Assembly (NCBI GenBank): GCA_019239895.1 | Contig: JAFAZH010000039.1 | Span: 1 to 64,000, forward strand | Origin: Abditibacteriaceae bacterium | GTDB lineage: Bacteria; Armatimonadota; Abditibacteriia; Abditibacteriales; Abditibacteriaceae | Length of the DNA: 64,000 nucleotides | Direction: 5' to 3' | Part shown: positions 1 through 64,000 of the stretch, in pieces | Numbering within the stretch: the first letter of the stretch is position 1 | Layout: every line of letters starts with the position of its first letter | Position numbers and translations under genes: made by a program | Notes under the pieces: generated by a model | Told to the model about the DNA's origin: nothing | The model's input: the letters and a program-made list of their open reading frames with translations, nothing else | Database searches by the model: none

Positions 1-140
1 CACAAAGGGCACAAAAGAGAGTTGCGGATCGAGAATAGAAGATAGAGACTAGTCAGCGGAGTGCTGTTACGATTCTCTATCCTCGATTCTCCATCTTCTT
101 CAAACTCTGTGCCCTTTGTGAATTCTTTGTGTCCTTTGTG
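1..140. repeat. Nested intergenic palindromic element
   Basis: An outer inverted repeat (CACAAAGGGCACAAA at 1-15 against TTTGTGCCCTTTGTG-like copies at about 106-120 and 123-140) encloses a second, unrelated inverted repeat (about 26-48 against 73-99, reading GAGAATAGAAGATAGAG on the left). The outer family recurs at 42797-42916 and the inner one at 8334-8433. The element lies just downstream of the ROK gene and may continue beyond the left window edge. Confidence 0.75.
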
Positions 141-157
141 TTAAAAAGAAACGAAAA

Positions 158-1249
158 CTAAATTTGCAATGGCTTATCTACCTGGGCCACAACTCGTTTG
201 GGGGTGTCGCCATCGGAGGTCGTGTTGGGCGTCAGGAGAGGCGGAAGTTCTCTGGGGGAGTTTTGCGGCACAAGATTATGGCCATGCAGCAGGGCTGCGC
301 CGCCGATGAGGATGGCATCATCGCCGAGAGCGGAGCGCACGATTTCCAGCTTTTTGCCGGTACCAGGTAAAGCGACTTTACGTGCTGTTTTCTCAATCAC
401 GGGCAGCATCCACTTACCGCACGCTTCGATGACCCCACCACCGAAAATAATCACTTCCGGGTCAACAATATGCAGCACGGATACCGTCGCCAGACCCAGG
501 AGATACGCGGCATGATGGATCACTTCGGTCACGAGGGGATCGTCACGGCGCAAGGCTTCTTTTAAGGCCCCGGAGCGGATGCGCTCCAATTTCTTATCCC
601 CAATAATATCGGTGAGAAGTGAAGTTCGGCCTTCTGTCTGGATGGCATAACGCAGTTGATTTTCAATCGCGGTGCGCGAGCAGAAGTCCTCCAAATAAAG
701 ATGCTTATTCGTCGTGGGATTAGCCGTAGGGTCAGCAATCAGCGGCACCAGCAGATGGCCAATTTCCCCGGCTAAACCCCGATGCCCAACCATTAGCTTG
801 CCATCCAGCACTAATCCGCCACCAATACCGGTGCCGACAAAAATACCAAACGCCGACTGCGCACCCCTGGTCGCGCCACGCCAGTGTTCGCCTAGGACAC
901 CTAAGTTAACGTCGTTACCTATCATTACTGGCAGGCCAAAGCGTTCGGTCAACAGTGCCGCGAGAGGAGTTTTCGAGAGCGGCGCGTTAGGGGTATAAAC
1001 GACATAGCCAGCCGCTTCATCTACCACTCCCGGCACACCCAGGGCCACCCCGCCAATTTCATTGCGCTTCAAAGAGGCGGCTTTGATGATGTCCGCCACC
1101 GCATCGCCAATCTGCACAATCAGGCGCTTGCGAGAATGGCGTTCTGTTTTTTGCTTCTGGCGCGCGATAATCTGACCGTCATCGGTCAGCACCGCCGCCA
1201 AAATTTTGGTGCCACCGACATCAACCGCGACAAGGTTATTTGTCATCAT
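158..1249 (-). CDS. ROK family sugar kinase (glucokinase-like)
   Basis: This 363-residue protein is a ROK-family kinase that would phosphorylate glucose or a related hexose with ATP in the cytoplasm. The phosphate-binding motif DVGGTK is at residues 10-15, the catalytic-base region GNDVN at 111-115, and the second phosphate loop GTGIGGG at 139-145. The ROK signature GEIGH at 161-165 provides the usual zinc-ligand His. The following CxCGxxGC zinc cluster is absent; only C190 is found there. Two ATG codons are adjacent at the start, with an AGGGG-like ribosome site just upstream. It lies 96 bp downstream of ppk on the same strand and may be cotranscribed. Family assignment is firm; the sugar is not determined, and a regulator role is unlikely because no N-terminal HTH is present. 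Confidence 0.88.
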   Translation of the reverse strand: MMTNNLVAVDVGGTKILAAVLTDDGQIIARQKQKTERHSRKRLIVQIGDAVADIIKAASLKRNEIGGVALGVPGVVDEAAGYVVYTPNAPLSKTPLAALLTERFGLPVMIGNDVNLGVLGEHWRGATRGAQSAFGIFVGTGIGGGLVLDGKLMVGHRGLAGEIGHLLVPLIADPTANPTTNKHLYLEDFCSRTAIENQLRYAIQTEGRTSLLTDIIGDKKLERIRSGALKEALRRDDPLVTEVIHHAAYLLGLATVSVLHIVDPEVIIFGGGVIEACGKWMLPVIEKTARKVALPGTGKKLEIVRSALGDDAILIGGAALLHGHNLVPQNSPRELPPLLTPNTTSDGDTPKRVVAQVDKPLQI

Positions 1250-1345
1250 CTGCCCCTTTGCTGCATTCGCTTTTGCAATGGTTGCTGTGTATCATGTCTT
1301 GAGTTGTCAGCCGCTGCGGTTGCTTTATCATTTGCACTTGCGACA

Positions 1346-4027
1346 TCATTTATGCTTGCGACGCTTTGGTGCTGGTTTCGTTGACGGCTGCCGATTATTC
1401 TTCAAGTTGTCTGGTTTAGTATTAACCTTCGGACGACGCCCTGCTGATTTTAATGAGGTCACAGCGCGGCTGTCAACACTTTCAACCTCATTTTCTTTTG
1501 CGCTGCTATTAGTCGCTGCGTTTATTACCCCATTATGTGTGGTGTTAAACATCTCATCTGGAAAATTAGCAGATACATCCGCCTCATGCTTAACTTCACC
1601 CGCCAACGATTGCAATACAGGGTCGGCCATCGTGCCCGCCCGCCCATCGGTGGCGGGCGGCGCACCAGAGGCAGGGGCTGGTCGCAGGGTCAATTCCAGC
1701 TTGGGGAGCGTGGTCGCACGCTGGCCGCCATCCCCCCACGCCGAAGGCACCGGGCGCGCGGCGGGGCGTCCACTGCGCAAATCGGCATCACCCTGCCCTA
1801 AGCTGTGCTGGCGCGCCTGAGTCATCAGCCATTGTTGGCAACGAAACGGCGCTTCTTTGGGGCCGGGTCTGAGTCGCCAATAATCACCATCTGGACGGAT
1901 GCAGCGGGCTTTAATATTATCTTTGAGAGCAGCCCCCAGAACTTCATCTCGTAAACGCACCTTCAACGCTTCGTTCTCGACCGGAAAAATAACTTCAACC
2001 CGTTGAAAGAAGTTGCGCGGCATCCAATCAGCGGAGCCACAATAAATCTCATCCGCGCCATTGTTATAGAAGTAGAAGAGCCGTGAATGCTCCAGGAAGC
2101 GGTCTATAATCGAGCGCACGCGAATATTCTCGCTCACCCCCGGCACCCCCGGACGCAGACAACACACCCCGCGCACAATCAGGTCAATCTGCACTCCGGC
2201 CTGGGATGCTCGGTACAGCGCCTTAATAATACCGGGGTCTACCAGAGCATTCATCTTGGCAATAATTTGCGCTTGGGGCTTTGACTTTTTGCCCTTGGCC
2301 GAACTGCCTTTTGCCTGACGTTGCGCATTGGTCGTCTCACGTTCAATGAGACGCAGAAACTCTTCTTGCACCCCAAAGGGCGCGACCCACAACTTCTCCA
2401 TGCCGGGAAATTGACTCATCCCGGTCAGCAGGTTAAACACCTTGGCCACATCTTCTCCAATGTCGGGTCGCGCCGTGAGCATCCCTACATCCGTGTACAG
2501 ACGGGCTGTAATCTCATTGTAATTGCCGGTGCCCATGTGAACGTAACGATGTATCTCATCGCCCTCGCGCCGCACCACCAGGGCCAGTTTACTGTGCGTT
2601 TTCAGACCGACTAATCCATACAACACATGCACCCCGGCCTGCTCCATCGCACGCGCCCACTGGATATTATTTTCTTCGTCAAAGCGGGCTTTTAGCTCTA
2701 CTAAGGCCGTCACCTGCTTGCCGTTTTGCGCGGCTCGCATTAAGGCACGCACAATCGGCGAATCACCCGATGTCCGATAAAGCGTTTGTTTAATGGCCAG
2801 GACGTTCGGGTCATCCGCCGCCATTGTGATGAAATCAATCACGCTCTTAAAGCTTTCATAAGGATGATGCACCAGAATATCTGCGTGGCGGATCGCTGCA
2901 AACAGTTCATCGGGCGATTCCACTTGCCGTAACTCCGATGGCACCGCCGGAGTAAAAGTTGGGTCTTTTAAATCGGGCCGATTTTCCGCGCCATAGACGG
3001 CCATTAGCCGCGTTAAATTAATGGGGCCATCCACTTCATAGAGGTCAATCGGCTCCAGCTCAAAAGTGCGCAGTAAAACCTCTACGACTGCCGGGTCACA
3101 ACCACGTTGCACTTCTAAGCGCACCGCATCGCCACGTCGCCGCCGCTGCAACTGCATCTGCATCGCTTCCAGGAGGTTATCGGCCTCATCTTCATCCAGA
3201 TACAGTTCGGAGTTACGGGTGACCCGAAAGGCATAGCACCCTTCAACACATAAGCCGGGAAACAAATCGCCGATGAACTCTGAAATAATCGAAGAGAGGA
3301 AAACGTAAATTTTGCGTTGCGCAGGAGCGATAGCGGCAGGCACCGCCACCAGACGCGGCAGGGCGCGGGGCACCTGCACCACGCCAAAGCGGGTCGCCTC
3401 GTGCTGCTCATCATAGCGCAAGCCATTCATGGCCCCCGGAGTGTCGGGTATCGAAAGCGCCACCGCCAGATTCAAGCTTTTATTGAGCAATTGGGGAAAG
3501 GGGTGCGCCGGGTCAATCGCTAAAGGCGTCAGCACCGGGAAAACCTCGCGTCGAAAGTAATCTGCGGCCCACTGTTGCCCCGGCTCGCTGAGGTCATTAA
3601 TCGTTAAGAGATCAATGCCTTCCGCCGTGAGTCCCGGCACGATTTCGCGGTTGTAACACTGATACTGATCGCGCACCATGCGTTGCACACGGATGGCAAT
3701 GGCATCAAGAGTCTGCTGTGCCGTAAGTCCATCCTCTTCGGCTACATTGGGCCGCGTTTCCGCCTGCTGCTGCAACCCCGCCACACGCACCTCAAAAAAC
3801 TCGTCCAGGTTCGAGGCCACAATCGAGAGAAACTTCAACCGTTCCAGCAGGGGGTTAGTAGCATCTTGCGCTTCTTCCAGCACGCGCTGATTAAACTCTA
3901 ACCAGGACAATTCACGGTTAATGAAATATTCAGGTCGGTCGAGGTCACGCACCGCCTGCACCGTCTGGCGCAGCGATTTCTTAGGAGTCTTCTTAACCGG
4001 CTTCTTCGCAGACTTACTTTGACTCAT
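1346..4027 (-). CDS. ppk: Polyphosphate kinase 1
   Basis: This 893-residue protein is PPK1, which builds inorganic polyphosphate from ATP by way of a phospho-histidine. The N-terminal domain motif (NRELSWLEFN, 37-46) and both catalytic-site histidines are visible: H478 in KTHSK and H647 in EHSR. The PPK core ends near residue 735, at about the family length of 690-740. A further 158 residues form a low-complexity tail rich in Ser, Ala, Pro and Asn that ends in the basic run PKRRKHK. A Lys/Gln-rich insert also occurs at about 568-586. The tail is unusual and could tether the enzyme to nucleic acid or to polyphosphate itself, but that is a guess. The ATG start is followed by a Lys-rich leader segment. 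Confidence 0.96.
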   Translation of the reverse strand: MSQSKSAKKPVKKTPKKSLRQTVQAVRDLDRPEYFINRELSWLEFNQRVLEEAQDATNPLLERLKFLSIVASNLDEFFEVRVAGLQQQAETRPNVAEEDGLTAQQTLDAIAIRVQRMVRDQYQCYNREIVPGLTAEGIDLLTINDLSEPGQQWAADYFRREVFPVLTPLAIDPAHPFPQLLNKSLNLAVALSIPDTPGAMNGLRYDEQHEATRFGVVQVPRALPRLVAVPAAIAPAQRKIYVFLSSIISEFIGDLFPGLCVEGCYAFRVTRNSELYLDEDEADNLLEAMQMQLQRRRRGDAVRLEVQRGCDPAVVEVLLRTFELEPIDLYEVDGPINLTRLMAVYGAENRPDLKDPTFTPAVPSELRQVESPDELFAAIRHADILVHHPYESFKSVIDFITMAADDPNVLAIKQTLYRTSGDSPIVRALMRAAQNGKQVTALVELKARFDEENNIQWARAMEQAGVHVLYGLVGLKTHSKLALVVRREGDEIHRYVHMGTGNYNEITARLYTDVGMLTARPDIGEDVAKVFNLLTGMSQFPGMEKLWVAPFGVQEEFLRLIERETTNAQRQAKGSSAKGKKSKPQAQIIAKMNALVDPGIIKALYRASQAGVQIDLIVRGVCCLRPGVPGVSENIRVRSIIDRFLEHSRLFYFYNNGADEIYCGSADWMPRNFFQRVEVIFPVENEALKVRLRDEVLGAALKDNIKARCIRPDGDYWRLRPGPKEAPFRCQQWLMTQARQHSLGQGDADLRSGRPAARPVPSAWGDGGQRATTLPKLELTLRPAPASGAPPATDGRAGTMADPVLQSLAGEVKHEADVSANFPDEMFNTTHNGVINAATNSSAKENEVESVDSRAVTSLKSAGRRPKVNTKPDNLKNNRQPSTKPAPKRRKHK

Positions 4028-4074
4028 GTATTTAATGATAACTGGCTTTGTCGTGTCAGATGTTAACTATCAGT

Positions 4075-4291
4075 CGGGCCTGTAAACGACCCGGCAGGTT
4101 GGGTGCCCACAGCACAGCATCAACATGCTGTGCTGTGGGCTGGAAGTCTAAAGCCGACCGTCCTTTGGACGGTACACGAATAGGTCAGTACATGGCAAGC
4201 AAGGGCACGATAAATCATGCCCCTACGTGTGGCGTCCAACGGACGCTTAACCAACGGCCTTCCTGGCGGGGCTTTTACAGCCCCGGCTTTT
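4075..4291. repeat. Modular palindromic element, copy A
   Basis: A complex stem-loop element fills the gap between ppk and the HAD gene. The outer stem pairs the GGGCCTGTAAACGACCCGG side (from 4076) with the GGGGCTTTTACAGCCCCGG side (to about 4286). Inside are a long hairpin (4110-4140, CCCACAGCACAGCAT and its complement), GACCGTCCTTTGGACGG and GCGTCCAACGGACGC. It is the inverted-orientation relative of copies at 17456-17589 and 19786-19970. No protein is encoded by it. Confidence 0.8.
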
Positions 4292-4326
4292 CTTGACCAT
4301 CTTCCAATCCTGTTTATACTTCAAAC

Positions 4327-5067
4327 GTGCAACCCTTTTTGATTTTTGACGCTTACGGCATCCTGGTTGAGTTAGATGATTTTTATGGTCGCTTACAGCG
4401 CGGTTTTGGACAGCATGGTGTCACTTTGCCATTTGAGGTAGTGCAGCGGGCCGCACATCAGGAAATGCGGCATTATATGGCTAACGCCATTCATGTCAGC
4501 GACTCGGCAAGTTGGTTGAGACTGCGCCGTGATTGCGCCCAGATTTTAGCCGATGCCTTACGCTCACAAGGCCATCAACTGCCCTTTGGTACCGATACCA
4601 CTTTAGAGATTCTGAGCGAAGCCTTAGTGTTTCACGCCTTTCCTGAAGCGCATGAGACGCTGGAAGAGTTACAGCGACGTGGCATTAAAATGGGCGTGCT
4701 TTCTAACTGGGACTATCAATTGCCCTCCATTCTGCAAGCAGTGCAACTGGATACATTCTTTCAGTTCATTGTCACTTCGGCGGAAGCGGGAGTGGAAAAG
4801 CCTGATTTAAAATTCTTTGCGTGTGGCGTGGAAAAGGTTCACGCTCTCGCTCCTGATGTGAAATTATCCCACTGCTTTTATATTGGCGATCACTACGAGA
4901 AAGATGTATTGCCTGCTCGTGCAGCGGGTTTAATACCCCTCTGGTTAGTCCGCGATCAGCGCGACCTCGCATCAGGCGACATTCACGAGGCGCAAGATGC
5001 AGTGATTCGCCTGCAAAGCCTGCGCGATTTGTTGAGCCTTCCTGCGCTTGGCATGAGCGCAAAATGA
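4327..5067 (+). CDS. HAD superfamily hydrolase (haloacid dehalogenase-like)
   Basis: This 246-residue cytoplasmic phosphatase or dehalogenase of the HAD superfamily has all four motifs. Motif I is FDAYGIL near the N-terminus, with the nucleophile Asp; the DAYG form is typical of the L-2-haloacid dehalogenase branch. Motif II is GVLSNWD (Ser), motif III is the Lys of EKPDLKFF, and motif IV is YIGDHYEKD. A helical cap of about 90 residues lies between motifs I and II. The start is a GTG directly at the motif-I strand, and no strong Shine-Dalgarno sequence is visible. The substrate cannot be told from sequence. It stands alone between a palindromic element and the mrp gene. Confidence 0.88.
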   Translation: MQPFLIFDAYGILVELDDFYGRLQRGFGQHGVTLPFEVVQRAAHQEMRHYMANAIHVSDSASWLRLRRDCAQILADALRSQGHQLPFGTDTTLEILSEALVFHAFPEAHETLEELQRRGIKMGVLSNWDYQLPSILQAVQLDTFFQFIVTSAEAGVEKPDLKFFACGVEKVHALAPDVKLSHCFYIGDHYEKDVLPARAAGLIPLWLVRDQRDLASGDIHEAQDAVIRLQSLRDLLSLPALGMSAK

Positions 5068-5141
5068 GTGTGATAAACTCTTAATCAAGTATCAACAACT
5101 CAAGTTATTAGCATTGGGTGAGGCATTAAAGGGAATATTAC

Positions 5142-6338
5142 ATGTTCGGATGGAAAAAAGATAATGGTGCGGCGGATGCCGGAGTACAAATAGGCAATGG
5201 TGCAGATCAGGCCGTCACCAAAGAAGAAGTCCTTAAAGCATTAGAGGTCATTATTGACCCCGACTTGAACAAGAACATTGTGGCTCTGGGGTTTGTGCAG
5301 AACGTGCGCGTGTGCGGCGGCAATGTCGCTTTTAATATTGAACTCACTACGCCCGCTTGTCCAGTCAAAGACCAGATGAAAAAGGCCGCCGAAGACGTGG
5401 TTTTGGGCTTGGCGGGGGTCGAAAATGTCGCAGTAGAGATGACCGCGCAAACGCGGCGCCCTCCCGAAATTAAGAACCTCATTCCTGGCATTAAGAATGC
5501 GATTGCTGTCGCCAGTGGCAAAGGCGGCGTCGGCAAAAGCACGACTGCCGTTAATCTGGCCCTCGCTCTGGCGGAAAGCGGCGCGAAGGTGGGCCTGATG
5601 GATGCCGATGTCTATGGGCCTTCGATTCCGATTATGATGGGCGTGCCGGAAGACGAGCAGCCGATGGCCGTCGAAGAAAACGGTGTACAGCGTATTATTC
5701 CCCTCGAACGCTATGGCATCAAGCTGATCTCCATCGGTTTCCTCACCGAAAAAACCAATCCTATTGTATGGCGCGGCCCAATGGTCTCCAAGATGGTGCA
5801 GACTTTTCTCGGCACAGTCGAATGGGGTGAACTCGATTATCTGGTGATTGACCTGCCGCCTGGCACGGGAGACATTCAACTGACCCTGGTGCAAAGCGCA
5901 CCCCTTTCGGGTGCGGTCATTGTCACCACCCCCGAAGCAGTTGCCCTCGAAGATGTGCTACGCGCCGGACGCATGTTTGAAAAGATGGCGCAAACGGGCA
6001 CACCCGTGCCGATTCTGGGCATCGTCGAAAACATGAGCTACTACGAGACACCCCAGGGCGAGCGTATTAATTTATTTGGCGAGGGTGGTGGCGAACGGGC
6101 CGCCAGGGAATTCGATGTGCCCCTGTTAGGCCAGGTGCCCCGCCAACTTGAAATCACCCGCGCTGGCGATGCCGGTAAACCCGTAATGGTGGCGCACGCA
6201 GACAGCCCCGTCGCCGCTATTTACCGCGAAGTCGCAGGCAGCGTGGCCCGGCGGGTTTCCACCATCTCGATGAAAGAAACTGTCTTTCGCCGCCCTGCCC
6301 CCGGCAGCCCCGGTGTTATTCCTGTAACCGCAAGTTAG
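5142..6338 (+). CDS. Mrp/ApbC-type P-loop ATPase with N-terminal MIP18 (DUF59) domain
   Basis: This 398-residue protein belongs to the Mrp/NBP35 group that handles Fe-S cluster delivery. Residues about 25-100 form a DUF59/MIP18 domain with its conserved Cys (C73, in TPACPVKD). The deviant Walker A ASGKGGVGKSTT follows at about 124-135, and MDADVYGPS after it. The family usually has a CxxC pair after ENMS that bridges a 4Fe-4S cluster between subunits. Here that segment reads ENMSYYETPQGERINLFG and has no cysteine. AAAGGGA lies 7 bp before the ATG. The cysteine desulfurase and A-type carrier follow, so a role in Fe-S assembly is likely, though not as a canonical CxxC scaffold. Confidence 0.92.
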   Translation: MFGWKKDNGAADAGVQIGNGADQAVTKEEVLKALEVIIDPDLNKNIVALGFVQNVRVCGGNVAFNIELTTPACPVKDQMKKAAEDVVLGLAGVENVAVEMTAQTRRPPEIKNLIPGIKNAIAVASGKGGVGKSTTAVNLALALAESGAKVGLMDADVYGPSIPIMMGVPEDEQPMAVEENGVQRIIPLERYGIKLISIGFLTEKTNPIVWRGPMVSKMVQTFLGTVEWGELDYLVIDLPPGTGDIQLTLVQSAPLSGAVIVTTPEAVALEDVLRAGRMFEKMAQTGTPVPILGIVENMSYYETPQGERINLFGEGGGERAAREFDVPLLGQVPRQLEITRAGDAGKPVMVAHADSPVAAIYREVAGSVARRVSTISMKETVFRRPAPGSPGVIPVTAS

Positions 6339-6344
6339 GTTTTG

Positions 6345-6409
6345 GTGAGGGGTGAGTAAGTGAGTGGTGTGATAGCCCCGATACTACCACTCACTTACTC
6401 ACCCCTCAC
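6345..6409. repeat. Perfect 24-bp inverted repeat between mrp and nifS-like gene
   Basis: The left arm (6345-6368) and right arm (6386-6409) are perfectly complementary and separated by 17 nt. The arms are built from GTGAG/TGAGT-type repeats. The hairpin sits just 12 bp upstream of the following ATG. It could attenuate or stabilise the mRNA between the two genes; no T-run follows it, so it is not a classical terminator. Confidence 0.85.
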
Positions 6410-6421
6410 TCACTCACCACC

Positions 6422-7624
6422 ATGATTTACTTCGACCACGCCGCGACGACACCTATCTGTGCAGAGGCTTTTGAGGCCATGCAGCCATATTTGCGCGAGG
6501 CGTATGGCAATCCGTCCTCGTTGCACCATTTAGGCAAGCAGGCGAAGTTTGCGGTGGAGACGGCGCGGGAGCAAGTCGCGGCCCTGATTAATGCTCGTCC
6601 TGCGGAAATTGTGTTCAACTCCGGGGCGACGGAAGGCAATAACCACGCGCTTAAAGGTGTGGCGGAGCGCCTGGCCGAGCGAGGTCGGCATATTATCACC
6701 ACACAAATTGAACATGATGCCGTTTTGCATCCCTGTCGCGCCCTCGAACACGCCGGATTTGAAGTTACTTATGTCGGGGTTGATGAGCAGGGTATCGTGC
6801 GGCTGGACGAATTAAAGGCTGCCTTGCGCGCTGATACAATTCTGGTCTCGGTGATGCACGCCAATAATGAGATGGGCACACTGCAACCAGTAACCCAGAT
6901 AGGTGCCCTGTGCCGGGAGCGCAACATCCTTTTTCACTGTGACGCCTGCCAGACGGTGGGACATATCCCCGTAGATGTCAAAGCCTTGAATGTAGACCTG
7001 CTCAGCATGAGCGGTCATAAGTTCTATGGAGCCAAGGGTGCGGGGGCATTATACATCCGGCGCGGGGTGCGCCTCGATACCCTCGTAGAAGGCGGCCCGC
7101 AGCAAAAGGGGCGGCGCGCGGGCACCGAAAATGTCCCGGCTATTGTCTCGATGGGTGTCGCCGCAACCGTGGCGATGACAGCTATTGCTAACGGTGAAGA
7201 AGCGCATGTCGCCAGGTTGCGCGAACGGCTGATTGAGGGGTTAGAAACGTATTGCGCAGGCGTATTTCTTAATGGGCACCGCGAACAACGAGTGCCCGGC
7301 ATTGCCAATTTCTCGTTCGATGGCGTCGAAGGCGAAGGGCTTATCTTAGAACTGGCTGCACGGGCGGGCGTCTGCTGTTCGACGGGTTCGGCGTGTGCGG
7401 CAGGCAGTCTTGACCCGTCGCCAGTGCTGCTGGCAATTGGGCGTCCAGTGGGTCTGGCGCGGGCTGGCACCCGCTTTTCTCTGGGGCGAGATAACACCGA
7501 AGGCGAAATTGATGCGGTGATAAAATTACTGCCTGAGATTATCGAATCACTACGCCAGTTATCACCAGAGACACGCGCCGCTACTATTCATCAGGCAGCA
7601 GCGCCAGAAGCAGCTAATGTTTAG
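6422..7624 (+). CDS. Cysteine desulfurase, NifS/IscS family
   Basis: This 400-residue PLP enzyme takes sulfur from cysteine for Fe-S cluster (and possibly thio-nucleoside) synthesis. It begins with the typical YFDHAATTP. The PLP lysine is K200 in SMSGHKFYG and the sulfur-accepting cysteine is C325 in STGSACAAGS, with two more cysteines just before it (VCCSTGS). Length and the short active-site loop match the IscS/NifS class I group. No Shine-Dalgarno sequence is seen; the ATG lies directly after the palindromic hairpin, so translation may depend on that leader. It sits between Mrp and the A-type carrier, a coherent Fe-S set. Confidence 0.95.
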   Translation: MIYFDHAATTPICAEAFEAMQPYLREAYGNPSSLHHLGKQAKFAVETAREQVAALINARPAEIVFNSGATEGNNHALKGVAERLAERGRHIITTQIEHDAVLHPCRALEHAGFEVTYVGVDEQGIVRLDELKAALRADTILVSVMHANNEMGTLQPVTQIGALCRERNILFHCDACQTVGHIPVDVKALNVDLLSMSGHKFYGAKGAGALYIRRGVRLDTLVEGGPQQKGRRAGTENVPAIVSMGVAATVAMTAIANGEEAHVARLRERLIEGLETYCAGVFLNGHREQRVPGIANFSFDGVEGEGLILELAARAGVCCSTGSACAAGSLDPSPVLLAIGRPVGLARAGTRFSLGRDNTEGEIDAVIKLLPEIIESLRQLSPETRAATIHQAAAPEAANV

Positions 7625-7709
7625 TGCCTTTAGGTGTTTATTTACGAGACTGGCCTGCGATTAGCAACAACAGGGTAAACTGTTGGTGTAGGGAACTTTT
7701 AGCGGGTGC

Positions 7710-7739
7710 TTGCGTAAATTAAAGAGGATTCGTTATAAT
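7710..7739 (+). promoter_or_regulatory. Sigma70-type promoter of the A-type carrier gene
   Basis: TTGCGT (7710-7715), an 18-bp spacer and a consensus TATAAT (7734-7739) lie about 90 bp upstream of the ATG. The gene therefore probably has its own promoter besides any read-through from the desulfurase. Confidence 0.6.
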
Positions 7740-7828
7740 CGCGGTAAGAGTTCTATATTTATTTTATCTCTTGAGTGAGCGCAAAACGGTTGAAGTGCGG
7801 CTCACAGACCGTTGTAAAGGAGCAAGTA

Positions 7829-8233
7829 ATGATCAAGTTAAGTGATCGGGCAGCAACAGAAATTAAGGGCCTGTTGGAAAAACAGGGTAAAGATGATGCT
7901 TTGCTGCGCGTTTTCGTGGCCGGTGGCGGTTGCTCCGGCTTTCAATATGGCATGAGTCTCGAAGATGAGGCGATGGAAGGTGACCAGCAGATGGACATCA
8001 ACGGGGTCAAGGTCATTATTGATCCTCGCTCCATGATGTACATTCAGGGTGCCGAAGTTGATTATGTAGACAGCATTATGGGTGGCGGCTTCAAGATTGA
8101 TAACCCCAACGCGGTATCAAGCTGTGGCTGTGGCCATTCCTTCACCCCCAAAGAAGGGGCCGAAGGCGAAGCGGAGGCTGTGGGCGCGCAAAGCGGAGGA
8201 GGCTGCGGGTCTTGTGGCTCGCATGGCTATTAA
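7829..8233 (+). CDS. HesB/IscA-type Fe-S cluster carrier
   Basis: This 134-residue A-type Fe-S carrier (IscA/SufA/ErpA group) has the three conserved ligands C35 (GGGCSGFQYG), C99 and C101 (SSCGCGHSF). The ATG is chosen because AAAGGAG stands 6 bp before it; an in-frame GTG 18 codons upstream lacks such support. The protein has an added Gly/Glu/Ala-rich tail of about 25 residues ending in CGSCGSHGY, which gives an extra CxxC (C126, C129) that ordinary IscA proteins do not have. It follows the cysteine desulfurase and is followed by a hairpin terminator. Carrier function is well supported; which apo-protein it serves is not. Confidence 0.94.
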   Translation: MIKLSDRAATEIKGLLEKQGKDDALLRVFVAGGGCSGFQYGMSLEDEAMEGDQQMDINGVKVIIDPRSMMYIQGAEVDYVDSIMGGGFKIDNPNAVSSCGCGHSFTPKEGAEGEAEAVGAQSGGGCGSCGSHGY

Positions 8234-8263
8234 TGCTTACGCCCCGAACGGCTGTTCAATAAT

Positions 8264-8310
8264 CAACGGCGCGGCACTCCCCAAGGAGAGTCGCGCCGTT
8301 GTCTTAATTT
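8264..8310 (+). terminator. Hairpin terminator after the A-type carrier gene
   Basis: CAACGGCGCG (8264-8273) pairs with CGCGCCGTTG (8292-8301) and is followed by a weak T-rich stretch (TCTTAATTT). It is placed 30 bp after the stop codon. Confidence 0.6.
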
Positions 8311-8333
8311 AGGCTTAATTAACCACGGGTAAA

Positions 8334-8433
8334 CGAGGATAGAGGATCGAAGATAGAGGATTGAAATGGCTAAACCGAGGCAAGCTATCCTCTCTTGCAA
8401 CAGCAATCCTCGATCCTCCATCTTCTATCCTCG
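8334..8433. repeat. Imperfect intergenic palindrome (GAGGATAGAGGAT family)
   Basis: Arms 8334-8363 and 8404-8433 are complementary at roughly 25 of 30 positions. Each arm is made of degenerate GGATCGA/AGATAGA repeats. The same family forms the inner palindrome at about 26-99. It lies just upstream of the endonuclease IV gene. Confidence 0.75.
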
Positions 8434-8459
8434 TTCATTTGTGGTTTCCAACAATTAAC

Positions 8460-9353
8460 ATGATTTTAGGAGCGCATCTTCCCACCGCTAAAGGTTTTGA
8501 GGCCGCGTTGCGGCAGGCACAGGAGCTAAAGTGCAGTTGTTTGCAAATTTTTTCTAAGTCCCCCCGCCAGTGGCAGGCTCCGCCGCTGGATGCAGCCAAG
8601 GCAGCCGCTTTTCGCAGCGCCTGGCAAGAATCAAAGTTAGCTCCTTTGGTGGCCCATGATTCCTATCTCATCAATTTAGCGGCACCCGATGACATCATTC
8701 GAGAAAAGTCCATCGCGGCAATGATTGACGAGGTAGAGCGGGCCGAAACTCTCGGTTGCGATTATCTTGTCACCCACTGTGGCGCACATCTGGCGAAAGA
8801 TTGCGACGAAGGTTCACTCTTTAATGACTCGTCCCGTTCTTTTCCTCCGGGCGTAGAGGCTGGATTAGATCGCTTGGCTGCTTCGGTTCGCACGGTCCTA
8901 GAGCGCACGCCTGAAGCCCGTGTTCGCATTGCCCTAGAGAATACGGCGGGACAGGGCACCTGTTTAGGTGGGCCTTTTGAACATCTGGCGCGAGTGCTAC
9001 AAGAGGTGCCAAGCGAGCGGTTAGCGGTTTGTTTTGATACCTGCCACGCCTTCGCTACCGGGCATGATGTCTCAACGGAGGCAGGTTTGGAAGCAACCAT
9101 TGCCAATCTGGATCACACCGTAGGGCTAAATAACTTAAAGGTCATTCATCTCAACGACAGCAAAGGCGAGTTAGGCCGCCACCTTGATCGCCACGAACAT
9201 ATTGGCCAGGGTCTCATCGGCCAGGAGGGAATGCGGCGCATTGTGAATCATCCCAAGTTGTCTCACCTGCCCTTCATCTTAGAAACGCCGGATTTGGAAA
9301 CGATGTTAGAGAAGAACCTGGATGCTGTGCGTGCATTGCGCCAGATGCAGTAA
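8460..9353 (+). CDS. nfo: Endonuclease IV (AP endonuclease)
   Basis: This 297-residue TIM-barrel enzyme cleaves DNA at abasic sites during base excision repair, using three zinc ions. The ligand motifs are recognisable in order: H66 (VAHDSYLINLA), VTHCGAH, ALENTAGQG, CFDTCHAFATGHD, IHLNDSK, the DRHEHIG pair and ILETPD. The ATG is chosen because the protein begins with the family start ILGAHLP; the longer frame upstream only translates the palindromic element. Length is normal (about 280-300). The upstream gap is filled by the palindrome, so its promoter is not evident. Confidence 0.95.
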   Translation: MILGAHLPTAKGFEAALRQAQELKCSCLQIFSKSPRQWQAPPLDAAKAAAFRSAWQESKLAPLVAHDSYLINLAAPDDIIREKSIAAMIDEVERAETLGCDYLVTHCGAHLAKDCDEGSLFNDSSRSFPPGVEAGLDRLAASVRTVLERTPEARVRIALENTAGQGTCLGGPFEHLARVLQEVPSERLAVCFDTCHAFATGHDVSTEAGLEATIANLDHTVGLNNLKVIHLNDSKGELGRHLDRHEHIGQGLIGQEGMRRIVNHPKLSHLPFILETPDLETMLEKNLDAVRALRQMQ

Positions 9354-9387
9354 GAGTGCGTTAGAGCTGACAATTGTCCAGGTTCGG

Positions 9388-10944
9388 ATGATGTGGATTA
9401 TGATCGCTCAACCCAAGCTACAGGCCGCTATTAACAATAAACCGGCGGTGGTATGCCGCGTTCGTCCTGTCCTATGGTGGTGTGTGGCTTTCTTTGTGGG
9501 TATGGGCGTTCTGGGCACTATAGGGGTAGGTCTAACTTGTAAAGGCCCGCACGATACAAAATCATGGCTGTTGGCTGGGTGTGTGGGATTACCGCTGTTT
9601 GCCATAGCTCTCTTGGGCGCTTTATGGAATCTATACCTTCAAGTCGTGGCAGACGAGACGGGCCTCAGATGGCGCAATATGTGGGGACATTGGCGCTGTG
9701 CCACTTGGCCGGAAGTGACCGATTACTATGAGAAGTTGATGGCTAAGAACAAGCCGTGGACAATAGTCGAAACGACTAAGGGCAAAATCAAGCTCGATAA
9801 TGATATGAGCAACAGGCCCGCCATGCGTGAATATATTGAGGCCCATGCTACTCGTGCCCGCGCCCATGCCTGGGGGCTTCTCGGCACCCGGATTGAAGAC
9901 GATTGGCCCCAAACTTTCGGTTACAATACAGTAGACAACCGCATTAACAAGATTGTCTTCTGGCTGTTCTGGCCAGGGTGGATATTTTGGCTGGGAGCAG
10001 CCTCCAAAGGCAAAAATGGCAGCCTCCTTGAAATTTTCGGTGCCTTGCCGTGGCCCTTAAAACTTCTTGGTGGCTTGATAATGTTGGGTGCCGCAGGCAG
10101 TTATCCAGCTTTATTACTAGTTCTGGCGCGTCCCACCTTGCAAGCCATGCGTAGTCGTGAAAACCAGAGCATAACGGTTAGCCCCACGAGAATTATATTC
10201 GAGGCAGGAACAGAGCGGATTGAAGCGGCTTGGGATGAAGTGACAGACTATTTCATCGCACCCTATCAGAGGAGACTGGCTTCTGATGCGGGAGGTTATT
10301 ACGGGGTCATCACCAAGCAAGGCACTTTTGATTTTCTCCTTTCCATCAAGCAAGTACAACTACTCAAGGCGATCATTCAGCAGTACGCTCGTAATGCCGC
10401 CGTCACTGAGTGGAAGCGGCGCGGCGAAACGGCACCGGATGTATTAGGGGGTGCCGCCTCTTGCTGGAGCGGTGGCTTTGTTGGCGTGGGGCAGCGTATT
10501 TATCACTATCGAACACGCACGAACCGCGCTTTCCTGTGGTTTCCGACTACACTCGCTCTGATGCCATTGTTTGCAACCTGGATTTCTACGCAGCTTCCAA
10601 TGGGTCTGGAAAATCCAGATGGCACTCAACACCATCCTGCCCCTTGGATGGGAGTGTTTTTTGGTGCATTAGCCTTATGGGGCTGGTGGCGTTATTACAC
10701 GGCCAATATTCGCACTGATAAATATGGGATTACTCAATATGGATTATTTGGAAAGCGGTCTATCGCCTGGGAGGAGGTGACGGAATATTACATGGGTGGC
10801 GATGATGTACTGACCTTTGGTCATGTTATCGGCACTAACACTCGTATCTGGTTTTATCCCACCATTGCCAATGGGGAGGAACTGCAAGCCGAGATCATGC
10901 GCTCTGCCACCCACAGCCGCACCCATGCGTGGGGATCACATTAG
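9388..10944 (+). CDS. Membrane protein with triplicated EVTDYY module
   Basis: I do not recognise this protein of about 518 residues. It has three copies of a module: a pair of transmembrane helices, then a soluble segment that begins WPEVTDYYEKL, WDEVTDYFIAP or WEEVTEYYMGG. Two of the three modules end in a similar helix (HATRARAHAWG and SATHSRTHAWG). The soluble parts resemble bacterial PH-like domains next to membrane helices, but this is an impression from hydrophobicity and the aromatic pattern. About six hydrophobic helices are visible. The start is uncertain: ATGs at 9388, 9391 and 9400 are all possible and no good ribosome site is seen. An even longer frame would overlap nfo. Confidence 0.75.
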   Translation: MMWIMIAQPKLQAAINNKPAVVCRVRPVLWWCVAFFVGMGVLGTIGVGLTCKGPHDTKSWLLAGCVGLPLFAIALLGALWNLYLQVVADETGLRWRNMWGHWRCATWPEVTDYYEKLMAKNKPWTIVETTKGKIKLDNDMSNRPAMREYIEAHATRARAHAWGLLGTRIEDDWPQTFGYNTVDNRINKIVFWLFWPGWIFWLGAASKGKNGSLLEIFGALPWPLKLLGGLIMLGAAGSYPALLLVLARPTLQAMRSRENQSITVSPTRIIFEAGTERIEAAWDEVTDYFIAPYQRRLASDAGGYYGVITKQGTFDFLLSIKQVQLLKAIIQQYARNAAVTEWKRRGETAPDVLGGAASCWSGGFVGVGQRIYHYRTRTNRAFLWFPTTLALMPLFATWISTQLPMGLENPDGTQHHPAPWMGVFFGALALWGWWRYYTANIRTDKYGITQYGLFGKRSIAWEEVTEYYMGGDDVLTFGHVIGTNTRIWFYPTIANGEELQAEIMRSATHSRTHAWGSH

Positions 10945-11019
10945 AAACTCACTGCCATAAATTGCAGCATTAAATGGAGCATCATCGCAGCTTAAACGTC
11001 TTATCAATTGGTAAATTCT

Positions 11020-12957
11020 ATGACAACAGAACCTTTCATTATCACCGATAATTTGGATCAATTACTGGCGGTTTTGCCGGATGGCCTGGCGGATACCATC
11101 CCTCCATCCGAGCGCGGTTCCCTGGTGGAGATTGTCCTCGACTTAGGGCGCAAACCGGAGGCGCGGTTTACAGACCGTTTTGCCTATCTGCACGAGGAGC
11201 CTATCACCCGCGAGGACTTAGATTATGTCGAAGCTCGCCTGGGCGCGTTTGGCAACGACAACCGCGCGGGCATTCCAGCCACCCTCCATCGCATTTCAGC
11301 CATGCGCAACCGGCGCGGCGTGATTGTGGGTCTCACGCTGCGTGTGGGGCGGGCGGTGATGGGTATTGTGGACATCCTGCGCGATATTATCGAAAGTGGC
11401 GAGAGTCTCTTGCTGATGGGTCGCCCCGGTCTGGGCAAAACGACTCTACTGCGCGAAATGGCGCGAGTGGTAGCAGATGAATTAGGCAAGCGCGTGGTGA
11501 TTGTGGATACCTCCAATGAAATCGCGGGCGATGGCGATGTGCCGCACCCGGCGATTGGCCGCGCCCGCCGGATGCAAGTACCCCGCGTCGAGCAGCAGCA
11601 TGATGTAATGATTGAAGCGGTGGAAAACCACATGCCCGAAGTCGTGGTGATTGATGAAATTGGCCGCTCCGAAGAAACGATGGCGGCGCGCACCATCGCC
11701 GAGCGCGGCGTACAACTCGTCGCCACGGTGCATGGTAATACCCTCGACAACTTGTTGGCTAATCCGACTATGAGCGACCTGATTGGTGGCATTCAGGCCG
11801 TAACGCTTTCTGATGAAGAGGCCCGCCGTCGCCGCACCCAGAAGACCGTCTTGGAGCGCAAAGCGCCGCCGACTTTTGGCGTGGTGGTCGAAATGATTGA
11901 GCGTGACAAGATTGCGGTGCGCCGTCCGGTGGCTGAAGTCGTAGACGCCCTGCTGCGCGGCCAGGCGGCTCCGCCCGAACTGCGCTGGCGCGATGATGAT
12001 GGCAATGTGCAGGTGGAACGTCCCAGCATCATTGAAGCCCAGGCTCGTTCACAACACGACTTTGAAATGCGCGGCGAGTATGGTGGCCACTCTTTCAGGG
12101 GTGGGTCAGGCGGTGGACGCGGCGATGGTCGCCGGGGTCGTCAGGATGGCAATGGAGGTAGGCCGGGCTGGGGCAACGAGCGGGGGTCTTCGCGCCAGGG
12201 TCGTGTGCGCTCCAATCGGCTGGTAGATGAGTTAGGTGAAGAGTATACACCGCGCAACGGAAGCTTCACGGGCACTTATGATTTTCCCGGCTCTGCAACC
12301 TCTGGAATGGCCTCAAAAGGGCGTCTCGCGGGGACAGCTAATGCGCTTACGCAAATTGCCGAACCGGAAGTTGAAGATGAGCTTACCGAAGAATCAGAAT
12401 TACGTGATACGGCTGAAGTTCCCGAAGCAGAGTTCGAGGAAAAAGGCCATGTCACGGAAGAGCCAGTTGATGTGTCGCGGGTGCGCCGGGTTTATCCCTT
12501 CGGGGTCAGCCGTTCCCGCTTAACGCGCGCTATCAAGCATTTAGGATTACCGCTTTCAGTGACGCGCACCTGGCACGATGCCGATGCTGTCCTGATGCTG
12601 TCGGGTTCAGGGGGGCTGTCCACTTCCACTTCGCTTTTGCGTGAAGCCCGTGAGATGCGGCTGCCGATCATCAGCGTGCGCGGCAACACCTATGCGCAGA
12701 TTCTGTCGCGGCTCAATGACCTGTTCAGCGCCCAACTGAGCGACAGCCACATGACAGCGCGCGAGATGGCAATTCAAGAAGCGCGCAATGCCGTGCAGCA
12801 CGTTTTAGCCGAGGCGGAACCGGTGGAGTTGCGGCCTCAAGCCAAGACCATGCGGCGCTTGCAGCACCAGTTAGCGGCCCGCTATCATTTGCGGTCGTAT
12901 AGCGTGGGGCGGGAACCTCAACGACGGGTGCGCTTTTTGCCCAGTATTGGGCGTTGA
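11020..12957 (+). CDS. AAA ATPase with C-terminal R3H domain (SpoIIIAA/Ycf45-like)
   Basis: This protein of about 645 residues joins a RecA-like/AAA ATPase to a single-stranded nucleic-acid-binding R3H domain. The Walker A is MGRPGLGKTTLLRE, the Walker B VVVIDEIGRSEET, and a sensor TVHGN lies after it. The R3H signature with its RxxxH core (RRLQHQLAARYHL, then SVGREPQRRV) is at the very C-terminus. In between is a segment of about 60 residues rich in Gly and Arg with RGG-like repeats, then an acidic stretch. Plant and cyanobacterial relatives are called Ycf45; no specific function is established. I take the ATG at 11020 over a TTG four codons upstream. Confidence 0.9.
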   Translation: MTTEPFIITDNLDQLLAVLPDGLADTIPPSERGSLVEIVLDLGRKPEARFTDRFAYLHEEPITREDLDYVEARLGAFGNDNRAGIPATLHRISAMRNRRGVIVGLTLRVGRAVMGIVDILRDIIESGESLLLMGRPGLGKTTLLREMARVVADELGKRVVIVDTSNEIAGDGDVPHPAIGRARRMQVPRVEQQHDVMIEAVENHMPEVVVIDEIGRSEETMAARTIAERGVQLVATVHGNTLDNLLANPTMSDLIGGIQAVTLSDEEARRRRTQKTVLERKAPPTFGVVVEMIERDKIAVRRPVAEVVDALLRGQAAPPELRWRDDDGNVQVERPSIIEAQARSQHDFEMRGEYGGHSFRGGSGGGRGDGRRGRQDGNGGRPGWGNERGSSRQGRVRSNRLVDELGEEYTPRNGSFTGTYDFPGSATSGMASKGRLAGTANALTQIAEPEVEDELTEESELRDTAEVPEAEFEEKGHVTEEPVDVSRVRRVYPFGVSRSRLTRAIKHLGLPLSVTRTWHDADAVLMLSGSGGLSTSTSLLREAREMRLPIISVRGNTYAQILSRLNDLFSAQLSDSHMTAREMAIQEARNAVQHVLAEAEPVELRPQAKTMRRLQHQLAARYHLRSYSVGREPQRRVRFLPSIGR

Positions 12958-12989
12958 GTTAAAGTTAAGTTTGCACTCATTCAGTCTAA

Positions 12990-13026
12990 ACAAAGAAATG
13001 TTATGCGGGGCATAACATTTCTTTGT
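12990..13026. terminator. Perfect 16-bp hairpin, probable terminator or mRNA end
   Basis: Arms 12990-13005 and 13011-13026 are perfectly complementary with a 5-nt loop (CGGGG). It lies 32 bp after the R3H ATPase and 27 bp before the next gene. It lacks a T-run on the plus strand, so it may be a processing or stability element rather than an intrinsic terminator. Confidence 0.55.
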
Positions 13027-13052
13027 CATCACAGCTTTAAAAGGGAGACCTC

Positions 13053-13796
13053 ATGGCATTGCGCAGGAGCAGTAAGGGGCCGTCCGATCCACCAACACCC
13101 GTTGTCACTTCAACCGAAGACAATCCTCTTCCCGCCGCACCTGAACCAGCCCCTAAAGCGCGGGGCGGCAGCCCATTGATGATGCTCTTAGGAGGACTGG
13201 GCGTTTTAGCCCTAGCCGGACTGGGATTAGCGATTTATTCCAAGATGAACGCGGCTCCCCCGGAAGAGGATACTGCCGCGCCTGCTGTTACCATGCCCCG
13301 TAAAGCATCAGCGGCTCCTACCCCGGCCAAAGTGACGATGCCCGTGGCTAAAGCCCCCGCTAAAGGCGGCACTCCGGGTGGGCCAGCGACAGTTAAGAAA
13401 GTCCCCGTCACGGCCCTGGGCATACCCCCAACCGGCTCAACGGCTCCGGTTATCAAACCGGCAGTTCCTGGCAAACCGGCGCGCATGGTACCAGTGCATG
13501 GCGTGCCAACTCCGGTGCAGCCACCGCCGGGTCAAGCCGGGCAGCCTGGCAAAGAAGGTGCGCGCAATACAGTAACCATTGTGCGACCCTTACATCCCAC
13601 CCCAACCGCTGCTGGCAAGCACGCGACCTCAGCCTCAACCCAGGTCCAAGCTCAACTCAAAAAACTGTGGCAAGAGGGCGCAAACGCCAAGCATAGCAAA
13701 AATTACGCAGCGGCACGCCGCGCCTGGCAACAAGCCTTAAAATTGTCTCCCGGTTGGCCCGGTTTCCAGGATGCTATTAATAAACTGCCGCGATAG
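13053..13796 (+). CDS. Membrane-anchored protein with C-terminal TPR-like repeat
   Basis: This 247-residue protein has no family I recognise. Residues 1-45 are hydrophilic and Pro-rich, one transmembrane helix follows (MMLLGGLGVLALAGLGLAIY), then a linker of about 120 residues rich in Pro, Ala, Lys and Val. The last 50 residues (KLWQEGANAKHSKNYAAARR to the end) look like one to one-and-a-half tetratricopeptide repeats. AAGGGAG lies 5 bp before the ATG. The layout suggests an extracytoplasmic scaffold held away from the membrane by a flexible spacer. Confidence 0.75.
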   Translation: MALRRSSKGPSDPPTPVVTSTEDNPLPAAPEPAPKARGGSPLMMLLGGLGVLALAGLGLAIYSKMNAAPPEEDTAAPAVTMPRKASAAPTPAKVTMPVAKAPAKGGTPGGPATVKKVPVTALGIPPTGSTAPVIKPAVPGKPARMVPVHGVPTPVQPPPGQAGQPGKEGARNTVTIVRPLHPTPTAAGKHATSASTQVQAQLKKLWQEGANAKHSKNYAAARRAWQQALKLSPGWPGFQDAINKLPR

Positions 13797-13797
13797 A

Positions 13798-13945
13798 CCC
13801 TCACCCCCGGCCCCTCTCCCACGCTGCGGGCGAGGGGAGTGCTAAGGATTACTGGCTTGTGTTATCAATAGTTTACGCACTATGAGAAGCGTATTCGTGT
13901 GACCTCCCCTCGCCCGCAGCGTGGGAGAGGGGCCGGGGGTGAGGG
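13798..13945. repeat. Perfect 41-bp inverted repeat upstream of tmk
   Basis: Arm 13798-13838 is the exact complement of arm 13905-13945, with a 66-nt spacer. The arms are GC-rich (CCCTCACCCCCGGCCCCTCT at the left edge). Similar palindromes are familiar from intergenic regions of many environmental bacteria. The end of the right arm (GTGAGGG) serves as the apparent ribosome binding site of tmk. Confidence 0.9.
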
Positions 13946-13953
13946 CTGAATCT

Positions 13954-14568
13954 GTGTCATTTTTTATCTCTTTTGAAGGCATTGATGGCTGTGGCAAGAC
14001 GACACAACTGCAACGGCTGCGCGAACATCTCACCAGCATCGGTTACACAGTCATTACCACTCGTGAACCGGGCGGCACGGCTCTGGCGGAAGCAATTCGT
14101 AATTATTTGTTGCACTCACCCCAACCTTTAGGTTCACGCACCGAACTGCTGCTTTTTGGTGCGGCCAGGGCACAGCATGTGGATGAGTTGATTCGTCCTG
14201 CTTTGGAACGGGGTGAAGTGGTTTTGAGCGACCGTTTTGCCGATTCCAGCGTGGCTTATCAAGGCGGCGGGTTAGGACTGCCTCTCGACTTTGTGCGGCG
14301 CATGAATGCCTTCGCCACCGATGGGTTACAACCTCATATCACATTTCTGTTAGATGTTGACCCAGCCATAGGTCAGCAGCGTCGTCTGCGAGAAAAAGAA
14401 GACCGTATTGAAGGGCGCGGCTTAGAATTTCAGGAGCGCGTGAGGGCTGCCTATTTAGAGATGGCCCAGGCTGAGCCGGAGCGCATTGTAACCGTTGACG
14501 CCACGCCCTCGCCTGAAGAAATTCATCGCCATATTTTGCAAGCTTTGTGGCAGCATGGCTTGCTATAG
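13954..14568 (+). CDS. tmk: Thymidylate kinase
   Basis: This protein of about 204 residues phosphorylates dTMP to dTDP with ATP. It has the P-loop FEGIDGCGKTTQ at the N-terminus, the DRF motif in LSDRFADSSVAYQGG and a LID region with RLREKEDRIEGR. I choose the GTG at 13954 because the protein then starts SFFISFEGIDG as in the family and GAGGG stands about 9 bp upstream. Earlier GTG codons lie inside the palindromic arm. holB follows 16 bp after the stop codon, the common tmk-holB arrangement. Confidence 0.95.
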   Translation: MSFFISFEGIDGCGKTTQLQRLREHLTSIGYTVITTREPGGTALAEAIRNYLLHSPQPLGSRTELLLFGAARAQHVDELIRPALERGEVVLSDRFADSSVAYQGGGLGLPLDFVRRMNAFATDGLQPHITFLLDVDPAIGQQRRLREKEDRIEGRGLEFQERVRAAYLEMAQAEPERIVTVDATPSPEEIHRHILQALWQHGLL

Positions 14569-14584
14569 CAGACTATAAACATTG

Positions 14585-15856
14585 ATGAGCCCAAAAGATT
14601 TAATCGGCCATGAAAAGCGTTGGGTGGCGTTAGCACGAGCTTTTGCGAAAGGCAAGGTGCCGCAGACGCTTTTGATTAGTGGCCCGCCTCAAATTGGCAA
14701 GTGGACACTGGCGTTGCGCTACGCGCAGTTGCTGCTGTGCCCGAACCCACAGCAAGGCACAGGAGGCGAGACGCTCCCCGCACCATGTGGTCATTGCCGG
14801 GTGTGCCATCAGGTGGAAATTGAAACCTTTCCTGACTTTGCGGTTTATCGTCCCATTGTGTCATCGGCCAAAGATGAAAAAGATTGGGTTATTGCGCCCG
14901 ATACACTGGAAGGCAGCATTATCACAGTAGATGTAGCCCGCAAATTTGGTGATGAGGCGTTACGCAAACCCCTCGTGGGGCCACGCAAGGTTATGGTCAT
15001 CAACCAGGCTGACCGCATGAATACCGAAGCGCAAAATGCCCTCTTAAAAACGTTTGAAGAGCCGGTGCATAATCTATGCATAATCCTGCTGACCGATAAC
15101 CCCAGTCAATTACTACCCACGGTCTATTCGCGTTGCTGGCATGTGCCTTTAGGTCTGGCACCAGAGGCGCAGATTGAACATTGGCTGGAGCAGATGCAAA
15201 CCGATGCGGGTCATCCGTTTGGCAAAACTCAGATTCAGGAAGCGGTGCGGGTAGCGGCGGGGCGGCCTGGGGCGGCCTGGCGAGAACTGCAACGCTTGCA
15301 ACGCGCCATTAGCCCCACCACGCCTGCCAATGGTAAAGTGACAGGAAAGAAAGCAGCACCTCCAAAGGAACAGCCTAATACACCCGCCATTTCACGTTTT
15401 GCCCAGGCGACGGAGATTGTAGACCGCATTATCAGCTCGCAGCCAGTTGGCGCGTTGGGTTTATCGGAAGAAGCCGGGCGACTGGCACGGCTGTGGTGGG
15501 ATGAAGATCAGGAAGGGGCCAAAGACCTTAAAAAAGGCGATGCTAAAGTGCAGCGTTCGGCAGTGGCACGCTTTCTGGATGAGCTATCGAATGCTTATCG
15601 CGTGCGCTGGGTCGCCAGCGTAGCAGGCACGGCAATGCCCTCCAATGGCACCACGCACCGCAACTCAGGGAATCTTGACAACGAGACCCTGTGGGCCGAT
15701 GGACTTGACCAAATTCGCAAAACACGTCACTATATTTTACGGAATGCTAATACAACCCTGGCTTTAGATGTGATGTTTGGGCAGCTTATTGCCTCGCATC
15801 GAGCCAGGACGAAGACCACAGCCAATGGGAACGGGCGTTCCGCTGCCATGCGTTAG
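14585..15856 (+). CDS. holB: DNA polymerase III delta-prime-like clamp loader subunit
   Basis: This protein of about 423 residues is an AAA+ clamp-loader subunit that helps place the beta clamp (dnaN, encoded 23 kb away) on DNA. The N-terminus holds a P-loop-like SGPPQIGKWTLA in which the usual Thr/Ser after Lys is Trp, as expected for a non-hydrolysing delta-prime. A zinc-binding cluster (CGHCRVCH with an upstream Cys), NALLKTFEEP and the SRC motif (YSRCWHV) follow. A Lys/Ala/Pro-rich linker precedes the C-terminal domain. It starts at an ATG; the preceding TTG is in frame but adds only one codon. Confidence 0.88.
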   Translation: MSPKDLIGHEKRWVALARAFAKGKVPQTLLISGPPQIGKWTLALRYAQLLLCPNPQQGTGGETLPAPCGHCRVCHQVEIETFPDFAVYRPIVSSAKDEKDWVIAPDTLEGSIITVDVARKFGDEALRKPLVGPRKVMVINQADRMNTEAQNALLKTFEEPVHNLCIILLTDNPSQLLPTVYSRCWHVPLGLAPEAQIEHWLEQMQTDAGHPFGKTQIQEAVRVAAGRPGAAWRELQRLQRAISPTTPANGKVTGKKAAPPKEQPNTPAISRFAQATEIVDRIISSQPVGALGLSEEAGRLARLWWDEDQEGAKDLKKGDAKVQRSAVARFLDELSNAYRVRWVASVAGTAMPSNGTTHRNSGNLDNETLWADGLDQIRKTRHYILRNANTTLALDVMFGQLIASHRARTKTTANGNGRSAAMR

Positions 15857-15971
15857 CAGCATTGCACGATGGTTGGCCAGGGAAGCACAAGAGAAGCAAG
15901 CCGCCGGAAACGATGTAGTTGGAACAGATAAGGAAGTCATTCGTTGTATATAGTTGAATGAAGTTCAGTTG

Positions 15972-16005
15972 GACGAAACAGTAGAAGTGACGAAACGGTA
16001 GAAGT
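15972..16005. repeat. 17-bp tandem direct repeat upstream of thioredoxin
   Basis: Two adjacent 17-bp units starting GACGAAAC and differing at one base (GACGAAACAGTAGAAGT, 15972-15988, and GACGAAACGGTAGAAGT, 15989-16005) lie about 100 bp before the thioredoxin ATG. They could be a double operator or a simple local duplication. Confidence 0.6.
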
Positions 16006-16102
16006 AGAGAAGCGTTGTACTTCTTAGATGCTCTTCTGAGAGTTAGCGGATTCGCTAGTGGGGAGAGATGAGCCGCAGGAGGACAACCGCAGGAGGATTT
16101 AT

Positions 16103-16432
16103 ATGTCTGAAGTGGCTGCTGTTGGAACAGGAAATTTTGAATCGGAAGTCGTGCAATCAGGCCAACCCGTGGTGGTTGATTTTTGGGCTGAATGGTGTCA
16201 GCCGTGCAAGATGTTATCCCCCGTCTTAGATAAAGTGGCCCAACGGTTCACCGGCCAGTTGAAAGTGGTCAAGTGCAACGTTGACGAAAATCAAGATATT
16301 GCCATGAAGTATGGCGTGATGAGTATTCCGAACCTGATTTTTTTCAAGAACGGGCAAGTGGTCAACCAAGCTGTCGGTTACATGAATGAAAATCAGCTTG
16401 CCGCGAAAGTTGACGAGGTGCTCAGCTCTTGA
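16103..16432 (+). CDS. trx: Thioredoxin
   Basis: This 109-residue thioredoxin has the full fold (VVVDFWAEWC, then the cis-Pro region MSIPNLIFFKNG). The redox site reads WCQPC (C32, C35), where the family norm is WCGPC; the Gly to Gln change would alter redox potential and partner choice. The ATG has an ideal AGGAGG 6 bp upstream, and an identical CCGCAGGAGGA block occurs 15 bp further upstream (16073-16083 and 16088-16098). Its TGA stop overlaps the TTG start of the glycosyltransferase gene, which suggests coupled translation. Confidence 0.95.
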   Translation: MSEVAAVGTGNFESEVVQSGQPVVVDFWAEWCQPCKMLSPVLDKVAQRFTGQLKVVKCNVDENQDIAMKYGVMSIPNLIFFKNGQVVNQAVGYMNENQLAAKVDEVLSS

Positions 16433-17364
16433 GCGACCTCACTACTGAACTGTCCCCTTCTATAACGCGTTTTGACTCAGATCAGCCTGTAACTCCTCCT
16501 GTCCAATATCTGGACGATGGCTTTGATATTATCGAAGTCCAGGATATTACAGGCAAACCCGCGCCTGATCTGAAGACGACCGTAATCGTGCCCGCTTACA
16601 ATGAAGCAGGGCGTATTACGAATGTTCTCAAGGTTTTGGCCAATGCGCGCCTGGTGGACGAGATTATTATAGTCACTGATGGTTGTGACGATTCTACGGC
16701 AGATGAAGCGCGCGGCTTCGCTGCTCGGATGGCGCGGGGTGAGGTGCAGTCGCATAACTCGGCTCCCCTGCGCGTCCTCGAACTGGAACACAACATCGGC
16801 AAGGGCGGCGCGATGACGTATGGCGCGCATCGCACCCAGGCCGATATTCTACTCTTTTTGGATGCCGACCTCATTGGCCTCGAAGCTGAGCAGGTAGACG
16901 CTATGTTAGCGCCCATGCTGGAAACCGATCCGGGCCAGCGAGCCGATATGGTGTTAGGTCTCTTTGGTGGCGCACGGGGCGGCATTGTCGGTTGGTGGCT
17001 GGGCGTCTGCCACCGCAAAGTGGCGGCCATTAGTGGTCAACGGGCGATTCGGCGTGATGTCTTTCTGGCGGTGCCCGGTTTAACCCGCTCGCGCTTTGGC
17101 GTGGAGACGGCCATCACGCGCTACGTGAAATACGTCTGGAAGCTTCGCGTGCGGGAAGTGCCGCTCATCGGCGTCACCCATCCGCTCAAGGAAGAGAAGA
17201 TCGGCGTCTTACGCGGTTTTCGCCATCGCATGAGAATGTATAGCGAGATTGGCGCGTATATCGTTTTTGATTCCTTACGCCATCAAGCCTCGCGTCGCCA
17301 CCGCGAGCAAACCTTGCAGATGCGTCAACGCTTCAGCCAGGATAGTGCCATCGGCGATAGTTAA
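16429..17364 (+). CDS. GT2 family glycosyltransferase
   Basis: This 311-residue protein has a GT-A fold of family 2. TTVIVPAYNEAGRI (near residues 50-63), a VTDGCDDST segment, NIGKGGAM and the metal-binding LDADL motif are present. There is no transmembrane segment, so it is cytosolic or peripheral. The pattern (PAYNE, GKGGAM, DAD) is like glucosyl-3-phosphoglycerate synthase and dolichol-phosphate transferase relatives, but donor and acceptor cannot be assigned. It starts with TTG overlapping the thioredoxin stop as TTGA; GAGGTG lies about 10 bp upstream inside trx. Confidence 0.88.
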   Translation: MSDLTTELSPSITRFDSDQPVTPPVQYLDDGFDIIEVQDITGKPAPDLKTTVIVPAYNEAGRITNVLKVLANARLVDEIIIVTDGCDDSTADEARGFAARMARGEVQSHNSAPLRVLELEHNIGKGGAMTYGAHRTQADILLFLDADLIGLEAEQVDAMLAPMLETDPGQRADMVLGLFGGARGGIVGWWLGVCHRKVAAISGQRAIRRDVFLAVPGLTRSRFGVETAITRYVKYVWKLRVREVPLIGVTHPLKEEKIGVLRGFRHRMRMYSEIGAYIVFDSLRHQASRRHREQTLQMRQRFSQDSAIGDS

Positions 17365-17455
17365 GTCGTAACAGAATTGGGAGTTGTCCTCTCCTCCCCT
17401 CTCCTGGCCGTTTTATGATGAAGCGCGTTTGGGGGAGGGGAGTTTTGCTTTGTGC

Positions 17456-17589
17456 TGGGCCTATAAAAGACCCGGCAGGAAGGCCGTTGGCCAAGCGTCC
17501 TACCGGACGCCACGATAGAGTCATGGTTAGAGCCGTCCTTTGGACGGTTGGCTTTAGCCTTCCCGCCGGGTCTTTTATAGGCCCGGCCT
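17456..17589. repeat. Modular palindromic element, copy B
   Basis: The outer stem GGGCCTATAAAAGACCCGG (left) pairs with the complementary right end (17567-17588). Inner hairpins are CGTTGGC-type, GCGTCCTACCGGACGC and GCCGTCCTTTGGACGG, followed by GGCTTTAGCCTTCC. It has the same order and orientation as copy C (19786-19970) but lacks that copy's long extra hairpin. A further G-rich inverted repeat (about 17390-17442) lies directly before it. Confidence 0.85.
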
Positions 17590-17597
17590 CAACAATT

Positions 17598-17822
17598 ATG
17601 TGGCTATTTTGTGTCGAGCTTGGCTTTGCGGGTTTTATCCTGTGTTTATTCGGGCTAGTCTGGCGCGGATTTGGGCGCGATGGTCTGGCCCGTCCAGCAG
17701 CTAAATTCTGGTTTTTGGCTGCGGTGCTTTGCTTCGCCTTTATGTGTCTGGCCCTGCCGCGTGTGCCGCGCCCCGATAAAGCCGTCGAAGCCGAAGTAGC
17801 CCTCGCTAAAGCTCGGAAATAA
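17598..17822 (+). CDS. Small two-helix membrane protein
   Basis: This 74-residue hypothetical protein starts MWLFCVELGFAGFILCLFGL and has a second hydrophobic helix (FWFLAAVLCFAFMCLAL) and a charged C-terminal tail. The ATG just after the palindromic element is chosen; a longer frame extends back through the element and is not credible. No recognised family. It could be spurious, but the double-helix pattern with a positive loop (GRDGLARPAAK) argues for a real membrane protein. Confidence 0.5.
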   Translation: MWLFCVELGFAGFILCLFGLVWRGFGRDGLARPAAKFWFLAAVLCFAFMCLALPRVPRPDKAVEAEVALAKARK

Positions 17823-18020
17823 GGAACCGCTTCGCCTCTGTTACAGTCATATTGCCAGAGAGTTGTACACTATTGTCTCTGTTGCACCAAAAGTTGGAAA
17901 CTCACACTTCAACGCTGCCCAAGATAGTTTCCTGGCGTAACAACTTATCCTCTTCAATCGTTGTCCAATTCAGTAGTTTTCAGATACTCATTCAAATTGT
18001 CTGCGAAGGACGGTGCCGTT

Positions 18021-19778
18021 ATGTATTTGCGACGCAAATTATCTGTTAATGCCTTGCCTGCATCTCTATTATCACCCAGGGTCGGTTATGGCGTGAGCAG
18101 CCTGGTTGGTTTAAGCTTGCTGCTGGCCCTGCCGCCCCAGGCTCCGCTCTACGCTGCCGATAATGGGCAAGATACTCCTCCAACCACGGCGACGACTGAT
18201 ACGGCGGCCTCCCCCACGGCGCATCCAGTGTTGACCGCCGATGCGGTGCAGGAAGCTTTTGTGCGTGTTGCCGACCGCCTCAAGCCCTCTGTAGTCACGA
18301 TTATTGCTGAGCATAAGCCCAAGCCACGCTCAACGGACAGCACCACTAAGCCAGATAGCAAAAGTGATAAGAACTCTGGCAGCAAAAAGCCTGGTGGCAA
18401 GCCAGACGACCGGGCACAGAAGCCTGACACTCCCGCAGACCCCAATGATCCCGGCGATAACGGTGATGATGAGGGCGATAGTCCCTTCGGTTTCCCTCCC
18501 CTGGGGCCACGCGATCCACACGAGAGACTGACCAGTCTGGGCACAGGCATGGTTGTGCGTTCTGATGGTTATATCCTCACTAACTACCATGTCGTGAAGG
18601 GCGCAAACTTTGTCCGCGTGCTTTTTAACGCCGATAGCGAAAACCCTGACCGACCTGCGGCCAGAGTCGTGGGTTATGATGAAGAGAGCGACTTGGCCAT
18701 TTTGAAAGTCGAGCGCACTAACTTACAGGCTATCGAGTTCGCCGATTCTGATAAGGTGCGTATCGGTGAGTGGGCTATTGCCATTGGTGCGCCCTTCGAT
18801 CAGGCCCAGACAGTGACTGTGGGCGTTGTCAGTGCCAAAGGCCGCCACCTCGAAGGCAAATCCGCGATGTCCTTGCAGGATTACATTCAGACCGATGCCT
18901 CCATTAACCCCGGCAACAGCGGCGGGCCATTAATTAATCTGGAAGGCAAGGTCATGGGCATTAATACCGCGATTCTGTCACCATCACGCTTTAATGTTGG
19001 TATCGGCTTTTCAGTGCCCAGCAACACCATTCGCACTTATCTGCCAACATTGTTGAGCGGCAAAAGTATCGCGCGCGGCTTCCTGGGCATTCAATATGTG
19101 CGCATTGATGAAAACGTAGCGCGTGAGTTCGGCGTGCCTGGTGGAATGCAAATAGGAGCACTCGCGCAGGGTGCCAATGGCAGTTTCATTGGCCCGGCCA
19201 AGGAAGCTGGCCTCCAAGAAGGCGACATCATTACTGCCGTGAATGGTAAGGCCATTGAGAGCAGCGAAGATTTTCGCCGTGTGGTATCCAGCACTGCACC
19301 TGGCACGAAAATCAATTTGTCGGTCGTGCGACCTGCTACCGACCCACCCGCTAAGATGGATGTTTCTATTACGCTGGGCGACCTGGCATCGCAAAACCCC
19401 AAGCCCGCAAAAATTTCCACGACCCCGGAAAATATCAATGCTTCCCGACTGGGTTTAGAGATTGAGAATGCCGAAAAGCTTACGCCCGTCGAGCGCGAGT
19501 GGATTGGCCTGGACGCGGGCACACACGGGGCTGTCATTACCGATGTGGTGCCTGGTTCGCCTGCGGATGAAGCTCAAGTGACACGCGGAAGTCGTATTGT
19601 ACGCGTGCGGGTTTCCGGGGAAGCCTGGCAGACGGTAGCGAACAAGGCAGCTTTCGCCCGTATCGAAAAGGGCCTGCAACCGGGAGCACACGTCTTGATG
19701 CAACTGCGGCAAGATAAAGGTGTCAGCGTCTATAAGGTTATCGTGGTGCCGACCACCAGCACAGCGGGCACAGCTTAA
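18021..19778 (+). CDS. HtrA/DegP-type secreted serine protease with two PDZ domains
   Basis: This 585-residue envelope protease degrades or senses misfolded proteins. A signal sequence or anchor covers about residues 1-46 (LSLLLALPP, APLYAAD). A charged, disordered linker (about 98-165) leads to the trypsin-like domain with H190 (NYHVV), D224 (ESDLAIL) and S300 (NPGNSGGPL). Two PDZ domains follow (about 350-450 and 475-585). The first PDZ carries an extra loop, GANGSFIGPAK. GAAGGA lies 10 bp before the chosen ATG; an upstream in-frame start would add 20 residues before the signal peptide. Confidence 0.94.
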   Translation: MYLRRKLSVNALPASLLSPRVGYGVSSLVGLSLLLALPPQAPLYAADNGQDTPPTTATTDTAASPTAHPVLTADAVQEAFVRVADRLKPSVVTIIAEHKPKPRSTDSTTKPDSKSDKNSGSKKPGGKPDDRAQKPDTPADPNDPGDNGDDEGDSPFGFPPLGPRDPHERLTSLGTGMVVRSDGYILTNYHVVKGANFVRVLFNADSENPDRPAARVVGYDEESDLAILKVERTNLQAIEFADSDKVRIGEWAIAIGAPFDQAQTVTVGVVSAKGRHLEGKSAMSLQDYIQTDASINPGNSGGPLINLEGKVMGINTAILSPSRFNVGIGFSVPSNTIRTYLPTLLSGKSIARGFLGIQYVRIDENVAREFGVPGGMQIGALAQGANGSFIGPAKEAGLQEGDIITAVNGKAIESSEDFRRVVSSTAPGTKINLSVVRPATDPPAKMDVSITLGDLASQNPKPAKISTTPENINASRLGLEIENAEKLTPVEREWIGLDAGTHGAVITDVVPGSPADEAQVTRGSRIVRVRVSGEAWQTVANKAAFARIEKGLQPGAHVLMQLRQDKGVSVYKVIVVPTTSTAGTA

Positions 19779-19785
19779 GGGGGAG

Positions 19786-19970
19786 CCGGGCCTCTAAAAG
19801 ACCCGGCAGGAAGGCAGCTTTGCTGCCAAGCGTCCGTTGGACGCTACGATAGAGTAGTAGTCAGAGCCGTCCGAGAGGACGGTGGGCTTTAGCCTTCCAG
19901 CCCACCAGAGAGCATCAATATGCTCTCTGGTGGGCGCCCAACCTGCCGGGTCTTTTACAGGCCCGGCTCT
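19786..19970. repeat. Modular palindromic element, copy C
   Basis: This is the largest copy. Its outer stem pairs GGGCCTCTAAAAGACCCGG with CCGGGTCTTTTACAGGCCC. Inner hairpins are GGCAGCTTTGCTGCC, GCGTCCGTTGGACGC, GCCGTCCGAGAGGACGG and a long stem at about 19901-19936 (CCCACCAGAGAGCAT against its complement). Each inner stem differs in sequence from copies A and B yet stays paired. It lies between htrA and the DUF2298 gene. Confidence 0.88.
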
Positions 19971-20038
19971 CTGTGCTATCATCGAATAAACTATAGATTG
20001 GTAAGCCCGCCATTTTATTCCTGTATCATTGATAGTCA

Positions 20039-22495
20039 GTGGATTTCTCTTCGCTTCTCCTTATTCTTTGTTGGCTAATACCCCTATGGCTCCTGGGCTG
20101 GCTGGTCTTGCCTCTGGCGCGACAGATTTTCGTTAACCTGCCCGATAGTGGCTTAGCCGCTGGCCGCACCCTCTCCATAGTATTGCTGTCCCTATTAGCT
20201 TTCTGGGGTGCTTCCTTCCATGTTCTGCCACTTACCTTAGCGCCACTATTGTTCTTTGGCTTGCCCCTACTCTGCGCCGCCTGGACATTAAGAACCCCTT
20301 TAGCGCGAGTCACTTTCCGTCAGTGGATGCAGGAGCATAGGCGTGCCCTTATCGCTTCCGACCTCATCTTCATAGCCGCTTTTGCTTTTTTCCTGTGGAT
20401 TCGCCTGCGCCATCCTGAGACCAATGATCTCGAAAAGGGCATGGATGTGGCCCTGATGTCCGCTTTGGAAAGAACACGCTTTCTACCCGCTGAGAATCCC
20501 TGGTTTAGCGGCACACCCTTTACGAACTACTATTATTTCGGCCACTTGATGGGAGCTTTGCTGGCGCGCACGCTGGGCACTCCGATCACTTATGCCTATA
20601 ATCTCATTTTCCCGGCCTTCTGTGCCTTTTTCATCGCCCCACTGTGGTCTTTATGCACTGCTCTAACGGGTTCCCTACAACGTGGCACCATTGCCATGAG
20701 CATGGTTGCGCTGTGCGGCCATTTCGAGCCGTTGCGCCAATGGGCCAAACACGATCCCGGAACGGCCCAGGACTTGTTTCGGCTCGATTGGTGGAGTACC
20801 AGCCGGGTTATCCCGGATACCATTAACGAATATCCCATTTTCACGACTTCCATTGGCGACGCGCACGCCCATTTCTTTGCCCTGGCCCTGGCCTCCACTT
20901 TTTTCTGTGGCTGCTACGCACTTTTTGCGCCGCACGCCTTTCCGGTTAGCACCGCATCATCCGCTTCCCGCTTTCCTGCCTGGCTTGACCGTCGCCGCAT
21001 CGTTTTACTGCTCCTGGGCATCTTGCTGGGTACCTTTTGGCTTACCAACACCTGGGACTTACCACTTTATGGCGGGTTAGCTCTGCTCTGCGCGCTGTGG
21101 ACTTTACCCGTGTGGTATTCGGGCCACTCGGTGGAAGCAAAGCTTGAAGAGGAAGCAATCAGCTCTAATAGTAATAACAAGAAAAAGTCGCCGAAGACCA
21201 ACCACTCAAAGACCAAAAACCAAAAGCCAAAGGCCGACTCTCAAAGTAAAGCTTCTGAAACTCCAATAGCCGATTCTTCTACCTCAACCCGCCCCCCTGA
21301 CATTGTCGCGGAATTGCTCTGGGTTTTTGCACCGCTGCCACTGGCACGATTGGTCGCCGCCCCTTATTTACAATTATTCCAGCCTCAGATTTCGGGCGTA
21401 GTGCGAGAATTCTACTCTCCACCAGGCTACGAGTTTCTGTTACTGTGGGCGGGATTTCTAGGTTTGTGGATATTGGCTTTAGGTGCCAGGCAGCATAGAA
21501 ATTACTGGGTGTCGGCCTTCGCTATTCTGGGCATCGCGGTGCTGCTGGGACGTGAATATCTTTCCTTATCTCTGGTGATAGCAGCCCTGACATTAACTCT
21601 CTTGAGTACTTTTGTAAATGGCTTGCCTTTTGAGAAAACTCCCACTGACTCTGTTAAAGCAGAACAGGTCGAGCCAATATCTTACACCTTTGCCAAGCTT
21701 ATGGCCTTCTGCGGCTTGCTGGCCTTGCTGGGGCCGATGCTGTTTTACATTAAAGGGGTTTTTGGCGATGGCCCGAACCGTCACCAGGACACATTTTTCA
21801 AGTTCGGTGTCCAAGCGTGGCTGTTGCTGGGCACCGCCGCTGTTTGCCTGGCCATTTCGAGTTTCTGCACCTTGCTGCGCTCTCACCGTGCGGTGCAATG
21901 GATTGGGGGTATTGCCTGGGCTGCTTTGTGGAGCATTCCAGTAATGTGTGCGGCGTGTGTGGTGTGGACGCGCACGGTGCGCGATGCGCCCAGAGAGCCA
22001 CCCGGCGACCCCAATGGGCAATTCATCTTGTCGCTCAATGCCGCGCGCTTCTTACCCCCCGCTGAGCAATCAGCCATCGAATGGCTGCGGGATCATGCTA
22101 AGGCAGGCGACACGCTATTAGAAGCGGTAGCGCAGCCTCAAGGCCCCGGGGCAGATTACAATGCCAGTTATGGCCGCGTCGCAGCCTTTACGGGCGTGCC
22201 CACTGCTGTTGCCTGGCCGCAGCATCTCAACGGCTGGGGCATTCCTTATGACGACATGAATGGCCATGACAGTATCAACAAGCGCTCCGAGACTATCCGC
22301 CGTATCTATGCCTGGCCCGATAATCAAAGTGGCCTTGCAGCTTTACAGCAATTAGGAGTACGCTACGTCTTCGTGGGTTCTACCGAACGGAGCATCTACA
22401 ATCCTGCGGCTTTATCTCGCCTCAAATCAGCTCTGCCGAATGCTTATGAAAATGGTGACACCTTTATCGCTGAAGCGCCTGGTGGAGCAAAGTGA
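20039..22495 (+). CDS. DUF2298 (YYY family) polytopic membrane protein
   Basis: This 818-residue membrane protein has at least twelve hydrophobic helices and the signature TNYYYFGHLMGALL that names the Chlor_Arch_YYY/DUF2298 family. Relatives look like GT-C glycosyltransferases, but no enzyme activity is established. A hydrophilic insert of about 60 residues rich in Ser, Lys and Asn splits the membrane domain in the middle. The last 170 residues form a soluble domain with QSAIEWLRDHA and AWPQHLNGWGIPYDD. It starts with GTG, with no strong ribosome site. Confidence 0.88.
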   Translation: MDFSSLLLILCWLIPLWLLGWLVLPLARQIFVNLPDSGLAAGRTLSIVLLSLLAFWGASFHVLPLTLAPLLFFGLPLLCAAWTLRTPLARVTFRQWMQEHRRALIASDLIFIAAFAFFLWIRLRHPETNDLEKGMDVALMSALERTRFLPAENPWFSGTPFTNYYYFGHLMGALLARTLGTPITYAYNLIFPAFCAFFIAPLWSLCTALTGSLQRGTIAMSMVALCGHFEPLRQWAKHDPGTAQDLFRLDWWSTSRVIPDTINEYPIFTTSIGDAHAHFFALALASTFFCGCYALFAPHAFPVSTASSASRFPAWLDRRRIVLLLLGILLGTFWLTNTWDLPLYGGLALLCALWTLPVWYSGHSVEAKLEEEAISSNSNNKKKSPKTNHSKTKNQKPKADSQSKASETPIADSSTSTRPPDIVAELLWVFAPLPLARLVAAPYLQLFQPQISGVVREFYSPPGYEFLLLWAGFLGLWILALGARQHRNYWVSAFAILGIAVLLGREYLSLSLVIAALTLTLLSTFVNGLPFEKTPTDSVKAEQVEPISYTFAKLMAFCGLLALLGPMLFYIKGVFGDGPNRHQDTFFKFGVQAWLLLGTAAVCLAISSFCTLLRSHRAVQWIGGIAWAALWSIPVMCAACVVWTRTVRDAPREPPGDPNGQFILSLNAARFLPPAEQSAIEWLRDHAKAGDTLLEAVAQPQGPGADYNASYGRVAAFTGVPTAVAWPQHLNGWGIPYDDMNGHDSINKRSETIRRIYAWPDNQSGLAALQQLGVRYVFVGSTERSIYNPAALSRLKSALPNAYENGDTFIAEAPGGAK

Positions 22496-22545
22496 TATAC
22501 ATTGCTTCCACTTCAAGGCGCGAGATTTATACTCTTTAACAAACC

Positions 22546-22761
22546 CTAAGCCACCATGAGGCGACGGCCTTTAGGCTGTGGTACAAGATCACCAAACTCT
22601 TGTGCTGTATCTATCCAGAGTTGAATAGCATCTTTGACATTAGCTAAAGCGTCTTCTTGTGTATCACCATGAGCCATACAACCTGGTAACTCTAGCACCT
22701 CGGCCACGAAGACTCCGTCTTCATTGCTCCAATATAAGATGATCTCGTATTTCTGCATCAT
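22546..22761 (-). CDS. Orphan HicB-like (UPF0150) protein
   Basis: This 71-residue protein matches the HicB/UPF0150 fold: YEIILYWSNEDGVFVAEVLE, then LPGCMAHGDTQEDAL and a C-terminal helix. HicB proteins are usually antitoxins next to a HicA RNase. No HicA-like gene is visible here and no DNA-binding domain is fused, so it is an orphan. Start: two adjacent ATG codons (22756-22761). Its start is only 2 bp from the end of the VOC gene, so the two are probably cotranscribed. Confidence 0.8.
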   Translation of the reverse strand: MMQKYEIILYWSNEDGVFVAEVLELPGCMAHGDTQEDALANVKDAIQLWIDTAQEFGDLVPQPKGRRLMVA

Positions 22762-22763
22762 GC

Positions 22764-23150
22764 TTAATTTTGCCTTTCGCCCAGACAATAGCACAATCCA
22801 TCGGGTGCAATTACGAAGAAAACCTTATAAGCCGTGTCACCGTATTGGTCTACGCGAAAGTTAGCCGCTTCTTGGGTCAGGCCATTTGCCTTCAATTCCG
22901 CAAAAGCAGCTTCAGCGTTATCCACTTCAAAGAAACATCCTTCCTGACTGGGGTCACCACCATTTTCAGCTAAACTGATCTGGATACTGTCCCGGCCCAG
23001 CACCGCTGACCTGTGAGGCGATTCATGCCGCGAGACAAGCTGAAACCCCATAACCGTTTGATAAAAAGGAAGTGCTGCTTCCAAGTTCTTGACAGGTAGA
23101 TTCATTTTATCTGCTGCATACGGCGCAGCGGTCTTGAAGATAGCTTTCAT
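22764..23150 (-). CDS. VOC superfamily (glyoxalase/bleomycin-resistance fold) protein
   Basis: This 128-residue single-domain VOC protein has paired beta-alpha-beta-beta-beta units: LPVKNLEAALPFYQTVMGFQ, then FFEVDNAEAAFAEL and APDGLCYCLGE. Members bind metals and act as lyases, dioxygenases or drug-binding proteins; the substrate is not predictable. GAGGAA stands 5 bp before the ATG, which is why this start is preferred to a GTG 12 bp upstream that overlaps the stop of the HTH gene. Confidence 0.85.
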   Translation of the reverse strand: MKAIFKTAAPYAADKMNLPVKNLEAALPFYQTVMGFQLVSRHESPHRSAVLGRDSIQISLAENGGDPSQEGCFFEVDNAEAAFAELKANGLTQEAANFRVDQYGDTAYKVFFVIAPDGLCYCLGERQN

Positions 23151-23158
23151 GGAGTTCC

Positions 23159-23392
23159 TCACTTTACGTAGGATAGTAAAGCCTTAGTTATCCTCAATCT
23201 TGCTCTTAGGCTGCTCCTGCTATTTGGCCCCTTATCAACAATCTGACTTTTCTCTAGTCGCTCCACACCATTACGTTCCCACCAATAACGGACGGTAGAG
23301 CGAGAAACTCTTAGGCGTTCCCCAATTTCGCGGTCATTCAGTCCCTGTTGCACCCAGACGATTATTTGTTTACGTGAACCATCCAGGTACAT
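23159..23392 (-). CDS. Small helix-turn-helix protein (transposase-type HTH)
   Basis: This 77-residue protein holds one HTH of the homeodomain-like kind (GLNDREIGERLRVSRSTVRY) and a basic C-terminal region. Such stand-alone domains are often remnants of IS630-type transposases or small regulators. No catalytic DDE part follows. It ends within a few bases of the VOC gene on the same strand, so it could be that gene's regulator; a degraded mobile element is equally possible. Confidence 0.65.
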   Translation of the reverse strand: MYLDGSRKQIIVWVQQGLNDREIGERLRVSRSTVRYWWERNGVERLEKSQIVDKGPNSRSSLRARLRITKALLSYVK

Positions 23393-23439
23393 GAGTCTGA
23401 CCTCTATTTTTCATTATGGCATAGGGAAATGTCTGTTCG

Positions 23440-23868
23440 TCACTTCCAATTACCAATCCAAACAGCACCAGGAAAATTTGAGCCAAGAGCATTGACTAAC
23501 TTCTCATCGGCTGTAACAAAGTTGCATTGTTCACGCTGACTTAAGGCAAGATAAAGAGAATCAAAAACAGTGCGTTGATAGGTTATGGCCAGGCGATAAG
23601 CATCTTGCAGCAGATCGGCAGTGGGTGTTATTACAAGCGACAGTGCGTTAAAGGTATCAATAATGACTTGTGCATCTGTTCCATCCAAACCTTGACAAAG
23701 ATTCTTCTTCCAGATAATGTTGCCCATCTCCGCATAAAGCAGATCAGGAGCTAATAGTGTTACCGAATGGGACTGATATGCACTCAAAATAGTATGCGCT
23801 TGAGTTGAATGTGGCTCTACAACGAACCATTTGATAACGACGCTGCTATCAACAACGATTTTATCCAT
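23440..23868 (-). CDS. PIN-domain ribonuclease toxin (VapC-like)
   Basis: This 142-residue protein has the PIN acidic set: D7 (VVDSSVVIKW), E47 (LLYAEMGN), D103 (VFDSLYLAL) and D121 (TADEKL). PIN toxins cut RNA, typically tRNA or rRNA, when freed from the antitoxin. It lies 20 bp downstream of a small antitoxin-like gene on the same strand, the usual order. The target is unknown. Confidence 0.88.
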   Translation of the reverse strand: MDKIVVDSSVVIKWFVVEPHSTQAHTILSAYQSHSVTLLAPDLLYAEMGNIIWKKNLCQGLDGTDAQVIIDTFNALSLVITPTADLLQDAYRLAITYQRTVFDSLYLALSQREQCNFVTADEKLVNALGSNFPGAVWIGNWK

Positions 23869-23888
23869 GACAGAGTGCTAATCACTAA

Positions 23889-24134
23889 TTAGCGGGCGCG
23901 GTCTTCCCGAACCAAATGTACACTGTCCTGCATCTCCCCATATTTATTAAATAATTGCTCCCGAAGAGCATTAATCTGTCGAACGGCTTCATCACGGGGG
24001 AGAGTTTTAACAGGGCTGCTGACCCTACTCTTGAGACTTTCCAAGAGGCGTTCAATGCCATCGAATCCCTGCCGACGCGCTTCGGATTCCAATTGGTTAT
24101 ATAGATTATCAGAAATTGTTAGGGTTCGTGTCAT
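23889..24134 (-). CDS. Antitoxin of the PIN module (ribbon-helix-helix-like)
   Basis: This 81-residue protein begins TRTLTISDNLYNQLESEARR, the pattern of a ribbon-helix-helix DNA-binding strand and helix. A Lys/Pro linker and a charged C-terminal toxin-binding part (AVRQINALREQLF onward) follow. Its position directly before the PIN gene makes it the cognate antitoxin and the likely autorepressor of the pair. It belongs to no antitoxin family I can name more exactly. Confidence 0.78.
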   Translation of the reverse strand: MTRTLTISDNLYNQLESEARRQGFDGIERLLESLKSRVSSPVKTLPRDEAVRQINALREQLFNKYGEMQDSVHLVREDRAR

Positions 24135-24176
24135 GCCCCATTAGCCTCCTCTATTCTTCTATAAGTATAACTGCAC

Positions 24177-25436
24177 CTATTCAAGGTGATTTATGATTTT
24201 ACTAAGAATTCGGGCTGCTACCTCACGTTTATTGAGCAAAGGCCATTCTTCTGTGGTGTCTTTGGTAATCCAGGTGACGCGGTTGGTTTCGACATCGAAT
24301 CCGGCGTCGTGCTGCGAGACATCGTTGGCGACTACGGCGTCTACAGCTTTGGTGGTGAGCTTGTGCTGGGCTTCGGCCACGACATCCTGAGTTTCGGCGG
24401 CGAAGGCCACAACTACTTGATGCGGTTTTTTGTGGCGAGCCACGGCTTCGATAATATCCGGGGTAGGGACTAACTCGATTTTTAAATTTGCGGTCGGTAA
24501 AGTGCGTTTTTTGATCTTTTGCGAGGTGGGTGTGGCAGGTTTGAAATCGGCAGGGGCAGCGGCGGCGATGATAATGTCGCAGGTGGGCGCGTGCTGGGTG
24601 ACAGCAGCAAACATTTCATCAGTGGTAGTGACATCAATCCGTTGCACACTGGTGGGAGTCGGCAACTGACTGGGGCCGCTGACCAGGATGACCTCGGCAC
24701 CGCGTGACGCCGCCTCTGCCGCCAGGCTATAGCCCATTTTGCCGGAGCTGCGATTCGAGATATAGCGCACCGGGTCGAGTGGTTCGCGGGTTGGGCCACC
24801 CGTGATTAACACTTTCTTTCCGGCCAAACTTCTTGCTGGAGTCACATCACAGGCAAGGTCGAGCTTCTGGGTTTCAGTTGCTCCTAGCACTGCTTGTAAA
24901 GCACCCATAAGAATTTCGGTGGTTGGCAAACGGCCCGTGCCGACATGCTCGCACGCCATGTGTCCCGTTTCAGGATCAATGATTTGATAGCCAAGTTGCC
25001 CTAACCGCGCCAGGTTATCTTGCGTGGCAGGGTGGGCCAGCATCGTCGGATTCATAGCCGGAGAGATGAGAACGGGCGCATGAGTTGCCAAGACAAGAGT
25101 AGATAACAAGTCATCGGCCATACCATGTGCCAGCCGCGCTATGGTGTTGGCCGAGGCCGGAGCAATCAATATGACATCGGCCCTATCAGCTAAGCCAATG
25201 TGCGGCATCGCCGCATAAACGCCAGTTTGTGCGTTTTCAGGGGCAGGCCAGAGGGAAGTGTGAACGGGCTGATGGGTGAGAGCTTGAAAGGTGAGTGGAG
25301 TAACGAAGCGTTGCGCTGAGGCTGTCATCACCACATGCACCGTAGCCCCGGCTTGGGTGAGGCGGGATGCTAACTCACACGCTTTGTAAGCGGCAATACC
25401 GCCACTGACTCCGAGGACTATGGTTTTGCCTTGCAT
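24177..25436 (-). CDS. coaBC: Bifunctional CoaBC (phosphopantothenoylcysteine synthetase/decarboxylase)
   Basis: This 419-residue enzyme makes 4-phosphopantetheine for coenzyme A. The N-terminal CoaC flavoprotein domain (about 1-185) has GVSGGIAAYKACELAS, the PHIGLADRAD stretch with the active His, PAMNPTM and HMACEHVGTGRL with the catalytic Cys. The CoaB domain (about 195-419) has KKVLITGGPTREPLDPVRYI and SNRSSGKMG. Length and order are standard. It follows gmk on the same strand with a 199-bp gap. Confidence 0.96.
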   Translation of the reverse strand: MQGKTIVLGVSGGIAAYKACELASRLTQAGATVHVVMTASAQRFVTPLTFQALTHQPVHTSLWPAPENAQTGVYAAMPHIGLADRADVILIAPASANTIARLAHGMADDLLSTLVLATHAPVLISPAMNPTMLAHPATQDNLARLGQLGYQIIDPETGHMACEHVGTGRLPTTEILMGALQAVLGATETQKLDLACDVTPARSLAGKKVLITGGPTREPLDPVRYISNRSSGKMGYSLAAEAASRGAEVILVSGPSQLPTPTSVQRIDVTTTDEMFAAVTQHAPTCDIIIAAAAPADFKPATPTSQKIKKRTLPTANLKIELVPTPDIIEAVARHKKPHQVVVAFAAETQDVVAEAQHKLTTKAVDAVVANDVSQHDAGFDVETNRVTWITKDTTEEWPLLNKREVAARILSKIINHLE

Positions 25437-25635
25437 AAATTAGCCAGCAGCGATGTCAAGTTACAATTCAGAGGGATAAGGAAGAAGATGGAAGCCTGCC
25501 GCTAAGACACAAAACTGCGTTACTCCATGCGGTGCAGCGCAAGAAACGCAATTTCCTTAATCTATAGCGTTTAATAGCGCATGAAATCGGGTGCCCTTTG
25601 GGCGGATCGCCCCCGCGTTGCGTGCCATTAAGAAT

Positions 25636-26271
25636 TTAGGAGTTTTTAATCGTTCTTTTGTGCTTTTCTTGCTCGACAATATCGCACAACTCGCGGGCAG
25701 CGGTTGCGACCTCTTCGTTGACAATCTGGTAGTCGTAGAGCGGCATGAGGGCTTTTTCTTTGTCGCGCCAGGTGTTAATGCGCTCTTTGACTTCGGCTTC
25801 ATTCACGGAACCACGCTGCTCAATTCGTTGCGTTAAGGTCTCTATCTCCCGTCCCTCTGGCGGCTTGAGAAAAACCAGCAGCGACCACGGGAACAGGCTG
25901 CGAATGCGTTGCGCACCTTGCACATCTATGACGCAGACGACATCTAAGCCATCATTAAGCCGACCTAAGACCGAGGATTGTGGCACGCCATAGCGGTTGC
26001 CATGCACATGCGCCCATTCGAGCAATTGGTCTTCGTTCAGCAAACGGTCGAATTCATCATCGCTGACGAAATGATAATTGACGCCATCCACTTCACCCTC
26101 ACGGCGAGGCCGCGTTGTGCAAGTGACTGCCTTGGCAAAGGTCGGTAGACAATCGCTGGCCGCTTTCCACACCGTATCTTTGCCGACACCGGCTGGCCCG
26201 GAAATAACCAGCAACATAGCTGTGGGGTCGGTGAGTCCTGCGACTCTGCGAGTTGGTTCCTGAGCGTTCAT
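25636..26271 (-). CDS. gmk: Guanylate kinase
   Basis: This 211-residue enzyme converts GMP to GDP. The P-loop reads SGPAGVGKDTV, with Asp where most enzymes have Ser or Gly, and the GMP-binding motif TTRPRREGEVDGVNYHFVS follows. The YGVP and VIDVQGA motifs are also intact. About 18 residues precede the first strand. No rpoZ or remA gene accompanies it, unlike many genomes. Confidence 0.95.
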   Translation of the reverse strand: MNAQEPTRRVAGLTDPTAMLLVISGPAGVGKDTVWKAASDCLPTFAKAVTCTTRPRREGEVDGVNYHFVSDDEFDRLLNEDQLLEWAHVHGNRYGVPQSSVLGRLNDGLDVVCVIDVQGAQRIRSLFPWSLLVFLKPPEGREIETLTQRIEQRGSVNEAEVKERINTWRDKEKALMPLYDYQIVNEEVATAARELCDIVEQEKHKRTIKNS

Positions 26272-26432
26272 AGCTTTGGCTTGAATGTTACCGCAAAGCG
26301 GCCCGCTTTAAAAGCGTGTCCCAGCACTCTTGCACTTATTTTTCCTTTTATTTTTTTACACTGGCATTAAGCTATTCTTATAACTGTCCAACTTGTCAGA
26401 ACATCATAGAAAAGTTACATCGTAGAGAAAGC

Positions 26433-26460
26433 AAAAAACGGCACCGAAAAGGATGCCGTT
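26433..26460 (-). terminator. Intrinsic terminator of the ABC transporter operon
   Basis: On the minus strand AACGGCA pairs with TGCCGTT across a 10-nt loop, followed directly by a T-run (six T in all). It stands about 20 bp after the stop of the ABC ATPase gene. Confidence 0.75.
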
Positions 26461-26480
26461 CTGCCCGCTTCAACGAGAAT

Positions 26481-27347
26481 TTAATGCACTGAACCTTCGA
26501 GTGTACCCAGCGTAATATCCACTTCCTCACGGCGCTTAACTTTCTCAATTTTACCATCGCTCACCCAGACGATGCGGTCGGAGACATCCAACATTTTATC
26601 GTCGTGAGTAGCGGTGATAATCGTTACGCCGCTTTCACGGTTAAGCCGCTTGAGCAGTTCAATGATTTCCTTGCCCGTTTTCTGGTCTAAGTTACCCGTC
26701 GGCTCGTCGGCCAGGATAATGGCGGGCTGGTTCGCTAAAGAACGGGCAATGGCCACACGCTGCTGCTGTCCGCCCGATAGCTGTGATGGCTTGTTATTCA
26801 TACGGTGCCCAATACCTACCTGCTCCAACAACTCGCGTCCGCGTTCTAACTGCTCATCGGTGGAAGCCCCCGCGAAAATCATGGGTAAGGTAATATTTTC
26901 CAGCGCGGTCATGACGGGAATTAAGTTGAAGGTCTGGAAGATATAGCCAATCTTGCGGCAGCGCAGCCAGGCTAATTCAAAAGCGTCGAGCTGTGCCATA
27001 TCCACTTCGTCAATAAAGACGGTGCCTTCTGTGGGCTTGTCCAGGCCGCCGATCATATTGAAGAGCGTGGACTTACCCGAACCCGAAGGTCCCATGATGG
27101 AGATATACTCGCCGCGTCGAATATCGAGGTCAATACCGCGCAAAGCGTGGACAGGCTGGCCACCCACATCGTACATGCGCGTCACGCCTCTGGCGCGCAC
27201 GATGTATTCTTGGTTGCCATAATCATCTTGACTCGCACCGTTGGCCGTGCCATTGGCGGCTTGCGGGGCTTTGGCACCTGAGCCATTAACGGCTACCCCA
27301 TTGGCGGCTGTGCCATTGGAGCCATTGAGCTTATCATCTCTCGCCAT
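26481..27347 (-). CDS. ABC transporter ATP-binding protein (MacB/LolD type)
   Basis: This 288-residue ATPase has Walker A GPSGSGKSTLFNMIGG, the signature LSGGQQQRVAIARSLA, Walker B IILADEPTGNLD and the MacB-type FQTFNLIPVMTALENI. It begins with about 50 residues of Asn/Gly/Ala-rich low complexity (NGSNGTAANGVAVNGSGA), rare in this family. It would power the FtsX-like permease encoded 165 bp upstream on the same strand. Such pairs work as mechanotransmission pumps or lipoprotein/peptide exporters. Confidence 0.93.
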   Translation of the reverse strand: MARDDKLNGSNGTAANGVAVNGSGAKAPQAANGTANGASQDDYGNQEYIVRARGVTRMYDVGGQPVHALRGIDLDIRRGEYISIMGPSGSGKSTLFNMIGGLDKPTEGTVFIDEVDMAQLDAFELAWLRCRKIGYIFQTFNLIPVMTALENITLPMIFAGASTDEQLERGRELLEQVGIGHRMNNKPSQLSGGQQQRVAIARSLANQPAIILADEPTGNLDQKTGKEIIELLKRLNRESGVTIITATHDDKMLDVSDRIVWVSDGKIEKVKRREEVDITLGTLEGSVH

Positions 27348-27483
27348 GTAGATACTCCCTACGGGGTCTTCACCCTGATTCTTTATGAGAATGAATTATT
27401 GCTGTGCTGTTATTGAAGGAATGTGATGGGTGCTAAGAAGCATTAAAACACAATTCTTAGGTTCAAGCCACTCATAGAGACTA

Positions 27484-27511
27484 GTAGAGACGCGATTAAT
27501 CGCGTCTCTAC
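27484..27511. repeat. Perfect palindrome GTAGAGACGCG-ATTAAT-CGCGTCTCTAC
   Basis: A 28-bp fully symmetric sequence (11-bp arms around ATTAAT) abuts the stop codon of the FtsX-like permease gene. From memory, the same motif is common between genes in cyanobacteria and some other environmental bacteria. It may act as a bidirectional hairpin. Confidence 0.85.
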
Positions 27512-28114
27512 TTATATCTCCGTCCGCATGGCATCAGCGGGATGCATATTAGCCGCACGCCAGGCCGGGGGAATCGCTGCCACAATACTCAAGACCGTAC
27601 CGATGCCGACACAGATTCCCAGGTAAATCAACAACTGCACCCAATTGAGGCGGCCCAAAACACCAATACCAGTCAGCAGCATAAAGAGGGCACCAATCAA
27701 CGCGCCAGTCAGGGAACCGAAAAAGCCTAAGACCCCGGATTCCAACAAAAAGAGCCTGACGATAAAATTATCTAACGCGCCCAGGCACTTCATGGTACCA
27801 ATTTCTTTATAGCGTTCGGTAACGTTCATCAGCATCGAATTGGTGATGCCGACCACCGATACGAGCAAGCTCATGACCACCAGCCAGGTATTCTTAGAAA
27901 GCTGTTCTGGCGCAATGGCAGTGCCTCGCGCCTGTTGTACGAGAGTGCCCGTGAACACGCTCATCAAAAAGGCGATACCGAGCATGGTGCCCGCGCCGGT
28001 GATGAGGGCACGTCCGAGCCGGATCGTGATATTGCGCATGGCAATTTTAAGGGCTTGATTGAAGGGTAATGAAATCTGCCGTTCAATTTTTGGTGCCGGG
28101 CCTGCTACTGCCAT
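27512..28114 (-). CDS. Short FtsX-like ABC permease
   Basis: This 200-residue permease has four transmembrane helices and the family end PPAWRAANMHPADAMRT plus MNVTERYKEIGTMKCLG. MacB-type permeases are about 400 residues because a large extracytoplasmic domain lies between helices 1 and 2. Here helix 1 (TGAGTMLGIAFLMSVF) and helix 2 are only about 25 residues apart, so that domain is missing. It may need a partner subunit, or be a reduced pump. It lies between a PqqD-like gene and the ATPase gene on one strand. Confidence 0.9.
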   Translation of the reverse strand: MAVAGPAPKIERQISLPFNQALKIAMRNITIRLGRALITGAGTMLGIAFLMSVFTGTLVQQARGTAIAPEQLSKNTWLVVMSLLVSVVGITNSMLMNVTERYKEIGTMKCLGALDNFIVRLFLLESGVLGFFGSLTGALIGALFMLLTGIGVLGRLNWVQLLIYLGICVGIGTVLSIVAAIPPAWRAANMHPADAMRTEI

Positions 28115-28178
28115 TGACAGCCTCCTTGGAAGTGACTGGACTAAATTATGACCGCCAGCAAATAAATCCGCTGGGAAC

Positions 28179-28715
28179 TTACACCCGCTTAGCCTGCGAT
28201 TTAACCCCGGATTTTTTCTGCTTAACTTTCGCTTTTGCTTGCATTTTAGGGGCCGCTTTGCCGGTGCTTAACGGTGTTTTTTCTGGCTGCTCTGACTGCT
28301 CTAACTTTGTCGAATTGCCTTCGCCCCAGAAGCCCATGTAGCCGCGTCGCCCGATTTCTTTGAAAAATTGTTGTAAGGAAAGTTCTGTCTCACGCGGCCC
28401 CAGTTGGTATTTTGACCCCAGAGCTTTAGCAATCTGGCCCATCGTTGTTTTGCCGTCCATCATCTGCCACACATCGGTGCCAATCGCATCCAAAACAATG
28501 CGCCGCTCTTCAGGCAAAGGGAAGAAGACCTGCAATAAGCGCGTCTTCCAGGTGTGGGCGCGTTTGATGTGGAGCACCACGCGCCCCTCTTCTTCATACC
28601 AGGCTAATTGAGGATTGCGCATGGGGCAAAGCGCCATGACCTGGCTGCGAGTGGGCTGTTTAGCACCACGCTGCTGGCTGCCTGATCCAAGTTTCTGGCG
28701 TTTGCCCCACTGCAT
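28179..28715 (-). CDS. PqqD-like domain protein
   Basis: This 178-residue protein has a PqqD-like winged helix in its middle (about 70-135: VLDAIGTDVWQMMDG, then TTMGQIAKAL and LSLQQFFKEIGRRGYM). PqqD domains bind peptide substrates of RiPP enzymes, but many stand-alone copies have unknown jobs. The N-terminal part (about 30-60) forms strands, and the last 45 residues are Lys/Ala/Gln-rich. Its position upstream of the FtsX permease and ATPase suggests a substrate-presenting or adaptor role. No radical SAM or precursor gene is seen nearby. Confidence 0.8.
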   Translation of the reverse strand: MQWGKRQKLGSGSQQRGAKQPTRSQVMALCPMRNPQLAWYEEEGRVVLHIKRAHTWKTRLLQVFFPLPEERRIVLDAIGTDVWQMMDGKTTMGQIAKALGSKYQLGPRETELSLQQFFKEIGRRGYMGFWGEGNSTKLEQSEQPEKTPLSTGKAAPKMQAKAKVKQKKSGVKSQAKRV

Positions 28716-28724
28716 ATTATTTTA

Positions 28725-28740
28725 TATTTTACAGGCCCGG
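28725..28740. repeat. Remnant end of the modular palindromic element
   Basis: ATTTTACAGGCCCGG next to the jag stop codon equals the right terminus of copy C (TTTTACAGGCCCGG). No matching left end is found, so it looks like a decayed or solo end. Confidence 0.45.
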
Positions 28741-28742
28741 TT

Positions 28743-29843
28743 TTAGCGGCCACTGCGACGCTGCCCATAGCCGCCCCCGCCCGAACCGCCGGAGCCACCA
28801 CGACCGCCCCCATAACCACCACCGCCAGAGTCACGGCTTCCGCCATAACCACCACGACCACCACCGCTGCCTCCACTATAGCCGCCACGACCACCGCGCT
28901 GTCCATAGCCACCACGGTCGCCACCCGAAGTGCGTGGGGTGCCCGCCGGGGTAATAACGACATGGCGGAGAGGTTCACGGCCTTCACTGCCTGTTACCAC
29001 AGTCGTATCGTTGCGTAGCGCGATGTGAACGAGACGCCGCTCATGGGCTGGCATAGGCTCTAGCCGCACAGAACGACGATCCCGCTTGGCGCGGGCCGCT
29101 GCTTCATGCGCCGACTGTTCTAAAGCCACAGCGCGACGGGCACGATAGCCGCCTGCGTCCACGACCACACGCAAGGGTGATTCCGCTTCAGCCTCAGCAC
29201 CGTCTGCCGCCGCAGGATGATTATTTAAGGTAAGATTCAGCAAATACTGAAATGACTGCAACGTTTGTCCATGCTTGCCAATCAAAATACCTACATCATC
29301 GCCATCAATTTGCAGATAAAGGCGTGCGGTATGGCTATCTTGCTCATCTTCGATGTCGGTGGCCGGGGGCGCGGCAATACTTACTTGCGCATCCAACCCC
29401 ATGCGCTCCAAGAACTCTTGCGCCAATTCTCGTGCCCGTTCCTGTTGCGCCGGATCAACTGGCACTCTGGGCGCAGCCTGCACCGAAGGCGCGGCTTCAA
29501 CATCTTCGTCTTCAGCAGCCACGGCATCGGTATCAGCCCATGTTTCATCGTCAGCTAAGGCTTCCTGCTGTGCCACTGGCTCAGTTTCAGCCGCCTGAGT
29601 TATGGGTTGGGTCTCAGTTGCAGACGCGCTACTTTGGGCTGATTCGTTTTGAGAAGCGGAAGTTTGAGTTGCGGCACTGCGTGGCCCCACACGCACAGTC
29701 ACACCTTTAGGGCCTTGTTCCAACACTTCAACATCTACATCATCGCGGCTCGCGCCGATAATATCCAATGCCTGCCGCACTGCGGCTTCCTCCGTCGAGG
29801 CTGTCATTCGGATTGGGCTAAACTTTTTGGTGCCATCTGTCAT
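28743..29843 (-). CDS. jag: Jag/KhpB RNA-binding protein with Gly-rich RGG tail
   Basis: This 366-residue protein has the Jag-N domain (1-52), a long acidic and Gln/Glu/Ala-rich linker, a KH domain (about 140-220, with the RNA-binding GKHGQTLQSFQYLLN) and an R3H domain (about 235-295, RRAVALEQSA and ALRNDTTVVTGSEG). The last 65 residues are a Gly/Arg/Tyr/Ser-rich tail of RGG type. Jag (KhpB/EloR) binds small RNAs and mRNAs and influences cell elongation in Firmicutes; the tail is an added feature. yidC lies 135 bp upstream, the usual context. Confidence 0.94.
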   Translation of the reverse strand: MTDGTKKFSPIRMTASTEEAAVRQALDIIGASRDDVDVEVLEQGPKGVTVRVGPRSAATQTSASQNESAQSSASATETQPITQAAETEPVAQQEALADDETWADTDAVAAEDEDVEAAPSVQAAPRVPVDPAQQERARELAQEFLERMGLDAQVSIAAPPATDIEDEQDSHTARLYLQIDGDDVGILIGKHGQTLQSFQYLLNLTLNNHPAAADGAEAEAESPLRVVVDAGGYRARRAVALEQSAHEAAARAKRDRRSVRLEPMPAHERRLVHIALRNDTTVVTGSEGREPLRHVVITPAGTPRTSGGDRGGYGQRGGRGGYSGGSGGGRGGYGGSRDSGGGGYGGGRGGSGGSGGGGYGQRRSGR

Positions 29844-29978
29844 TGAATTTCCTCTGTTGAACGACTGTCGCTGATTGTTTATTCGACTGTCTCTTCAATG
29901 AATTGTTATTTTTCCGCCTGGGACATCTATAATTTTGTCTTGATAACTCTATGCTTGCCAAGCTTTACATCTCGCGCT

Positions 29979-31751
29979 TTAGTAGCGGCGACGGCGACGG
30001 GTGCGTTGCGGATTATTATTGCGCCTGTTCTGGGCTTCGGATGACCCAGGCTTGCCGTTAGGCGAAAAACTACCGTTGGATGAAAAATCGCCATTAGACG
30101 TAGTACTGGACACGGAAGTTATTGGCTCGTCGCCATCCTCAGTTGCTTCTAATACGTTATCCATCGCATCGCCACCATTCGTCCACGGACTGTCCCCATT
30201 AGTCGGCGTCGTCTGCGAGTCCTGCCCATTAACTGGCGCAATGGGTGCCACCCCATTGGTCGCAGCAATAGATTTTGGCTTGGCTGTGCCATTACTCTTG
30301 GCTCCATTCTTGGAGGTGTTATTTGAATTGCTTTTAGGACGCGGGGGCACTGGCTCTGGCAGCACAGGTTCTGGTGCCGCTGGCGCGCTCAGCAGCGATT
30401 TAACCACGCTCTTGGTAGGGTCCGCGGCTTTCATCATTCGGTACTGAAAGATAGTGGAAAGCACGTTGAATGTCATCCAGTAGAGGGTGAAAGCCGAGGG
30501 CCAGGTTTTCAGGAAGAAGGGGAACATGATAGGCATCATGAACGACATAATCATCTGCTGCTGGCGCTGTGTCTCATCCGTGGGCGGCGCGGAGGACAGG
30601 CGGAACGAAAAGAACATCGAAATGCCATACATAATCAGCAGCGCCATATCCGGCCCGGCCAGGCTGTGAATCCAGAGGAATGAAGCTCCTGCTAACTCCA
30701 TCTTGGCTTCATAGTGCTGAATAAAGGGCGAAACCACCAGGAAGAAGATCGGCATTTGCACTAGGGCCAGACCGCAACCCATCATGGGATTAACCCCGTG
30801 ACGCTTTTGTAGGTCTTGAATCTCCTTCATCATTTGCACTTGCGCCTGCTGGTCACTCTTGCCCTTATATTTGTCCTGGATCTTCTTCATTTCAGGAGCA
30901 ATCACCTGCATACCCTTGATGCTTTCATACTGCTTCTTATTGAGGGGTTGGAGTACCAAGCGGGTAAAGATGGCAAAGCACAAAATTACCAGGCCATAAG
31001 AGTAGGCCGGGTTAGCGCCTGCGGTCTTAACTGCGGCATCAAAGATTTTATAGTAGGTGGTATGGCTGTAATATTCGTTAACGCGGTCAAGGATGCCATC
31101 AGGATTCGGCTTTTGAAGGGTGCCGTTTAAATCGCGTATCTTGATCAGGTGGAAGCCTTGCGGCGGTAGCCCATCCAGTGGGGCAGCGCCTTTAGCGGCC
31201 TGGTTAGGCACATAAATTTGAGTATCCAGGAATTCGGAAGAACTACCTCGTCCCCGGTGGACGAGTTGTTCTAAAGTGGTGGCAGCTTCCTGGGATGGTT
31301 GATGATCGCCAGTTGAAGTAGATTCTCGCCACAGCCAATCGCCTTTCTGGTAAAGTGCCTGCGCATCTATATCATTGGCCGCGCTATGCTTGGCAATCTC
31401 ATCGTAGTATTTAAAGGCGAACTTATTGTCTTTGGGATCAAGCACATATTGCTCTAATAAACCGGCCCGCAGACGCGCCCAATAGGAGTAATCATCTTCA
31501 CCGTTATTGGTGATGTCTTTATCGAGTTTGATTTTCTCGGCCTGGGCTTCTGTTGTGGTGATGGCCTTATTGCCAGAGGAATTCTGAGTATCGAGACCCA
31601 CAAAAGCCTGGCTCAAGGTTGGGACAGGACGCGGTGGGCCTGCATTACCTTTATTGGGGTGGCCCAAAAACTGATTGTAGATTAGCATCGCGCCTATCGT
31701 CAGCGCCAAAAACATGAAAATTTGCTCGGAATTCGAGCGTTGATTGTTCAT
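29979..31751 (-). CDS. yidC: Membrane protein insertase YidC
   Basis: This 590-residue insertase places proteins in the inner membrane. One N-terminal transmembrane helix (8-27) is followed by about 190 residues of extracytoplasmic region that is helical and unlike the proteobacterial P1 domain. The conserved core has the groove Arg in FTRLVLQPLNKKQYE and the coiled loop EMKKIQDKYKGKSDQQAQVQ. The C-terminal 150 residues are Asn, Ser, Thr and Gly-rich and end in a basic run (RTRRRRRY). Basic YidC tails bind ribosomes in some species, which may explain this one. Confidence 0.94.
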   Translation of the reverse strand: MNNQRSNSEQIFMFLALTIGAMLIYNQFLGHPNKGNAGPPRPVPTLSQAFVGLDTQNSSGNKAITTTEAQAEKIKLDKDITNNGEDDYSYWARLRAGLLEQYVLDPKDNKFAFKYYDEIAKHSAANDIDAQALYQKGDWLWRESTSTGDHQPSQEAATTLEQLVHRGRGSSSEFLDTQIYVPNQAAKGAAPLDGLPPQGFHLIKIRDLNGTLQKPNPDGILDRVNEYYSHTTYYKIFDAAVKTAGANPAYSYGLVILCFAIFTRLVLQPLNKKQYESIKGMQVIAPEMKKIQDKYKGKSDQQAQVQMMKEIQDLQKRHGVNPMMGCGLALVQMPIFFLVVSPFIQHYEAKMELAGASFLWIHSLAGPDMALLIMYGISMFFSFRLSSAPPTDETQRQQQMIMSFMMPIMFPFFLKTWPSAFTLYWMTFNVLSTIFQYRMMKAADPTKSVVKSLLSAPAAPEPVLPEPVPPRPKSNSNNTSKNGAKSNGTAKPKSIAATNGVAPIAPVNGQDSQTTPTNGDSPWTNGGDAMDNVLEATEDGDEPITSVSSTTSNGDFSSNGSFSPNGKPGSSEAQNRRNNNPQRTRRRRRY

Positions 31752-31844
31752 CGGATACCTTGGAAAACTCCGTCTCTCAAAACGTGCCTAAAATTTATTT
31801 TAATTAGCTATAACTGTTTGCAGTATGCAAGCACCCATTCACTC

Positions 31845-32165
31845 TCAAATTTGCGTTTCAGCAGTAGGGGTGGATTCCACCCTGTTGTTTGCATTGGCTA
31901 AATGGCCTACAGTGGTTCCGCCCCTCAAAGTCTCTGGTACTGGATCGCAACCACCGGCATGGAATGGGTGGCATTTACAAATTCGACAAAAGCCAAGCCA
32001 GGCTCCGCGCCAGATGCCAAAACGCTCAATCGCTTGGTAAGTATAATGGGAACAGGTCGGGTAAAAACGGCACGCGGGTGGTGTCAGCGGTGAGATATAA
32101 CGCTGGTAGAAACGAATTAAGGTTAAGGCAATCCGCGATATAAACGAAGTCACAGCCTGTAACAC
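31845..32165 (-). CDS. yidD: Membrane protein insertion efficiency factor YidD
   Basis: This 106-residue protein has the YidD signature: [20 protein letters not shown], then [10 protein letters not shown] and [14 protein letters not shown]. All conserved Cys are present. YidD helps YidC-dependent insertion. It is encoded 93 bp upstream of yidC on the same strand. The last 20 residues are variable. Confidence 0.95.
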
Positions 32166-32474
32166 AGCATTTCTTACCGTTGTGAGGCTTTTCTATTCCT
32201 ACCTCACGACAAAATCACACTGTCCATCTTAGCTATCTTAAGAGTGTTTGAAGACGCTGCCCGACTCAAGCTTCGTGTCAAGCTGCGGGCTAAACTTCTA
32301 AAATTTAACTTTTCTCACCTCAGCACGCTCTAAGCAGCAGACGAGCCAAAGGAAAGTTGGTTGCTTAACTTCCACGCGCTCCGATAACCCTTTTTGCTCC
32401 TCAAATATAGTATCACTCAGTCCGTTAGTGGCTCCCACTATTAATTAACCGTATTCTGGTAGGAGAAGCAGCCC
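32166..32474. other. Gene-free gap between rnpA and yidD
   Basis: In most genomes rnpA and yidD touch or overlap; here about 309 bp separate them. I see no ORF with coding character, no clear terminator and no palindromic element. The stretch is AT-rich near 32400-32460 and may hold a separate promoter for yidD-yidC-jag. Confidence 0.4.
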
Positions 32475-32879
32475 TTAAGCCTCTGTTGCTGCCGTAGCTT
32501 TGTCAGGGGTTATGGATGCTTGTGGAGTCATAGCAACAGCACGGCGCAAGAGTTGGTTAATAGCTTCATCAAGCTGTGGAATATCTGCTGTCACGGCCTC
32601 AGAGGTCGCCAAAAAAATAAAATCGCACTCTCTCAAGCGCGGATTAAAACGGATCTGATTTAAGCGATAACGCTCTCGAATACGCCGTCGGGTGCGGTTG
32701 CGCAGGGTCGCTTTGCCCAGTTTTTTCGCTACCACAAAAGCAGCGCGTGGCAGGGTAGCCTGGTTTGCTGCACACCGTTGATGAACCCGCAATTGCAGCA
32801 GGGGATGACGCAACACCCGATTCTGATTAAATGCCTGAGCAAAAGCAGCCGTTTTTAAACGTTGAGAACGTGGAAGCAT
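32475..32879 (-). CDS. rnpA: Ribonuclease P protein component
   Basis: This protein of about 134 residues is the protein subunit of RNase P, which trims the 5-prime end of tRNA precursors. RNA-binding residues lie in the signature KLGKATLRNRTRRRIRERYR, the variant of the usual RNR box. FIFLATSEA matches the last strand. The ATG giving MLPRSQRLK is chosen; a longer frame upstream runs into the palindromic element between rnpA and rpmH. The last 20 residues are an Ala/Thr-rich tail. Confidence 0.93.
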   Translation of the reverse strand: MLPRSQRLKTAAFAQAFNQNRVLRHPLLQLRVHQRCAANQATLPRAAFVVAKKLGKATLRNRTRRRIRERYRLNQIRFNPRLRECDFIFLATSEAVTADIPQLDEAINQLLRRAVAMTPQASITPDKATAATEA

Positions 32880-32882
32880 TTT

Positions 32883-33043
32883 GGGTAGAGGAGTTGGGGT
32901 GTAGGGTTTGTTACTGGATGCTGGAAGCAAGATGCTGGATGTATGCTAACTGCAAAGTCACTGCACGTTTAGTTGGTGTCAGCATCCAGTAACCAGCATC
33001 TTGTATCATGTGACCAAACCCGAAACCCCAACCCCTCTACCCC
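32883..33043. repeat. Nested palindromic element between rpmH and rnpA
   Basis: Outer arms 32883-32910 and 33015-33043 (TAGAGGAGTTGGGGTGTAGG and its near complement) enclose a second inverted repeat (about 32911-32943 against 32978-33010, containing TACTGGATGCTGG). It divides rpmH from rnpA, genes that are usually adjacent, and its outer end touches the rpmH stop codon. Confidence 0.8.
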
Positions 33044-33045
33044 AT

Positions 33046-33183
33046 TTAACACTGTGTCAGCTTATAACGACCCCTGGCGCGACGGCGGGCGATGACGCCG
33101 CGTCCGCCGCGTGTCGCCATGCGAGCGCGAAAGCCATGTTTCCGTTTACGAGGTCGAGTCTTGGGTTGATATGTCCGTTTCAC
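33046..33183 (-). CDS. rpmH: 50S ribosomal protein L34
   Basis: This 45-residue protein translates as [20 protein letters not shown] followed by [20 protein letters not shown] and KLTQC, an unmistakable L34. It starts with GTG (33181-33183), and AAGGAAA lies about 7 bp upstream. Its position at the start of the rpmH-rnpA-yidD-yidC-jag block, divergent from dnaA, is the classical origin layout. It is too short for many ORF cut-offs and easy to miss. Confidence 0.95.
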
Positions 33184-33911
33184 TGCATTTTCCTTATTTT
33201 CTGATAAATTCTTTTGAAGCGCGGTTAAACATCGTCAGCTTTATTAAAATTTTCTAATAAACCATTTGGTTTTAAGCCCCGCAACTCCAGCTTATGCCCA
33301 CCGCATAATAGCCTTAGTAGTCTAACGCGCCCGCTCCCACGCGGCAACTCCCCATCAGAACCTGAAAATCAGCCCTTAATCTGGATTTCACAATTCTTTT
33401 TTACAGGGCTTGCGAGGGGGCTAATTCGTGCTATAATTTCGTGCTATAGTTGTAGCGAATTAAACACTCAATCAAAGCCTTGCATCACACCCCGGAGCCT
33501 TCTGGTTCCACTCGCAGCAAACGAAGTTCGAGCGTTTAAGAGCTTAAAGTAACGGGATTAAAACAGGTAATCAGTTAGCAAGCTCTTTTCAAGCTGCGCC
33601 CCTTCACGCGTCACTTGCTTCACCGTAGAAGCAAGTCTAGACTCACAACTTATCCATGCCTGGGGATAAATATAGGGAAAACTTGCTAAAGGTACCCTTC
33701 GCCGTTAAGCTATATGACGGTTTCGCATAATTTTGGCGCTAAAAAGCCTCTCTAAACCGTCAAAAACTATCATAATGGGGATTTTTGGCCAGGAATTAGC
33801 AGTTGTTCAGCGGGATCAATTAATTATCCGCATCACAAGTTCATAAGTTAAAAATATCTTTAAACATCGTCTTCATTGTCAGCAAAGGTTGAAGCAGCCA
33901 TCGAAAACAGC
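33184..33911 (+). other. Upstream half of the replication origin and dnaA leader
   Basis: This 728-bp gap between divergent rpmH and dnaA has no gene. It holds a DnaA-box-like pair facing each other (TTATCCATG at 33650-33658 and TGGGGATAA at 33661-33669), weaker boxes TTATGCCCA (33292-33300) and TTATCCGCA (33825-33833), and AT-rich stretches. Two hairpins are visible: ACTTGCTTC-ACCGTA-GAAGCAAGT (33613-33636) and TGACGGTTT/AAACCGTCA (33715-33762). No perfect TTATCCACA occurs here, unlike in the downstream clusters. Confidence 0.7.
33410..33437 (+). promoter_or_regulatory. Candidate dnaA promoter
   Basis: TTGCGA (33410-33415) and TATAAT (33432-33437) with a 16-bp spacer. The TTCGTGCTATA motif around the -10 box is repeated directly 12 bp later. 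It would give a leader of over 400 nt before dnaA, long enough for the hairpins and DnaA boxes to act in autoregulation. Confidence 0.5.
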
Positions 33912-35492
33912 ATGATTACAGGCATCACGAGCGATATGCAAGAGCCACAGGATCACCAAAATGGTCGCTCCGAGCCTGTAGAAATGATGCAGGCAGCCTG
34001 GGACGAAGTGTTAGATGTCCTCCAAGCTGAATTGTCCGGCCCGACTTACAACAACTACTTACGCCACATTAAACCTGTCAGTCTCCAAAGCGACCGTTTT
34101 ACCCTGGCCGTTCCCTCCGATTTTGTTAAAGACTGGTTAGTGCGGCGCTTTGCCACCCGTATCGAAGAAACCCTGGAACAGTTTTTAGGTCGTCAGATCA
34201 GCTTAGGTTTTCAAACCTCTTCTGGCCAGGGTAGTCCCAATAACATAGCGAAAGCCGAGATTCCCCCAGCGGATGAAGAGCTAAAAGATTCCCCGGAGTT
34301 GCGGGTGGCCGAGATACAAGAGGACCTCCAAGCCGAAGCTGCTGCCGCCAGTGCTGCTCAATCTGCACAAGATGCGAAAACGGCTCAGCTTAATGCGCCC
34401 TTTGCCAAGGGTGGGGCTAAACCAGCCCGCGACTTAGCTGGTTTGGAAGATTTTTCCTCATCACCGCTGAATCGCAAATATACTTTTGAGAACTTTATCG
34501 TTGGGCGCAGCAACTACATCAGTCATGCGGCGGCTTGGGCCGTGGCCAATGCACCCGCTAAGGGCCAATATAATCCGCTCTTCATCTACGGCGGCGTAGG
34601 ATTGGGCAAAACGCACTTGATGCAGGCTATTGGCCACTTTATCAACACCAATCGCAGTAGTCCGGCGGAAATTGTTTATGTTTCGGGGGAAAATTTCCTC
34701 TACCAAGTTGTGCGCTGTATCCGTGAAGACCGCATGACGGCCTTTCGGCGCATGTATCGCAACGTGGACATCTGGCTAGTAGACGATATTCAATACATCT
34801 GCAACGCCGAGCGCACCGAAGTCGAGTTCTTCCATATCTTCAACACCCTCTATGACCAGGGCAAACAAATTGTCATTTGTTCGGATAAGCCACCCAAAGA
34901 CTTACAACTCACCGAAAGCCGCCTGATTAGCCGCTTCGAGTGGGGCTTAATCACCTATATCGAGCCACCTGATCTGGAACACCGTATCGCCATTCTGCAA
35001 AAACGGGCGCTGGCCGAAGGCGTGCAAGTCGAACCCGCCGTATTACAATATCTCGCCGAGAAGATTCGCAGCAACATCCGTAGCCTGGAAGGTTCGCTAA
35101 CCCGCCTCTTAGCAATGGCTTCCCTGGATGGCCGCAAGATCAATCTAGACTTAGCAGCCGAAACCGTGCGCTATTACTCTACCGCCGAAGCCGAGCCAGT
35201 CAAGGTGGATGTGGATACGATTATCCAGGTTGTTTCCGACCACTTTAAGATGCCAGTGCGCGACATCCTGGGCAAGAAGCGCAACAAGGAAATTGTCCTG
35301 CCCCGCCAGATCGCCATGTTCCTGGCCCGCGAAATGGGAGCTATGAGTTATCCCGACATTGGCCGCGCTTTTGGTCGTGACTATACCACCGTCATTCACT
35401 CCTACGAAAAGATTAAGAGCGAAGTTAAAAAAGATTCCAACCTAAAAAACGCCATCAGCGAAATCCGCAGCAAAGCCCACGCACGGGCTTAA
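33912..35492 (+). CDS. dnaA: Chromosomal replication initiator DnaA
   Basis: This protein of about 526 residues is DnaA. It has the N-terminal domain I (WDEVLDVLQAELSGPTYNNY), an Ala/Glu/Gln-rich domain II, Walker A GGVGLGKTHLMQA, Walker B WLVDDIQYI and SRLISRFEWG. The C-terminal signature reads AFGRDYTTVIHSYEKI. The base-contacting His of the usual GRDHTTV motif is Tyr here. The start is uncertain: this ATG or a TTG 36 bp upstream (33876); neither has a clear ribosome site. The next gene in line is not dnaN but an Mrr-like nuclease gene. Confidence 0.95.
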   Translation: MITGITSDMQEPQDHQNGRSEPVEMMQAAWDEVLDVLQAELSGPTYNNYLRHIKPVSLQSDRFTLAVPSDFVKDWLVRRFATRIEETLEQFLGRQISLGFQTSSGQGSPNNIAKAEIPPADEELKDSPELRVAEIQEDLQAEAAAASAAQSAQDAKTAQLNAPFAKGGAKPARDLAGLEDFSSSPLNRKYTFENFIVGRSNYISHAAAWAVANAPAKGQYNPLFIYGGVGLGKTHLMQAIGHFINTNRSSPAEIVYVSGENFLYQVVRCIREDRMTAFRRMYRNVDIWLVDDIQYICNAERTEVEFFHIFNTLYDQGKQIVICSDKPPKDLQLTESRLISRFEWGLITYIEPPDLEHRIAILQKRALAEGVQVEPAVLQYLAEKIRSNIRSLEGSLTRLLAMASLDGRKINLDLAAETVRYYSTAEAEPVKVDVDTIIQVVSDHFKMPVRDILGKKRNKEIVLPRQIAMFLAREMGAMSYPDIGRAFGRDYTTVIHSYEKIKSEVKKDSNLKNAISEIRSKAHARA

Positions 35493-35579
35493 ACATCGGC
35501 TATCAGATCGCGTTGAGTATAAACGCCATTTCTTCTGATTAGGAAAGCCTAGGAACACCAGCATAGGTAATCTCATAAT

Positions 35580-37355
35580 ATGGCGAGGCACAGAGGATTT
35601 TTAGGAACTCTAACACAGATACAGCGGGAAGTGGAGCGGCAGGCCAAAGCCCAACAACGTGCCCAACAGCAGGAAATTCGCGCTCAGGAGCGTGCGAGGC
35701 GGGATTATCAACGCGCTCAACTTGCTGATCAGAAGGAACAAGCACGCTTCTACACAGAATCACGCATTCACGAAGTAAGTGAGCTGAATCAGGATTTAGA
35801 AGAAGCCATTCAAGGACTCAAAGAGTTACTCGCTGCGGCCCTTAACACGGATAGTTACCTCGATTTGGAAAACCTCAAAACTAAACCCACACTTGAACCT
35901 TTTAATCCAGGTGCGCTGGCACTAGCAGAAAAAGCTCCTACCTTGGTCAGCTATCTTCCTCCTCCATTATCAGGAATTAATCAACTCCTGCCTTGGGCGA
36001 AAAAAGACTACGATGAAAAGTTGACTGCGGCACACAAACATTATGCGCAGGATGCTTCAAATCATGCTCAAAGAGAATCACTTCGCTGTCAGAATTTAAG
36101 TGCTGCTAAGAAGCAATATGATCAAAAAGTTGTACTAATTCTTGAGCAAACAGCTTCCCAGAATGCCCAGATTGATCATTTCAAAGAAGATTTTGTAACG
36201 GGATTGCCTGACGCTGTAATTGCCTATTTTAAATTGGTCTTAGATGCGAGCAATTATCCTGAAGGATTTCCTCAAGACTCAAAAGTTGCTTATATTCCTG
36301 AATCAAAACAACTAGTTGTTGAGTATGATTTACCTCCATTTGCATTGGTACCGGAAGTCAGTTCTTACAAATACATTAAAGTTCGTGACGAAATCGCTGA
36401 CACCAAACACCCTAACACCGCACGCCGAGAACTTTATAACGGTATAGTTGCTCAAATCGCTATTCGTACTCTCCATGAACTCTTTGAAGCAGACCGAACG
36501 GGGCATTTAGACACAATAGTTTTTAATGGCTATGTTGATTCCATAGATGCAGGCACCGGGAAGCCTATACGCCCCTGTCTTGTAACTGTCCGTACCACGA
36601 AAGATGCATTTAGCCAACTTGACCTAAGCCGTGTTGATCCCATTGCATGTCTAAAATCACTCAGTGCTTCTGTATCAAAAAGCCCGGCTGAACTTGCGCC
36701 TGTGCGTCCCGTTTTGGAGTTCAATATGGTGGACTCCCGCTTCATTGAAGAAAGCGATGTAATTTCTGGGTTAGATAGCCGCACTAATTTAATGGAGCTT
36801 ACACCTGGAGAATTTGAAGCTCTAATTTCAAATTTGTTTGGCAAAATGGGACTTGAAACTCGCTTGACCCAAGCCTCGCGTGATGGAGGCGTTGATTGTG
36901 TAGCTTATGACCCTCGACCTATTTTTGGTGGCAAGGTCGTAATTCAAGCTAAACGGTATAAGCATACCGTTGGTGTAAGTGCAGTCCGTGACCTCTATGG
37001 TACAGTGCAAAATGAAGGGGCATCCAAGGGCATTCTTGTAACGACCAGTGGTTATGGTAAAGCTGCATATCAATTCGCCGAAGGCAAGCCCTTAGAGCTG
37101 TTAAGTGGAAGTCATCTCTTATTTCTTTTAGCCGAACATGCAGGTATAGAAGCCAAAATTGAGATGCCTGATAACTGGAAAGATATAGCACCTGATTCTG
37201 CTGCTCTTGAAGAGAATTTAGAAGACAAAGACAACAGCATAATAGCTACACATGGTCAGTGTCCACAATGCGGTACTATGCGGCCTCTGACGGCTCGACA
37301 TTGTGGCAGTTGCGGAATCAAATTGCCCTGGGCACAAACGGTAAAATCTGCCTAA
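35580..37355 (+). CDS. Mrr-type restriction endonuclease-like protein inserted between dnaA and dnaN
   Basis: This 591-residue protein starts with a coiled coil rich in Gln, Ala, Arg and Glu (about 10-90). The middle (100-390) matches nothing I recognise. An Mrr-like PD-(D/E)xK domain follows (about 405-530): MELTPGEFEALISNLFGKMG, DGGVDCVAYD and VIQAKRYK, with Gln in place of the usual Glu as in Mrr enzymes. A zinc ribbon with two CxxC pairs (CPQCG, CGSCG) ends the protein. Its base composition is clearly more AT-rich than dnaA or dnaN. Mrr enzymes cut modified DNA; this one could do so or act on DNA structure at the origin. Confidence 0.85.
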   Translation: MARHRGFLGTLTQIQREVERQAKAQQRAQQQEIRAQERARRDYQRAQLADQKEQARFYTESRIHEVSELNQDLEEAIQGLKELLAAALNTDSYLDLENLKTKPTLEPFNPGALALAEKAPTLVSYLPPPLSGINQLLPWAKKDYDEKLTAAHKHYAQDASNHAQRESLRCQNLSAAKKQYDQKVVLILEQTASQNAQIDHFKEDFVTGLPDAVIAYFKLVLDASNYPEGFPQDSKVAYIPESKQLVVEYDLPPFALVPEVSSYKYIKVRDEIADTKHPNTARRELYNGIVAQIAIRTLHELFEADRTGHLDTIVFNGYVDSIDAGTGKPIRPCLVTVRTTKDAFSQLDLSRVDPIACLKSLSASVSKSPAELAPVRPVLEFNMVDSRFIEESDVISGLDSRTNLMELTPGEFEALISNLFGKMGLETRLTQASRDGGVDCVAYDPRPIFGGKVVIQAKRYKHTVGVSAVRDLYGTVQNEGASKGILVTTSGYGKAAYQFAEGKPLELLSGSHLLFLLAEHAGIEAKIEMPDNWKDIAPDSAALEENLEDKDNSIIATHGQCPQCGTMRPLTARHCGSCGIKLPWAQTVKSA

Positions 37356-37461
37356 ATACTGACCCTTAAATTGACCTTAAATTGGCTCTAAAAGTTTTCC
37401 CTGTTGGGGTAGGGATAAAGATAGGGAGAGACAGTTACAATTCTAGAAAACTAGTTGTCAA

Positions 37462-37624
37462 TGTGGATAACGGGGAAAAGTGGCCCTATTTATCCCCAGG
37501 CACATGGATAACTTCAAAGTGCCTTAGAGCCAAGCCCTGTATGGAGATTTTGAGGTTGGAAAGTGAGTTATCCACTTATCCACACCCCTAATAATAATAA
37601 GTACTAGAAATATAATTCTAGTAC
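37462..37624 (+). other. Downstream half of oriC: DnaA boxes and DnaA-trio-like unwinding element
   Basis: DnaA boxes: a perfect TGTGGATAA (37462-37470), TTATCCCCA (37490-37498), CATGGATAA (37503-37511), TTATCCACT (37568-37576) and a perfect TTATCCACA (37576-37584). The last two share one base. They are followed by CCCC and four TAA triplets (37589-37600), then the palindrome GTACTAGAA-ATATAA-TTCTAGTAC (37601-37624). Adjacent boxes, a C-rich spacer and repeated trios are the plan of the DnaA-trio unwinding module of Bacillus subtilis. An ORF across this region is rejected. Confidence 0.75.
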
Positions 37625-37665
37625 AGCACTCCTCAACTTTTGTAGCGTATAGGGATAAGCTAAAA

Positions 37666-37917
37666 ATGGAACCAAAAAGAGTCACTTTTAGGAAAGAAAA
37701 TTTGGTAGCCGTTAAGAGCCATCAAAACAGTTCACCAGAACCGCACGAAAATGGTTTAGAGACTCCCCTACCCGACTGGCAAAACATCAGCTTGAGAAAC
37801 GCGGCGCAGGTAGGATTGGTCTGCCCGAATTGCGGGGCGCAGTTGGAAGGTCAAAAGTGCAAGTTGTTCTGCCGCACCCCAGGGTGTGGTTATCTGGTGA
37901 CGTGTAGCGAATGGTAA
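37666..37917 (+). CDS. Small zinc-ribbon protein
   Basis: This 83-residue protein has a disordered N-terminal half and a C-terminal zinc ribbon: CPNCGAQLEGQKCKLFCRT and then PGCGYLVTCSEW. The cysteine pattern (CxxC, then CKLFC and CGY) resembles small conserved ribbon proteins of unknown function. No strong ribosome site precedes the ATG. Its place between the origin boxes and dnaN is notable, but no role can be given. Confidence 0.65.
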   Translation: MEPKRVTFRKENLVAVKSHQNSSPEPHENGLETPLPDWQNISLRNAAQVGLVCPNCGAQLEGQKCKLFCRTPGCGYLVTCSEW

Positions 37918-38093
37918 AGTAGCGGAGGGTAGAGCAGTCTGGTAGGATTCAGGTATAGCTCGCAAAGAAAAGCCTCGAAATTTATTCAGCTTCCACGAAG
38001 CGACACAACCAAAAGACATATAGTACCAAATTAAAAGTCGAAGTTATGCGCAAGAAAACATCTGACGAAAATGGGACAAAAGACGGAGGAGCT

Positions 38094-39191
38094 ATGCGAA
38101 TTACGTGTGAGCGTTCTTATCTGGCGATGGCGTTAGGCGTGGCGGGTCGAGCCGTATCCAACCGTAACACATTGCCGATTCTCAGTAATGTGTTGTTAGA
38201 AACCGAAGACGACCGCTTGAAATTAACGGCCACCGATCTCGATACCGCGATTCGGTGCGTGATTCCGGCGGCGGTGGCCGAAAACGGTGCGGTGGCCGTC
38301 CCAGCCGGGATTCTCAATGATGTCGTTTCTAAGTTGCCCGACGCGCCCGTCACTTTAGAAATGCAGGACGGTAAGGTGACAGTGCGTTGCGGCAAAAGCG
38401 ACTACATGATTTTGTCTCTGCCCGCAGAAGATTTCCCGGTGGTGCCAGAAGTGACCGAGGGGACGGATATTACTCTGCCGCAGGCCACGCTCAAGGGTAT
38501 GCTGCGCATGACGACTTTTGCCGCCAGCAAGGAAGAAACCCGCTCGCTTTTGATGGGCGTGCTCTTTGAAGCCCGCAACAATGCCCTAACCCTTGTCGCC
38601 ACCGATACCCACCGTCTCGCCTGGAAAAGAACGCAATTAGGTGAAGAAGTCGGTCAGCCTGTTACAGCGATTGTCCCGGCTAAGCCACTGGCAGAATTGG
38701 AACGAGTGCTGAAAGATACTGTAGATGATACGGTGCATGTGCGTTTTGGCGCATCCCAGGTGCAATTTGAGACCTCCGATGTAACCCTCGTCTCGCGTGT
38801 CCTGGATGGACAGTTCCCGAATTATGAAAAGGTGATCCCCAAGGGTGCCGAGCGCAAGATTACCTTTGAGCGTGGTGATTTTTTGGATGCCGTGCGCCGC
38901 GTTTACATTGTGGCACGCCAAAACTCGGAAAAGGCGATTGTTAAGACCAAGGGCGACCTGATGGAAATGACCGCCGAAAGCCAGGAGATCGGACGCGCTT
39001 ACGAAGAAGTGCCCATTGCCCTCGACGGCGGCGACATCACCATTGCCTTCAATGCACGTTATCTCATGGAAGTCCTCAACATGCTGGATACCGAACAAGT
39101 CAGCCTGGAGCTAACTGGTGCCTTAAATCCCGGCATCCTCAAGTCTCAGGACGCCGACTTCCTCTACGTCGTAATGCCAATGCAAGTCTGA
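38094..39191 (+). CDS. dnaN: DNA polymerase III beta sliding clamp
   Basis: This 365-residue protein folds as three clamp repeats that form a dimeric ring on DNA. Recognisable segments are RAVSNRNTLPILSNVLLET, VATDTHRLAW and YVVMPMQV at the end. The ATG is chosen because GGAGGA lies directly before it and because the protein then starts MRITCERSYL like the family; an upstream in-frame ATG adds 16 unlikely residues. It is separated from dnaA by the Mrr-like gene, the origin boxes and the zinc-ribbon gene. Confidence 0.96.
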   Translation: MRITCERSYLAMALGVAGRAVSNRNTLPILSNVLLETEDDRLKLTATDLDTAIRCVIPAAVAENGAVAVPAGILNDVVSKLPDAPVTLEMQDGKVTVRCGKSDYMILSLPAEDFPVVPEVTEGTDITLPQATLKGMLRMTTFAASKEETRSLLMGVLFEARNNALTLVATDTHRLAWKRTQLGEEVGQPVTAIVPAKPLAELERVLKDTVDDTVHVRFGASQVQFETSDVTLVSRVLDGQFPNYEKVIPKGAERKITFERGDFLDAVRRVYIVARQNSEKAIVKTKGDLMEMTAESQEIGRAYEEVPIALDGGDITIAFNARYLMEVLNMLDTEQVSLELTGALNPGILKSQDADFLYVVMPMQV

Positions 39192-39193
39192 CT

Positions 39194-39300
39194 ATTGCGG
39201 ATTTCAGATTGCGGATTGCGGATTTAAACAGCACCGTACTCAGTTAATGACTGTGCTTACTGATTGCTAATCCGCAATCCGCAATCCATAATCCGAAATC
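39194..39300. repeat. Palindromic element between dnaN and recF
   Basis: Left arm 39194-39225 (repeats of GATTGCGGATT) is nearly complementary to right arm 39269-39300 (AATCCGCAATCCGCAATCC). It ends 2 bp before the recF start codon, so the hairpin would strongly affect recF translation. Confidence 0.85.
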
Positions 39301-39302
39301 GC

Positions 39303-40541
39303 ATGATTGTCCGTTCGCTACGCCTCTACAACTTCCGTAACTACGTCACCCAGGAAATCGAACTGCCTTCCGGCCTCATCGCTTTAACGGGCGATAATGG
39401 GCAGGGTAAAACCAATCTTCTCGAAGCTCTCTGTGTTTTAGCCACCACGAAGTCGCCCCTGGTTGAGCGTGACCGGGAACTGATTCGCTGGCACGAGAAG
39501 GAAGCGCGCATTGCCGCTGAAGTCGAATTAGCGGCGCGGCGCGGCGAGCGTCGGATGTTGGAGTATGGCTGGCGCATGGAAGGCGTTTCAGTGGCTCGTG
39601 AAATGCGCGCCGGGGGCGTGCCCCAATCGGCGATTGTGCAGTGGTTGGGACAGTTGCAAGTCGTAGCCTTCTTTCCCCATGACTTAGTGCTTATCACGGG
39701 TGAGCCGGGCGAAAGACGCCGCTTTCTTAATCTGGAGTTGGGCAAAACTCGCCCAGCCCACTTTGCCGATGCCGCCCGCTATCGTCGTGCTTTGCAGCAG
39801 CGCAATGCCCTCCTGCGCTCCCTCATGGAAAGTCGTTTTAACCGCCATCGTACGGCACCTTTGGGCGCGGCGGTTGAGGGATTAGGCACGCTTTCCGAGT
39901 GGAACCGGCAGCTTATCACCTATGGCTCCCGTATTCTTGCCCAGCGTGCCCAGTTTCTTACCGAGTTACAGCCATTGTTGCAGGAAGCTTATGGCAAGCT
40001 CAGCGGGCGCGATGATGTCTTTAGCGTGGAATACCTCCCTGGTATTAAGACAGGAAAACAGGCATTAGGCGCGGAAGAAGCGGCCCACGTCAGTTGGAGC
40101 CAGCTTTTTTCCGTCTCTTTAGAAGGCGACCATGACCATGATATGCGCCGGGGCACCACGCAAAGCGGCCCGCACCGCGATGATCTTGTTTTTAAGCTGG
40201 GCACAATGGATTTACGTCGCTACGGTTCGCAAGGGCAGCAGCGTTTAGCGGTGCTGGCGCTGAAAGTCGCTCTGGCGCACTGGGTGGCGCGCGTCACGCA
40301 AGAGCCACCGATCCTGCTGCTTGATGATGCTCTCAGCGAACTTGACGCAACCCGGCGCACGCGCCTGCTGGAAGAAGCGGCGTGCTTCCCACAAAGTGTC
40401 TTAACGGCTACGGATGCCAAGTTTTTGCAGGGTGTCCCCGCAACGCTCTTCAGTGTCTCGAATGGTTGTATCGCAGGTGGAGCTGGAACGGAAATTGAAC
40501 AGAATATGGACAATTCGGCGACTATGGTGGAGCAGCTATAA
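39303..40541 (+). CDS. recF: DNA replication and repair protein RecF
   Basis: This 412-residue SMC-like ATPase loads RecA at single-strand gaps. It starts MIVRSLRLYNFRNY, with Walker A GDNGQGKTNLLEAL, signature YGSQGQQRLAVLALK and Walker B PILLLDDALSELD. It is somewhat longer than the usual 360-380, with extra residues in the helical arm around 195-275. The ATG is taken at the palindrome edge; the frame upstream only translates the element. The last 25 residues are Glu/Asn-rich. Confidence 0.95.
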   Translation: MIVRSLRLYNFRNYVTQEIELPSGLIALTGDNGQGKTNLLEALCVLATTKSPLVERDRELIRWHEKEARIAAEVELAARRGERRMLEYGWRMEGVSVAREMRAGGVPQSAIVQWLGQLQVVAFFPHDLVLITGEPGERRRFLNLELGKTRPAHFADAARYRRALQQRNALLRSLMESRFNRHRTAPLGAAVEGLGTLSEWNRQLITYGSRILAQRAQFLTELQPLLQEAYGKLSGRDDVFSVEYLPGIKTGKQALGAEEAAHVSWSQLFSVSLEGDHDHDMRRGTTQSGPHRDDLVFKLGTMDLRRYGSQGQQRLAVLALKVALAHWVARVTQEPPILLLDDALSELDATRRTRLLEEAACFPQSVLTATDAKFLQGVPATLFSVSNGCIAGGAGTEIEQNMDNSATMVEQL

Positions 40542-40545
40542 CAAC

Positions 40546-40610
40546 TTATCCACAAGCTTTTCCCTGTATATGGATAACTGTGCATAAGGTGGTGAAAAAG
40601 CTGTGGATAA
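40546..40610 (+). other. Third DnaA-box cluster, after recF
   Basis: Perfect consensus boxes TTATCCACA (40546-40554), TGTGCATAA (40579-40587) and TGTGGATAA (40602-40610), plus TATGGATAA (40569-40577), stand in the gap between recF and the DciA-like gene. This is as dense as the cluster before dnaN and may be part of an extended origin, or a site for DnaA-controlled transcription of the DciA-like gene. Confidence 0.75.
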
Positions 40611-40739
40611 AGACAAATACTCCTTAATTCTGCTCGTTGAAGCCGATTTTAGGCCCTAAAAGCGCCTTGACAGTCCTAAATCGCACTCTTGGCACTGCTA
40701 AACTATGGAGAAATCAGGCGGGGCTGCGGATTCATTCTC

Positions 40740-41288
40740 GTGAATATTGTCAGTGATATCGTTGATAACGTTTTAGACGTGCGGGGTTGGCGCGGTAAAG
40801 TGCTTGAACGGATGGCTGTCGAGTTATGGCCTGAAGTCGTGGGTGATCTCATCGCGCATAACACCCTGGCGGAGCGTTTTAAGAGCGGTACGCTCTATGT
40901 GCGGGCACGTTCACCCCAGTGGACACAAGAACTCCATTTTCACGAAGCACGGGTTATTGCCCGCCTCAACGGTCGCCTCAAAAGCAACCTCGTGCAGAAG
41001 ATTCGCTGTTCAGTGACCCCGCCACGCGGCATTAAAGTCGGTGCCCTCAAGCCGAACTGGGAAGACCCTACCTTTCCCGTAGCACCTCCGGCAGCACGCA
41101 ACCTGAAACCGATTAAAGATGATGCAGCGGCAGAACGCGCCAGGGGCATCGCGGCGACGATTGAAAACGAAGAAATGCGCGAAGTAATGGAAAAGCTAAT
41201 CGCCTCTTCAATTCGAGCGCGTGAGTCCAAAACTCCCCCAGACCCTTCGGAAGTTGCGAGTAGACCTCAAGTGAAGAGTGTGGCTTAA
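40740..41288 (+). CDS. DUF721/DciA-like protein
   Basis: This protein of about 182 residues has the DciA/DUF721 N-terminal fold: a helix, then ELWPEVVGDLIAHNTLAERF, SGTLYVRARSPQWTQELHF and IARLNGRLKSNLV. DciA loads the replicative helicase DnaB in bacteria that lack DnaC/DnaI. The C-terminal half is charged and probably disordered. The start is uncertain: this GTG, or a TTG 51 bp upstream. Its position next to recF in the origin region supports the helicase-loading role. Confidence 0.85.
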   Translation: MNIVSDIVDNVLDVRGWRGKVLERMAVELWPEVVGDLIAHNTLAERFKSGTLYVRARSPQWTQELHFHEARVIARLNGRLKSNLVQKIRCSVTPPRGIKVGALKPNWEDPTFPVAPPAARNLKPIKDDAAAERARGIAATIENEEMREVMEKLIASSIRARESKTPPDPSEVASRPQVKSVA

Positions 41289-41323
41289 AGCGCTAACACT
41301 TTGCTGCCTTATCTCCTCCGTAG

Positions 41324-41382
41324 GCCAGACAAGAGTGTCTGGCTGTTTCTTAGGTTTCTCAAGCCAGATAAGAGTGTCTGGC
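41324..41382. repeat. Pair of GCCAGACAAGAGTGTCTGGC hairpins
   Basis: Two copies of a 20-bp imperfect palindrome (41324-41343 and 41363-41382, differing at one base) lie 19 bp apart, downstream of the DciA-like gene. They resemble short REP-type repeats. Confidence 0.75.
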
Positions 41383-41482
41383 TCACCGAGTTAGAGTAAA
41401 ACTGACAACTTCCCCACCTCTCTTTGCTAAAATAGGCTGTATCAGTCACTCACGACTGCTGAATACAGCCATTTAAAGTTGA

Positions 41483-42781
<1,299 letters not shown>

Positions 42782-43105
42782 CCCAGTTATTTTCTTACAA
42801 CACAAAGGGCACAAAGAAAGCACAAAAATCACAAAGAAGAGAGGTAGCAAAGTAGCATTACACTTTCTCTTGCCCCTTTGTACTCTTTGTGTTTCCTTTG
42901 TGCCCTTTGTGTTGTAACTTGGAGTAGTGCGGCGAAAGGGTGAGGGCTAAATTCTCACTTATTAGCTATTTCATCGCACAGCCATTGCGTTATAATAAAT
43001 TTATCAATTAGTTTGCTGCCATGCCTTTATCAAGTGGCATAGCATAGCGCGCCCGCAGCTTTGACGCGGCGCGCTTTACATTTTTGTATCGTGAAGTCTT
43101 AGATC
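42782..43105. other. Gap with palindromic element (serS to CBS-DUF1385)
   Basis: The 324-bp gap holds a palindrome of the TTTGTGCCCTTTGTG family (arms about 42797-42840 and 42873-42916), the same family as at the left window edge. A TATAAT (42991-42996) without a convincing -35 box may be the promoter of the next gene. No ORF is credible. Confidence 0.7.
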
Positions 43106-44479
43106 ATGCCTTTTCTTCGTGCCGGACAGCTTGCTCGCTCTACGCCTACAGCTCGCCTTGATGATCCTCTGGGCCTGGTAGCCGAAAATCTGCGCGCGTC
43201 TAATTATGGGGCAATTCCCGTGTTAGACCGTGGCTTCATTGCCGATAACATGGGCGAAGTGCAGGCCGGGGCGCGGGTGTTAGGTTTAGTGGACGAGCGC
43301 GATTTGTCTCATTATGCTCTGCCCGTCCTGGCGCAGCGTCAAGCCTTGAGTGAAGCTACCTCGCAACGGGTGCAAAGCGTATTACCCGGCGAGATGATAC
43401 TGGGTGAGACCCAGAGCCATGCTCACTATGGCTCCAATGGGTCGGGGCTGAACGGGCACAACTCCAATGGATACCATCCATCCGCGCAGGATACGATAGA
43501 CGAAGAGGTGGCAACGATTGATTTTGCCTCGCTTACAGCCCGTGATGTGATGCGCCGCGATATTGGCATTGTGCCCGCTGTTTTCTCCTTGCAAAATGCC
43601 CTCATGACGCTTGAACGTTACGATGCCCTTGCTCTACCCGTCATAGATACAATGGGTTCCTATCGCGGCATGATTTCGCGTTCGGATGTGCTGGCGGCGC
43701 TGGGTGGCCAGGTGCGGCCTCCGGTAGTCGGTGGCATGGCAACACCCATAGGCGTCTGGCTGACAACTGGCACCATCAGCGCTGGTGCGCCGCCGTTAGG
43801 TCTCTTTTTGTCGGGCATGACGATGGCAGCCTGTTTGATGATGGCTCAAATTATCATGCTGATTGGCCTTAATGCCATCAGCTCGGAGTGGGGCGCGATG
43901 TTTTATTCAGGCCGCCTGGGAGCCACCTCGGAAAGCGGCAGTTTATTAAATCTAATCGTGACCCTGGTTCAATCGTTGCTGTTCCTGGTGCTAATGCGGA
44001 GCTTGCCGTTATCGGGCATTCATGCCGCGGAACACCAAACCGTATGGGCCATTGAGCGTGGGTTGCCTTTAACTCCTGAATACGTGGCGCAAATGCCACG
44101 CGCCCATCCCCGTTGCGGCACTAACCTGGTAGCTCTCGGTGGCCTGATTCAGATTTCATTTCAGCATCTACCAGAGATTAATTCGGGCACTGTCTTAGCG
44201 ACTTTACTCTTTATCTATCTGGCCTGGCGCAACTTCGGCACGCTTTTACAAGAATGGTTCACCACCAAGCCCGCCACGCCGAAGCAGTTGGCCAGTGGCA
44301 TCAAAGCGGGCCGGGAGTTAATGGAAAAATATCAAGAGCAGCCGCATGTCTTGACTTCATTCGGCTCTCGCCTGTTTAATTCGGGTCTGATTATGTCGGC
44401 GTTAGGGATGATATTGACGCTGGGCGTCTTTAACTTTTTAGAAGATTATGTGGCGCGTTTAATCTTTTTCGGTTCTTAA
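43106..44479 (+). CDS. CBS-pair and DUF1385 fusion membrane protein
   Basis: This 457-residue protein joins a CBS-domain pair (about 1-205, e.g. NYGAIPVLD, ARVLGLVDERDLS, DALALPVIDTMGSYRGMIS) to a DUF1385 (YqhQ-like) membrane domain. The latter has GIHAAEHQTVWAIERGLP and HPRCGTNLV and about five hydrophobic helices. CBS pairs bind adenine nucleotides; DUF1385 has no established function. An Asn/Gly/Ser-rich spacer splits the first CBS from the second. The fusion suggests a membrane process gated by nucleotide level. It is 29 bp upstream of the ArgRS-like gene. Confidence 0.85.
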   Translation: MPFLRAGQLARSTPTARLDDPLGLVAENLRASNYGAIPVLDRGFIADNMGEVQAGARVLGLVDERDLSHYALPVLAQRQALSEATSQRVQSVLPGEMILGETQSHAHYGSNGSGLNGHNSNGYHPSAQDTIDEEVATIDFASLTARDVMRRDIGIVPAVFSLQNALMTLERYDALALPVIDTMGSYRGMISRSDVLAALGGQVRPPVVGGMATPIGVWLTTGTISAGAPPLGLFLSGMTMAACLMMAQIIMLIGLNAISSEWGAMFYSGRLGATSESGSLLNLIVTLVQSLLFLVLMRSLPLSGIHAAEHQTVWAIERGLPLTPEYVAQMPRAHPRCGTNLVALGGLIQISFQHLPEINSGTVLATLLFIYLAWRNFGTLLQEWFTTKPATPKQLASGIKAGRELMEKYQEQPHVLTSFGSRLFNSGLIMSALGMILTLGVFNFLEDYVARLIFFGS

Positions 44480-44508
44480 GATGATTATGTTTAGATGACT
44501 ATGGTGAT

Positions 44509-46218
44509 ATGGATGAGCCGCCCCAGAGATATGTGACGCGCCATTTACTACAGAGGGCTTTACAGGAAGCGATTGAACAAGCCTGTCGCACCTATGAATG
44601 GAAGTTCAAAGATACAGGCGAGGTGCCACCATTCTGGGTCAAGCGGGCAGCGAATGGTCGGGGTGAGTTTGCTTCCAATGTCGCTCTGGTATTAGGTGCG
44701 GCTACAGGCATGGCACCACAGCGAGTGATTGAAACTTTACGATTGCATACAGCTTTAGAACATTATGGCTTGGTTCGAGGCGTGGCTATTGAGGAGGCGA
44801 AAGGGTTCTTGAATTTTCGCTTGGATGATAATTTTTTGAATGAGCAGGCGGCGCGCGCCGTGCGAGAAGGCGCGCGTTATGGCGCAGGCTCAACCCTGGC
44901 AGGCAGGCGCATCAATGTCGAATTTGTGTCGGCTGATCCCACCGGGCCGCTATCTATCTCCTATGGCCGCATTGCCGCCGTGGGTGAAGCTTTGTGTCGT
45001 GTCCTGGAGTTCCACGGGGCTGATGTGACCCGCGAGTTCTTCTTAAACGACGTGGAAACTTCTTCCAAAATGCGCCTCCTGGGAGAAAGTGTCGCGGCTT
45101 TCTACCTGGCCGCCTTTGGACGTGGTGCGGAATGGCCCGAAGGCGCATTGCAAGATAGCTTTGTGCGCAACGTGGCCGAGACAATCGTGCAGCGCGAGGG
45201 AACGGCTTATCTTTTAGTGCCCGACAGCGAACGCGCCGCCGCTTTTGCGCGTGAAGCGTGTGCCAGTGCAGTCGCCCGGCAAAAGCAGACCTTGCAAGAT
45301 TTCGGCGTGCGCTTTGATGTCTGGACTTCCGAAAACGCACTCAGCCGCGAGGGACGGATCACTGGCATTGTCAATAAATTGCGGGAGCGCGGCCACACCT
45401 ACGAGCGTGACCGCGCGGTTTGGCTGCGCACCACCAAATTCAGTGATGAGGCCGACCGCCCTCTCGTGCGAGCTAATGGGCAACCTACCTATCTCGCCGC
45501 AGACATCGCTTACCATGCCTTCAAAATGGAGCGTGGTTTCGACCTTGTGCTAAACATCTGGACAGCACAGCACCGGCCTTATGTGTTGCGCACGCGGGCG
45601 GCCCTGGAAGCGGCTGGTTATGGTGCCGATAAATTAGAAGTGCTGCTTTGCGAAGGAGTGCGGTTCTTACGTGATGGCGTCTTAGTGACTACGGGTAAGG
45701 GCGGGGAACCTATCACGCTTGGTGAAGCCCTCCGTGAAATTGATCGTGACACTCTGCATTTCCTGTTTCTGAATCAAGACTGGGACGAAGTGATTGAAGT
45801 CGAAACCGAAGTGGTGCGGCGTGATGATGAAAGTAATCCAGCTTATGCGGCTCGTCTGGTGCCTTCTCGCCTGGGCACCATGATCCGCGAATTGGAAGCT
45901 CAAGTGGGTCAGCACAACGGCACCAATGAGGCTGCTGAGACGGCCAATCAACTCAGCGATGAAGAGCGCGAGGTACTGCGGCTCGTGGCGGTGTGGCCCG
46001 ATGAAGTCGAAACTGCCGTTCAGTTACGTGAGCCACAGCGCATCGCAGGTTTCCTGGGCGATTTAGCTTCTACCGTCCGCCGTTTACTGGCTGCATCACG
46101 GCCTCATTCAGCTACTCCCATAGCGGCTCAGACACGCTTGCAACTGTTGCGTGCCGCTCAGATAACGGCTGTCAACGCCTTACACTTGTTAGGCATCGAA
46201 GCGAACTCCCATTTTTAG
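44509..46218 (+). CDS. Degenerate arginyl-tRNA synthetase-like protein
   Basis: This 569-residue protein follows ArgRS from end to end: an N-terminal Add-1-like domain, EFVSADPTGPL (138-148), ADIAYHAFKMERGFD and a DALR-like helical C-terminus. The catalytic signatures are lost. The HIGH-type HVGHGR is SISYGR (149-154), the GADH motif is TAQH (352-355), and the KMSKR site reads TTGKGG (394-399). The conserved NPxYYxQYAHAR is NPAYAARLVPSRL. The frame is intact with good codon use, so it is not a fresh pseudogene. I infer a non-aminoacylating paralogue; a standard ArgRS should exist elsewhere in the genome. Confidence 0.85.
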   Translation: MDEPPQRYVTRHLLQRALQEAIEQACRTYEWKFKDTGEVPPFWVKRAANGRGEFASNVALVLGAATGMAPQRVIETLRLHTALEHYGLVRGVAIEEAKGFLNFRLDDNFLNEQAARAVREGARYGAGSTLAGRRINVEFVSADPTGPLSISYGRIAAVGEALCRVLEFHGADVTREFFLNDVETSSKMRLLGESVAAFYLAAFGRGAEWPEGALQDSFVRNVAETIVQREGTAYLLVPDSERAAAFAREACASAVARQKQTLQDFGVRFDVWTSENALSREGRITGIVNKLRERGHTYERDRAVWLRTTKFSDEADRPLVRANGQPTYLAADIAYHAFKMERGFDLVLNIWTAQHRPYVLRTRAALEAAGYGADKLEVLLCEGVRFLRDGVLVTTGKGGEPITLGEALREIDRDTLHFLFLNQDWDEVIEVETEVVRRDDESNPAYAARLVPSRLGTMIRELEAQVGQHNGTNEAAETANQLSDEEREVLRLVAVWPDEVETAVQLREPQRIAGFLGDLASTVRRLLAASRPHSATPIAAQTRLQLLRAAQITAVNALHLLGIEANSHF

Positions 46219-46254
46219 ACTGTGACATCATCCAACCCATAAGGAAAACACTCT

Positions 46255-47226
46255 ATGGCTGACGTTGTGTGTCTGGGAATCTTAGTCGCGGATGTAGTCG
46301 CCCGACCTGTTGATGAATACCCAAAACGTGGCCAATTAGTGCTTTGTGATGACTTGCATCCCTCGATTGGTGGTTGTGCGGCTAACACCGCGATTGGACT
46401 TCAGAAATTAGGTGTGGCAACGGGTGTGATGGGCAAAGTTGGCCGGGATGGATTCGGCGATTTTGTGCGCGATACGCTCCAGAGCCATCATCTTGATGTG
46501 CGCGGCGTCGCCACCGACGAACAGGTTGCAACCTCTTCAACAATGGTCATGGTAGCAAGTGACGGCGAACGGTCTTTTATCCATTACATCGGCGCGAATG
46601 CCGCATTTACCCCGGATGATGTGAACTGGGATTTACTCCGCGAGGCGAAATTGCTGCACATTGCAGGTTATTTTGTAATGCCTGGTTTCGATGGTGAGCC
46701 TTGCGCCCAGGTTTTGAAAAGAGCTAAAGCGATGGGGCTAAAAACTTCTCTAGATACAGCAGGCGATCAGAGCAAAATGTCCCTGGACGCCATACGCCCC
46801 GCCTTACCCTATGTGGATTACTTGGTGCCCAGTATTGAAGAAGCGCGCAGTTGCCTGCGGGATCGAAATAACGCTGAGACGCCAGAGCAAATTGCCCGCA
46901 TTTTTCAAGCGGAGGGAGCCGGAGTGGTGGCCCTCAAAATGGGTGAAGCGGGCAGCTACATCCGCACTGGTGAACAGGAGTGGACAATACCCCCTTTTCG
47001 CGTGCCAACGGTGGATGCCACGGGCGCGGGCGATGCCTACGCCGCAGGCTTTTTGGCGGGAGTGCTGCAAGGTTACGACTTACCCACAACAGGCAAGTTA
47101 GCCAATGCCGTGGGAGCCATGAGCGTGACCGCCGTTGGCACGGTGCAGGGCATCCGGTCGCTCGATGAAACCCTGACGTTTATCGAACGGCAAAGCGGTG
47201 CTGAGTTCTCAGTGCTGAGGCAGTAA
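46255..47226 (+). CDS. PfkB family carbohydrate kinase
   Basis: This 323-residue ribokinase-fold enzyme has the first signature SIGGCAANTAIGLQKLG and the second DATGAGDAYAAGF with the catalytic Asp. The sugar-binding N-terminus (LGILVADVVARPVDEYP) is typical of ribokinase and ketohexokinase relatives. Substrate unknown. AAGGAAAA lies upstream of the ATG and the gene starts 36 bp after the ArgRS-like gene, so the two may share a transcript. Confidence 0.93.
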   Translation: MADVVCLGILVADVVARPVDEYPKRGQLVLCDDLHPSIGGCAANTAIGLQKLGVATGVMGKVGRDGFGDFVRDTLQSHHLDVRGVATDEQVATSSTMVMVASDGERSFIHYIGANAAFTPDDVNWDLLREAKLLHIAGYFVMPGFDGEPCAQVLKRAKAMGLKTSLDTAGDQSKMSLDAIRPALPYVDYLVPSIEEARSCLRDRNNAETPEQIARIFQAEGAGVVALKMGEAGSYIRTGEQEWTIPPFRVPTVDATGAGDAYAAGFLAGVLQGYDLPTTGKLANAVGAMSVTAVGTVQGIRSLDETLTFIERQSGAEFSVLRQ

Positions 47227-47263
47227 AGCTTTAGGGATATACTAAAGGCTATAATTCAGACCT

Positions 47264-47395
47264 GCCCTTAAAGGAGCGGGCTGATAATACTGAAAGCTCA
47301 GTGAACCGGGCTGTAGAAGCAATAAGTGACCCTCTAGTCCCATTCATGGGGCTTCTAACTTCAGCCCGCTCCTTCAGGGGCGGGTCTGTTATTTA
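47264..47395. repeat. Large multi-arm palindrome after the PfkB gene
   Basis: The outer stem (AGACCTGCCC and AGGAGCGGGCTGA on the left, TCAGCCCGCTCCT and GGGCGGGTCT on the right) spans about 132 bp and encloses smaller arms such as GTAGAAGC/GCTTCT. It follows the general plan of the modular elements at 4.1, 17.5 and 19.8 kb but shares no clear sequence with them. Confidence 0.75.
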
Positions 47396-47406
47396 GGACT
47401 TAGATT

Positions 47407-47919
47407 ATGGACTCTGGTGGCAATGCAGCTTTAGGGCTGATTGGTTTATGGATGATGTTACAGTTAGTGGCTTTCCTGGCTCTCTTGCTGGGTGGCATCT
47501 ATGCCCTCTTTTGTCTGGGACGGGCGGCTTCTGGGTTAGATCGTCTCGCTTCGGCTGTGGAGGCTATGGTAGAACGCCAGAATCAGACTTATGCGGGTGC
47601 CATGCCGGGTGGCTCTTCTCCAGCAGGTCGTGGCGGCATGGCTCTGGCGCATAATCCTGTGCTAGCTGCCACGTCTGTCCCTCCTCAAAGCGCCATTCCT
47701 CAATATGGCGATGTGCCCCCGCCAGTATCACCCCAATCCTTTGTGCCGCCAGTGCCACCGGGCGCGTCGCAGGGCGAAGTTGCGAATAATGTAGGCGTTC
47801 CCGCTTCATCCCCTGGGCCTACCGCTACGCCAACTTCCTTTACCCCCGGCCAAAATGAGGCGACTTCGGGCACCACGCCCTTTTCTTCACTCGCCGGAGG
47901 TTCTAATGAGCGATCATAA
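47407..47919 (+). CDS. Small membrane protein with Pro-rich tail
   Basis: This 170-residue hypothetical protein has one strong transmembrane helix (LIGLWMMLQLVAFLALLLGG), a short helix with basic residues, and about 110 residues of Pro/Ser/Ala/Thr-rich tail. No family is recognised. Its last 14 bases overlap the start of rpe, so translation of the two is probably coupled. Confidence 0.65.
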   Translation: MDSGGNAALGLIGLWMMLQLVAFLALLLGGIYALFCLGRAASGLDRLASAVEAMVERQNQTYAGAMPGGSSPAGRGGMALAHNPVLAATSVPPQSAIPQYGDVPPPVSPQSFVPPVPPGASQGEVANNVGVPASSPGPTATPTSFTPGQNEATSGTTPFSSLAGGSNERS

Positions 47920-48679
47920 GATGAGCGATCATAACCAAGGCCGAGAGCCACAGCATGAAAACGAAGTGAAGTTGGCTCCTTCGATGATTGCAGCCGATTG
48001 GTCGCAACCGTTGGCAGTGGTTCAAGAATTAGCGGCAGCGGGCTGCGAGTGGCTACACTTCGATGCGATGGATGGTCATTTAGTGCCCAACATCACGCTT
48101 GGCCCGATGTTTCTCGAAGCTTTGCGGCCTCACTCCAAACTGCACTTTGACGCTCATCTCATGTTAGATAATCCGGCACCTTACATAGATGACTTTATTA
48201 AGGCGGGGGCCGATAGCATCTTAGTGCATGTGGAGGGCAATCCGCATCTCCATCGCTTAATCTGGCAAATTAAAGATAAGGGCAAACTTGCAGGCGTAGT
48301 GCTGAACCCAGCCACACCAGTTGAGGCGATTAGCGTGATTCTTCCCGATGTAGATATTGTGCTGGTAATGAGCGTTAACCCCGGCTTTTCCGGGCAAAAG
48401 TTTCTGCCTCTGGCTGTGGGCAAGATGGAGCAACTCTGTCGCCTGCGCGCTGAGCGCGACCTCAAATTCTCGATTATGGTAGATGGCGGCATGTCACCCG
48501 AAACGGCCGTGTCAGCCGTCACTGCCGGGGCCGAGATATTAGTTTGCGGAGCCAGCAGTGTTTTCATCAAAGGTAAGCCGCTCACAGAAAACGTGCGTGC
48601 CATGCGCGATGCGATTCGCCTGGCTCAACCTCTGGCGTTATCACCGGATACCCTCTTAGCGCGTGCCGATAGAGCATAG
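47906..48679 (+). CDS. rpe: Ribulose-phosphate 3-epimerase
   Basis: This protein of about 257 residues is the pentose-phosphate-cycle epimerase. It has the TIM-barrel motifs LAPSMIAADWSQ, HFDAMDGHLVPNITLGP, HFDAHLMLDNP, VNPGFSGQKF and VDGGMSPETA, with the metal ligands in HFDAMDG and HLMLD. GGAGG lies 6 bp before the ATG. Residues 1-10 (MSDHKMSDHN) come from a 15-bp tandem duplication that carries the start codon; the second copy also offers an ATG. Otherwise it is a standard enzyme. Confidence 0.95.
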   Translation: MSDHKMSDHNQGREPQHENEVKLAPSMIAADWSQPLAVVQELAAAGCEWLHFDAMDGHLVPNITLGPMFLEALRPHSKLHFDAHLMLDNPAPYIDDFIKAGADSILVHVEGNPHLHRLIWQIKDKGKLAGVVLNPATPVEAISVILPDVDIVLVMSVNPGFSGQKFLPLAVGKMEQLCRLRAERDLKFSIMVDGGMSPETAVSAVTAGAEILVCGASSVFIKGKPLTENVRAMRDAIRLAQPLALSPDTLLARADRA

Positions 48680-48772
48680 CCGCAATACTATTCTCGTAGA
48701 TGTTCAACAGAATAAAATAGTGGGACGATACGCGCAGTTAAACTTGTGCTGCTAATAATCTGAGACCCTGTA

Positions 48773-49411
48773 ATGGAAAAGATTCGCTGCCCGCAATGTG
48801 CGGTAGTCAATCTGGAAAAGTTTGTCTCCTTCCCTTACTGTGCGGGCTGTGGAGCCTTGCTGCCACAGGGTAAGGATGCCGCCGCACCACTCCCCTTCTG
48901 GCGGCGACCCCTGGGGCCGCTGCTGTGGGTCACGACCGTTGGTTGCGCAGCGGGGGGTATCGTGGCCGCGACAACGGCTTTTAGCCCCGCTTCGATTGAC
49001 CCGGATCATATTGTTATCTATGGTCAAACTCCGCATACGGTGCAGGTGGGGCACTTGCTAACTATCCGCCTAACCGTGGATACTATTGAAAATCCGCCAG
49101 CACCAGCGCAAAACTTAAGCGATGCTAAATTGCGCCTGTCGGGTGACTGGCTGCGCAAGTTTAGCCTGGTCTCTTTAATGCCCCCTCCCGATGAGGTGAC
49201 GCTGGGGGGGAATGGGCGTTATTATCACTATATGGCGTTGCCCCGTAACGCCCAGCTAAAACTAACCGTGCGCGCTGTACAGCCGGGGCAGCAGCATCTT
49301 AAAGCCGTTATCTACGCACAACAGCAATATCCAGGCAGTTTCCGCACTACCATTAACGTATTATCAAACTCAACAAGTCGCACCCGTAGCGATGCATCTC
49401 ATCTGAACTGA
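48773..49411 (+). CDS. Zinc-ribbon membrane protein
   Basis: This 212-residue protein has an N-terminal zinc ribbon (CPQC, then CAGC), one transmembrane helix (about 47-68, PLLWVTTVGCAAGGIVAATT) and an extracytoplasmic domain with alternating strands (HTVQVGHLLTIRLTVDTIEN). No named family. The ribbon on the inside and beta domain outside suggest a sensor or anchor. Confidence 0.75.
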   Translation: MEKIRCPQCAVVNLEKFVSFPYCAGCGALLPQGKDAAAPLPFWRRPLGPLLWVTTVGCAAGGIVAATTAFSPASIDPDHIVIYGQTPHTVQVGHLLTIRLTVDTIENPPAPAQNLSDAKLRLSGDWLRKFSLVSLMPPPDEVTLGGNGRYYHYMALPRNAQLKLTVRAVQPGQQHLKAVIYAQQQYPGSFRTTINVLSNSTSRTRSDASHLN

Positions 49412-49511
49412 GTCATAACTTTTTGGTCGTCTCGACTTTTTATAGCCGTTAGAGCAGAGAACAGATCAGGAGCCACAAGCTGGGTAGCCTACCGCAAGGA
49501 GGTGAAAGCTA

Positions 49512-49760
49512 ATGCCAGTTGAAGATAAGTTGATTGCCATGCACGCGCGTCATGCGATTGCGAAAACGCCGCTTGACATCTCCGAGTTAAGTATTAACTG
49601 TTATCGGGGTTGTGTTGAACTCTCAGGCGTTATTAAACGGCCCCGCAATTTTCAGGGCAATTTTAATGTGCGCAAAGAGTTCGACAACCTGAAAATGCTG
49701 GTTCGCACCGCGCATGGCGTGAAAGATGTCATTGCCGAACGGGTGCAAGTAATGGAATGA
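49512..49760 (+). CDS. BON-like small protein
   Basis: This 82-residue protein resembles a single BON domain: KTPLDISELSINCYRGCVEL, then SGVIKRPRNFQ and a closing helix and strand (HGVKDVIAERVQVM). BON domains bind lipid surfaces or act in osmotic-stress proteins. It has an outstanding ribosome site (AAGGAGGTGA at 49496-49505), so high expression is likely. A terminator-like hairpin follows. Confidence 0.7.
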   Translation: MPVEDKLIAMHARHAIAKTPLDISELSINCYRGCVELSGVIKRPRNFQGNFNVRKEFDNLKMLVRTAHGVKDVIAERVQVME

Positions 49761-49789
49761 CGGTGCGCTAGTTGATTAGCACCGCTTTT
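49761..49789 (+). terminator. Hairpin terminator after BON-like gene
   Basis: CGGTGC (49761-49766) pairs with GCACCG (49779-49784), followed by CTTTTAG. It starts directly after the stop codon. Confidence 0.6.
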
Positions 49790-49910
49790 AGGAGGCGCTG
49801 TCTCTGGTGTTTATAGAGGCAAGGCGTACTGAGGAGAAACGTCTCCAGCAGCACGGTTAAAGCCTTCGCTTGGCTCTGATGGCGCAGATCAAAGCGTTAG
49901 CCCCGGCTGT

Positions 49911-50270
49911 TTAGCGGAGATTCTTCACCTGGTCAATAAACTGCAATTGGCCAAACGGCTTGACCATAAACTCGTTGCAGCCAACACTCGTTGCCATACG
50001 CCGGGCGAGGGCCGTGCTGACGCTGGACATCATCAGAATCGGGATATGACGCCCGCTGCGAGTGGCGCGAATCTTCTGCGTGAGCGTAATGCCATCCTCG
50101 CCATCATCCATAATCGAGTCAATGACAAGAGCGTCAAATTTTTCGGCCTCTACCTTGTGCAAAGCGTCAGCGGCATCTCTGGCCTCCACGACTTCAAGGG
50201 CGGCTTCGGTTAAACACAATGCTAAAAAACCACGTAATTCTTCGTTATCATCCACTATCAAAACACGCAT
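49911..50270 (-). CDS. Single-domain response regulator (CheY-like)
   Basis: This 119-residue receiver has the acidic pair D7-D8 (VLIVDDNEE), the phospho-acceptor D51 (VIDSIMDDGED), the Ser/Thr switch MMSS and the Lys of MVKPFG. There is no output domain, so it must act through a protein partner or as a phosphate relay. No histidine kinase gene is in the window. AAAGGAAAGAG lies upstream of the ATG. Confidence 0.93.
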   Translation of the reverse strand: MRVLIVDDNEELRGFLALCLTEAALEVVEARDAADALHKVEAEKFDALVIDSIMDDGEDGITLTQKIRATRSGRHIPILMMSSVSTALARRMATSVGCNEFMVKPFGQLQFIDQVKNLR

Positions 50271-50351
50271 CGAAGCTCTTTCCTTTGCCTAATGATTACT
50301 ATGAATTTGAGTTTTATGAGTCGCCCGGAGCAAGTTCCGTAAGTCTATCAT

Positions 50352-51551
50352 TTATTCGTAATCCGCTTCGTCCCCCGTTGCATCCCTTGATAATCCCTTA
50401 TCGGTGGCACGACTGCTGTTTTGAGCGGCCCGCCCTCCCAGGCCGTTGGAAGAAGCTTGTCCCTGATCCCCAGGCGGCATAGAGAGCAGATCATCCGCCT
50501 CATCTTCCCGCGCCCATAAGGGTCGAGAGGACTGTCGGCTATTATGCCGCAAGTCGGCCCAATTACCCCGATTAGGGGAGTTGGAGAGAAGCGTCTCTGT
50601 ATCGTTATCGTCCGCTGCGGTGGCCTCATCATCAACCGAAAAACTACCCGTTGGCTTCTCTATCTCCCCCGGCAAAGAAAAGCGAGAGGATGCAAGCGCA
50701 GAACTAGCATCGGTTAACTCATGCTGTGCATCCATAAACGCCGGAGTGGGGGGTGAGGTTGCCTCAACTTCCGGTTCAGTTGCAACTTCAGAGGGCGAGC
50801 TTGCTGTGGCATCCTGGCCTATCCCATTATCAACGACATCTTCGTTTAAAGACGATGCCAACTTCTGCTGCTTTCCACTTCCATACCACACCCACAAACT
50901 TGCGCCACCGCTAAATAAAGCTGTTATTGTCCACAGCAGGGGCGCCAGCGATTGCGGTGGCAACCACCCCAACTCAACGCTCCAGCACGCTACCGCAAGT
51001 GAGGCAAACAAGAGCGACAACAGGGTTAAAGTACGGAGCGCAAGAACTCTGAGGTGGGCCGTTAACTGCACAAGAGCTGCATCCGTGAGCGGCGCAGATG
51101 CAAGAATCGCTGTTGCTTGCGCCTTGGATGTCTCCGCTGCTGGCGTAGTTAATGGTGCTGAGGCTTCGGCTGACGGAGCGGACGCCGTAAATCCGACCGG
51201 GGTGTAATTGCCACGCAAGCGGGGGGTAGCTTCTTCCTGCTGGAGATAATCGGCAATGCGCAGGAAGGCTCTGGCCAGGTCGCGGCTCATCTCGGCCATG
51301 TCACTGCGCATCTCGATCTGGCGTACTAATGAAACGGCAAAAGGGGCAAAGATGTCAGGTTGGCGGGCCATCGCATCGGCCAGGCCCACGCCCATCGTCA
51401 AATCATGGTCAAGGGCACTATATAAAGATAAAAGGCGTGGATTTTCTGTTTGCGCTCGCAACACATGTGTGATGCGCAGAAAGTCCACGCCAGCATCCAT
51501 CATAATGCCGATCTGCCGGAAGACATTAATTAGTTCGCGGCGCTCGACCAT
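50352..51551 (-). CDS. Membrane protein with half T2SF (GspF/PilC-like) domain
   Basis: The first 107 residues of this 399-residue protein match one T2SF/GspF cytoplasmic unit (IGIMMDAGVDFLRITHVLRA, LDHDLTMGVGLADAMARQP, FAVSLVRQIEMRSDMAEMSR). GspF proteins have two such units each followed by helices; here the second unit is absent. Two transmembrane helices lie at about 180-235, and the last 150 residues are acidic and Ser-rich. It may be a descendant of a pilus or secretion assembly protein reused for another task. Confidence 0.75.
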   Translation of the reverse strand: MVERRELINVFRQIGIMMDAGVDFLRITHVLRAQTENPRLLSLYSALDHDLTMGVGLADAMARQPDIFAPFAVSLVRQIEMRSDMAEMSRDLARAFLRIADYLQQEEATPRLRGNYTPVGFTASAPSAEASAPLTTPAAETSKAQATAILASAPLTDAALVQLTAHLRVLALRTLTLLSLLFASLAVACWSVELGWLPPQSLAPLLWTITALFSGGASLWVWYGSGKQQKLASSLNEDVVDNGIGQDATASSPSEVATEPEVEATSPPTPAFMDAQHELTDASSALASSRFSLPGEIEKPTGSFSVDDEATAADDNDTETLLSNSPNRGNWADLRHNSRQSSRPLWAREDEADDLLSMPPGDQGQASSNGLGGRAAQNSSRATDKGLSRDATGDEADYE

Positions 51552-51555
51552 TTTC

Positions 51556-51640
51556 GTGGGGTTCCGGGGTCAGGGTTTCGGGTTTAGTTTGGAATATTAA
51601 ATGCAATACCAAACCCTAACCCCCAGACCCTAAACCCTAC
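51556..51640. repeat. Palindromic element between efp and the T2SF-like gene
   Basis: Left arm about 51556-51592 (GGGGTTCCGGGGTCAGGGTT) and right arm 51609-51640 (CCAAACCCTAACCCCCAGAC) are largely complementary. It lies directly downstream of efp on the minus strand and resembles the GGGTTT-rich arms at 32883 and 53707. Confidence 0.8.
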
Positions 51641-51641
51641 A

Positions 51642-52205
51642 TTACTTTGCACGTTCTAAATACTGCCCGGTGCGGGTGTCAACGCGAATGGTTTCGCCTT
51701 CATTGACAAAGAGTGGAACGGTTACGGTAGCGCCGGTTTCTAAAGTCGCAGGCTTGCTGCCACCCTGAGCCGTATCACCGCGCAAGCCGGGATCGGTTTG
51801 CGTCACCACAAACTCCATTGTGTGCGGCAAATCAATGTTAAGCAACTGGTTCTTCCAGGTGACAAGTTGCACGGGCGTGTTGTCTTTCAGGAAGTTGACC
51901 GCATCCCCAATTTGCTTGGCGGGTAACGTCATCTGCTCGTAATCACTCATATCCATAAAGACCAGGTCATCGCCATCGCGGTAGAGAAACTCAACGTTGC
52001 GCCGCTCGACGAGAGCGGAATCCATTTTGTCCCCGGCCCGCCACGTTTTTTCTACCGTATTGCCCGTCATTAAATTCTTGAGGCGCGAGCGCACAAAAGC
52101 GCCGCCCTTGCCTGGTTTAACGTGTTGAAACTCTACGATCTGATAAACGTTGCCTTCATATTGAATAGTCAGGCCCGTCTTAAAATCGGCGGTTGAAATC
52201 GCCAC
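51642..52205 (-). CDS. efp: Translation elongation factor P
   Basis: This 187-residue protein has the three-barrel EF-P fold. The loop tip carries Lys (K33 in VKPGKGGAFVRSRL), the residue that is modified in many bacteria to relieve ribosome stalling at polyproline stretches. The Pro-rich linkers of several proteins in this window would benefit from it. No epmA or earP gene is visible here. The C-terminal segment VNEGETIRVDTRTGQYLER is typical. Confidence 0.96.
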   Translation of the reverse strand: MAISTADFKTGLTIQYEGNVYQIVEFQHVKPGKGGAFVRSRLKNLMTGNTVEKTWRAGDKMDSALVERRNVEFLYRDGDDLVFMDMSDYEQMTLPAKQIGDAVNFLKDNTPVQLVTWKNQLLNIDLPHTMEFVVTQTDPGLRGDTAQGGSKPATLETGATVTVPLFVNEGETIRVDTRTGQYLERAK

Positions 52206-52283
52206 AGTAATTGCTCCTCAAATGCACTAAAATCTTATCTTGACATTAAAAATGATAGCGTAATGGTCGCTTTGCGTCAAAGC

Positions 52284-52412
52284 GTAGCCTGTTGAACAGG
52301 CTACATTTCGCCTGAGTTGGGACGCCCCGTTCAAGGCCAGTACGCACGTGCGTAAACATTGTGTAAGCATAAGGCATGGCACTGCATTTGCTTGCACGTT
52401 GGGGCGTCTTTT
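52284..52412 (+). ncRNA. Structured intergenic region, possible small RNA
   Basis: The 307-bp gap between divergent efp and the YtxH-BON gene holds the hairpin GTAGCCTGTTGAACAGGCTAC (52284-52304). It also holds a longer structure: GACGCCCC (52321-52328) pairs with GGGGCGTC (52401-52408), directly followed by TTTT, with an inner ACGCACGTGCGT. A terminator with no gene in front of it could be the end of a small RNA, or this may be another palindromic element. Confidence 0.35.
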
Positions 52413-52512
52413 AAAGGGATTATGGGCACGAACCAGTATTTGACAGTGAGGAATATGTTAAGTCATGGTATCCGTGAGGCAGAGAAAATTTAGCAGCACA
52501 TAAGGGGATAAT

Positions 52513-53661
52513 ATGCTTGGAATATTTCGCCGCAAGCCGCCGTCCCGCATGGAGTTAGTGAAAAGAGGCGTTACCGAACGGGCTGAATATGCGCGGGACA
52601 CCCTCGGCGATGCCTGGAGCCATGTGCCTGTTGACAGGCTCGACGATGTTAAACACAGCATTGCCGATACCGCCGCCCAAGCCTGGGATGCAGTGACTCA
52701 CACCGCCGAGAATGTGGCCCAGCGAGCGGCGGACTCCGATGTCTTGAAAACAGCGGCTGACCGGGCGAACGCTGCCAGAGAAGCTGCTGTTGCCGCCAGA
52801 GAAGCCGCTGTTGCTGCCAGAGAAACCGCCGCTAAAGTGGCTGCTGCCAAAGCTGCCGCCGCCAGAGACACCGCGCAGAGCTTCAGCAAAGATGCCGCGG
52901 CTGAAGCGGCCAAAAAAGCCTCTCTCCTCCGCGATACAGCAGCCGATGTCACAGGTAAGGCAAAAGATAGAGCCTTTAGCTTAAAAGACCAACTCACCAA
53001 TAGAGCCAGGGAGCAGGCACAAGACCAGGCCGAAAATATAGCTAACACGACTGCTGACATTAAAAGTGCGGCTAAAGCCAAGGTTAAAAAAGCCAAGTCT
53101 CGCATCCCAGACCGCGACGAGCTGGTCGAAAGTGCCGTAGACAGAATTCCAGGGGGCGAAATTGAGACCCACGAGGGCCTGTCAAAATGGCTCTGGATTG
53201 GGCTTGGCGTACTCATTGGCATTGCTATTGGTATTTTGATTGCGCCCAAGGCAGGCCGACGTACCCGTGCTGTGGTCAAGGAAAAACTCAACCAGGCTGG
53301 ACAAGAAGCCGCCAACTTAGGCACCACTGCTGCCAGCAAAACCGCCGACTTGGGCAGCCGTGCGGCTGGCGTGGTTCATACCGCGAAGAATGCGGCCAGC
53401 GGCGAAGAAGATGACGCGGACGATAACACCATCGCTGACCGCGTGCGCACGGCTTTGGGCGAAAACGAGGCCACCCGTAATTTAGAACGTATCAATGTGG
53501 ACTGCGTTGATGGCGTCGTCACTCTGCGTGGGCCGATGCTGGAAGAAGCGGTGCAAAAAGCCGTTGAGGGCGTGGTTCAAGGCGTCAAAGGTGTCCGCAC
53601 CGTGCGCAGCGAATTTCTCACCGACAACGCCCCCGAAGACTCTGCGACTTTTGTGGGATAA
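52513..53661 (+). CDS. LEA-like/YtxH and BON domain envelope protein
   Basis: This 382-residue protein begins with a helical region of about 200 residues made of repeats such as AAREAAVAAREAAVAARETA, resembling LEA group 3 or apolipoprotein-like amphipathic helices. A YtxH-like transmembrane helix follows (LWIGLGVLIGIAIGILIAPK), and a BON domain ends it (about 310-378: IADRVRTALGENEATRNLER, then CVDGVVTLRGPM). The design suggests a stress protein that coats the membrane. GGGG-type ribosome site before the ATG. Confidence 0.82.
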   Translation: MLGIFRRKPPSRMELVKRGVTERAEYARDTLGDAWSHVPVDRLDDVKHSIADTAAQAWDAVTHTAENVAQRAADSDVLKTAADRANAAREAAVAAREAAVAARETAAKVAAAKAAAARDTAQSFSKDAAAEAAKKASLLRDTAADVTGKAKDRAFSLKDQLTNRAREQAQDQAENIANTTADIKSAAKAKVKKAKSRIPDRDELVESAVDRIPGGEIETHEGLSKWLWIGLGVLIGIAIGILIAPKAGRRTRAVVKEKLNQAGQEAANLGTTAASKTADLGSRAAGVVHTAKNAASGEEDDADDNTIADRVRTALGENEATRNLERINVDCVDGVVTLRGPMLEEAVQKAVEGVVQGVKGVRTVRSEFLTDNAPEDSATFVG

Positions 53662-53672
53662 GAAGAGAATTT

Positions 53673-53834
53673 TAGCCACGGAAACACACAGAAGAACACA
53701 GAAATTAGGGTGTGGGTTTCAGGGTGTAGGGTTTAGTGGGACAATGTAGCCAATATTTACTGTTGTCACCTTGTCATCCCCTCACCTTGTCACCTCTCCC
53801 CTTTCCGTGTTCTTCTGTGTGTTTCCGTGGCTAA
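53673..53834. repeat. Nested palindrome (CCACGGAAACACACAG family)
   Basis: Outer arms 53673-53706 and 53804-53834 (CCACGGAAACACACAGAAG and its complement) enclose a G/T-rich half-arm (53707-53740) and a C/T-rich stretch. It is placed between two convergent genes, 11 bp from the yfbR-unrelated BON gene stop and 4 bp from the pyrF stop. Similar arms are common between genes of environmental bacteria. Confidence 0.8.
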
Positions 53835-53838
53835 TTTA

Positions 53839-54543
53839 TCAAACCAATTCCTGAGCAATTGCGCGTGCGGCTTGGGCCGGGTCGGGGGCGGCGGTGATGG
53901 GGCGTCCGATGACCAGCCAGTTGGCACCGGTAGCTAAGGCTTCCTGGGGTGTCATCACGCGCTTCTGATCGCCCAGGGCAGCACCAGCAGGGCGCACGCC
54001 CGGAGTTACCATCAGAAAGTCTGGGCCACACTCCGCCCGAATACTCGCCACTTCTTGAGGCGAACAGACCACGCCATCTAAACCCGCCTGTTGTGCCATC
54101 TGCGCTAAACGGCGTGCTGCCACCGCTGGTTCCTCCGCCAGACCAATCTCTTGTAATTGGGCCGCATCGTGCGAAGTCAAAATAGTGACACCGATTATTT
54201 TCGTGGCGGCATTGACCTCGCGGGCAGCCATTGCGCCTGCACGCATCATTTCAACTCCACCCAGGCAATGCACATTAAAGATCATCACACCTAAACGCGC
54301 CACCGAGCGGGCCGCCCCCGCTACCGTATTGGGAATATCGTGAAACTTTAAATCGAGAAAGACTTTCTCCGCGCCGATTTCCTCCACAATCTGTGGCCCA
54401 GCCGCACAGAAGAGTTCCAGGCCAATCTTAAAGCCGCCCACATGAGGATGTAGTTGCTGCGCCAGTTGCACCGCGGCAGTGGCGGCAGGCACATCAAGTG
54501 CGACAAAAATGGGGTTCTTGTTAAGCTTAGGAAGAGTTGTCAT
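53839..54543 (-). CDS. pyrF: Orotidine 5-phosphate decarboxylase
   Basis: This 234-residue TIM-barrel enzyme makes UMP in pyrimidine synthesis. The catalytic Lys-Asp set is in VFLDLKFHDIPNTVAGA; FKIGLELF, MVTPGVRP and WLVIGRPIT are also typical. Length matches group I enzymes. It is the only pyrimidine gene in the window. Confidence 0.96.
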   Translation of the reverse strand: MTTLPKLNKNPIFVALDVPAATAAVQLAQQLHPHVGGFKIGLELFCAAGPQIVEEIGAEKVFLDLKFHDIPNTVAGAARSVARLGVMIFNVHCLGGVEMMRAGAMAAREVNAATKIIGVTILTSHDAAQLQEIGLAEEPAVAARRLAQMAQQAGLDGVVCSPQEVASIRAECGPDFLMVTPGVRPAGAALGDQKRVMTPQEALATGANWLVIGRPITAAPDPAQAARAIAQELV

Positions 54544-54653
54544 CGTTCCTATTTTAGCAAATGACAGTGCTGCGACAGCATTGCCAGGAGGATGTTAATA
54601 TGTCAGTGGCAAGTCTGTTACAGTACACCTAATTTTATGCAGAGGAATAATAG

Positions 54654-57600
54654 ATGTTAGGCACTAAATGGCTCCCCATGATTTTGCTGCTCTTGTTCAC
54701 AGGTGGCAAGGTCATGATAACGCCCGCTCGCGCCGCCACTTTTACGGTTACGACGACGGCAGACGACAATGATCCCGGTAATGCGGATGGCACAACATCG
54801 TTGCGTGAGGCCATTCTTCAGGCCAATGCCGATCCTAACCCGGCGGTAGATACCATCAACTTTGCTATTCCCGGCAGTGGCCGCCAAACGATTAATCTGA
54901 CTGCTGAACTCCCAGAGATTACGCACTCCGTCTTTATCAATGGCTATAGCCAGGCCGGTGCCAGCCAGAACACGCTGGCGACGGGCGATAACGCAGTGCT
55001 GATGGTGGAGCTAAATGGTAGCAATGTCGGGACTAATACCGTCTCTGATCCGGGAGGGTTGGTCGTCAATGCTCCCAATTGCACCATCAAGGGACTAGTT
55101 ATCAACCGTTTCCCTGATAGCGGCATTGTGCTGAGAACGAGCGGCAACCTCATCGCGGGTAACTTTATCGGCACCGACGGGACAGGCACAGTGGTGGATA
55201 CGGATAACGATATCACCAATGGCAATAGCTTTGGTAACGCCTGGGGTGTGGAGATACTGGCGGCTAATAACGTCGTTGGCGGCACGACCCCGGCAGTGCG
55301 CAATATTATCTCCGGTAATAACTATGGCGGCCTCACGATTTATGCGGATGTGGCAGGCGGTGTGGTGACTGGTAACCTCGTGCAGGGCAACTATATTGGC
55401 ACTGATGTGACGGGCACCCTCGACCGCGGCAATGCAGGTGAGGGCGTTAATATTGATGGCGATGGCGCTAATGTTTCTGGAAATGTAATTGGTGGCACCA
55501 CTGTAGCGGCCAGGAACGTTATTGCGGGCAATCAATATAATGGCGTCCGCATTATTTTTGATGGCGCGACTAATAACAGCGTGCAGGGCAACATCATTGG
55601 CGCGGATGTGAGTGGCACGAATGCATTGGGAAACTCCTCTGATGGTGTCTTCATTTCGAGCGCCGGGAATAACCTGGTGGGTGGCACCGTTAGTGGGGCC
55701 GGTAATATTATTGCTTTTAACGGCGTGGATGGGGTTTCCGTCGTTGCTCCACAGAATAATGATGGCACTCTCGTTTCCCTCCCCGGCAACACGATTAGCA
55801 GCAATAGCATCTTTGCTAACGGCTCTGGCACTCTTTCACTGGGCATTGACCTTGATGACGATGGCGTCACGCCTAATGATGTGGGTGATGCCGATATTGG
55901 AGCCAATGACCATCAGAATTTCCCCGTCCTAACTTCCGCGACGACTAACGGATTCATAACGGGCACGCTCAACAGCACGCCGAATAATACTTTTCGCATT
56001 GAGTTCTTCGCCAACACTGCGGCGGATGCAGCGGGCTACGGTGAAGGCGAAGTCTTTCTGGGCGCGCAAAATGTCGCAACGGATGGTGCTGGGAATGCAA
56101 GTTTTAGCACTACTGTCACGCTACCAACGGGCAAGCCCTATATCTCTGCCACTGCCACGAAACTCGCCACAGGTGACACGTCCGAATTCTCGGCCTGTGT
56201 GCAACTAGTTGCGCCCACTAACAAGCCGCCCGTCAACAGCGTGCCCGGTGCGCAGAGTGTGAGTCAAGACACCGCCCTCGTTTTCAGCAATAGCAGCAAT
56301 AATTTGATTTCCATCAGTGACCCCGACGCTGGACAAAACGCCGTGCGGGTAACCCTCAGCGCGACCAATGGCACCCTCACTTTGAGTGGCACGACAGGCT
56401 TAACCATCATCAGCGGCAGCAACGGTAGCTCAACCCTGACTTTTACGGGAACGATTTCCAACATTAACACAGCTTTGAATGGGCTATCTTTCGTCCCGGC
56501 TGCTGGGTTTAAGGGCGCAGCATCTTTAAGCATCACAACCAACGATTTAGGCAATAGTGGCACGGGTGGCCCGCAGGTAGCTACTGCTACGGTGCCAATC
56601 ACCGTTAATGCGCTTACCCGCACCTTCTCTGTCAGTAATGTAACAGTGCCCGAAGGCGATAGCGGCACCACCAATGCACTCTTTACCATCACCCTGTCCG
56701 CCGCCAGCACGCAACCACTGACGGTGCAGTTTGCCACCTCCGATGGCACCGCTAAGGCGGGTAGCGATTATCAGAGCACGAATGTAACCGTCGGCTTTAG
56801 CCCCGGCACCACTACGCGCACTATAGCGGTGCCGATCATTGGTGATACCCTCAACGAAGGCAACGAAACTTTTACAGTTCTGCTCTCCAACCCAAGCGGC
56901 GGTGCCGTTATTAGCAATGGGTCAGGCACGGGACTGATTGTGGATGATGATCCATTACCTACGCTTTCAATTAATGATGTGCAGGTTGCGGAAGGGAATA
57001 GTGGCATCACGAACGCTACCTTTACAGTGAGCTTATCGGTAGCCAGTGGTCGCACCGTGACCGTGAATTACGCCACGGCGGACGGCACGGCCTTGAGTGG
57101 CAGCGACTACACCGCAACTGCGGGCACGCTCACCATAGCCGCAGGACAGAAAAGTGCCACTATCACCGTGCCAATTTTGGGTGATACGGCTGTTGAAGCA
57201 GATGAAACCTTTACTGTGAATCTAACCAATGTCAGCAATGCCACCATCGCTCGCAATGCGGGCGTAGGCACCATCCTCAATGATGATACGACGGGGCCAC
57301 CTCCTACGCCCATTCCGACACCCGTGCCCACGCCGGTTCCGACTCCGACGCCCACGCCCATGCTGGCAGTCACTTTAACAACTCCTGCCAATGGCGCATT
57401 TATCAACGGCTTAACAACGGTAGTGGGCACCGTTGGGGGCGGGACTAATTTAAGTGTGAATGTCAGCGTGAAACGCTTGAGTGATGCCCGCTACTGGTCG
57501 GGGCATAGTTGGAGTCAAGTTGTATTGAGCGTGCCTGCTGTGGTCACTAATGGGAGTTGGGTCTTGCCCGTTACTCTCTTGCCACGTGGCGCATTTCTGC

Positions 57601-58334
57601 GTGACGATAGATACACGCTAACTGTTACGGCTACGGATAATGTCGGACATAGTGCCCAGGTTAGCAGCACCTTCTGGTTAGATCGCCTGGCACCCACACT
57701 TTCTATCTTAACACCCGTTAATAATGCCACCCTGTCTACTCTGCCATATATCGCGGGTCGTGCCCTGGATGTTCTTAAAGGGAGTGGGGTCAACCGGGTA
57801 ATATTGCAGTTGTTGCGCGTCAAAGATGGACATTACTGGACAGGCACCACCTGGAGCAGCAAGTCCACGGCCTTAACCACTGTTTTAAGCGGTGCTGTCT
57901 GGTCGCAGCGCACTAGCTTGCCCACTGGGGCGAATCTGGCAGCGGGGTCATATCGTTTAATCGTGGTGGCTTACGACCGGGCCAATAATCGTGCCAGTGC
58001 TACGACTTCCTTTACTATAAAGGGTTCTCTCACTTCGCCAGTCGTCTTATCCTCGGCCAATGCGCAGGTCGTAACGGGCTTGGTGCAGTTGCAATTTACC
58101 GGGGCACTGGATGTTGAACTGGCGGGTGATGCCACGCATTACCTGGTTAAAGTCAACGGTGTGGCGGCTGCCATCCAAAGCGCAGGTTACAATGCGGATG
58201 CCCATCAGGTGACACTCGATTTAGCCGCAGGTACGGTACACACGGGAGATCAAGTAACCGTGCAGTGGACGAATTTAAAGGATGTTCAAGGTCGGCCCGT
58301 CGAAAGTCAGAGCGCAACCGTGACAGTGGGTTAA
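54654..58334 (+). CDS. Giant secreted CSLREA/beta-helix/Calx-beta protein 1
   Basis: This 1226-residue secreted protein has a signal peptide (MILLLLFTGGKVMITPARA), a CSLREA-type start (FTVTTTADDNDPGNADGTTS then LREAILQANA), and a right-handed beta-helix (about 100-420) with NxIxGN repeats. It continues with a cadherin-like region, two Calx-beta domains (about 660-870, each with TVNYATADGTALSGSDYTA-type cores), a Pro-Thr linker (VPTPVPTPTPTP), Ig-like domains and a C-terminal domain of about 95 residues shared with the next gene. Calx-beta domains bind calcium. It lacks LPXTG, so anchoring must differ. Adhesion or matrix function is inferred. Confidence 0.9.
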   Translation: MLGTKWLPMILLLLFTGGKVMITPARAATFTVTTTADDNDPGNADGTTSLREAILQANADPNPAVDTINFAIPGSGRQTINLTAELPEITHSVFINGYSQAGASQNTLATGDNAVLMVELNGSNVGTNTVSDPGGLVVNAPNCTIKGLVINRFPDSGIVLRTSGNLIAGNFIGTDGTGTVVDTDNDITNGNSFGNAWGVEILAANNVVGGTTPAVRNIISGNNYGGLTIYADVAGGVVTGNLVQGNYIGTDVTGTLDRGNAGEGVNIDGDGANVSGNVIGGTTVAARNVIAGNQYNGVRIIFDGATNNSVQGNIIGADVSGTNALGNSSDGVFISSAGNNLVGGTVSGAGNIIAFNGVDGVSVVAPQNNDGTLVSLPGNTISSNSIFANGSGTLSLGIDLDDDGVTPNDVGDADIGANDHQNFPVLTSATTNGFITGTLNSTPNNTFRIEFFANTAADAAGYGEGEVFLGAQNVATDGAGNASFSTTVTLPTGKPYISATATKLATGDTSEFSACVQLVAPTNKPPVNSVPGAQSVSQDTALVFSNSSNNLISISDPDAGQNAVRVTLSATNGTLTLSGTTGLTIISGSNGSSTLTFTGTISNINTALNGLSFVPAAGFKGAASLSITTNDLGNSGTGGPQVATATVPITVNALTRTFSVSNVTVPEGDSGTTNALFTITLSAASTQPLTVQFATSDGTAKAGSDYQSTNVTVGFSPGTTTRTIAVPIIGDTLNEGNETFTVLLSNPSGGAVISNGSGTGLIVDDDPLPTLSINDVQVAEGNSGITNATFTVSLSVASGRTVTVNYATADGTALSGSDYTATAGTLTIAAGQKSATITVPILGDTAVEADETFTVNLTNVSNATIARNAGVGTILNDDTTGPPPTPIPTPVPTPVPTPTPTPMLAVTLTTPANGAFINGLTTVVGTVGGGTNLSVNVSVKRLSDARYWSGHSWSQVVLSVPAVVTNGSWVLPVTLLPRGAFLRDDRYTLTVTATDNVGHSAQVSSTFWLDRLAPTLSILTPVNNATLSTLPYIAGRALDVLKGSGVNRVILQLLRVKDGHYWTGTTWSSKSTALTTVLSGAVWSQRTSLPTGANLAAGSYRLIVVAYDRANNRASATTSFTIKGSLTSPVVLSSANAQVVTGLVQLQFTGALDVELAGDATHYLVKVNGVAAAIQSAGYNADAHQVTLDLAAGTVHTGDQVTVQWTNLKDVQGRPVESQSATVTVG

Positions 58335-58680
58335 AAGCGGCAAGTTTGATTTTGGAATAGACTTTGCACTAAGGGTTAGGCCCTGACAAGTTTTTAACGG
58401 CAAGGGCTATCCTGCAAGCTCAGCGTCAGGCCGTAAGATTAGCGGGTGGGAACTTTTTCTGTGGCCTCAAGTTCCAATAAAGCAGTGAGTGAAAAAGCAG
58501 CAAGCCTGGCTTGGTGTCTGGTACTGGCAACCTTTGTGTAGCGCAATCATTGAGTAACCCTGCATTGCAGCCTTGCCACATCCTGTAGCGAGCCGTTTTA
58601 ATTCCAAAGTTCTCACCTTAGTCTGTTATAATCACACCAATTCACGTTCACGAACAAGTTTTTCTTGAAAAGGAAGGTCT
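58335..58680 (+). promoter_or_regulatory. Gap and promoter before giant protein 2
   Basis: The 346-bp gap has no gene and no strong palindrome. An extended -10 promoter, TGT followed by TATAAT (58624-58632), lies about 48 bp before the ATG, without a good -35 box. AAGGAAGG precedes the start codon. The second giant gene therefore probably has its own promoter. Confidence 0.55.
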
Positions 58681-61600
58681 ATGTCAAAGTTTAAAGCGAT
58701 TTTTGTCCTGCTCCTGGCTGCGATGCTGTTCACCGGGGTTTGCGCTACCGCTCCACCGGCGCACGCTATCGGTTATACCGTTGATGATCCAGGCGATGCT
58801 CCCGATGCTGATCATGCCAATGGTTCGTGCGACGTGGGGAACGGTCATTGCTCCTTGCGTGCGGCCCTTGAGCAAATCGCCGCCAGCGGGGACGCCACCA
58901 ACAGTATCTCCTTCAATCTCGCGGGGTCAGGCGTGCATACCATTGCCATAGGCGGCCCCTTGCCCGTCGTGTCGCGTACGACAAGCATTGATGGCACTAC
59001 CCAGCCGGGCTATGCGGGCACCCCATTGATTGAACTCAACGGCGCAGGTGCCGGGGCGAACAGTCACGGGCTGATCTTTATTGCCGGTGGCAACGTCATT
59101 AAAGGGTTGGCCATCAATCGCTTTGGCCAGTCGGGGATTCAGTTATCTACTGTGGGCAATAACACGGTTCAATCGTGTATGCTGGGCACCAACCCGGCAG
59201 GTGCCACGGCGTTGGGCAATGGCATTGGCCTTTTTATTTTTAACTCCAACAACAACACCATTGGTGGTCCGGGTGCCGCGCGCAATATTATTTCGGGCAA
59301 CACTAGCAATGGTATCTTCCTCTTGAACGATGGCTCGGTGCCTAATAGCACCTCGGCCAGCAACACCATCACCAATAACTATGTGGGGGTGAATGCGGCA
59401 GGCACGGCGGCGCTGGCTAATGGGGCGAATGGTATTCAACTTCAGAGCGCCAGTAGCAATACCATCAGCCAATGCGTCATTTCTGGCAACACTGGCGATG
59501 GCATTATTTTGCTCAGTGGCAGTAATAGTACCACCATTAACAACAATACGATTGGCCTGGATGCCAGTGGAGCCAACGCTCTGGGCAATGGTCAGAACGG
59601 CGTGGAAATCAGCGGCTCTTCCCAAACCCTGGTGGGTGGCGCAACGGCGGCCCGGAACATTATCTCGGCTAATGGTAACAATGGCATTTCGGTGCTGACT
59701 CCAGCCAATAGCCCGGCTGCCGCATCGAATGTTATTGGTGGCAACATCATTGGCACCAACGCGGCAGGTACCGCCGCACGGGGCAATGGTAACATCGGCG
59801 TCTTTATTCTTAATTCGGCTTCCAACCGCATTGGCGATGTCTTGGACAACACTGTGACGCCTGCCACTAATGCTAACATCATCTCGGCGAATTTAAAGCA
59901 GGGCATTTTTATTCTTGGTGCCACGTCTTCCAATAACATTGTGGGTAGTAATACCGTGGGCACTGCGGGCGCGGCAGGTCTGGGCAATGGCAGCGATGGC
60001 GTCCATATTGAAAATGCGCCCAACACTACCGTGCGCTCGGCGCTTATCTCTGGTAACGCGGCCAATGGCATTCTTATTTTGGGCAGCAGTGCCAGTGGAG
60101 CATTGATCGAGAATAACACTATCGGCACCAATGCGGCGGGCACCGCGGCGCTGGGCAATGGCAATGATGGTATTCAAGTCAATGGTGCGCCCACGGCTCA
60201 AATCGGCGGCACCAACTTTTCAGGTGCGTCCCCAGCCAGTTTAGGCAACACGATTGGCGGCAATGCCAAGAATGGTATCTTTATCTTCGGCGCGGGCGCT
60301 AATGGCACGCGCATCGAGCGCAACACGATTGGCACCAACACGGCAGGCACGGCAACGGTTGGCAACAGCAACAATGGCATCTTGATTGTGCAATCGTCCA
60401 ACAATAGCATTGGCGGCACGGCTTCTACCGTCAACAACACGCTCGTTTCACCAGCTAATATCGTTGCCAACAATGCCCAGGAAGGCGTTTTCGTGGTGGA
60501 TGGCGTTAGCAACTCCATTTTAGGCAACTCCATCTTCGCCAATGGCGGGCTGGGCATTAACTTAGGCGGTGGCCCGCCCCTGCCTAACGATGCGGGCGAT
60601 GTTGATACAGGCCCCAATAACCTGCAAAACTACCCGGTCTTTGATTCGGCTATTACCACCGTTGCTAACAACACCACAACGGTGAAAGGGACGCTGAATA
60701 GCACCCCCAATACCCCTTTCCGCATCGAGTTCTACAGCAACACGGCAGCGGATGCTTCTGGCTTTGGCGAAGGGCAGAGCTTATTAGGTTCGCAAACGGT
60801 AGCCACCGATGGCAGCGGTAACGCGACGATCACGGCGACTTTTGCGACTTCGGTTCTGCCACCTGGACGTTTCCTGTCGGCGACTGCTACCGACCCGAAC
60901 AACAACACTTCGGAGTTCTCTGCCGACATCAAGGCGATTGTGGATACCACTGCGCCCGCTGTGGCAGTCACCGACCCGGCCAACAACTCACAGATTACAA
61001 CCTTAACTCAAATTGGCGGCACCGCTAATGATAATGCGGGCGGCAGTGGTTTGGCTCCTAATGCCGTCACGGTTTCGATTCAGCGCACGGTGGACAACCA
61101 TTTCTGGACAGGTGCCGATTGGAGCAGCACGACACGGGTGCTCTTGCCGGTGTCCTTCGATCCGCCTAGTGGTAACTGGCAGAAGACAACGGGCCTGCCC
61201 ACACCCACTGTCCAGGATGGCTCTTACATTATTCAAGCCCATGCCATAGACCGGGCGGGTAATGCGGCGGATAGCACACCCGTGACCGCCACACCACTGC
61301 CACCAGCTCCTGCGGTGACGGGCTTTAGCCCCACTAGCGGGCCGATTGGCACCACCGTGATTATCACGGGCAATAACTTAGGCAGCACCACTGGCGTTTC
61401 CTTCAATGGCACTCTCGCTTCCTTTACGGTGGACTCGCCATCACAAATAACTACAACTGTGCCGTTAAATGCCACAACCGGGCCGATTTCGGTGATTACA
61501 CGAGGCGGCACGGTGGCGACCACTACCTTCACGGTAACACCATCGCCCAGCCCGACACCGGGGCCAACGGCGACGCCGGTGCCAGGAGCCACGCCCACCC

Positions 61601-63576
61601 CGGTGCCAGGGGCAACGCCAACCCCAACTGGCCCTACCCCAATACCAACAGCGACACCGGGGCCAACGCCCACGCCGACCCCACCGCCCATTCCGGCGCT
61701 GGCCTTAACCCTGAGCGTGAGTTCGATTAATGAAAATGCCGGTGACAACGCCGCTATTGCTACGGTAACGCGTAATACGGCTACCAACACAGCTTTAACA
61801 GTGACGCTGAAGAATAGCGATCCTAATCAGGTATCGGTGCCAAACACCGTTATCATTCCGGCGGGCGCAACTTCAACCAGCTTCACCATTGGAGCCGTCA
61901 GCAATGGCATCGCGGACGCTAATCATAACGTCACGTTGATCGCCAGCGCCCCTGGCTTGATTTCAAGCACAGTGACCCTGCTCGTGCGCAATACGGATGT
62001 CCCGACACTGTCGTTGACCATCTTCCCGGATCGCTTTGATGAAGGTGCTGGCCCGAACGCTGCGGTGGGCATTGTGAGCCGCAATACGCCGACTGGCACC
62101 CCGCTCGTGGTGACACTGAACAGCAGCAACCCTCGTAAGGCACGGGTGCCTCAAACTGTCACGATTCCAGCCAATGCAAAATCGGTCAGCTTCCCCATTG
62201 CTGCGGTGGATAACAACGTGGCAGATGGCCCACAGCGCGTGACTATTACCGCCGGAGTGCGTGGGTTCACTCCTGCCAGCGCCGATATAACTGTGCTGGA
62301 CAACGAGCCAGGCAGTTCACTCAGTATTAGCGGGCGTTGCACAGTCGTCACCCCGACGAACTTAGACCCGAACCTACGCATCGGCGTCGCTGGCGTCACG
62401 GTGAGCCTGTTCCAATCGGGAGTGCTGCGCGATGTGGTCTTCACCAATGCCAGTGGTGCTTACAACTTCACCGGTCTGCCCGCAGGCACCTACACAGTTA
62501 TCCCCAGCAAGCTGTTTTATCTGTTCACGCCGCTCTCGCGGACGGTAACGCTCAATAAGACGAACGCGGTTAATGCGGACTTTACGGGTGTCCCGCGTGG
62601 TCAAATCAGTGGGCGCGTGACCAAGCGTCAGCCCAACGGCACTTTCGGCGGTGTTATCGGCGTGGTGATTGTAGCGCGCAATACGCAGAAGCAGACTACA
62701 GTGGCCGTGCGCACCGATACCAATGGCCGCTTCCTGTTCGACCGCTTGCCATTGGGGACCTACATTCTGCAACCGATTTTACCGCACATCTATTTCGCGC
62801 CGCGCAATCGGGCTACTACCCTCACCCCCATGAACTTGCAAGTGGCTAATGCCAACTTCCTGGTAGCGGGCACTGATACCATTGCGCCCACTATCACGAT
62901 TGCTCCTCTCCAGGGCACGGCAGGGCCAACGCAAGTGACCGGCACGGCGCAAGATCGCGGCGGCGCGGGCGTCGCTTCCATTACCTTGCTGATTGCACGT
63001 TTCACCAGTGCTGGTGCGACGACGCCAACAGCTTTCTACAACTTTAATACTCAGGCTTTCGTGCCCACCTACAGCCCCAACGCAGCGGAAAGCCTGGTGC
63101 TGGGCACCAACACCTGGAGTTCACGCACCCTACCCACCCTCGCGCCTGGCTTCTATGGCCTGCGCGCTACGGCCACTGATTTTGCCGGTAACGTTGGCCG
63201 CTCCAACTTCGTGCGCTTCAACATTCTGGCTCCCACCCACGGTGCTACCATTGGCAGTGCTACTGGTGACCAAACTTCTCCGGTGGCACTCTCCACCGGT
63301 GCGGCCCAGGCTGCAACCAATAGCGTGCAACTCAAGTTTCTCGCTGCCTTAGATGCAGACTCGGCGAGTGATGCAGCCCACTACACCGTTAGCGTCAACG
63401 GGCAAGCCGTAACGGTCGAAAGCGCAAGTTATAATGCCGGGGCGCACAGCGTTGTGCTGGGCTTAGCCATAGGCTCTTTACAGAATGGAGATCATGTCGT
63501 TGTCGCATGGGATGGTCTTCAAGATGCGAAGGGGCAGAGTGGAGATGGCCAGACGGGTCTGCTGACAGCGAAGTAA
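58681..63576 (+). CDS. Giant secreted CSLREA/beta-helix protein 2
   Basis: This 1631-residue secreted protein has a signal peptide (FVLLLAAMLFTGVCATAPPA) and a CSLRAALEQ segment. A beta-helix of about 550 residues follows, with repeats of the type NTIGTNAAGTAALGNGNDGI at roughly 50-60 residue spacing. Next come an IPT/TIG domain (FSPTSGPIGTTVIITGNNLG), a Pro-Thr linker, two Calx-beta-like domains, two carboxypeptidase-regulatory-like domains (YNFTGLPAGTYTVIPSKLFY) and the C-terminal domain shared with protein 1. It is a longer paralogue of the previous gene. Likely a cell-surface stalk or adhesin. Confidence 0.9.
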   Translation: MSKFKAIFVLLLAAMLFTGVCATAPPAHAIGYTVDDPGDAPDADHANGSCDVGNGHCSLRAALEQIAASGDATNSISFNLAGSGVHTIAIGGPLPVVSRTTSIDGTTQPGYAGTPLIELNGAGAGANSHGLIFIAGGNVIKGLAINRFGQSGIQLSTVGNNTVQSCMLGTNPAGATALGNGIGLFIFNSNNNTIGGPGAARNIISGNTSNGIFLLNDGSVPNSTSASNTITNNYVGVNAAGTAALANGANGIQLQSASSNTISQCVISGNTGDGIILLSGSNSTTINNNTIGLDASGANALGNGQNGVEISGSSQTLVGGATAARNIISANGNNGISVLTPANSPAAASNVIGGNIIGTNAAGTAARGNGNIGVFILNSASNRIGDVLDNTVTPATNANIISANLKQGIFILGATSSNNIVGSNTVGTAGAAGLGNGSDGVHIENAPNTTVRSALISGNAANGILILGSSASGALIENNTIGTNAAGTAALGNGNDGIQVNGAPTAQIGGTNFSGASPASLGNTIGGNAKNGIFIFGAGANGTRIERNTIGTNTAGTATVGNSNNGILIVQSSNNSIGGTASTVNNTLVSPANIVANNAQEGVFVVDGVSNSILGNSIFANGGLGINLGGGPPLPNDAGDVDTGPNNLQNYPVFDSAITTVANNTTTVKGTLNSTPNTPFRIEFYSNTAADASGFGEGQSLLGSQTVATDGSGNATITATFATSVLPPGRFLSATATDPNNNTSEFSADIKAIVDTTAPAVAVTDPANNSQITTLTQIGGTANDNAGGSGLAPNAVTVSIQRTVDNHFWTGADWSSTTRVLLPVSFDPPSGNWQKTTGLPTPTVQDGSYIIQAHAIDRAGNAADSTPVTATPLPPAPAVTGFSPTSGPIGTTVIITGNNLGSTTGVSFNGTLASFTVDSPSQITTTVPLNATTGPISVITRGGTVATTTFTVTPSPSPTPGPTATPVPGATPTPVPGATPTPTGPTPIPTATPGPTPTPTPPPIPALALTLSVSSINENAGDNAAIATVTRNTATNTALTVTLKNSDPNQVSVPNTVIIPAGATSTSFTIGAVSNGIADANHNVTLIASAPGLISSTVTLLVRNTDVPTLSLTIFPDRFDEGAGPNAAVGIVSRNTPTGTPLVVTLNSSNPRKARVPQTVTIPANAKSVSFPIAAVDNNVADGPQRVTITAGVRGFTPASADITVLDNEPGSSLSISGRCTVVTPTNLDPNLRIGVAGVTVSLFQSGVLRDVVFTNASGAYNFTGLPAGTYTVIPSKLFYLFTPLSRTVTLNKTNAVNADFTGVPRGQISGRVTKRQPNGTFGGVIGVVIVARNTQKQTTVAVRTDTNGRFLFDRLPLGTYILQPILPHIYFAPRNRATTLTPMNLQVANANFLVAGTDTIAPTITIAPLQGTAGPTQVTGTAQDRGGAGVASITLLIARFTSAGATTPTAFYNFNTQAFVPTYSPNAAESLVLGTNTWSSRTLPTLAPGFYGLRATATDFAGNVGRSNFVRFNILAPTHGATIGSATGDQTSPVALSTGAAQAATNSVQLKFLAALDADSASDAAHYTVSVNGQAVTVESASYNAGAHSVVLGLAIGSLQNGDHVVVAWDGLQDAKGQSGDGQTGLLTAK

Positions 63577-63619
63577 AACTCCGATGCAGTAAGTTTTTCC
63601 CTCAGCCTCAACTAACTGA

Positions 63620-63661
63620 ACAACAACGGCTTCCACTATTGCGGGAGCCGTTGTTGTTTTA
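63620..63661 (+). terminator. Intrinsic terminator after giant protein 2
   Basis: CAACAACGGCTTCC (63621-63634) pairs with GGGAGCCGTTGTTG (63643-63656) around ACTATTGC, followed by TTTT. It has a strong 14-bp stem with one G-T pair, about 45 bp after the stop codon. Confidence 0.85.
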
Positions 63662-64000
63662 AATCCTCATACTCCCAAACTTTAATCTCTGTGTTCTCTG
63701 CGTCTCTGTGGTTTATTTCTACCTGCAATCGGTGGTGGGGTGGTGGGAGCGCTTCTCGTATTCTCATAATTTGGAAGGAGTGCTGGCCACACAAATTTTC
63801 ACAGTAACCAAGACTCGCGCAACCTCATAACCTGCAAAGTATCTAATGGCTTTGACATTACCCCTGATGCCGGGTTATGACGCTCATTAATATTATGTAA
63901 GAACCTTTAAGCACGCTCTGACCGGGCGCATTTATAATTCGGTATTAACTCTATCTGGTCGCCACAAAAGTCAAGCCGCATCCGAAACAAGCAAGAGAAG
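63662..64000. other. Gene-free right end
   Basis: No ORF of coding character is visible. CTCTGTGTTCTCTGCGTCTC at about 63687-63706 is one arm of a palindrome family common between genes of environmental bacteria; the other arm is not within the window. Confidence 0.5.

Follow-up and report, generated by a model that had tools for sequence, protein, structure and literature searches.

In B. subtilis and H. pylori, the replication origin is bipartite, and both halves are required in vivo (PMC6669920). In C. difficile, both halves are required for melting in vitro (PMC7561715). For DnaA-trios, a published search rule asks for a DnaA box with at most two mismatches, often in tandem, at 0-16 bp from the repeats, and for a run of three or more in-frame NAN trinucleotides, with the consensus 3'-GAT-5' (PMC8287927). 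It is also established in several bacteria that DnaA acts on its own gene (PMC8203912). The locus analyzed here is very probably an ordinary DnaA-trio oriC accompanied by a dnaA-linked operator of three DnaA boxes, with a copy of this operator at dciA and a restriction gene inserted between dnaA and the unwinding core.

The window comprised the first 64 kb of C31, a contig of 109,765 bases in a 60-contig draft genome of 6.65 Mb (G000). It was compared with two further genomes of the family, G001 and G002, giving a family sample of three genomes, all draft assemblies (G002 in about 220 contigs), and with a phylum set of 291 genomes. The minus strand carries yidC, yidD, rnpA and rpmH, and the plus strand then carries dnaA, an Mrr-type nuclease gene, an 83-aa ORF, dnaN, recF, dciA and serS; yidC, rnpA, rpmH and serS are presumptive names, given from the sequence without a family search. 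The gene context of the putative origin is rpmH-dnaA-core-83-aa zn ORF-dnaN-recF-dciA (Table 1). The 83-aa ORF had no Pfam or PADLOC match; its cysteine-rich C-terminal part is conserved (VCPNCGA...CGYLVTCSEW). Rfam gave nothing at the gathering threshold within the window. Between dnaN and recF, at 39194-39299, there is a 31-nt inverted repeat, 87% complementary, made of repeated GCGGATT units. In G001, a short duplicated stretch (L031:7518-7560) breaks dnaA into two overlapping frames, which is probably an assembly fault.

Table 1. Features of the dnaA-dciA region, in window coordinates.
Feature	Position	Strand	Remarks
Candidate promoter towards dnaA, sigma-70-like, TTGCGA-16-TATAAT	33410..33437	+	Consensus match 10/12, sequence only
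Upstream DnaA-box triad: TTATCCATG (+), TTATCCCCA (-), TTTTCCCTA (-), starts 0/+11/+23	33650..33681	+	Geometry recurs in relatives
dnaA	33876..35492	+	Pfam Bac_DnaA 5.6e-63, Bac_DnaA_C, DnaA_N
Mrr-type nuclease gene between dnaA and core	35580..37355	+	Pfam Mrr_cat 3.7e-31; PADLOC mREase_IV 3.5e-108
Core box pair 1: TTTTCCCTG (+) facing TTATCCCTA (-, 37410-37418), followed by a degenerate third box	37395..37430	+	Position kept in three genomes
Two tandem boxes, TTATCCACA (37462-37470) and TTTTCCCCG (37471-37479)	37462..37479	-	Most conserved core stretch
Core box pair 2: TTATCCCCA (37490-37498, +) facing TTATCCATG (37503-37511, -)	37484..37513	-	Near-exact inverted copy of upstream module
Two DnaA boxes beside the trios, TTATCCACT / TTATCCACA	37568..37584	+	
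GC spacer CCC ahead of first trio (CCCC at 37585-37588)	37585..37587	+	Invariant in three genomes
DnaA-trio-like repeats on the lower strand, 3'-GAT TAT TAT TAT-5'	37588..37599	-	From sequence; four NAN units (PMC8287927)
AT-rich palindrome GTACTAGAA-ATATAA-TTCTAGTAC, 9-bp arms, 6-nt loop	37601..37624	.	Inside predicted unwinding element
83-aa cysteine-motif ORF (zn ORF)	37666..37917	+	Family-specific; adjoins core in G000, G001 and G002
dnaN	38046..39191	+	Pfam
Mirror-image DnaA-box triad between recF and dciA, starts 0/+11/+23	40546..40577	-	Kept in G001 and G002
dciA, helicase loader/operator	40689..41288	+	Pfam DciA 3.4e-17

The block downstream of dnaA can be taken, with near certainty, as the oriC unwinding core. 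It contains nine DnaA boxes overall, including two facing pairs. When the interval before the 83-aa ORF was aligned between G000, G001 and G002, long parts of it did not vary. One is TTGTCAATGTGGATAAC at the tandem-box stretch, identical in the three genomes; the others are the facing pair and the overlapping boxes together with ACCCCTAATAATAATAA. The overlapping boxes (37568-37576 and 37576-37584) share one base, and TAATAATAATAA, with its four TAA triplets, occupies 37589-37600 directly after CCCC. The core string TTATCCNNTTWTCCNNACCCCTAATAATAA was found once per genome in the three family members, that is, in 3 of the 291 phylum genomes; there were no occurrences in the other 288, and a reversed control also gave none. 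A sequence-only reading of this DNA had described two abutting boxes, CCCC, four TAA triplets and a 9-bp palindrome, all of which are present at 37568-37624, and had placed an unwinding core of the Bacillus type behind dnaA. The three-genome alignment, the trio repeats and the low duplex stability agree with this proposal.

With respect to the published trio rule, TTATCCACA ends at 37584 and the first trio begins at 37588, while TTATCCACT lies 11 bp from the trio. The four units follow NAN in frame, and trios and boxes alike were kept in the three genomes when relatives were checked. The strict 3'-GAT-5' fits the first unit only, and three of the four trios start with T instead of G or A. G013 and G015, two relatives at a greater distance, likewise have such repeats after dnaA. 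Within the core, the 50-bp window of lowest stability was 37574-37623, which is the second least stable cluster in 110 kb; the least stable window of the core ranked second, first and third on its own contig in G000, G001 and G002, respectively. Opening by DnaA at the trios is predicted, and the duplex instability agrees with it. Comparative evidence for an unwinding site at approximately 37574-37624 was strong, and both conservation and instability support the earlier prediction of unwinding at 37589-37624.

The palindrome at 37601-37624 was equalled in 0.06% of shuffles, and its DNA fold had a free energy of -5.4 kcal/mol (z -4.4). A palindrome follows the core in each family genome with different letters, the arms being 9 bp in G000 and G002 and 7 bp in G001; the shuffle frequencies were 0.0006, 0.06 and 0.004 in G000, G001 and G002, respectively. 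A hairpin acting as a conserved stem was considered and not retained, as the signal was strong in G000, moderate in G002 and weak in G001.

Upstream of dnaA, TTATCCATG (33650-33658, plus strand) faces TTATCCCCA (33661-33669, minus strand) and ATATAGGGAAAA follows. The TATAGGG at this place belongs to a third box, TTTTCCCTA (33673-33681, minus strand), which the sequence-only reading had overlooked and which makes the upstream module a triad. The triad geometry was observed upstream of dnaA in G001 and G002, in four families of the phylum besides this one (five in all), and also in some Clostridia. DnaA boxes in the dnaA upstream region are kept with the gene, at the location expected of an autoregulatory operator. 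Beside the mirror-image triad at dciA there is a further box, TTATCCACA, at 40602-40610, so that the whole cluster extends over 40546-40610; the sequence-only reading had not mentioned this cluster either. Because none of 30 other dciA loci examined in the phylum carried it, the dciA triad seems peculiar to the family Abditibacteriaceae.

To describe the triad across the class, we used the pattern TTDTCC-N8-GGAWAA-N5/6-GGAWAA, with N6 in its strict form. The 6.65-Mb genome contained exactly two matches, one upstream of dnaA and one, inverted, upstream of dciA. G001 and G002 had both of these and, respectively, one and two extra matches; the reversed control of the pattern gave no matches in the class. 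The neighbors of the extra triads (G001 C39, G002 C208 and G002 C31) share no recognized replication gene. The strict triad had 19 matches in the 291 genomes. Of these, 11 precede dnaA and point the same way as the gene, one lies immediately behind dnaA, two are at dciA and five fall in other places. The 11 dnaA-upstream matches span five families, and those in G004 and G252 lie >1 kb from dnaA. With up to two mismatches, the triad was found upstream of dnaA at 11 of 38 phylum loci (reversed control, 0), a proportion that is not a prevalence because some of the 38 loci entered the set through the triad search itself and a few genomes are present in duplicate. Eight independently fetched Clostridia loci had the triad upstream of dnaA with no more than one mismatch. 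In a search with looser spacing and strong boxes, the facing boxes of most triads were +11 to +13 apart. Two genomes of family f16, G018 and G061 (L219, L220, L225-L229), carry near-identical triads TTATCCACAGNCTGTGGATAACCTGTGGATAA at several loci each, with spacing that varies by no more than two bases.

The PADLOC mREase_IV match spans nearly the whole nuclease gene, and the product is likely a type IV methyl-directed restriction enzyme. The Mrr-type gene was not present at the dnaA loci of G001 and G002, and among 61 genomes one only, G025, had a near full-length relative (38% identical). The simplest reading is that of a defence gene acquired at this place by a later, lineage-specific insertion.

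The order in G001 is dnaA, core, 83-aa ORF and an FKBP-type gene. In G002, contig C3 carries the core, the 83-aa ORF, the FKBP-type gene, dnaN, recF and dciA near 45.6 kb of its 185.6 kb, and rpmH-dnaA with the upstream triad is found at the edge of contig C181, with no core behind dnaA; rpmH and the FKBP-type gene in this comparison are what we take them to be from sequence. The distance from dnaA to the core in this one draft genome is at least ~46 kb, the smallest that the contig ends allow. The box clusters flank dnaA together in G000 and G001 and are on separate contigs in the draft G002. If this separation is true, the triad would travel with dnaA and the core need not be nearby. Directly upstream of dnaN in G002 (L129:10675-10788) there are seven DnaA-box-like sequences, all in the same direction, which do not occur in the window.

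GC skew was examined on the origin contigs of all three family genomes as raw, third-codon-position and intergenic skew, and no flip was observed at the core in G000 or G001. The skew in these two is weak, so it cannot decide the origin position. In G002, the skew was strong, but it formed local odd domains. A domain of about 100 kb on C3 (46-138 kb; L129, L135-L139) has strong negative skew irrespective of gene strand, and the dnaA contig C181 has positive skew.

The sequence-only reading had proposed a bipartite origin of the incAB-dnaA-incC kind. In a true bipartite origin, DnaA on the triad and DnaA on the core would touch, dnaA and the restriction gene would be looped out, and both halves would be needed. 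We consider this rather unlikely. In G000 and G001, dnaA is indeed flanked by box clusters (33650-33681 and 37395-37658 in G000), and this part of the proposal stood; B. subtilis, H. pylori and C. difficile offer precedents in which both halves are needed. The obligatory split was weakened by G002, where the two halves are both still conserved on different contigs, and by the inverted arrangement, which is not conserved. It is very improbable that the chromosome starts elsewhere and that the cluster is merely a DnaA-regulated locus: the lack of a skew minimum at the core would suit such an arrangement, but the skew in G000 and G001 is too weak to decide, and the unique box-spacer-trio core, its low stability, the dnaN-recF context and the conservation argue against it.

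The near-exact inverted copy of the facing pair 33650-33669 that had been reported at 37484-37513 is present with two 2-nt indels, since the reverse complement of 37484-37513 is TTATCCATGTGCCTGGGGATAAATAGGG, which departs from the upstream string by an insertion of 2 nt and a deletion of 2 nt. The 16 identical nucleotides and the second box could stem from gene conversion or duplication involving the two clusters, with the likeness maintained for function, and none of 400 dinucleotide shuffles reached the local alignment score of 41. When the boxes were kept and the other bases shuffled, however, 3.25% reached this score (p 0.03), indicating that the likeness comes mostly from the shared boxes; two boxes of the same consensus supply most of the identity. 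Taken together, the two shuffles suggest a likeness that goes beyond composition, but is just modestly greater than that of any two clusters built from the same box. It is absent from the two relatives compared, G001 and G002, where core box pair 2 itself is kept, and in G002 it is a direct match that links the upstream module to the core. The idea that the inverted pair is a design principle was therefore dropped; the near-exact likeness is, on this comparison, a lineage-specific one between DnaA-box clusters, and an origin by conversion or duplication appears doubtful. Improbable, in our view, is that the triad at dnaA and dciA is a DARS-like element recharging DnaA-ADP through head-to-head and head-to-tail boxes. 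The cores of E. coli DARS1 and DARS2 order their three boxes as the triad does, again with +12 between boxes II and III (PMC5742627), and core pair 1 of G002 has the DARS offset of +14, with a degenerate third box at ~+12. The offset between boxes I and II of the dnaA and dciA triads is +11, not +14, which corresponds to about 100 degrees less helical turn, and Clostridia carry the triad at dnaA, where an operator role is simpler. Because its offsets are 11 and 12 versus 14 and 12 in DARS1 and DARS2, the triad was not filed as DARS.

We therefore return to an ordinary DnaA-trio origin with a dnaA-linked operator. The chromosome origin of this Abditibacterium-related bacterium would lie at approximately 37395-37658, upstream of the 83-aa ORF and dnaN. 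DnaA would bind the overlapping boxes at 37568-37584, pass across CCCC onto the lower strand of the trios, and from there open the AT-rich palindromic element at 37588-37624. Farther upstream, the tandem pair together with both facing pairs may make up the accessory part of the orisome. The triad at 33650-33681 would be a three-box operator belonging to dnaA, and DnaA bound there would most likely control dnaA transcription. Since both halves are needed in known bipartite origins, a helper role at the origin is possible, and the upstream triad perhaps also assists it. The mirror-image operator at dciA would let DnaA control the supply of the helicase loader. A further extension, which we put forward only tentatively and think unlikely, is that the fixed-geometry triad is a portable DnaA control device: its dnaA copy would set the DnaA supply and the family's mirror copy at dciA the loader supply, as one switch (possibly DARS-like) independent of the position of the core.

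The analysis puts forward a specific oriC, open to experimental test, for a lineage of Armatimonadota that has hardly been studied. The core is conserved even where dnaA has apparently moved away, a natural experiment in which the unwinding core and the dnaA-linked cluster come apart. The presence of a triad at both dnaA and dciA points to possible control of the helicase loader by DnaA; in the literature searched, we found no paper on such control.

In the interval from dnaA to dnaN, the locus resembles oriC of B. subtilis (incAB-dnaA-incC), with two tandem boxes, a short GC spacer, repeated trinucleotides and AT-rich DNA; a further box cluster upstream of dnaA is also shared. Unlike in B. 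subtilis, the boxes here overlap by one base, the trios read GAT-TAT-TAT-TAT and are followed by a palindrome, a restriction gene and the 83-aa ORF lie in the interval, and the upstream cluster is a three-box module. As in oriC1-dnaA-oriC2 of C. difficile, box clusters are present on both sides of dnaA, with trios and unstable DNA only downstream; in the clostridia studied there, oriC1 has 9 to 19 putative boxes (PMC7561715), whereas three boxes and one distant box were found here. With the E. coli DARS1 and DARS2 cores, the triad shares one box facing two tandem boxes and the spacing between the tandem boxes, but it differs in the box I-II offset, and DARS are far from oriC and have accessory sites. 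Finally, DnaA boxes in the dnaA upstream region are a feature in common with the autoregulatory boxes of E. coli, B. subtilis, Streptomyces and mycobacteria, from which the present triad differs in its fixed three-box geometry and in its mirror copy before dciA, as known here from sequence.

What the first reader, a model, noticed from the sequence alone, without database searches (positions are those of the whole stretch)
44509..46218. ArgRS-like protein without HIGH and KMSKS motifs
Seen directly: the fold segments of a 569-residue ArgRS are present, but HVGHGR is replaced by SISYGR (codons read TCT ATC TCC TAT GGC CGC), the ADH of the GADH motif by AQH, the KMSKR loop by TTGKGG, and the C-terminal VERM-type end by NSHF. 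An ArgRS cannot normally activate arginine without the HIGH histidines. The frame is uninterrupted over 1.7 kb, so selection has kept it. Known paralogues of synthetases have taken other jobs (HisZ, PoxA/EpmA, YadB/GluQ). I infer an uncharacterised ArgRS-derived protein that might bind tRNA-Arg, arginine or another amine, perhaps as a sensor. It sits directly after a CBS-DUF1385 membrane protein and before a PfkB kinase, so nutrient sensing is one idea.
Basis: partly seen in the sequence, partly recalled or inferred. Interest (0 to 1): 0.78.

Follow-up and report, generated by a model that had tools for sequence, protein, structure and literature searches.

The report
Retired arginyl-tRNA synthetase kept as paralogue
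This bacterium's old enzyme for loading arginine onto tRNA was replaced by a second one, but the old gene was kept, has lost the parts that use ATP and read the tRNA anticodon while keeping most of the arginine pocket, and the same thing happened several times in its phylum, so the leftover protein probably has a new arginine-related job.

Summary
The ORF at 44509-46218 is real and is an ArgRS-fold protein (AlphaFold pLDDT 89, top PDB hits all ArgRS). The genome has a second, canonical argS elsewhere (G000:C10). The window gene sits at the phylum's ancestral argS locus (DUF1385-argS), so it is the displaced resident enzyme, not a fresh duplicate. What separates it from working ArgRS is loss of the KMSK loop and of the anticodon-recognition residues. 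In 19 resident copies that coexist with a second ArgRS, the anticodon pair YxxY is lost in 17 (0 of 41 sole copies) and the KMSK lysine in 16 (2 of 41), but the putative arginine pocket E/Y/D/H is kept in 18. A single origin of all degenerate copies is rejected. Close pairs in relatives show purifying selection, strongest on the Rossmann core (omega 0.05-0.10). Best reading: a non-synthetase, ATP-less, arginine-pocket protein under selection; arginine binding is inferred, its partner unknown. Nutrient sensing from the neighbours is not supported: they are old synteny.

The parts
44509..46218 (+). ArgRS-derived paralogue (569 aa), the displaced resident type-B ArgRS
44548..44823 (+). Arg_tRNA_synt_N domain (D-loop/A20-binding domain in ArgRS), weakly conserved here
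   Evidence: Pfam residues 14-105; 0.50 of conserved positions kept
44902..45735 (+). class I catalytic (Rossmann) domain, the best kept part
   Evidence: Pfam residues 132-409; Rossmann halves keep 0.74 and 0.79 of conserved positions
44920..44922 (+). E138, equivalent of yeast ArgRS E148 (arginine pocket)
   Evidence: ungapped alignment to 1bs2; kept in all b copies
44953..44964 (+). SISY in place of the HIGH tetrad
45490..45504 (+). Y328-D332, equivalents of yeast Y347 and D351 (arginine pocket)
   Evidence: alignment; kept in 16 of 17 other b copies and all f1 copies
45571..45573 (+). H355, at the yeast Q375 position; H in all 41 sole type-B ArgRS examined
45688..45705 (+). TTGKGG in place of the KMSKR loop
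   Evidence: model pLDDT under 50 at residues 396-399
45820..45873 (+). RDDESNPAYAARLVPSRL, new motif conserved in the family, replacing the anticodon-reading ENPVYYVQYAHAR helix
45913..46203 (+). DALR anticodon-binding domain remnant
   Evidence: Pfam residues 469-565; 0.40 of conserved positions kept in residues 441-569
46204..46215 (+). C-terminal NSHF replacing the usual terminal ...PERM
43106..44479 (+). CBS-DUF1385 membrane protein, ancestral upstream neighbour of argS
46255..47226 (+). PfkB sugar kinase, downstream neighbour; also downstream of argS in some relatives

Best explanation
The gene is the original (type B) arginyl-tRNA synthetase of this lineage, still at its native locus. 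A different, canonical ArgRS (type A) now does the charging. The old protein keeps the ArgRS fold and most of the arginine pocket but has lost the KMSK loop, the HIGH histidines and the residues that read the anticodon. Shown: second argS, native locus, lost motifs, kept core, purifying selection in relatives, repeated independent loss. Inferred: it no longer makes Arg-tRNA; it binds arginine (or an arginyl end) without ATP chemistry and acts on a partner, in the manner of the HisRS-derived regulator HisZ.
For: Canonical second ArgRS at G000:C10 with SLHIGH and intact anticodon motif. DUF1385-argS adjacency in sole-ArgRS and degenerate genomes alike. f1 copies group with the sole ArgRS of the same class at no likelihood cost (p-AU 0.78). 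Of 96 sites nearly fixed in sole ArgRS, f1 keeps 36/43 in the Rossmann core against 19/53 elsewhere, p 3e-6. Anticodon YxxY lost 17/19 vs 0/41, KMSK lysine 16/19 vs 2/41, pocket E/Y/D/H kept 18/19. All degenerate copies as one clade rejected, p 0.0005. Core omega 0.05-0.10 in close pairs of b copies, like working ArgRS. Several b copies have deleted most of the N-terminal domain yet keep the core. New fixed motif in f1 at 438-455. Fold confirmed.
Against: No ligand, partner or phenotype is known. In f1 the pocket Asn equivalent to yeast N153 is Asp (D143), so the ligand may have changed. Pocket residues could be kept for folding: they are also among the most conserved in ArgRS generally. In f1 itself dS is near saturation (1.8-2.9), so omega there is only rough. 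Phylogeny-corrected pair tests have only 4-5 pairs and cannot reach significance. The gene can be lost: some type-A genomes have no b copy. One relative (G005) keeps the tRNA domains and deletes the core instead.
Confidence: 0.6

Rival explanations
1. It works on arginyl-tRNA made by the other enzyme: like cyclodipeptide synthases (TyrRS-like, no HIGH or KMSKS), it holds the arginyl-A76 end and transfers, edits or shields it.
For: Pocket and the Rossmann core that also holds A76 are kept while ATP and anticodon elements are lost. Cyclodipeptide synthases show such a route exists (own knowledge).
Against: N-terminal (A20) and anticodon domains are the most degraded parts, largely deleted in several relatives; no new fixed nucleophile was identified in the core.
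Confidence: 0.15
2. It is a dying pseudogene that has not yet broken.
For: Related lineages show truncated or absent copies (G005, G003); the f1 copies evolve somewhat faster than the type-A copy (dN 0.43-0.61 vs 0.36-0.42).
Against: Intact 1.7-kb frames in three genomes with dS near or above 1.8; omega 0.09-0.20 in close degenerate pairs elsewhere; new residues fixed in f1 at sites invariant in ArgRS.
Confidence: 0.1
3. It is still an active but relaxed ArgRS, perhaps for other tRNAs or conditions.
For: Sole ArgRS of this phylum evidently work without HIGH histidines; the window copy retains K397.
Against: KMSK arginine lost in all f1, K397 lost in both sisters, anticodon residues Y447, Y450, Y527 and terminal M569 all lost; a complete canonical ArgRS is present.
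Confidence: 0.1

Closest known systems
Type-B bacterial ArgRS (e.g. Campylobacter jejuni ArgRS, PDB 3fnr; TIGR00456)
   Same: fold over the whole length, domain order, arginine-pocket residues E/Y/D/H, native locus
   Different: HIGH, KMSK, anticodon-reading residues and C-terminal Met lost; scores under the family cut-off
HisZ (HisRS-derived regulatory subunit of HisG)
   Same: non-catalytic synthetase paralogue tied to its amino acid (analogy only)
   Different: class II, with a known partner; here class I, displaced resident gene, partner unknown
NrtL, ArgS-related anticodon-binding protein (NCBIfam NF045898)
   Same: derived from ArgRS
   Different: 327-position model; window protein scores 77 bits against a cut-off of 340
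Cyclodipeptide synthases
   Same: class I synthetase fold without HIGH/KMSKS (own knowledge)
   Different: TyrRS-like, another lineage; here ArgRS pocket and domains

Membership tests
Arginine-tRNA ligase (TIGR00456 equivalog) | score above curated cut-off 261.65 | tested here: not met
   238.9 bits; 235.1 in genome search
Arginine-tRNA ligase (TIGR00456 equivalog) | ArgRS fold and three domains | tested here: met
Arginine-tRNA ligase (TIGR00456 equivalog) | KMSK-type loop (SKR/GKR) present | tested here: not met
   TTGKGG; R lost in all f1
Arginine-tRNA ligase (TIGR00456 equivalog) | anticodon-reading Tyr residues and terminal Met | tested here: not met
   Y447A, Y450L, Y527L, M569F
Arginine-tRNA ligase (TIGR00456 equivalog) | aminoacylation activity | not testable with these tools
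   needs purified protein
Non-catalytic synthetase paralogue (HisZ-like kind) | coexists with a canonical synthetase of the same specificity | tested here: met
   G000:C10 argS
Non-catalytic synthetase paralogue (HisZ-like kind) | gene under purifying selection | tested here: met
   relatives' pairs, omega 0.09-0.20 overall; f1 only rough because dS is near saturation
Non-catalytic synthetase paralogue (HisZ-like kind) | amino-acid pocket kept and binds the amino acid | tested here: inconclusive
   residues kept except N to D143; binding not measured
NrtL (NF045898) | score above cut-off 340 | tested here: not met
   77.4 bits

The most novel reading that the evidence does not exclude
In a phylum where no arginine repressor ArgR was found (0 of 24 genomes), displaced resident ArgRS genes have repeatedly been converted into ATP-independent arginine-binding regulators, keeping the Rossmann pocket and shedding tRNA and ATP parts: recurrent birth of the same pseudo-synthetase after horizontal replacement.
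Probability: 0.3. Interest if true: 0.8.

Novelty: new variant of a known kind. Interest (0 to 1): 0.6.

Why it matters
A 2022 review of synthetase duplications (PMC9437257) summarises functions for 15 families and never mentions ArgRS by that name in its text. Here an ArgRS-derived protein is kept, and the same partial decay recurs after separate replacements, with intermediates (intact copy plus new enzyme in G063 and G111; degenerate in their relatives). That gives a natural time series for how an essential enzyme is retired and re-used. It also shows that many apparently working ArgRS lack HIGH histidines, a caution for motif-based calls of inactivity.

Tried and rejected
Operon hints: DUF1385 upstream and a roughly 900-aa secreted-looking protein downstream in relatives turned out to be ancestral argS neighbours, found beside sole ArgRS too. 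HIGH loss as a test of inactivity: rejected. Single origin of degenerate copies: rejected. Weak second hits in family f20 looked like further copies but fit CysRS by length and place in the model, and hits of about 850 aa fit LeuRS (inferred, not scanned). NrtL literature: no relevant paper held. ArgR as competing sensor: none found in 24 genomes, which is only circumstantial. Source organisms of type-A ArgRS were not traced; horizontal origin rests on subfamily, patchy distribution and a non-native locus.

Full report
OBSERVATION. The frame 44509-46218 (+) is open over 569 codons. Pfam assigns the three ArgRS domains, and the argS equivalog model scores it 238.9 bits, just under its cut-off of 261.65. 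An AlphaFold2 model from an alignment of 40 sequences has mean pLDDT 89 and pTM 0.90; the KMSK loop (396-399) and the last residues are among the few parts under 50. Against the PDB the twenty best chains are ArgRS, first Campylobacter jejuni 3fnr (TM 0.90 over the target).

SECOND ARGS. The genome (G000, 93.7% complete, 0.16% contamination) holds one other ArgRS, at C10:158884-160611, 503 bits, with SLHIGH, an intact anticodon motif and a terminal EKM. I call it type A and the window's lineage type B. In the phylum most genomes have type B only, and in those tested it is then the only ArgRS. That the wider group corresponds to Armatimonadota in GTDB is my inference.

NATIVE LOCUS. A DUF1385 protein lies directly upstream of type-B argS across the phylum, in sole-ArgRS genomes (for example G010, G016, G029, G048, G059) and in genomes with degenerate copies. 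So the window gene is the displaced resident. Type-A genes lie elsewhere, except in genus g61 of family f30, where type A now sits beside DUF1385. The type-A sequences fall into two deep groups with several family-level clades, consistent with repeated acquisition, though outside donors were not traced.

HIGH IS NOT THE TEST. Among 41 sole type-B ArgRS, 17 lack both HIGH histidines (for example SVVN in G026, TVGS in G122), and searches with the argS model found no other ArgRS in the ones tested. PMC5919687 notes few ligand contacts of the HIGH histidines in structures, especially of the first, and puts their role in the ATP transition state.

WHAT DOES SEPARATE. In 19 type-B copies that coexist with type A (a 20th, G005, has lost the core and was left out), the anticodon YxxY pair is lost in 17 (0 of 41 sole copies) and the KMSK lysine in 16 (2 of 41). 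The pocket set E138/Y328/D332/H355 is complete in 18. These positions align to yeast E148, Y347, D351 and Q375 in the printed alignment to 1bs2; that those yeast residues bind arginine, and that Y491, Y565 and M607 read the anticodon loop, is from my knowledge of the yeast ArgRS structures, not tested here. In the window's family the yeast N153 equivalent is Asp (D143), a change fixed in all three genomes.

SELECTIVE KEEPING OF THE CORE. Of 96 columns nearly fixed in sole ArgRS, all three family copies keep 36 of 43 in the Rossmann core and 19 of 53 elsewhere (Fisher p 3e-6). The same bias is seen in most other degenerate copies; in G018, G078, G022, G044 and G092 most or all of the N-terminal domain is gone while the core is kept. 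NG86 dN/dS in three close pairs of degenerate copies is 0.09 to 0.20 overall and 0.05 to 0.10 in the core. More distant pairs in f5 and f9 are looser (0.40-0.47 overall). In the window's family dS is 1.8 or more, so there only the intact frame and the pattern of fixed residues speak: the anticodon helix has become RDDE(S/T)NPAYAAxLxPSRL, among the best conserved stretches of the three proteins, whereas the four HIGH positions read SISY, SFPS and PLGA.

RECURRENCE. A tree of 59 type-B sequences rejects one clade for all copies that coexist with type A (p 4e-30) and for the degenerate ones (p 0.0005); joining the window's family with the sole ArgRS of its own class is not rejected. Stages are visible: G063 and G111 have type A plus an intact type B; G138, of the same genus as G063, has a degenerate one. 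Long branches make exact placements unsure, and tests corrected for relatedness have too few pairs to reach significance.

MECHANISM. Shown: displacement, motif loss, fold, core conservation, selection in relatives, recurrence. Inferred: loss of charging; binding of arginine or an arginyl end without ATP; action on a partner. HisZ, which has no adenylation activity and mediates feedback by histidine on HisG (PMC9437257), is the nearest model for how it may work. No ArgR was found in 24 genomes of the phylum with the Pfam C-terminal model, which rang in 8 of 14 controls; this leaves room for another arginine sensor but proves nothing.

VERDICT. A real, selected, ArgRS-derived protein, best filed as a new variant of the known kind 'synthetase paralogue with another job'. 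It fails membership as an ArgRS; the arginine-sensor idea is plausible and untested.

Noticed in passing
L085 (G026), L095 (G122), L021-L027 and others: 17 of 41 sole ArgRS in the phylum lack both HIGH histidines (SVVN, VVQ, TVGS, TVAG and similar), including one-contig genomes; apparently working ArgRS without HIGH.
   Followed up: partly
L064:6062-7231 (G005): A type-B remnant with the Rossmann core deleted in frame but N-terminal and anticodon domains kept: the reverse of the other remnants.
   Followed up: partly
L048 (G076), L044 (G115): Type-A ArgRS sits beside DUF1385, at the native argS locus: replacement in place.
   Followed up: no
L076:5766-8429, L067:2912-5605, L071:7392-10127: A conserved protein of about 900 aa, apparently secreted, downstream of argS in several families has no Pfam or NCBIfam match.
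   Followed up: partly
24 genomes of the phylum: No ArgR C-terminal domain (PF02863) found in any genome tested.
   Followed up: partly
L070 (G022), 228-1958 and 3290-4540: Type A and a very degenerate type-B remnant lie close together on the same contig.
   Followed up: no
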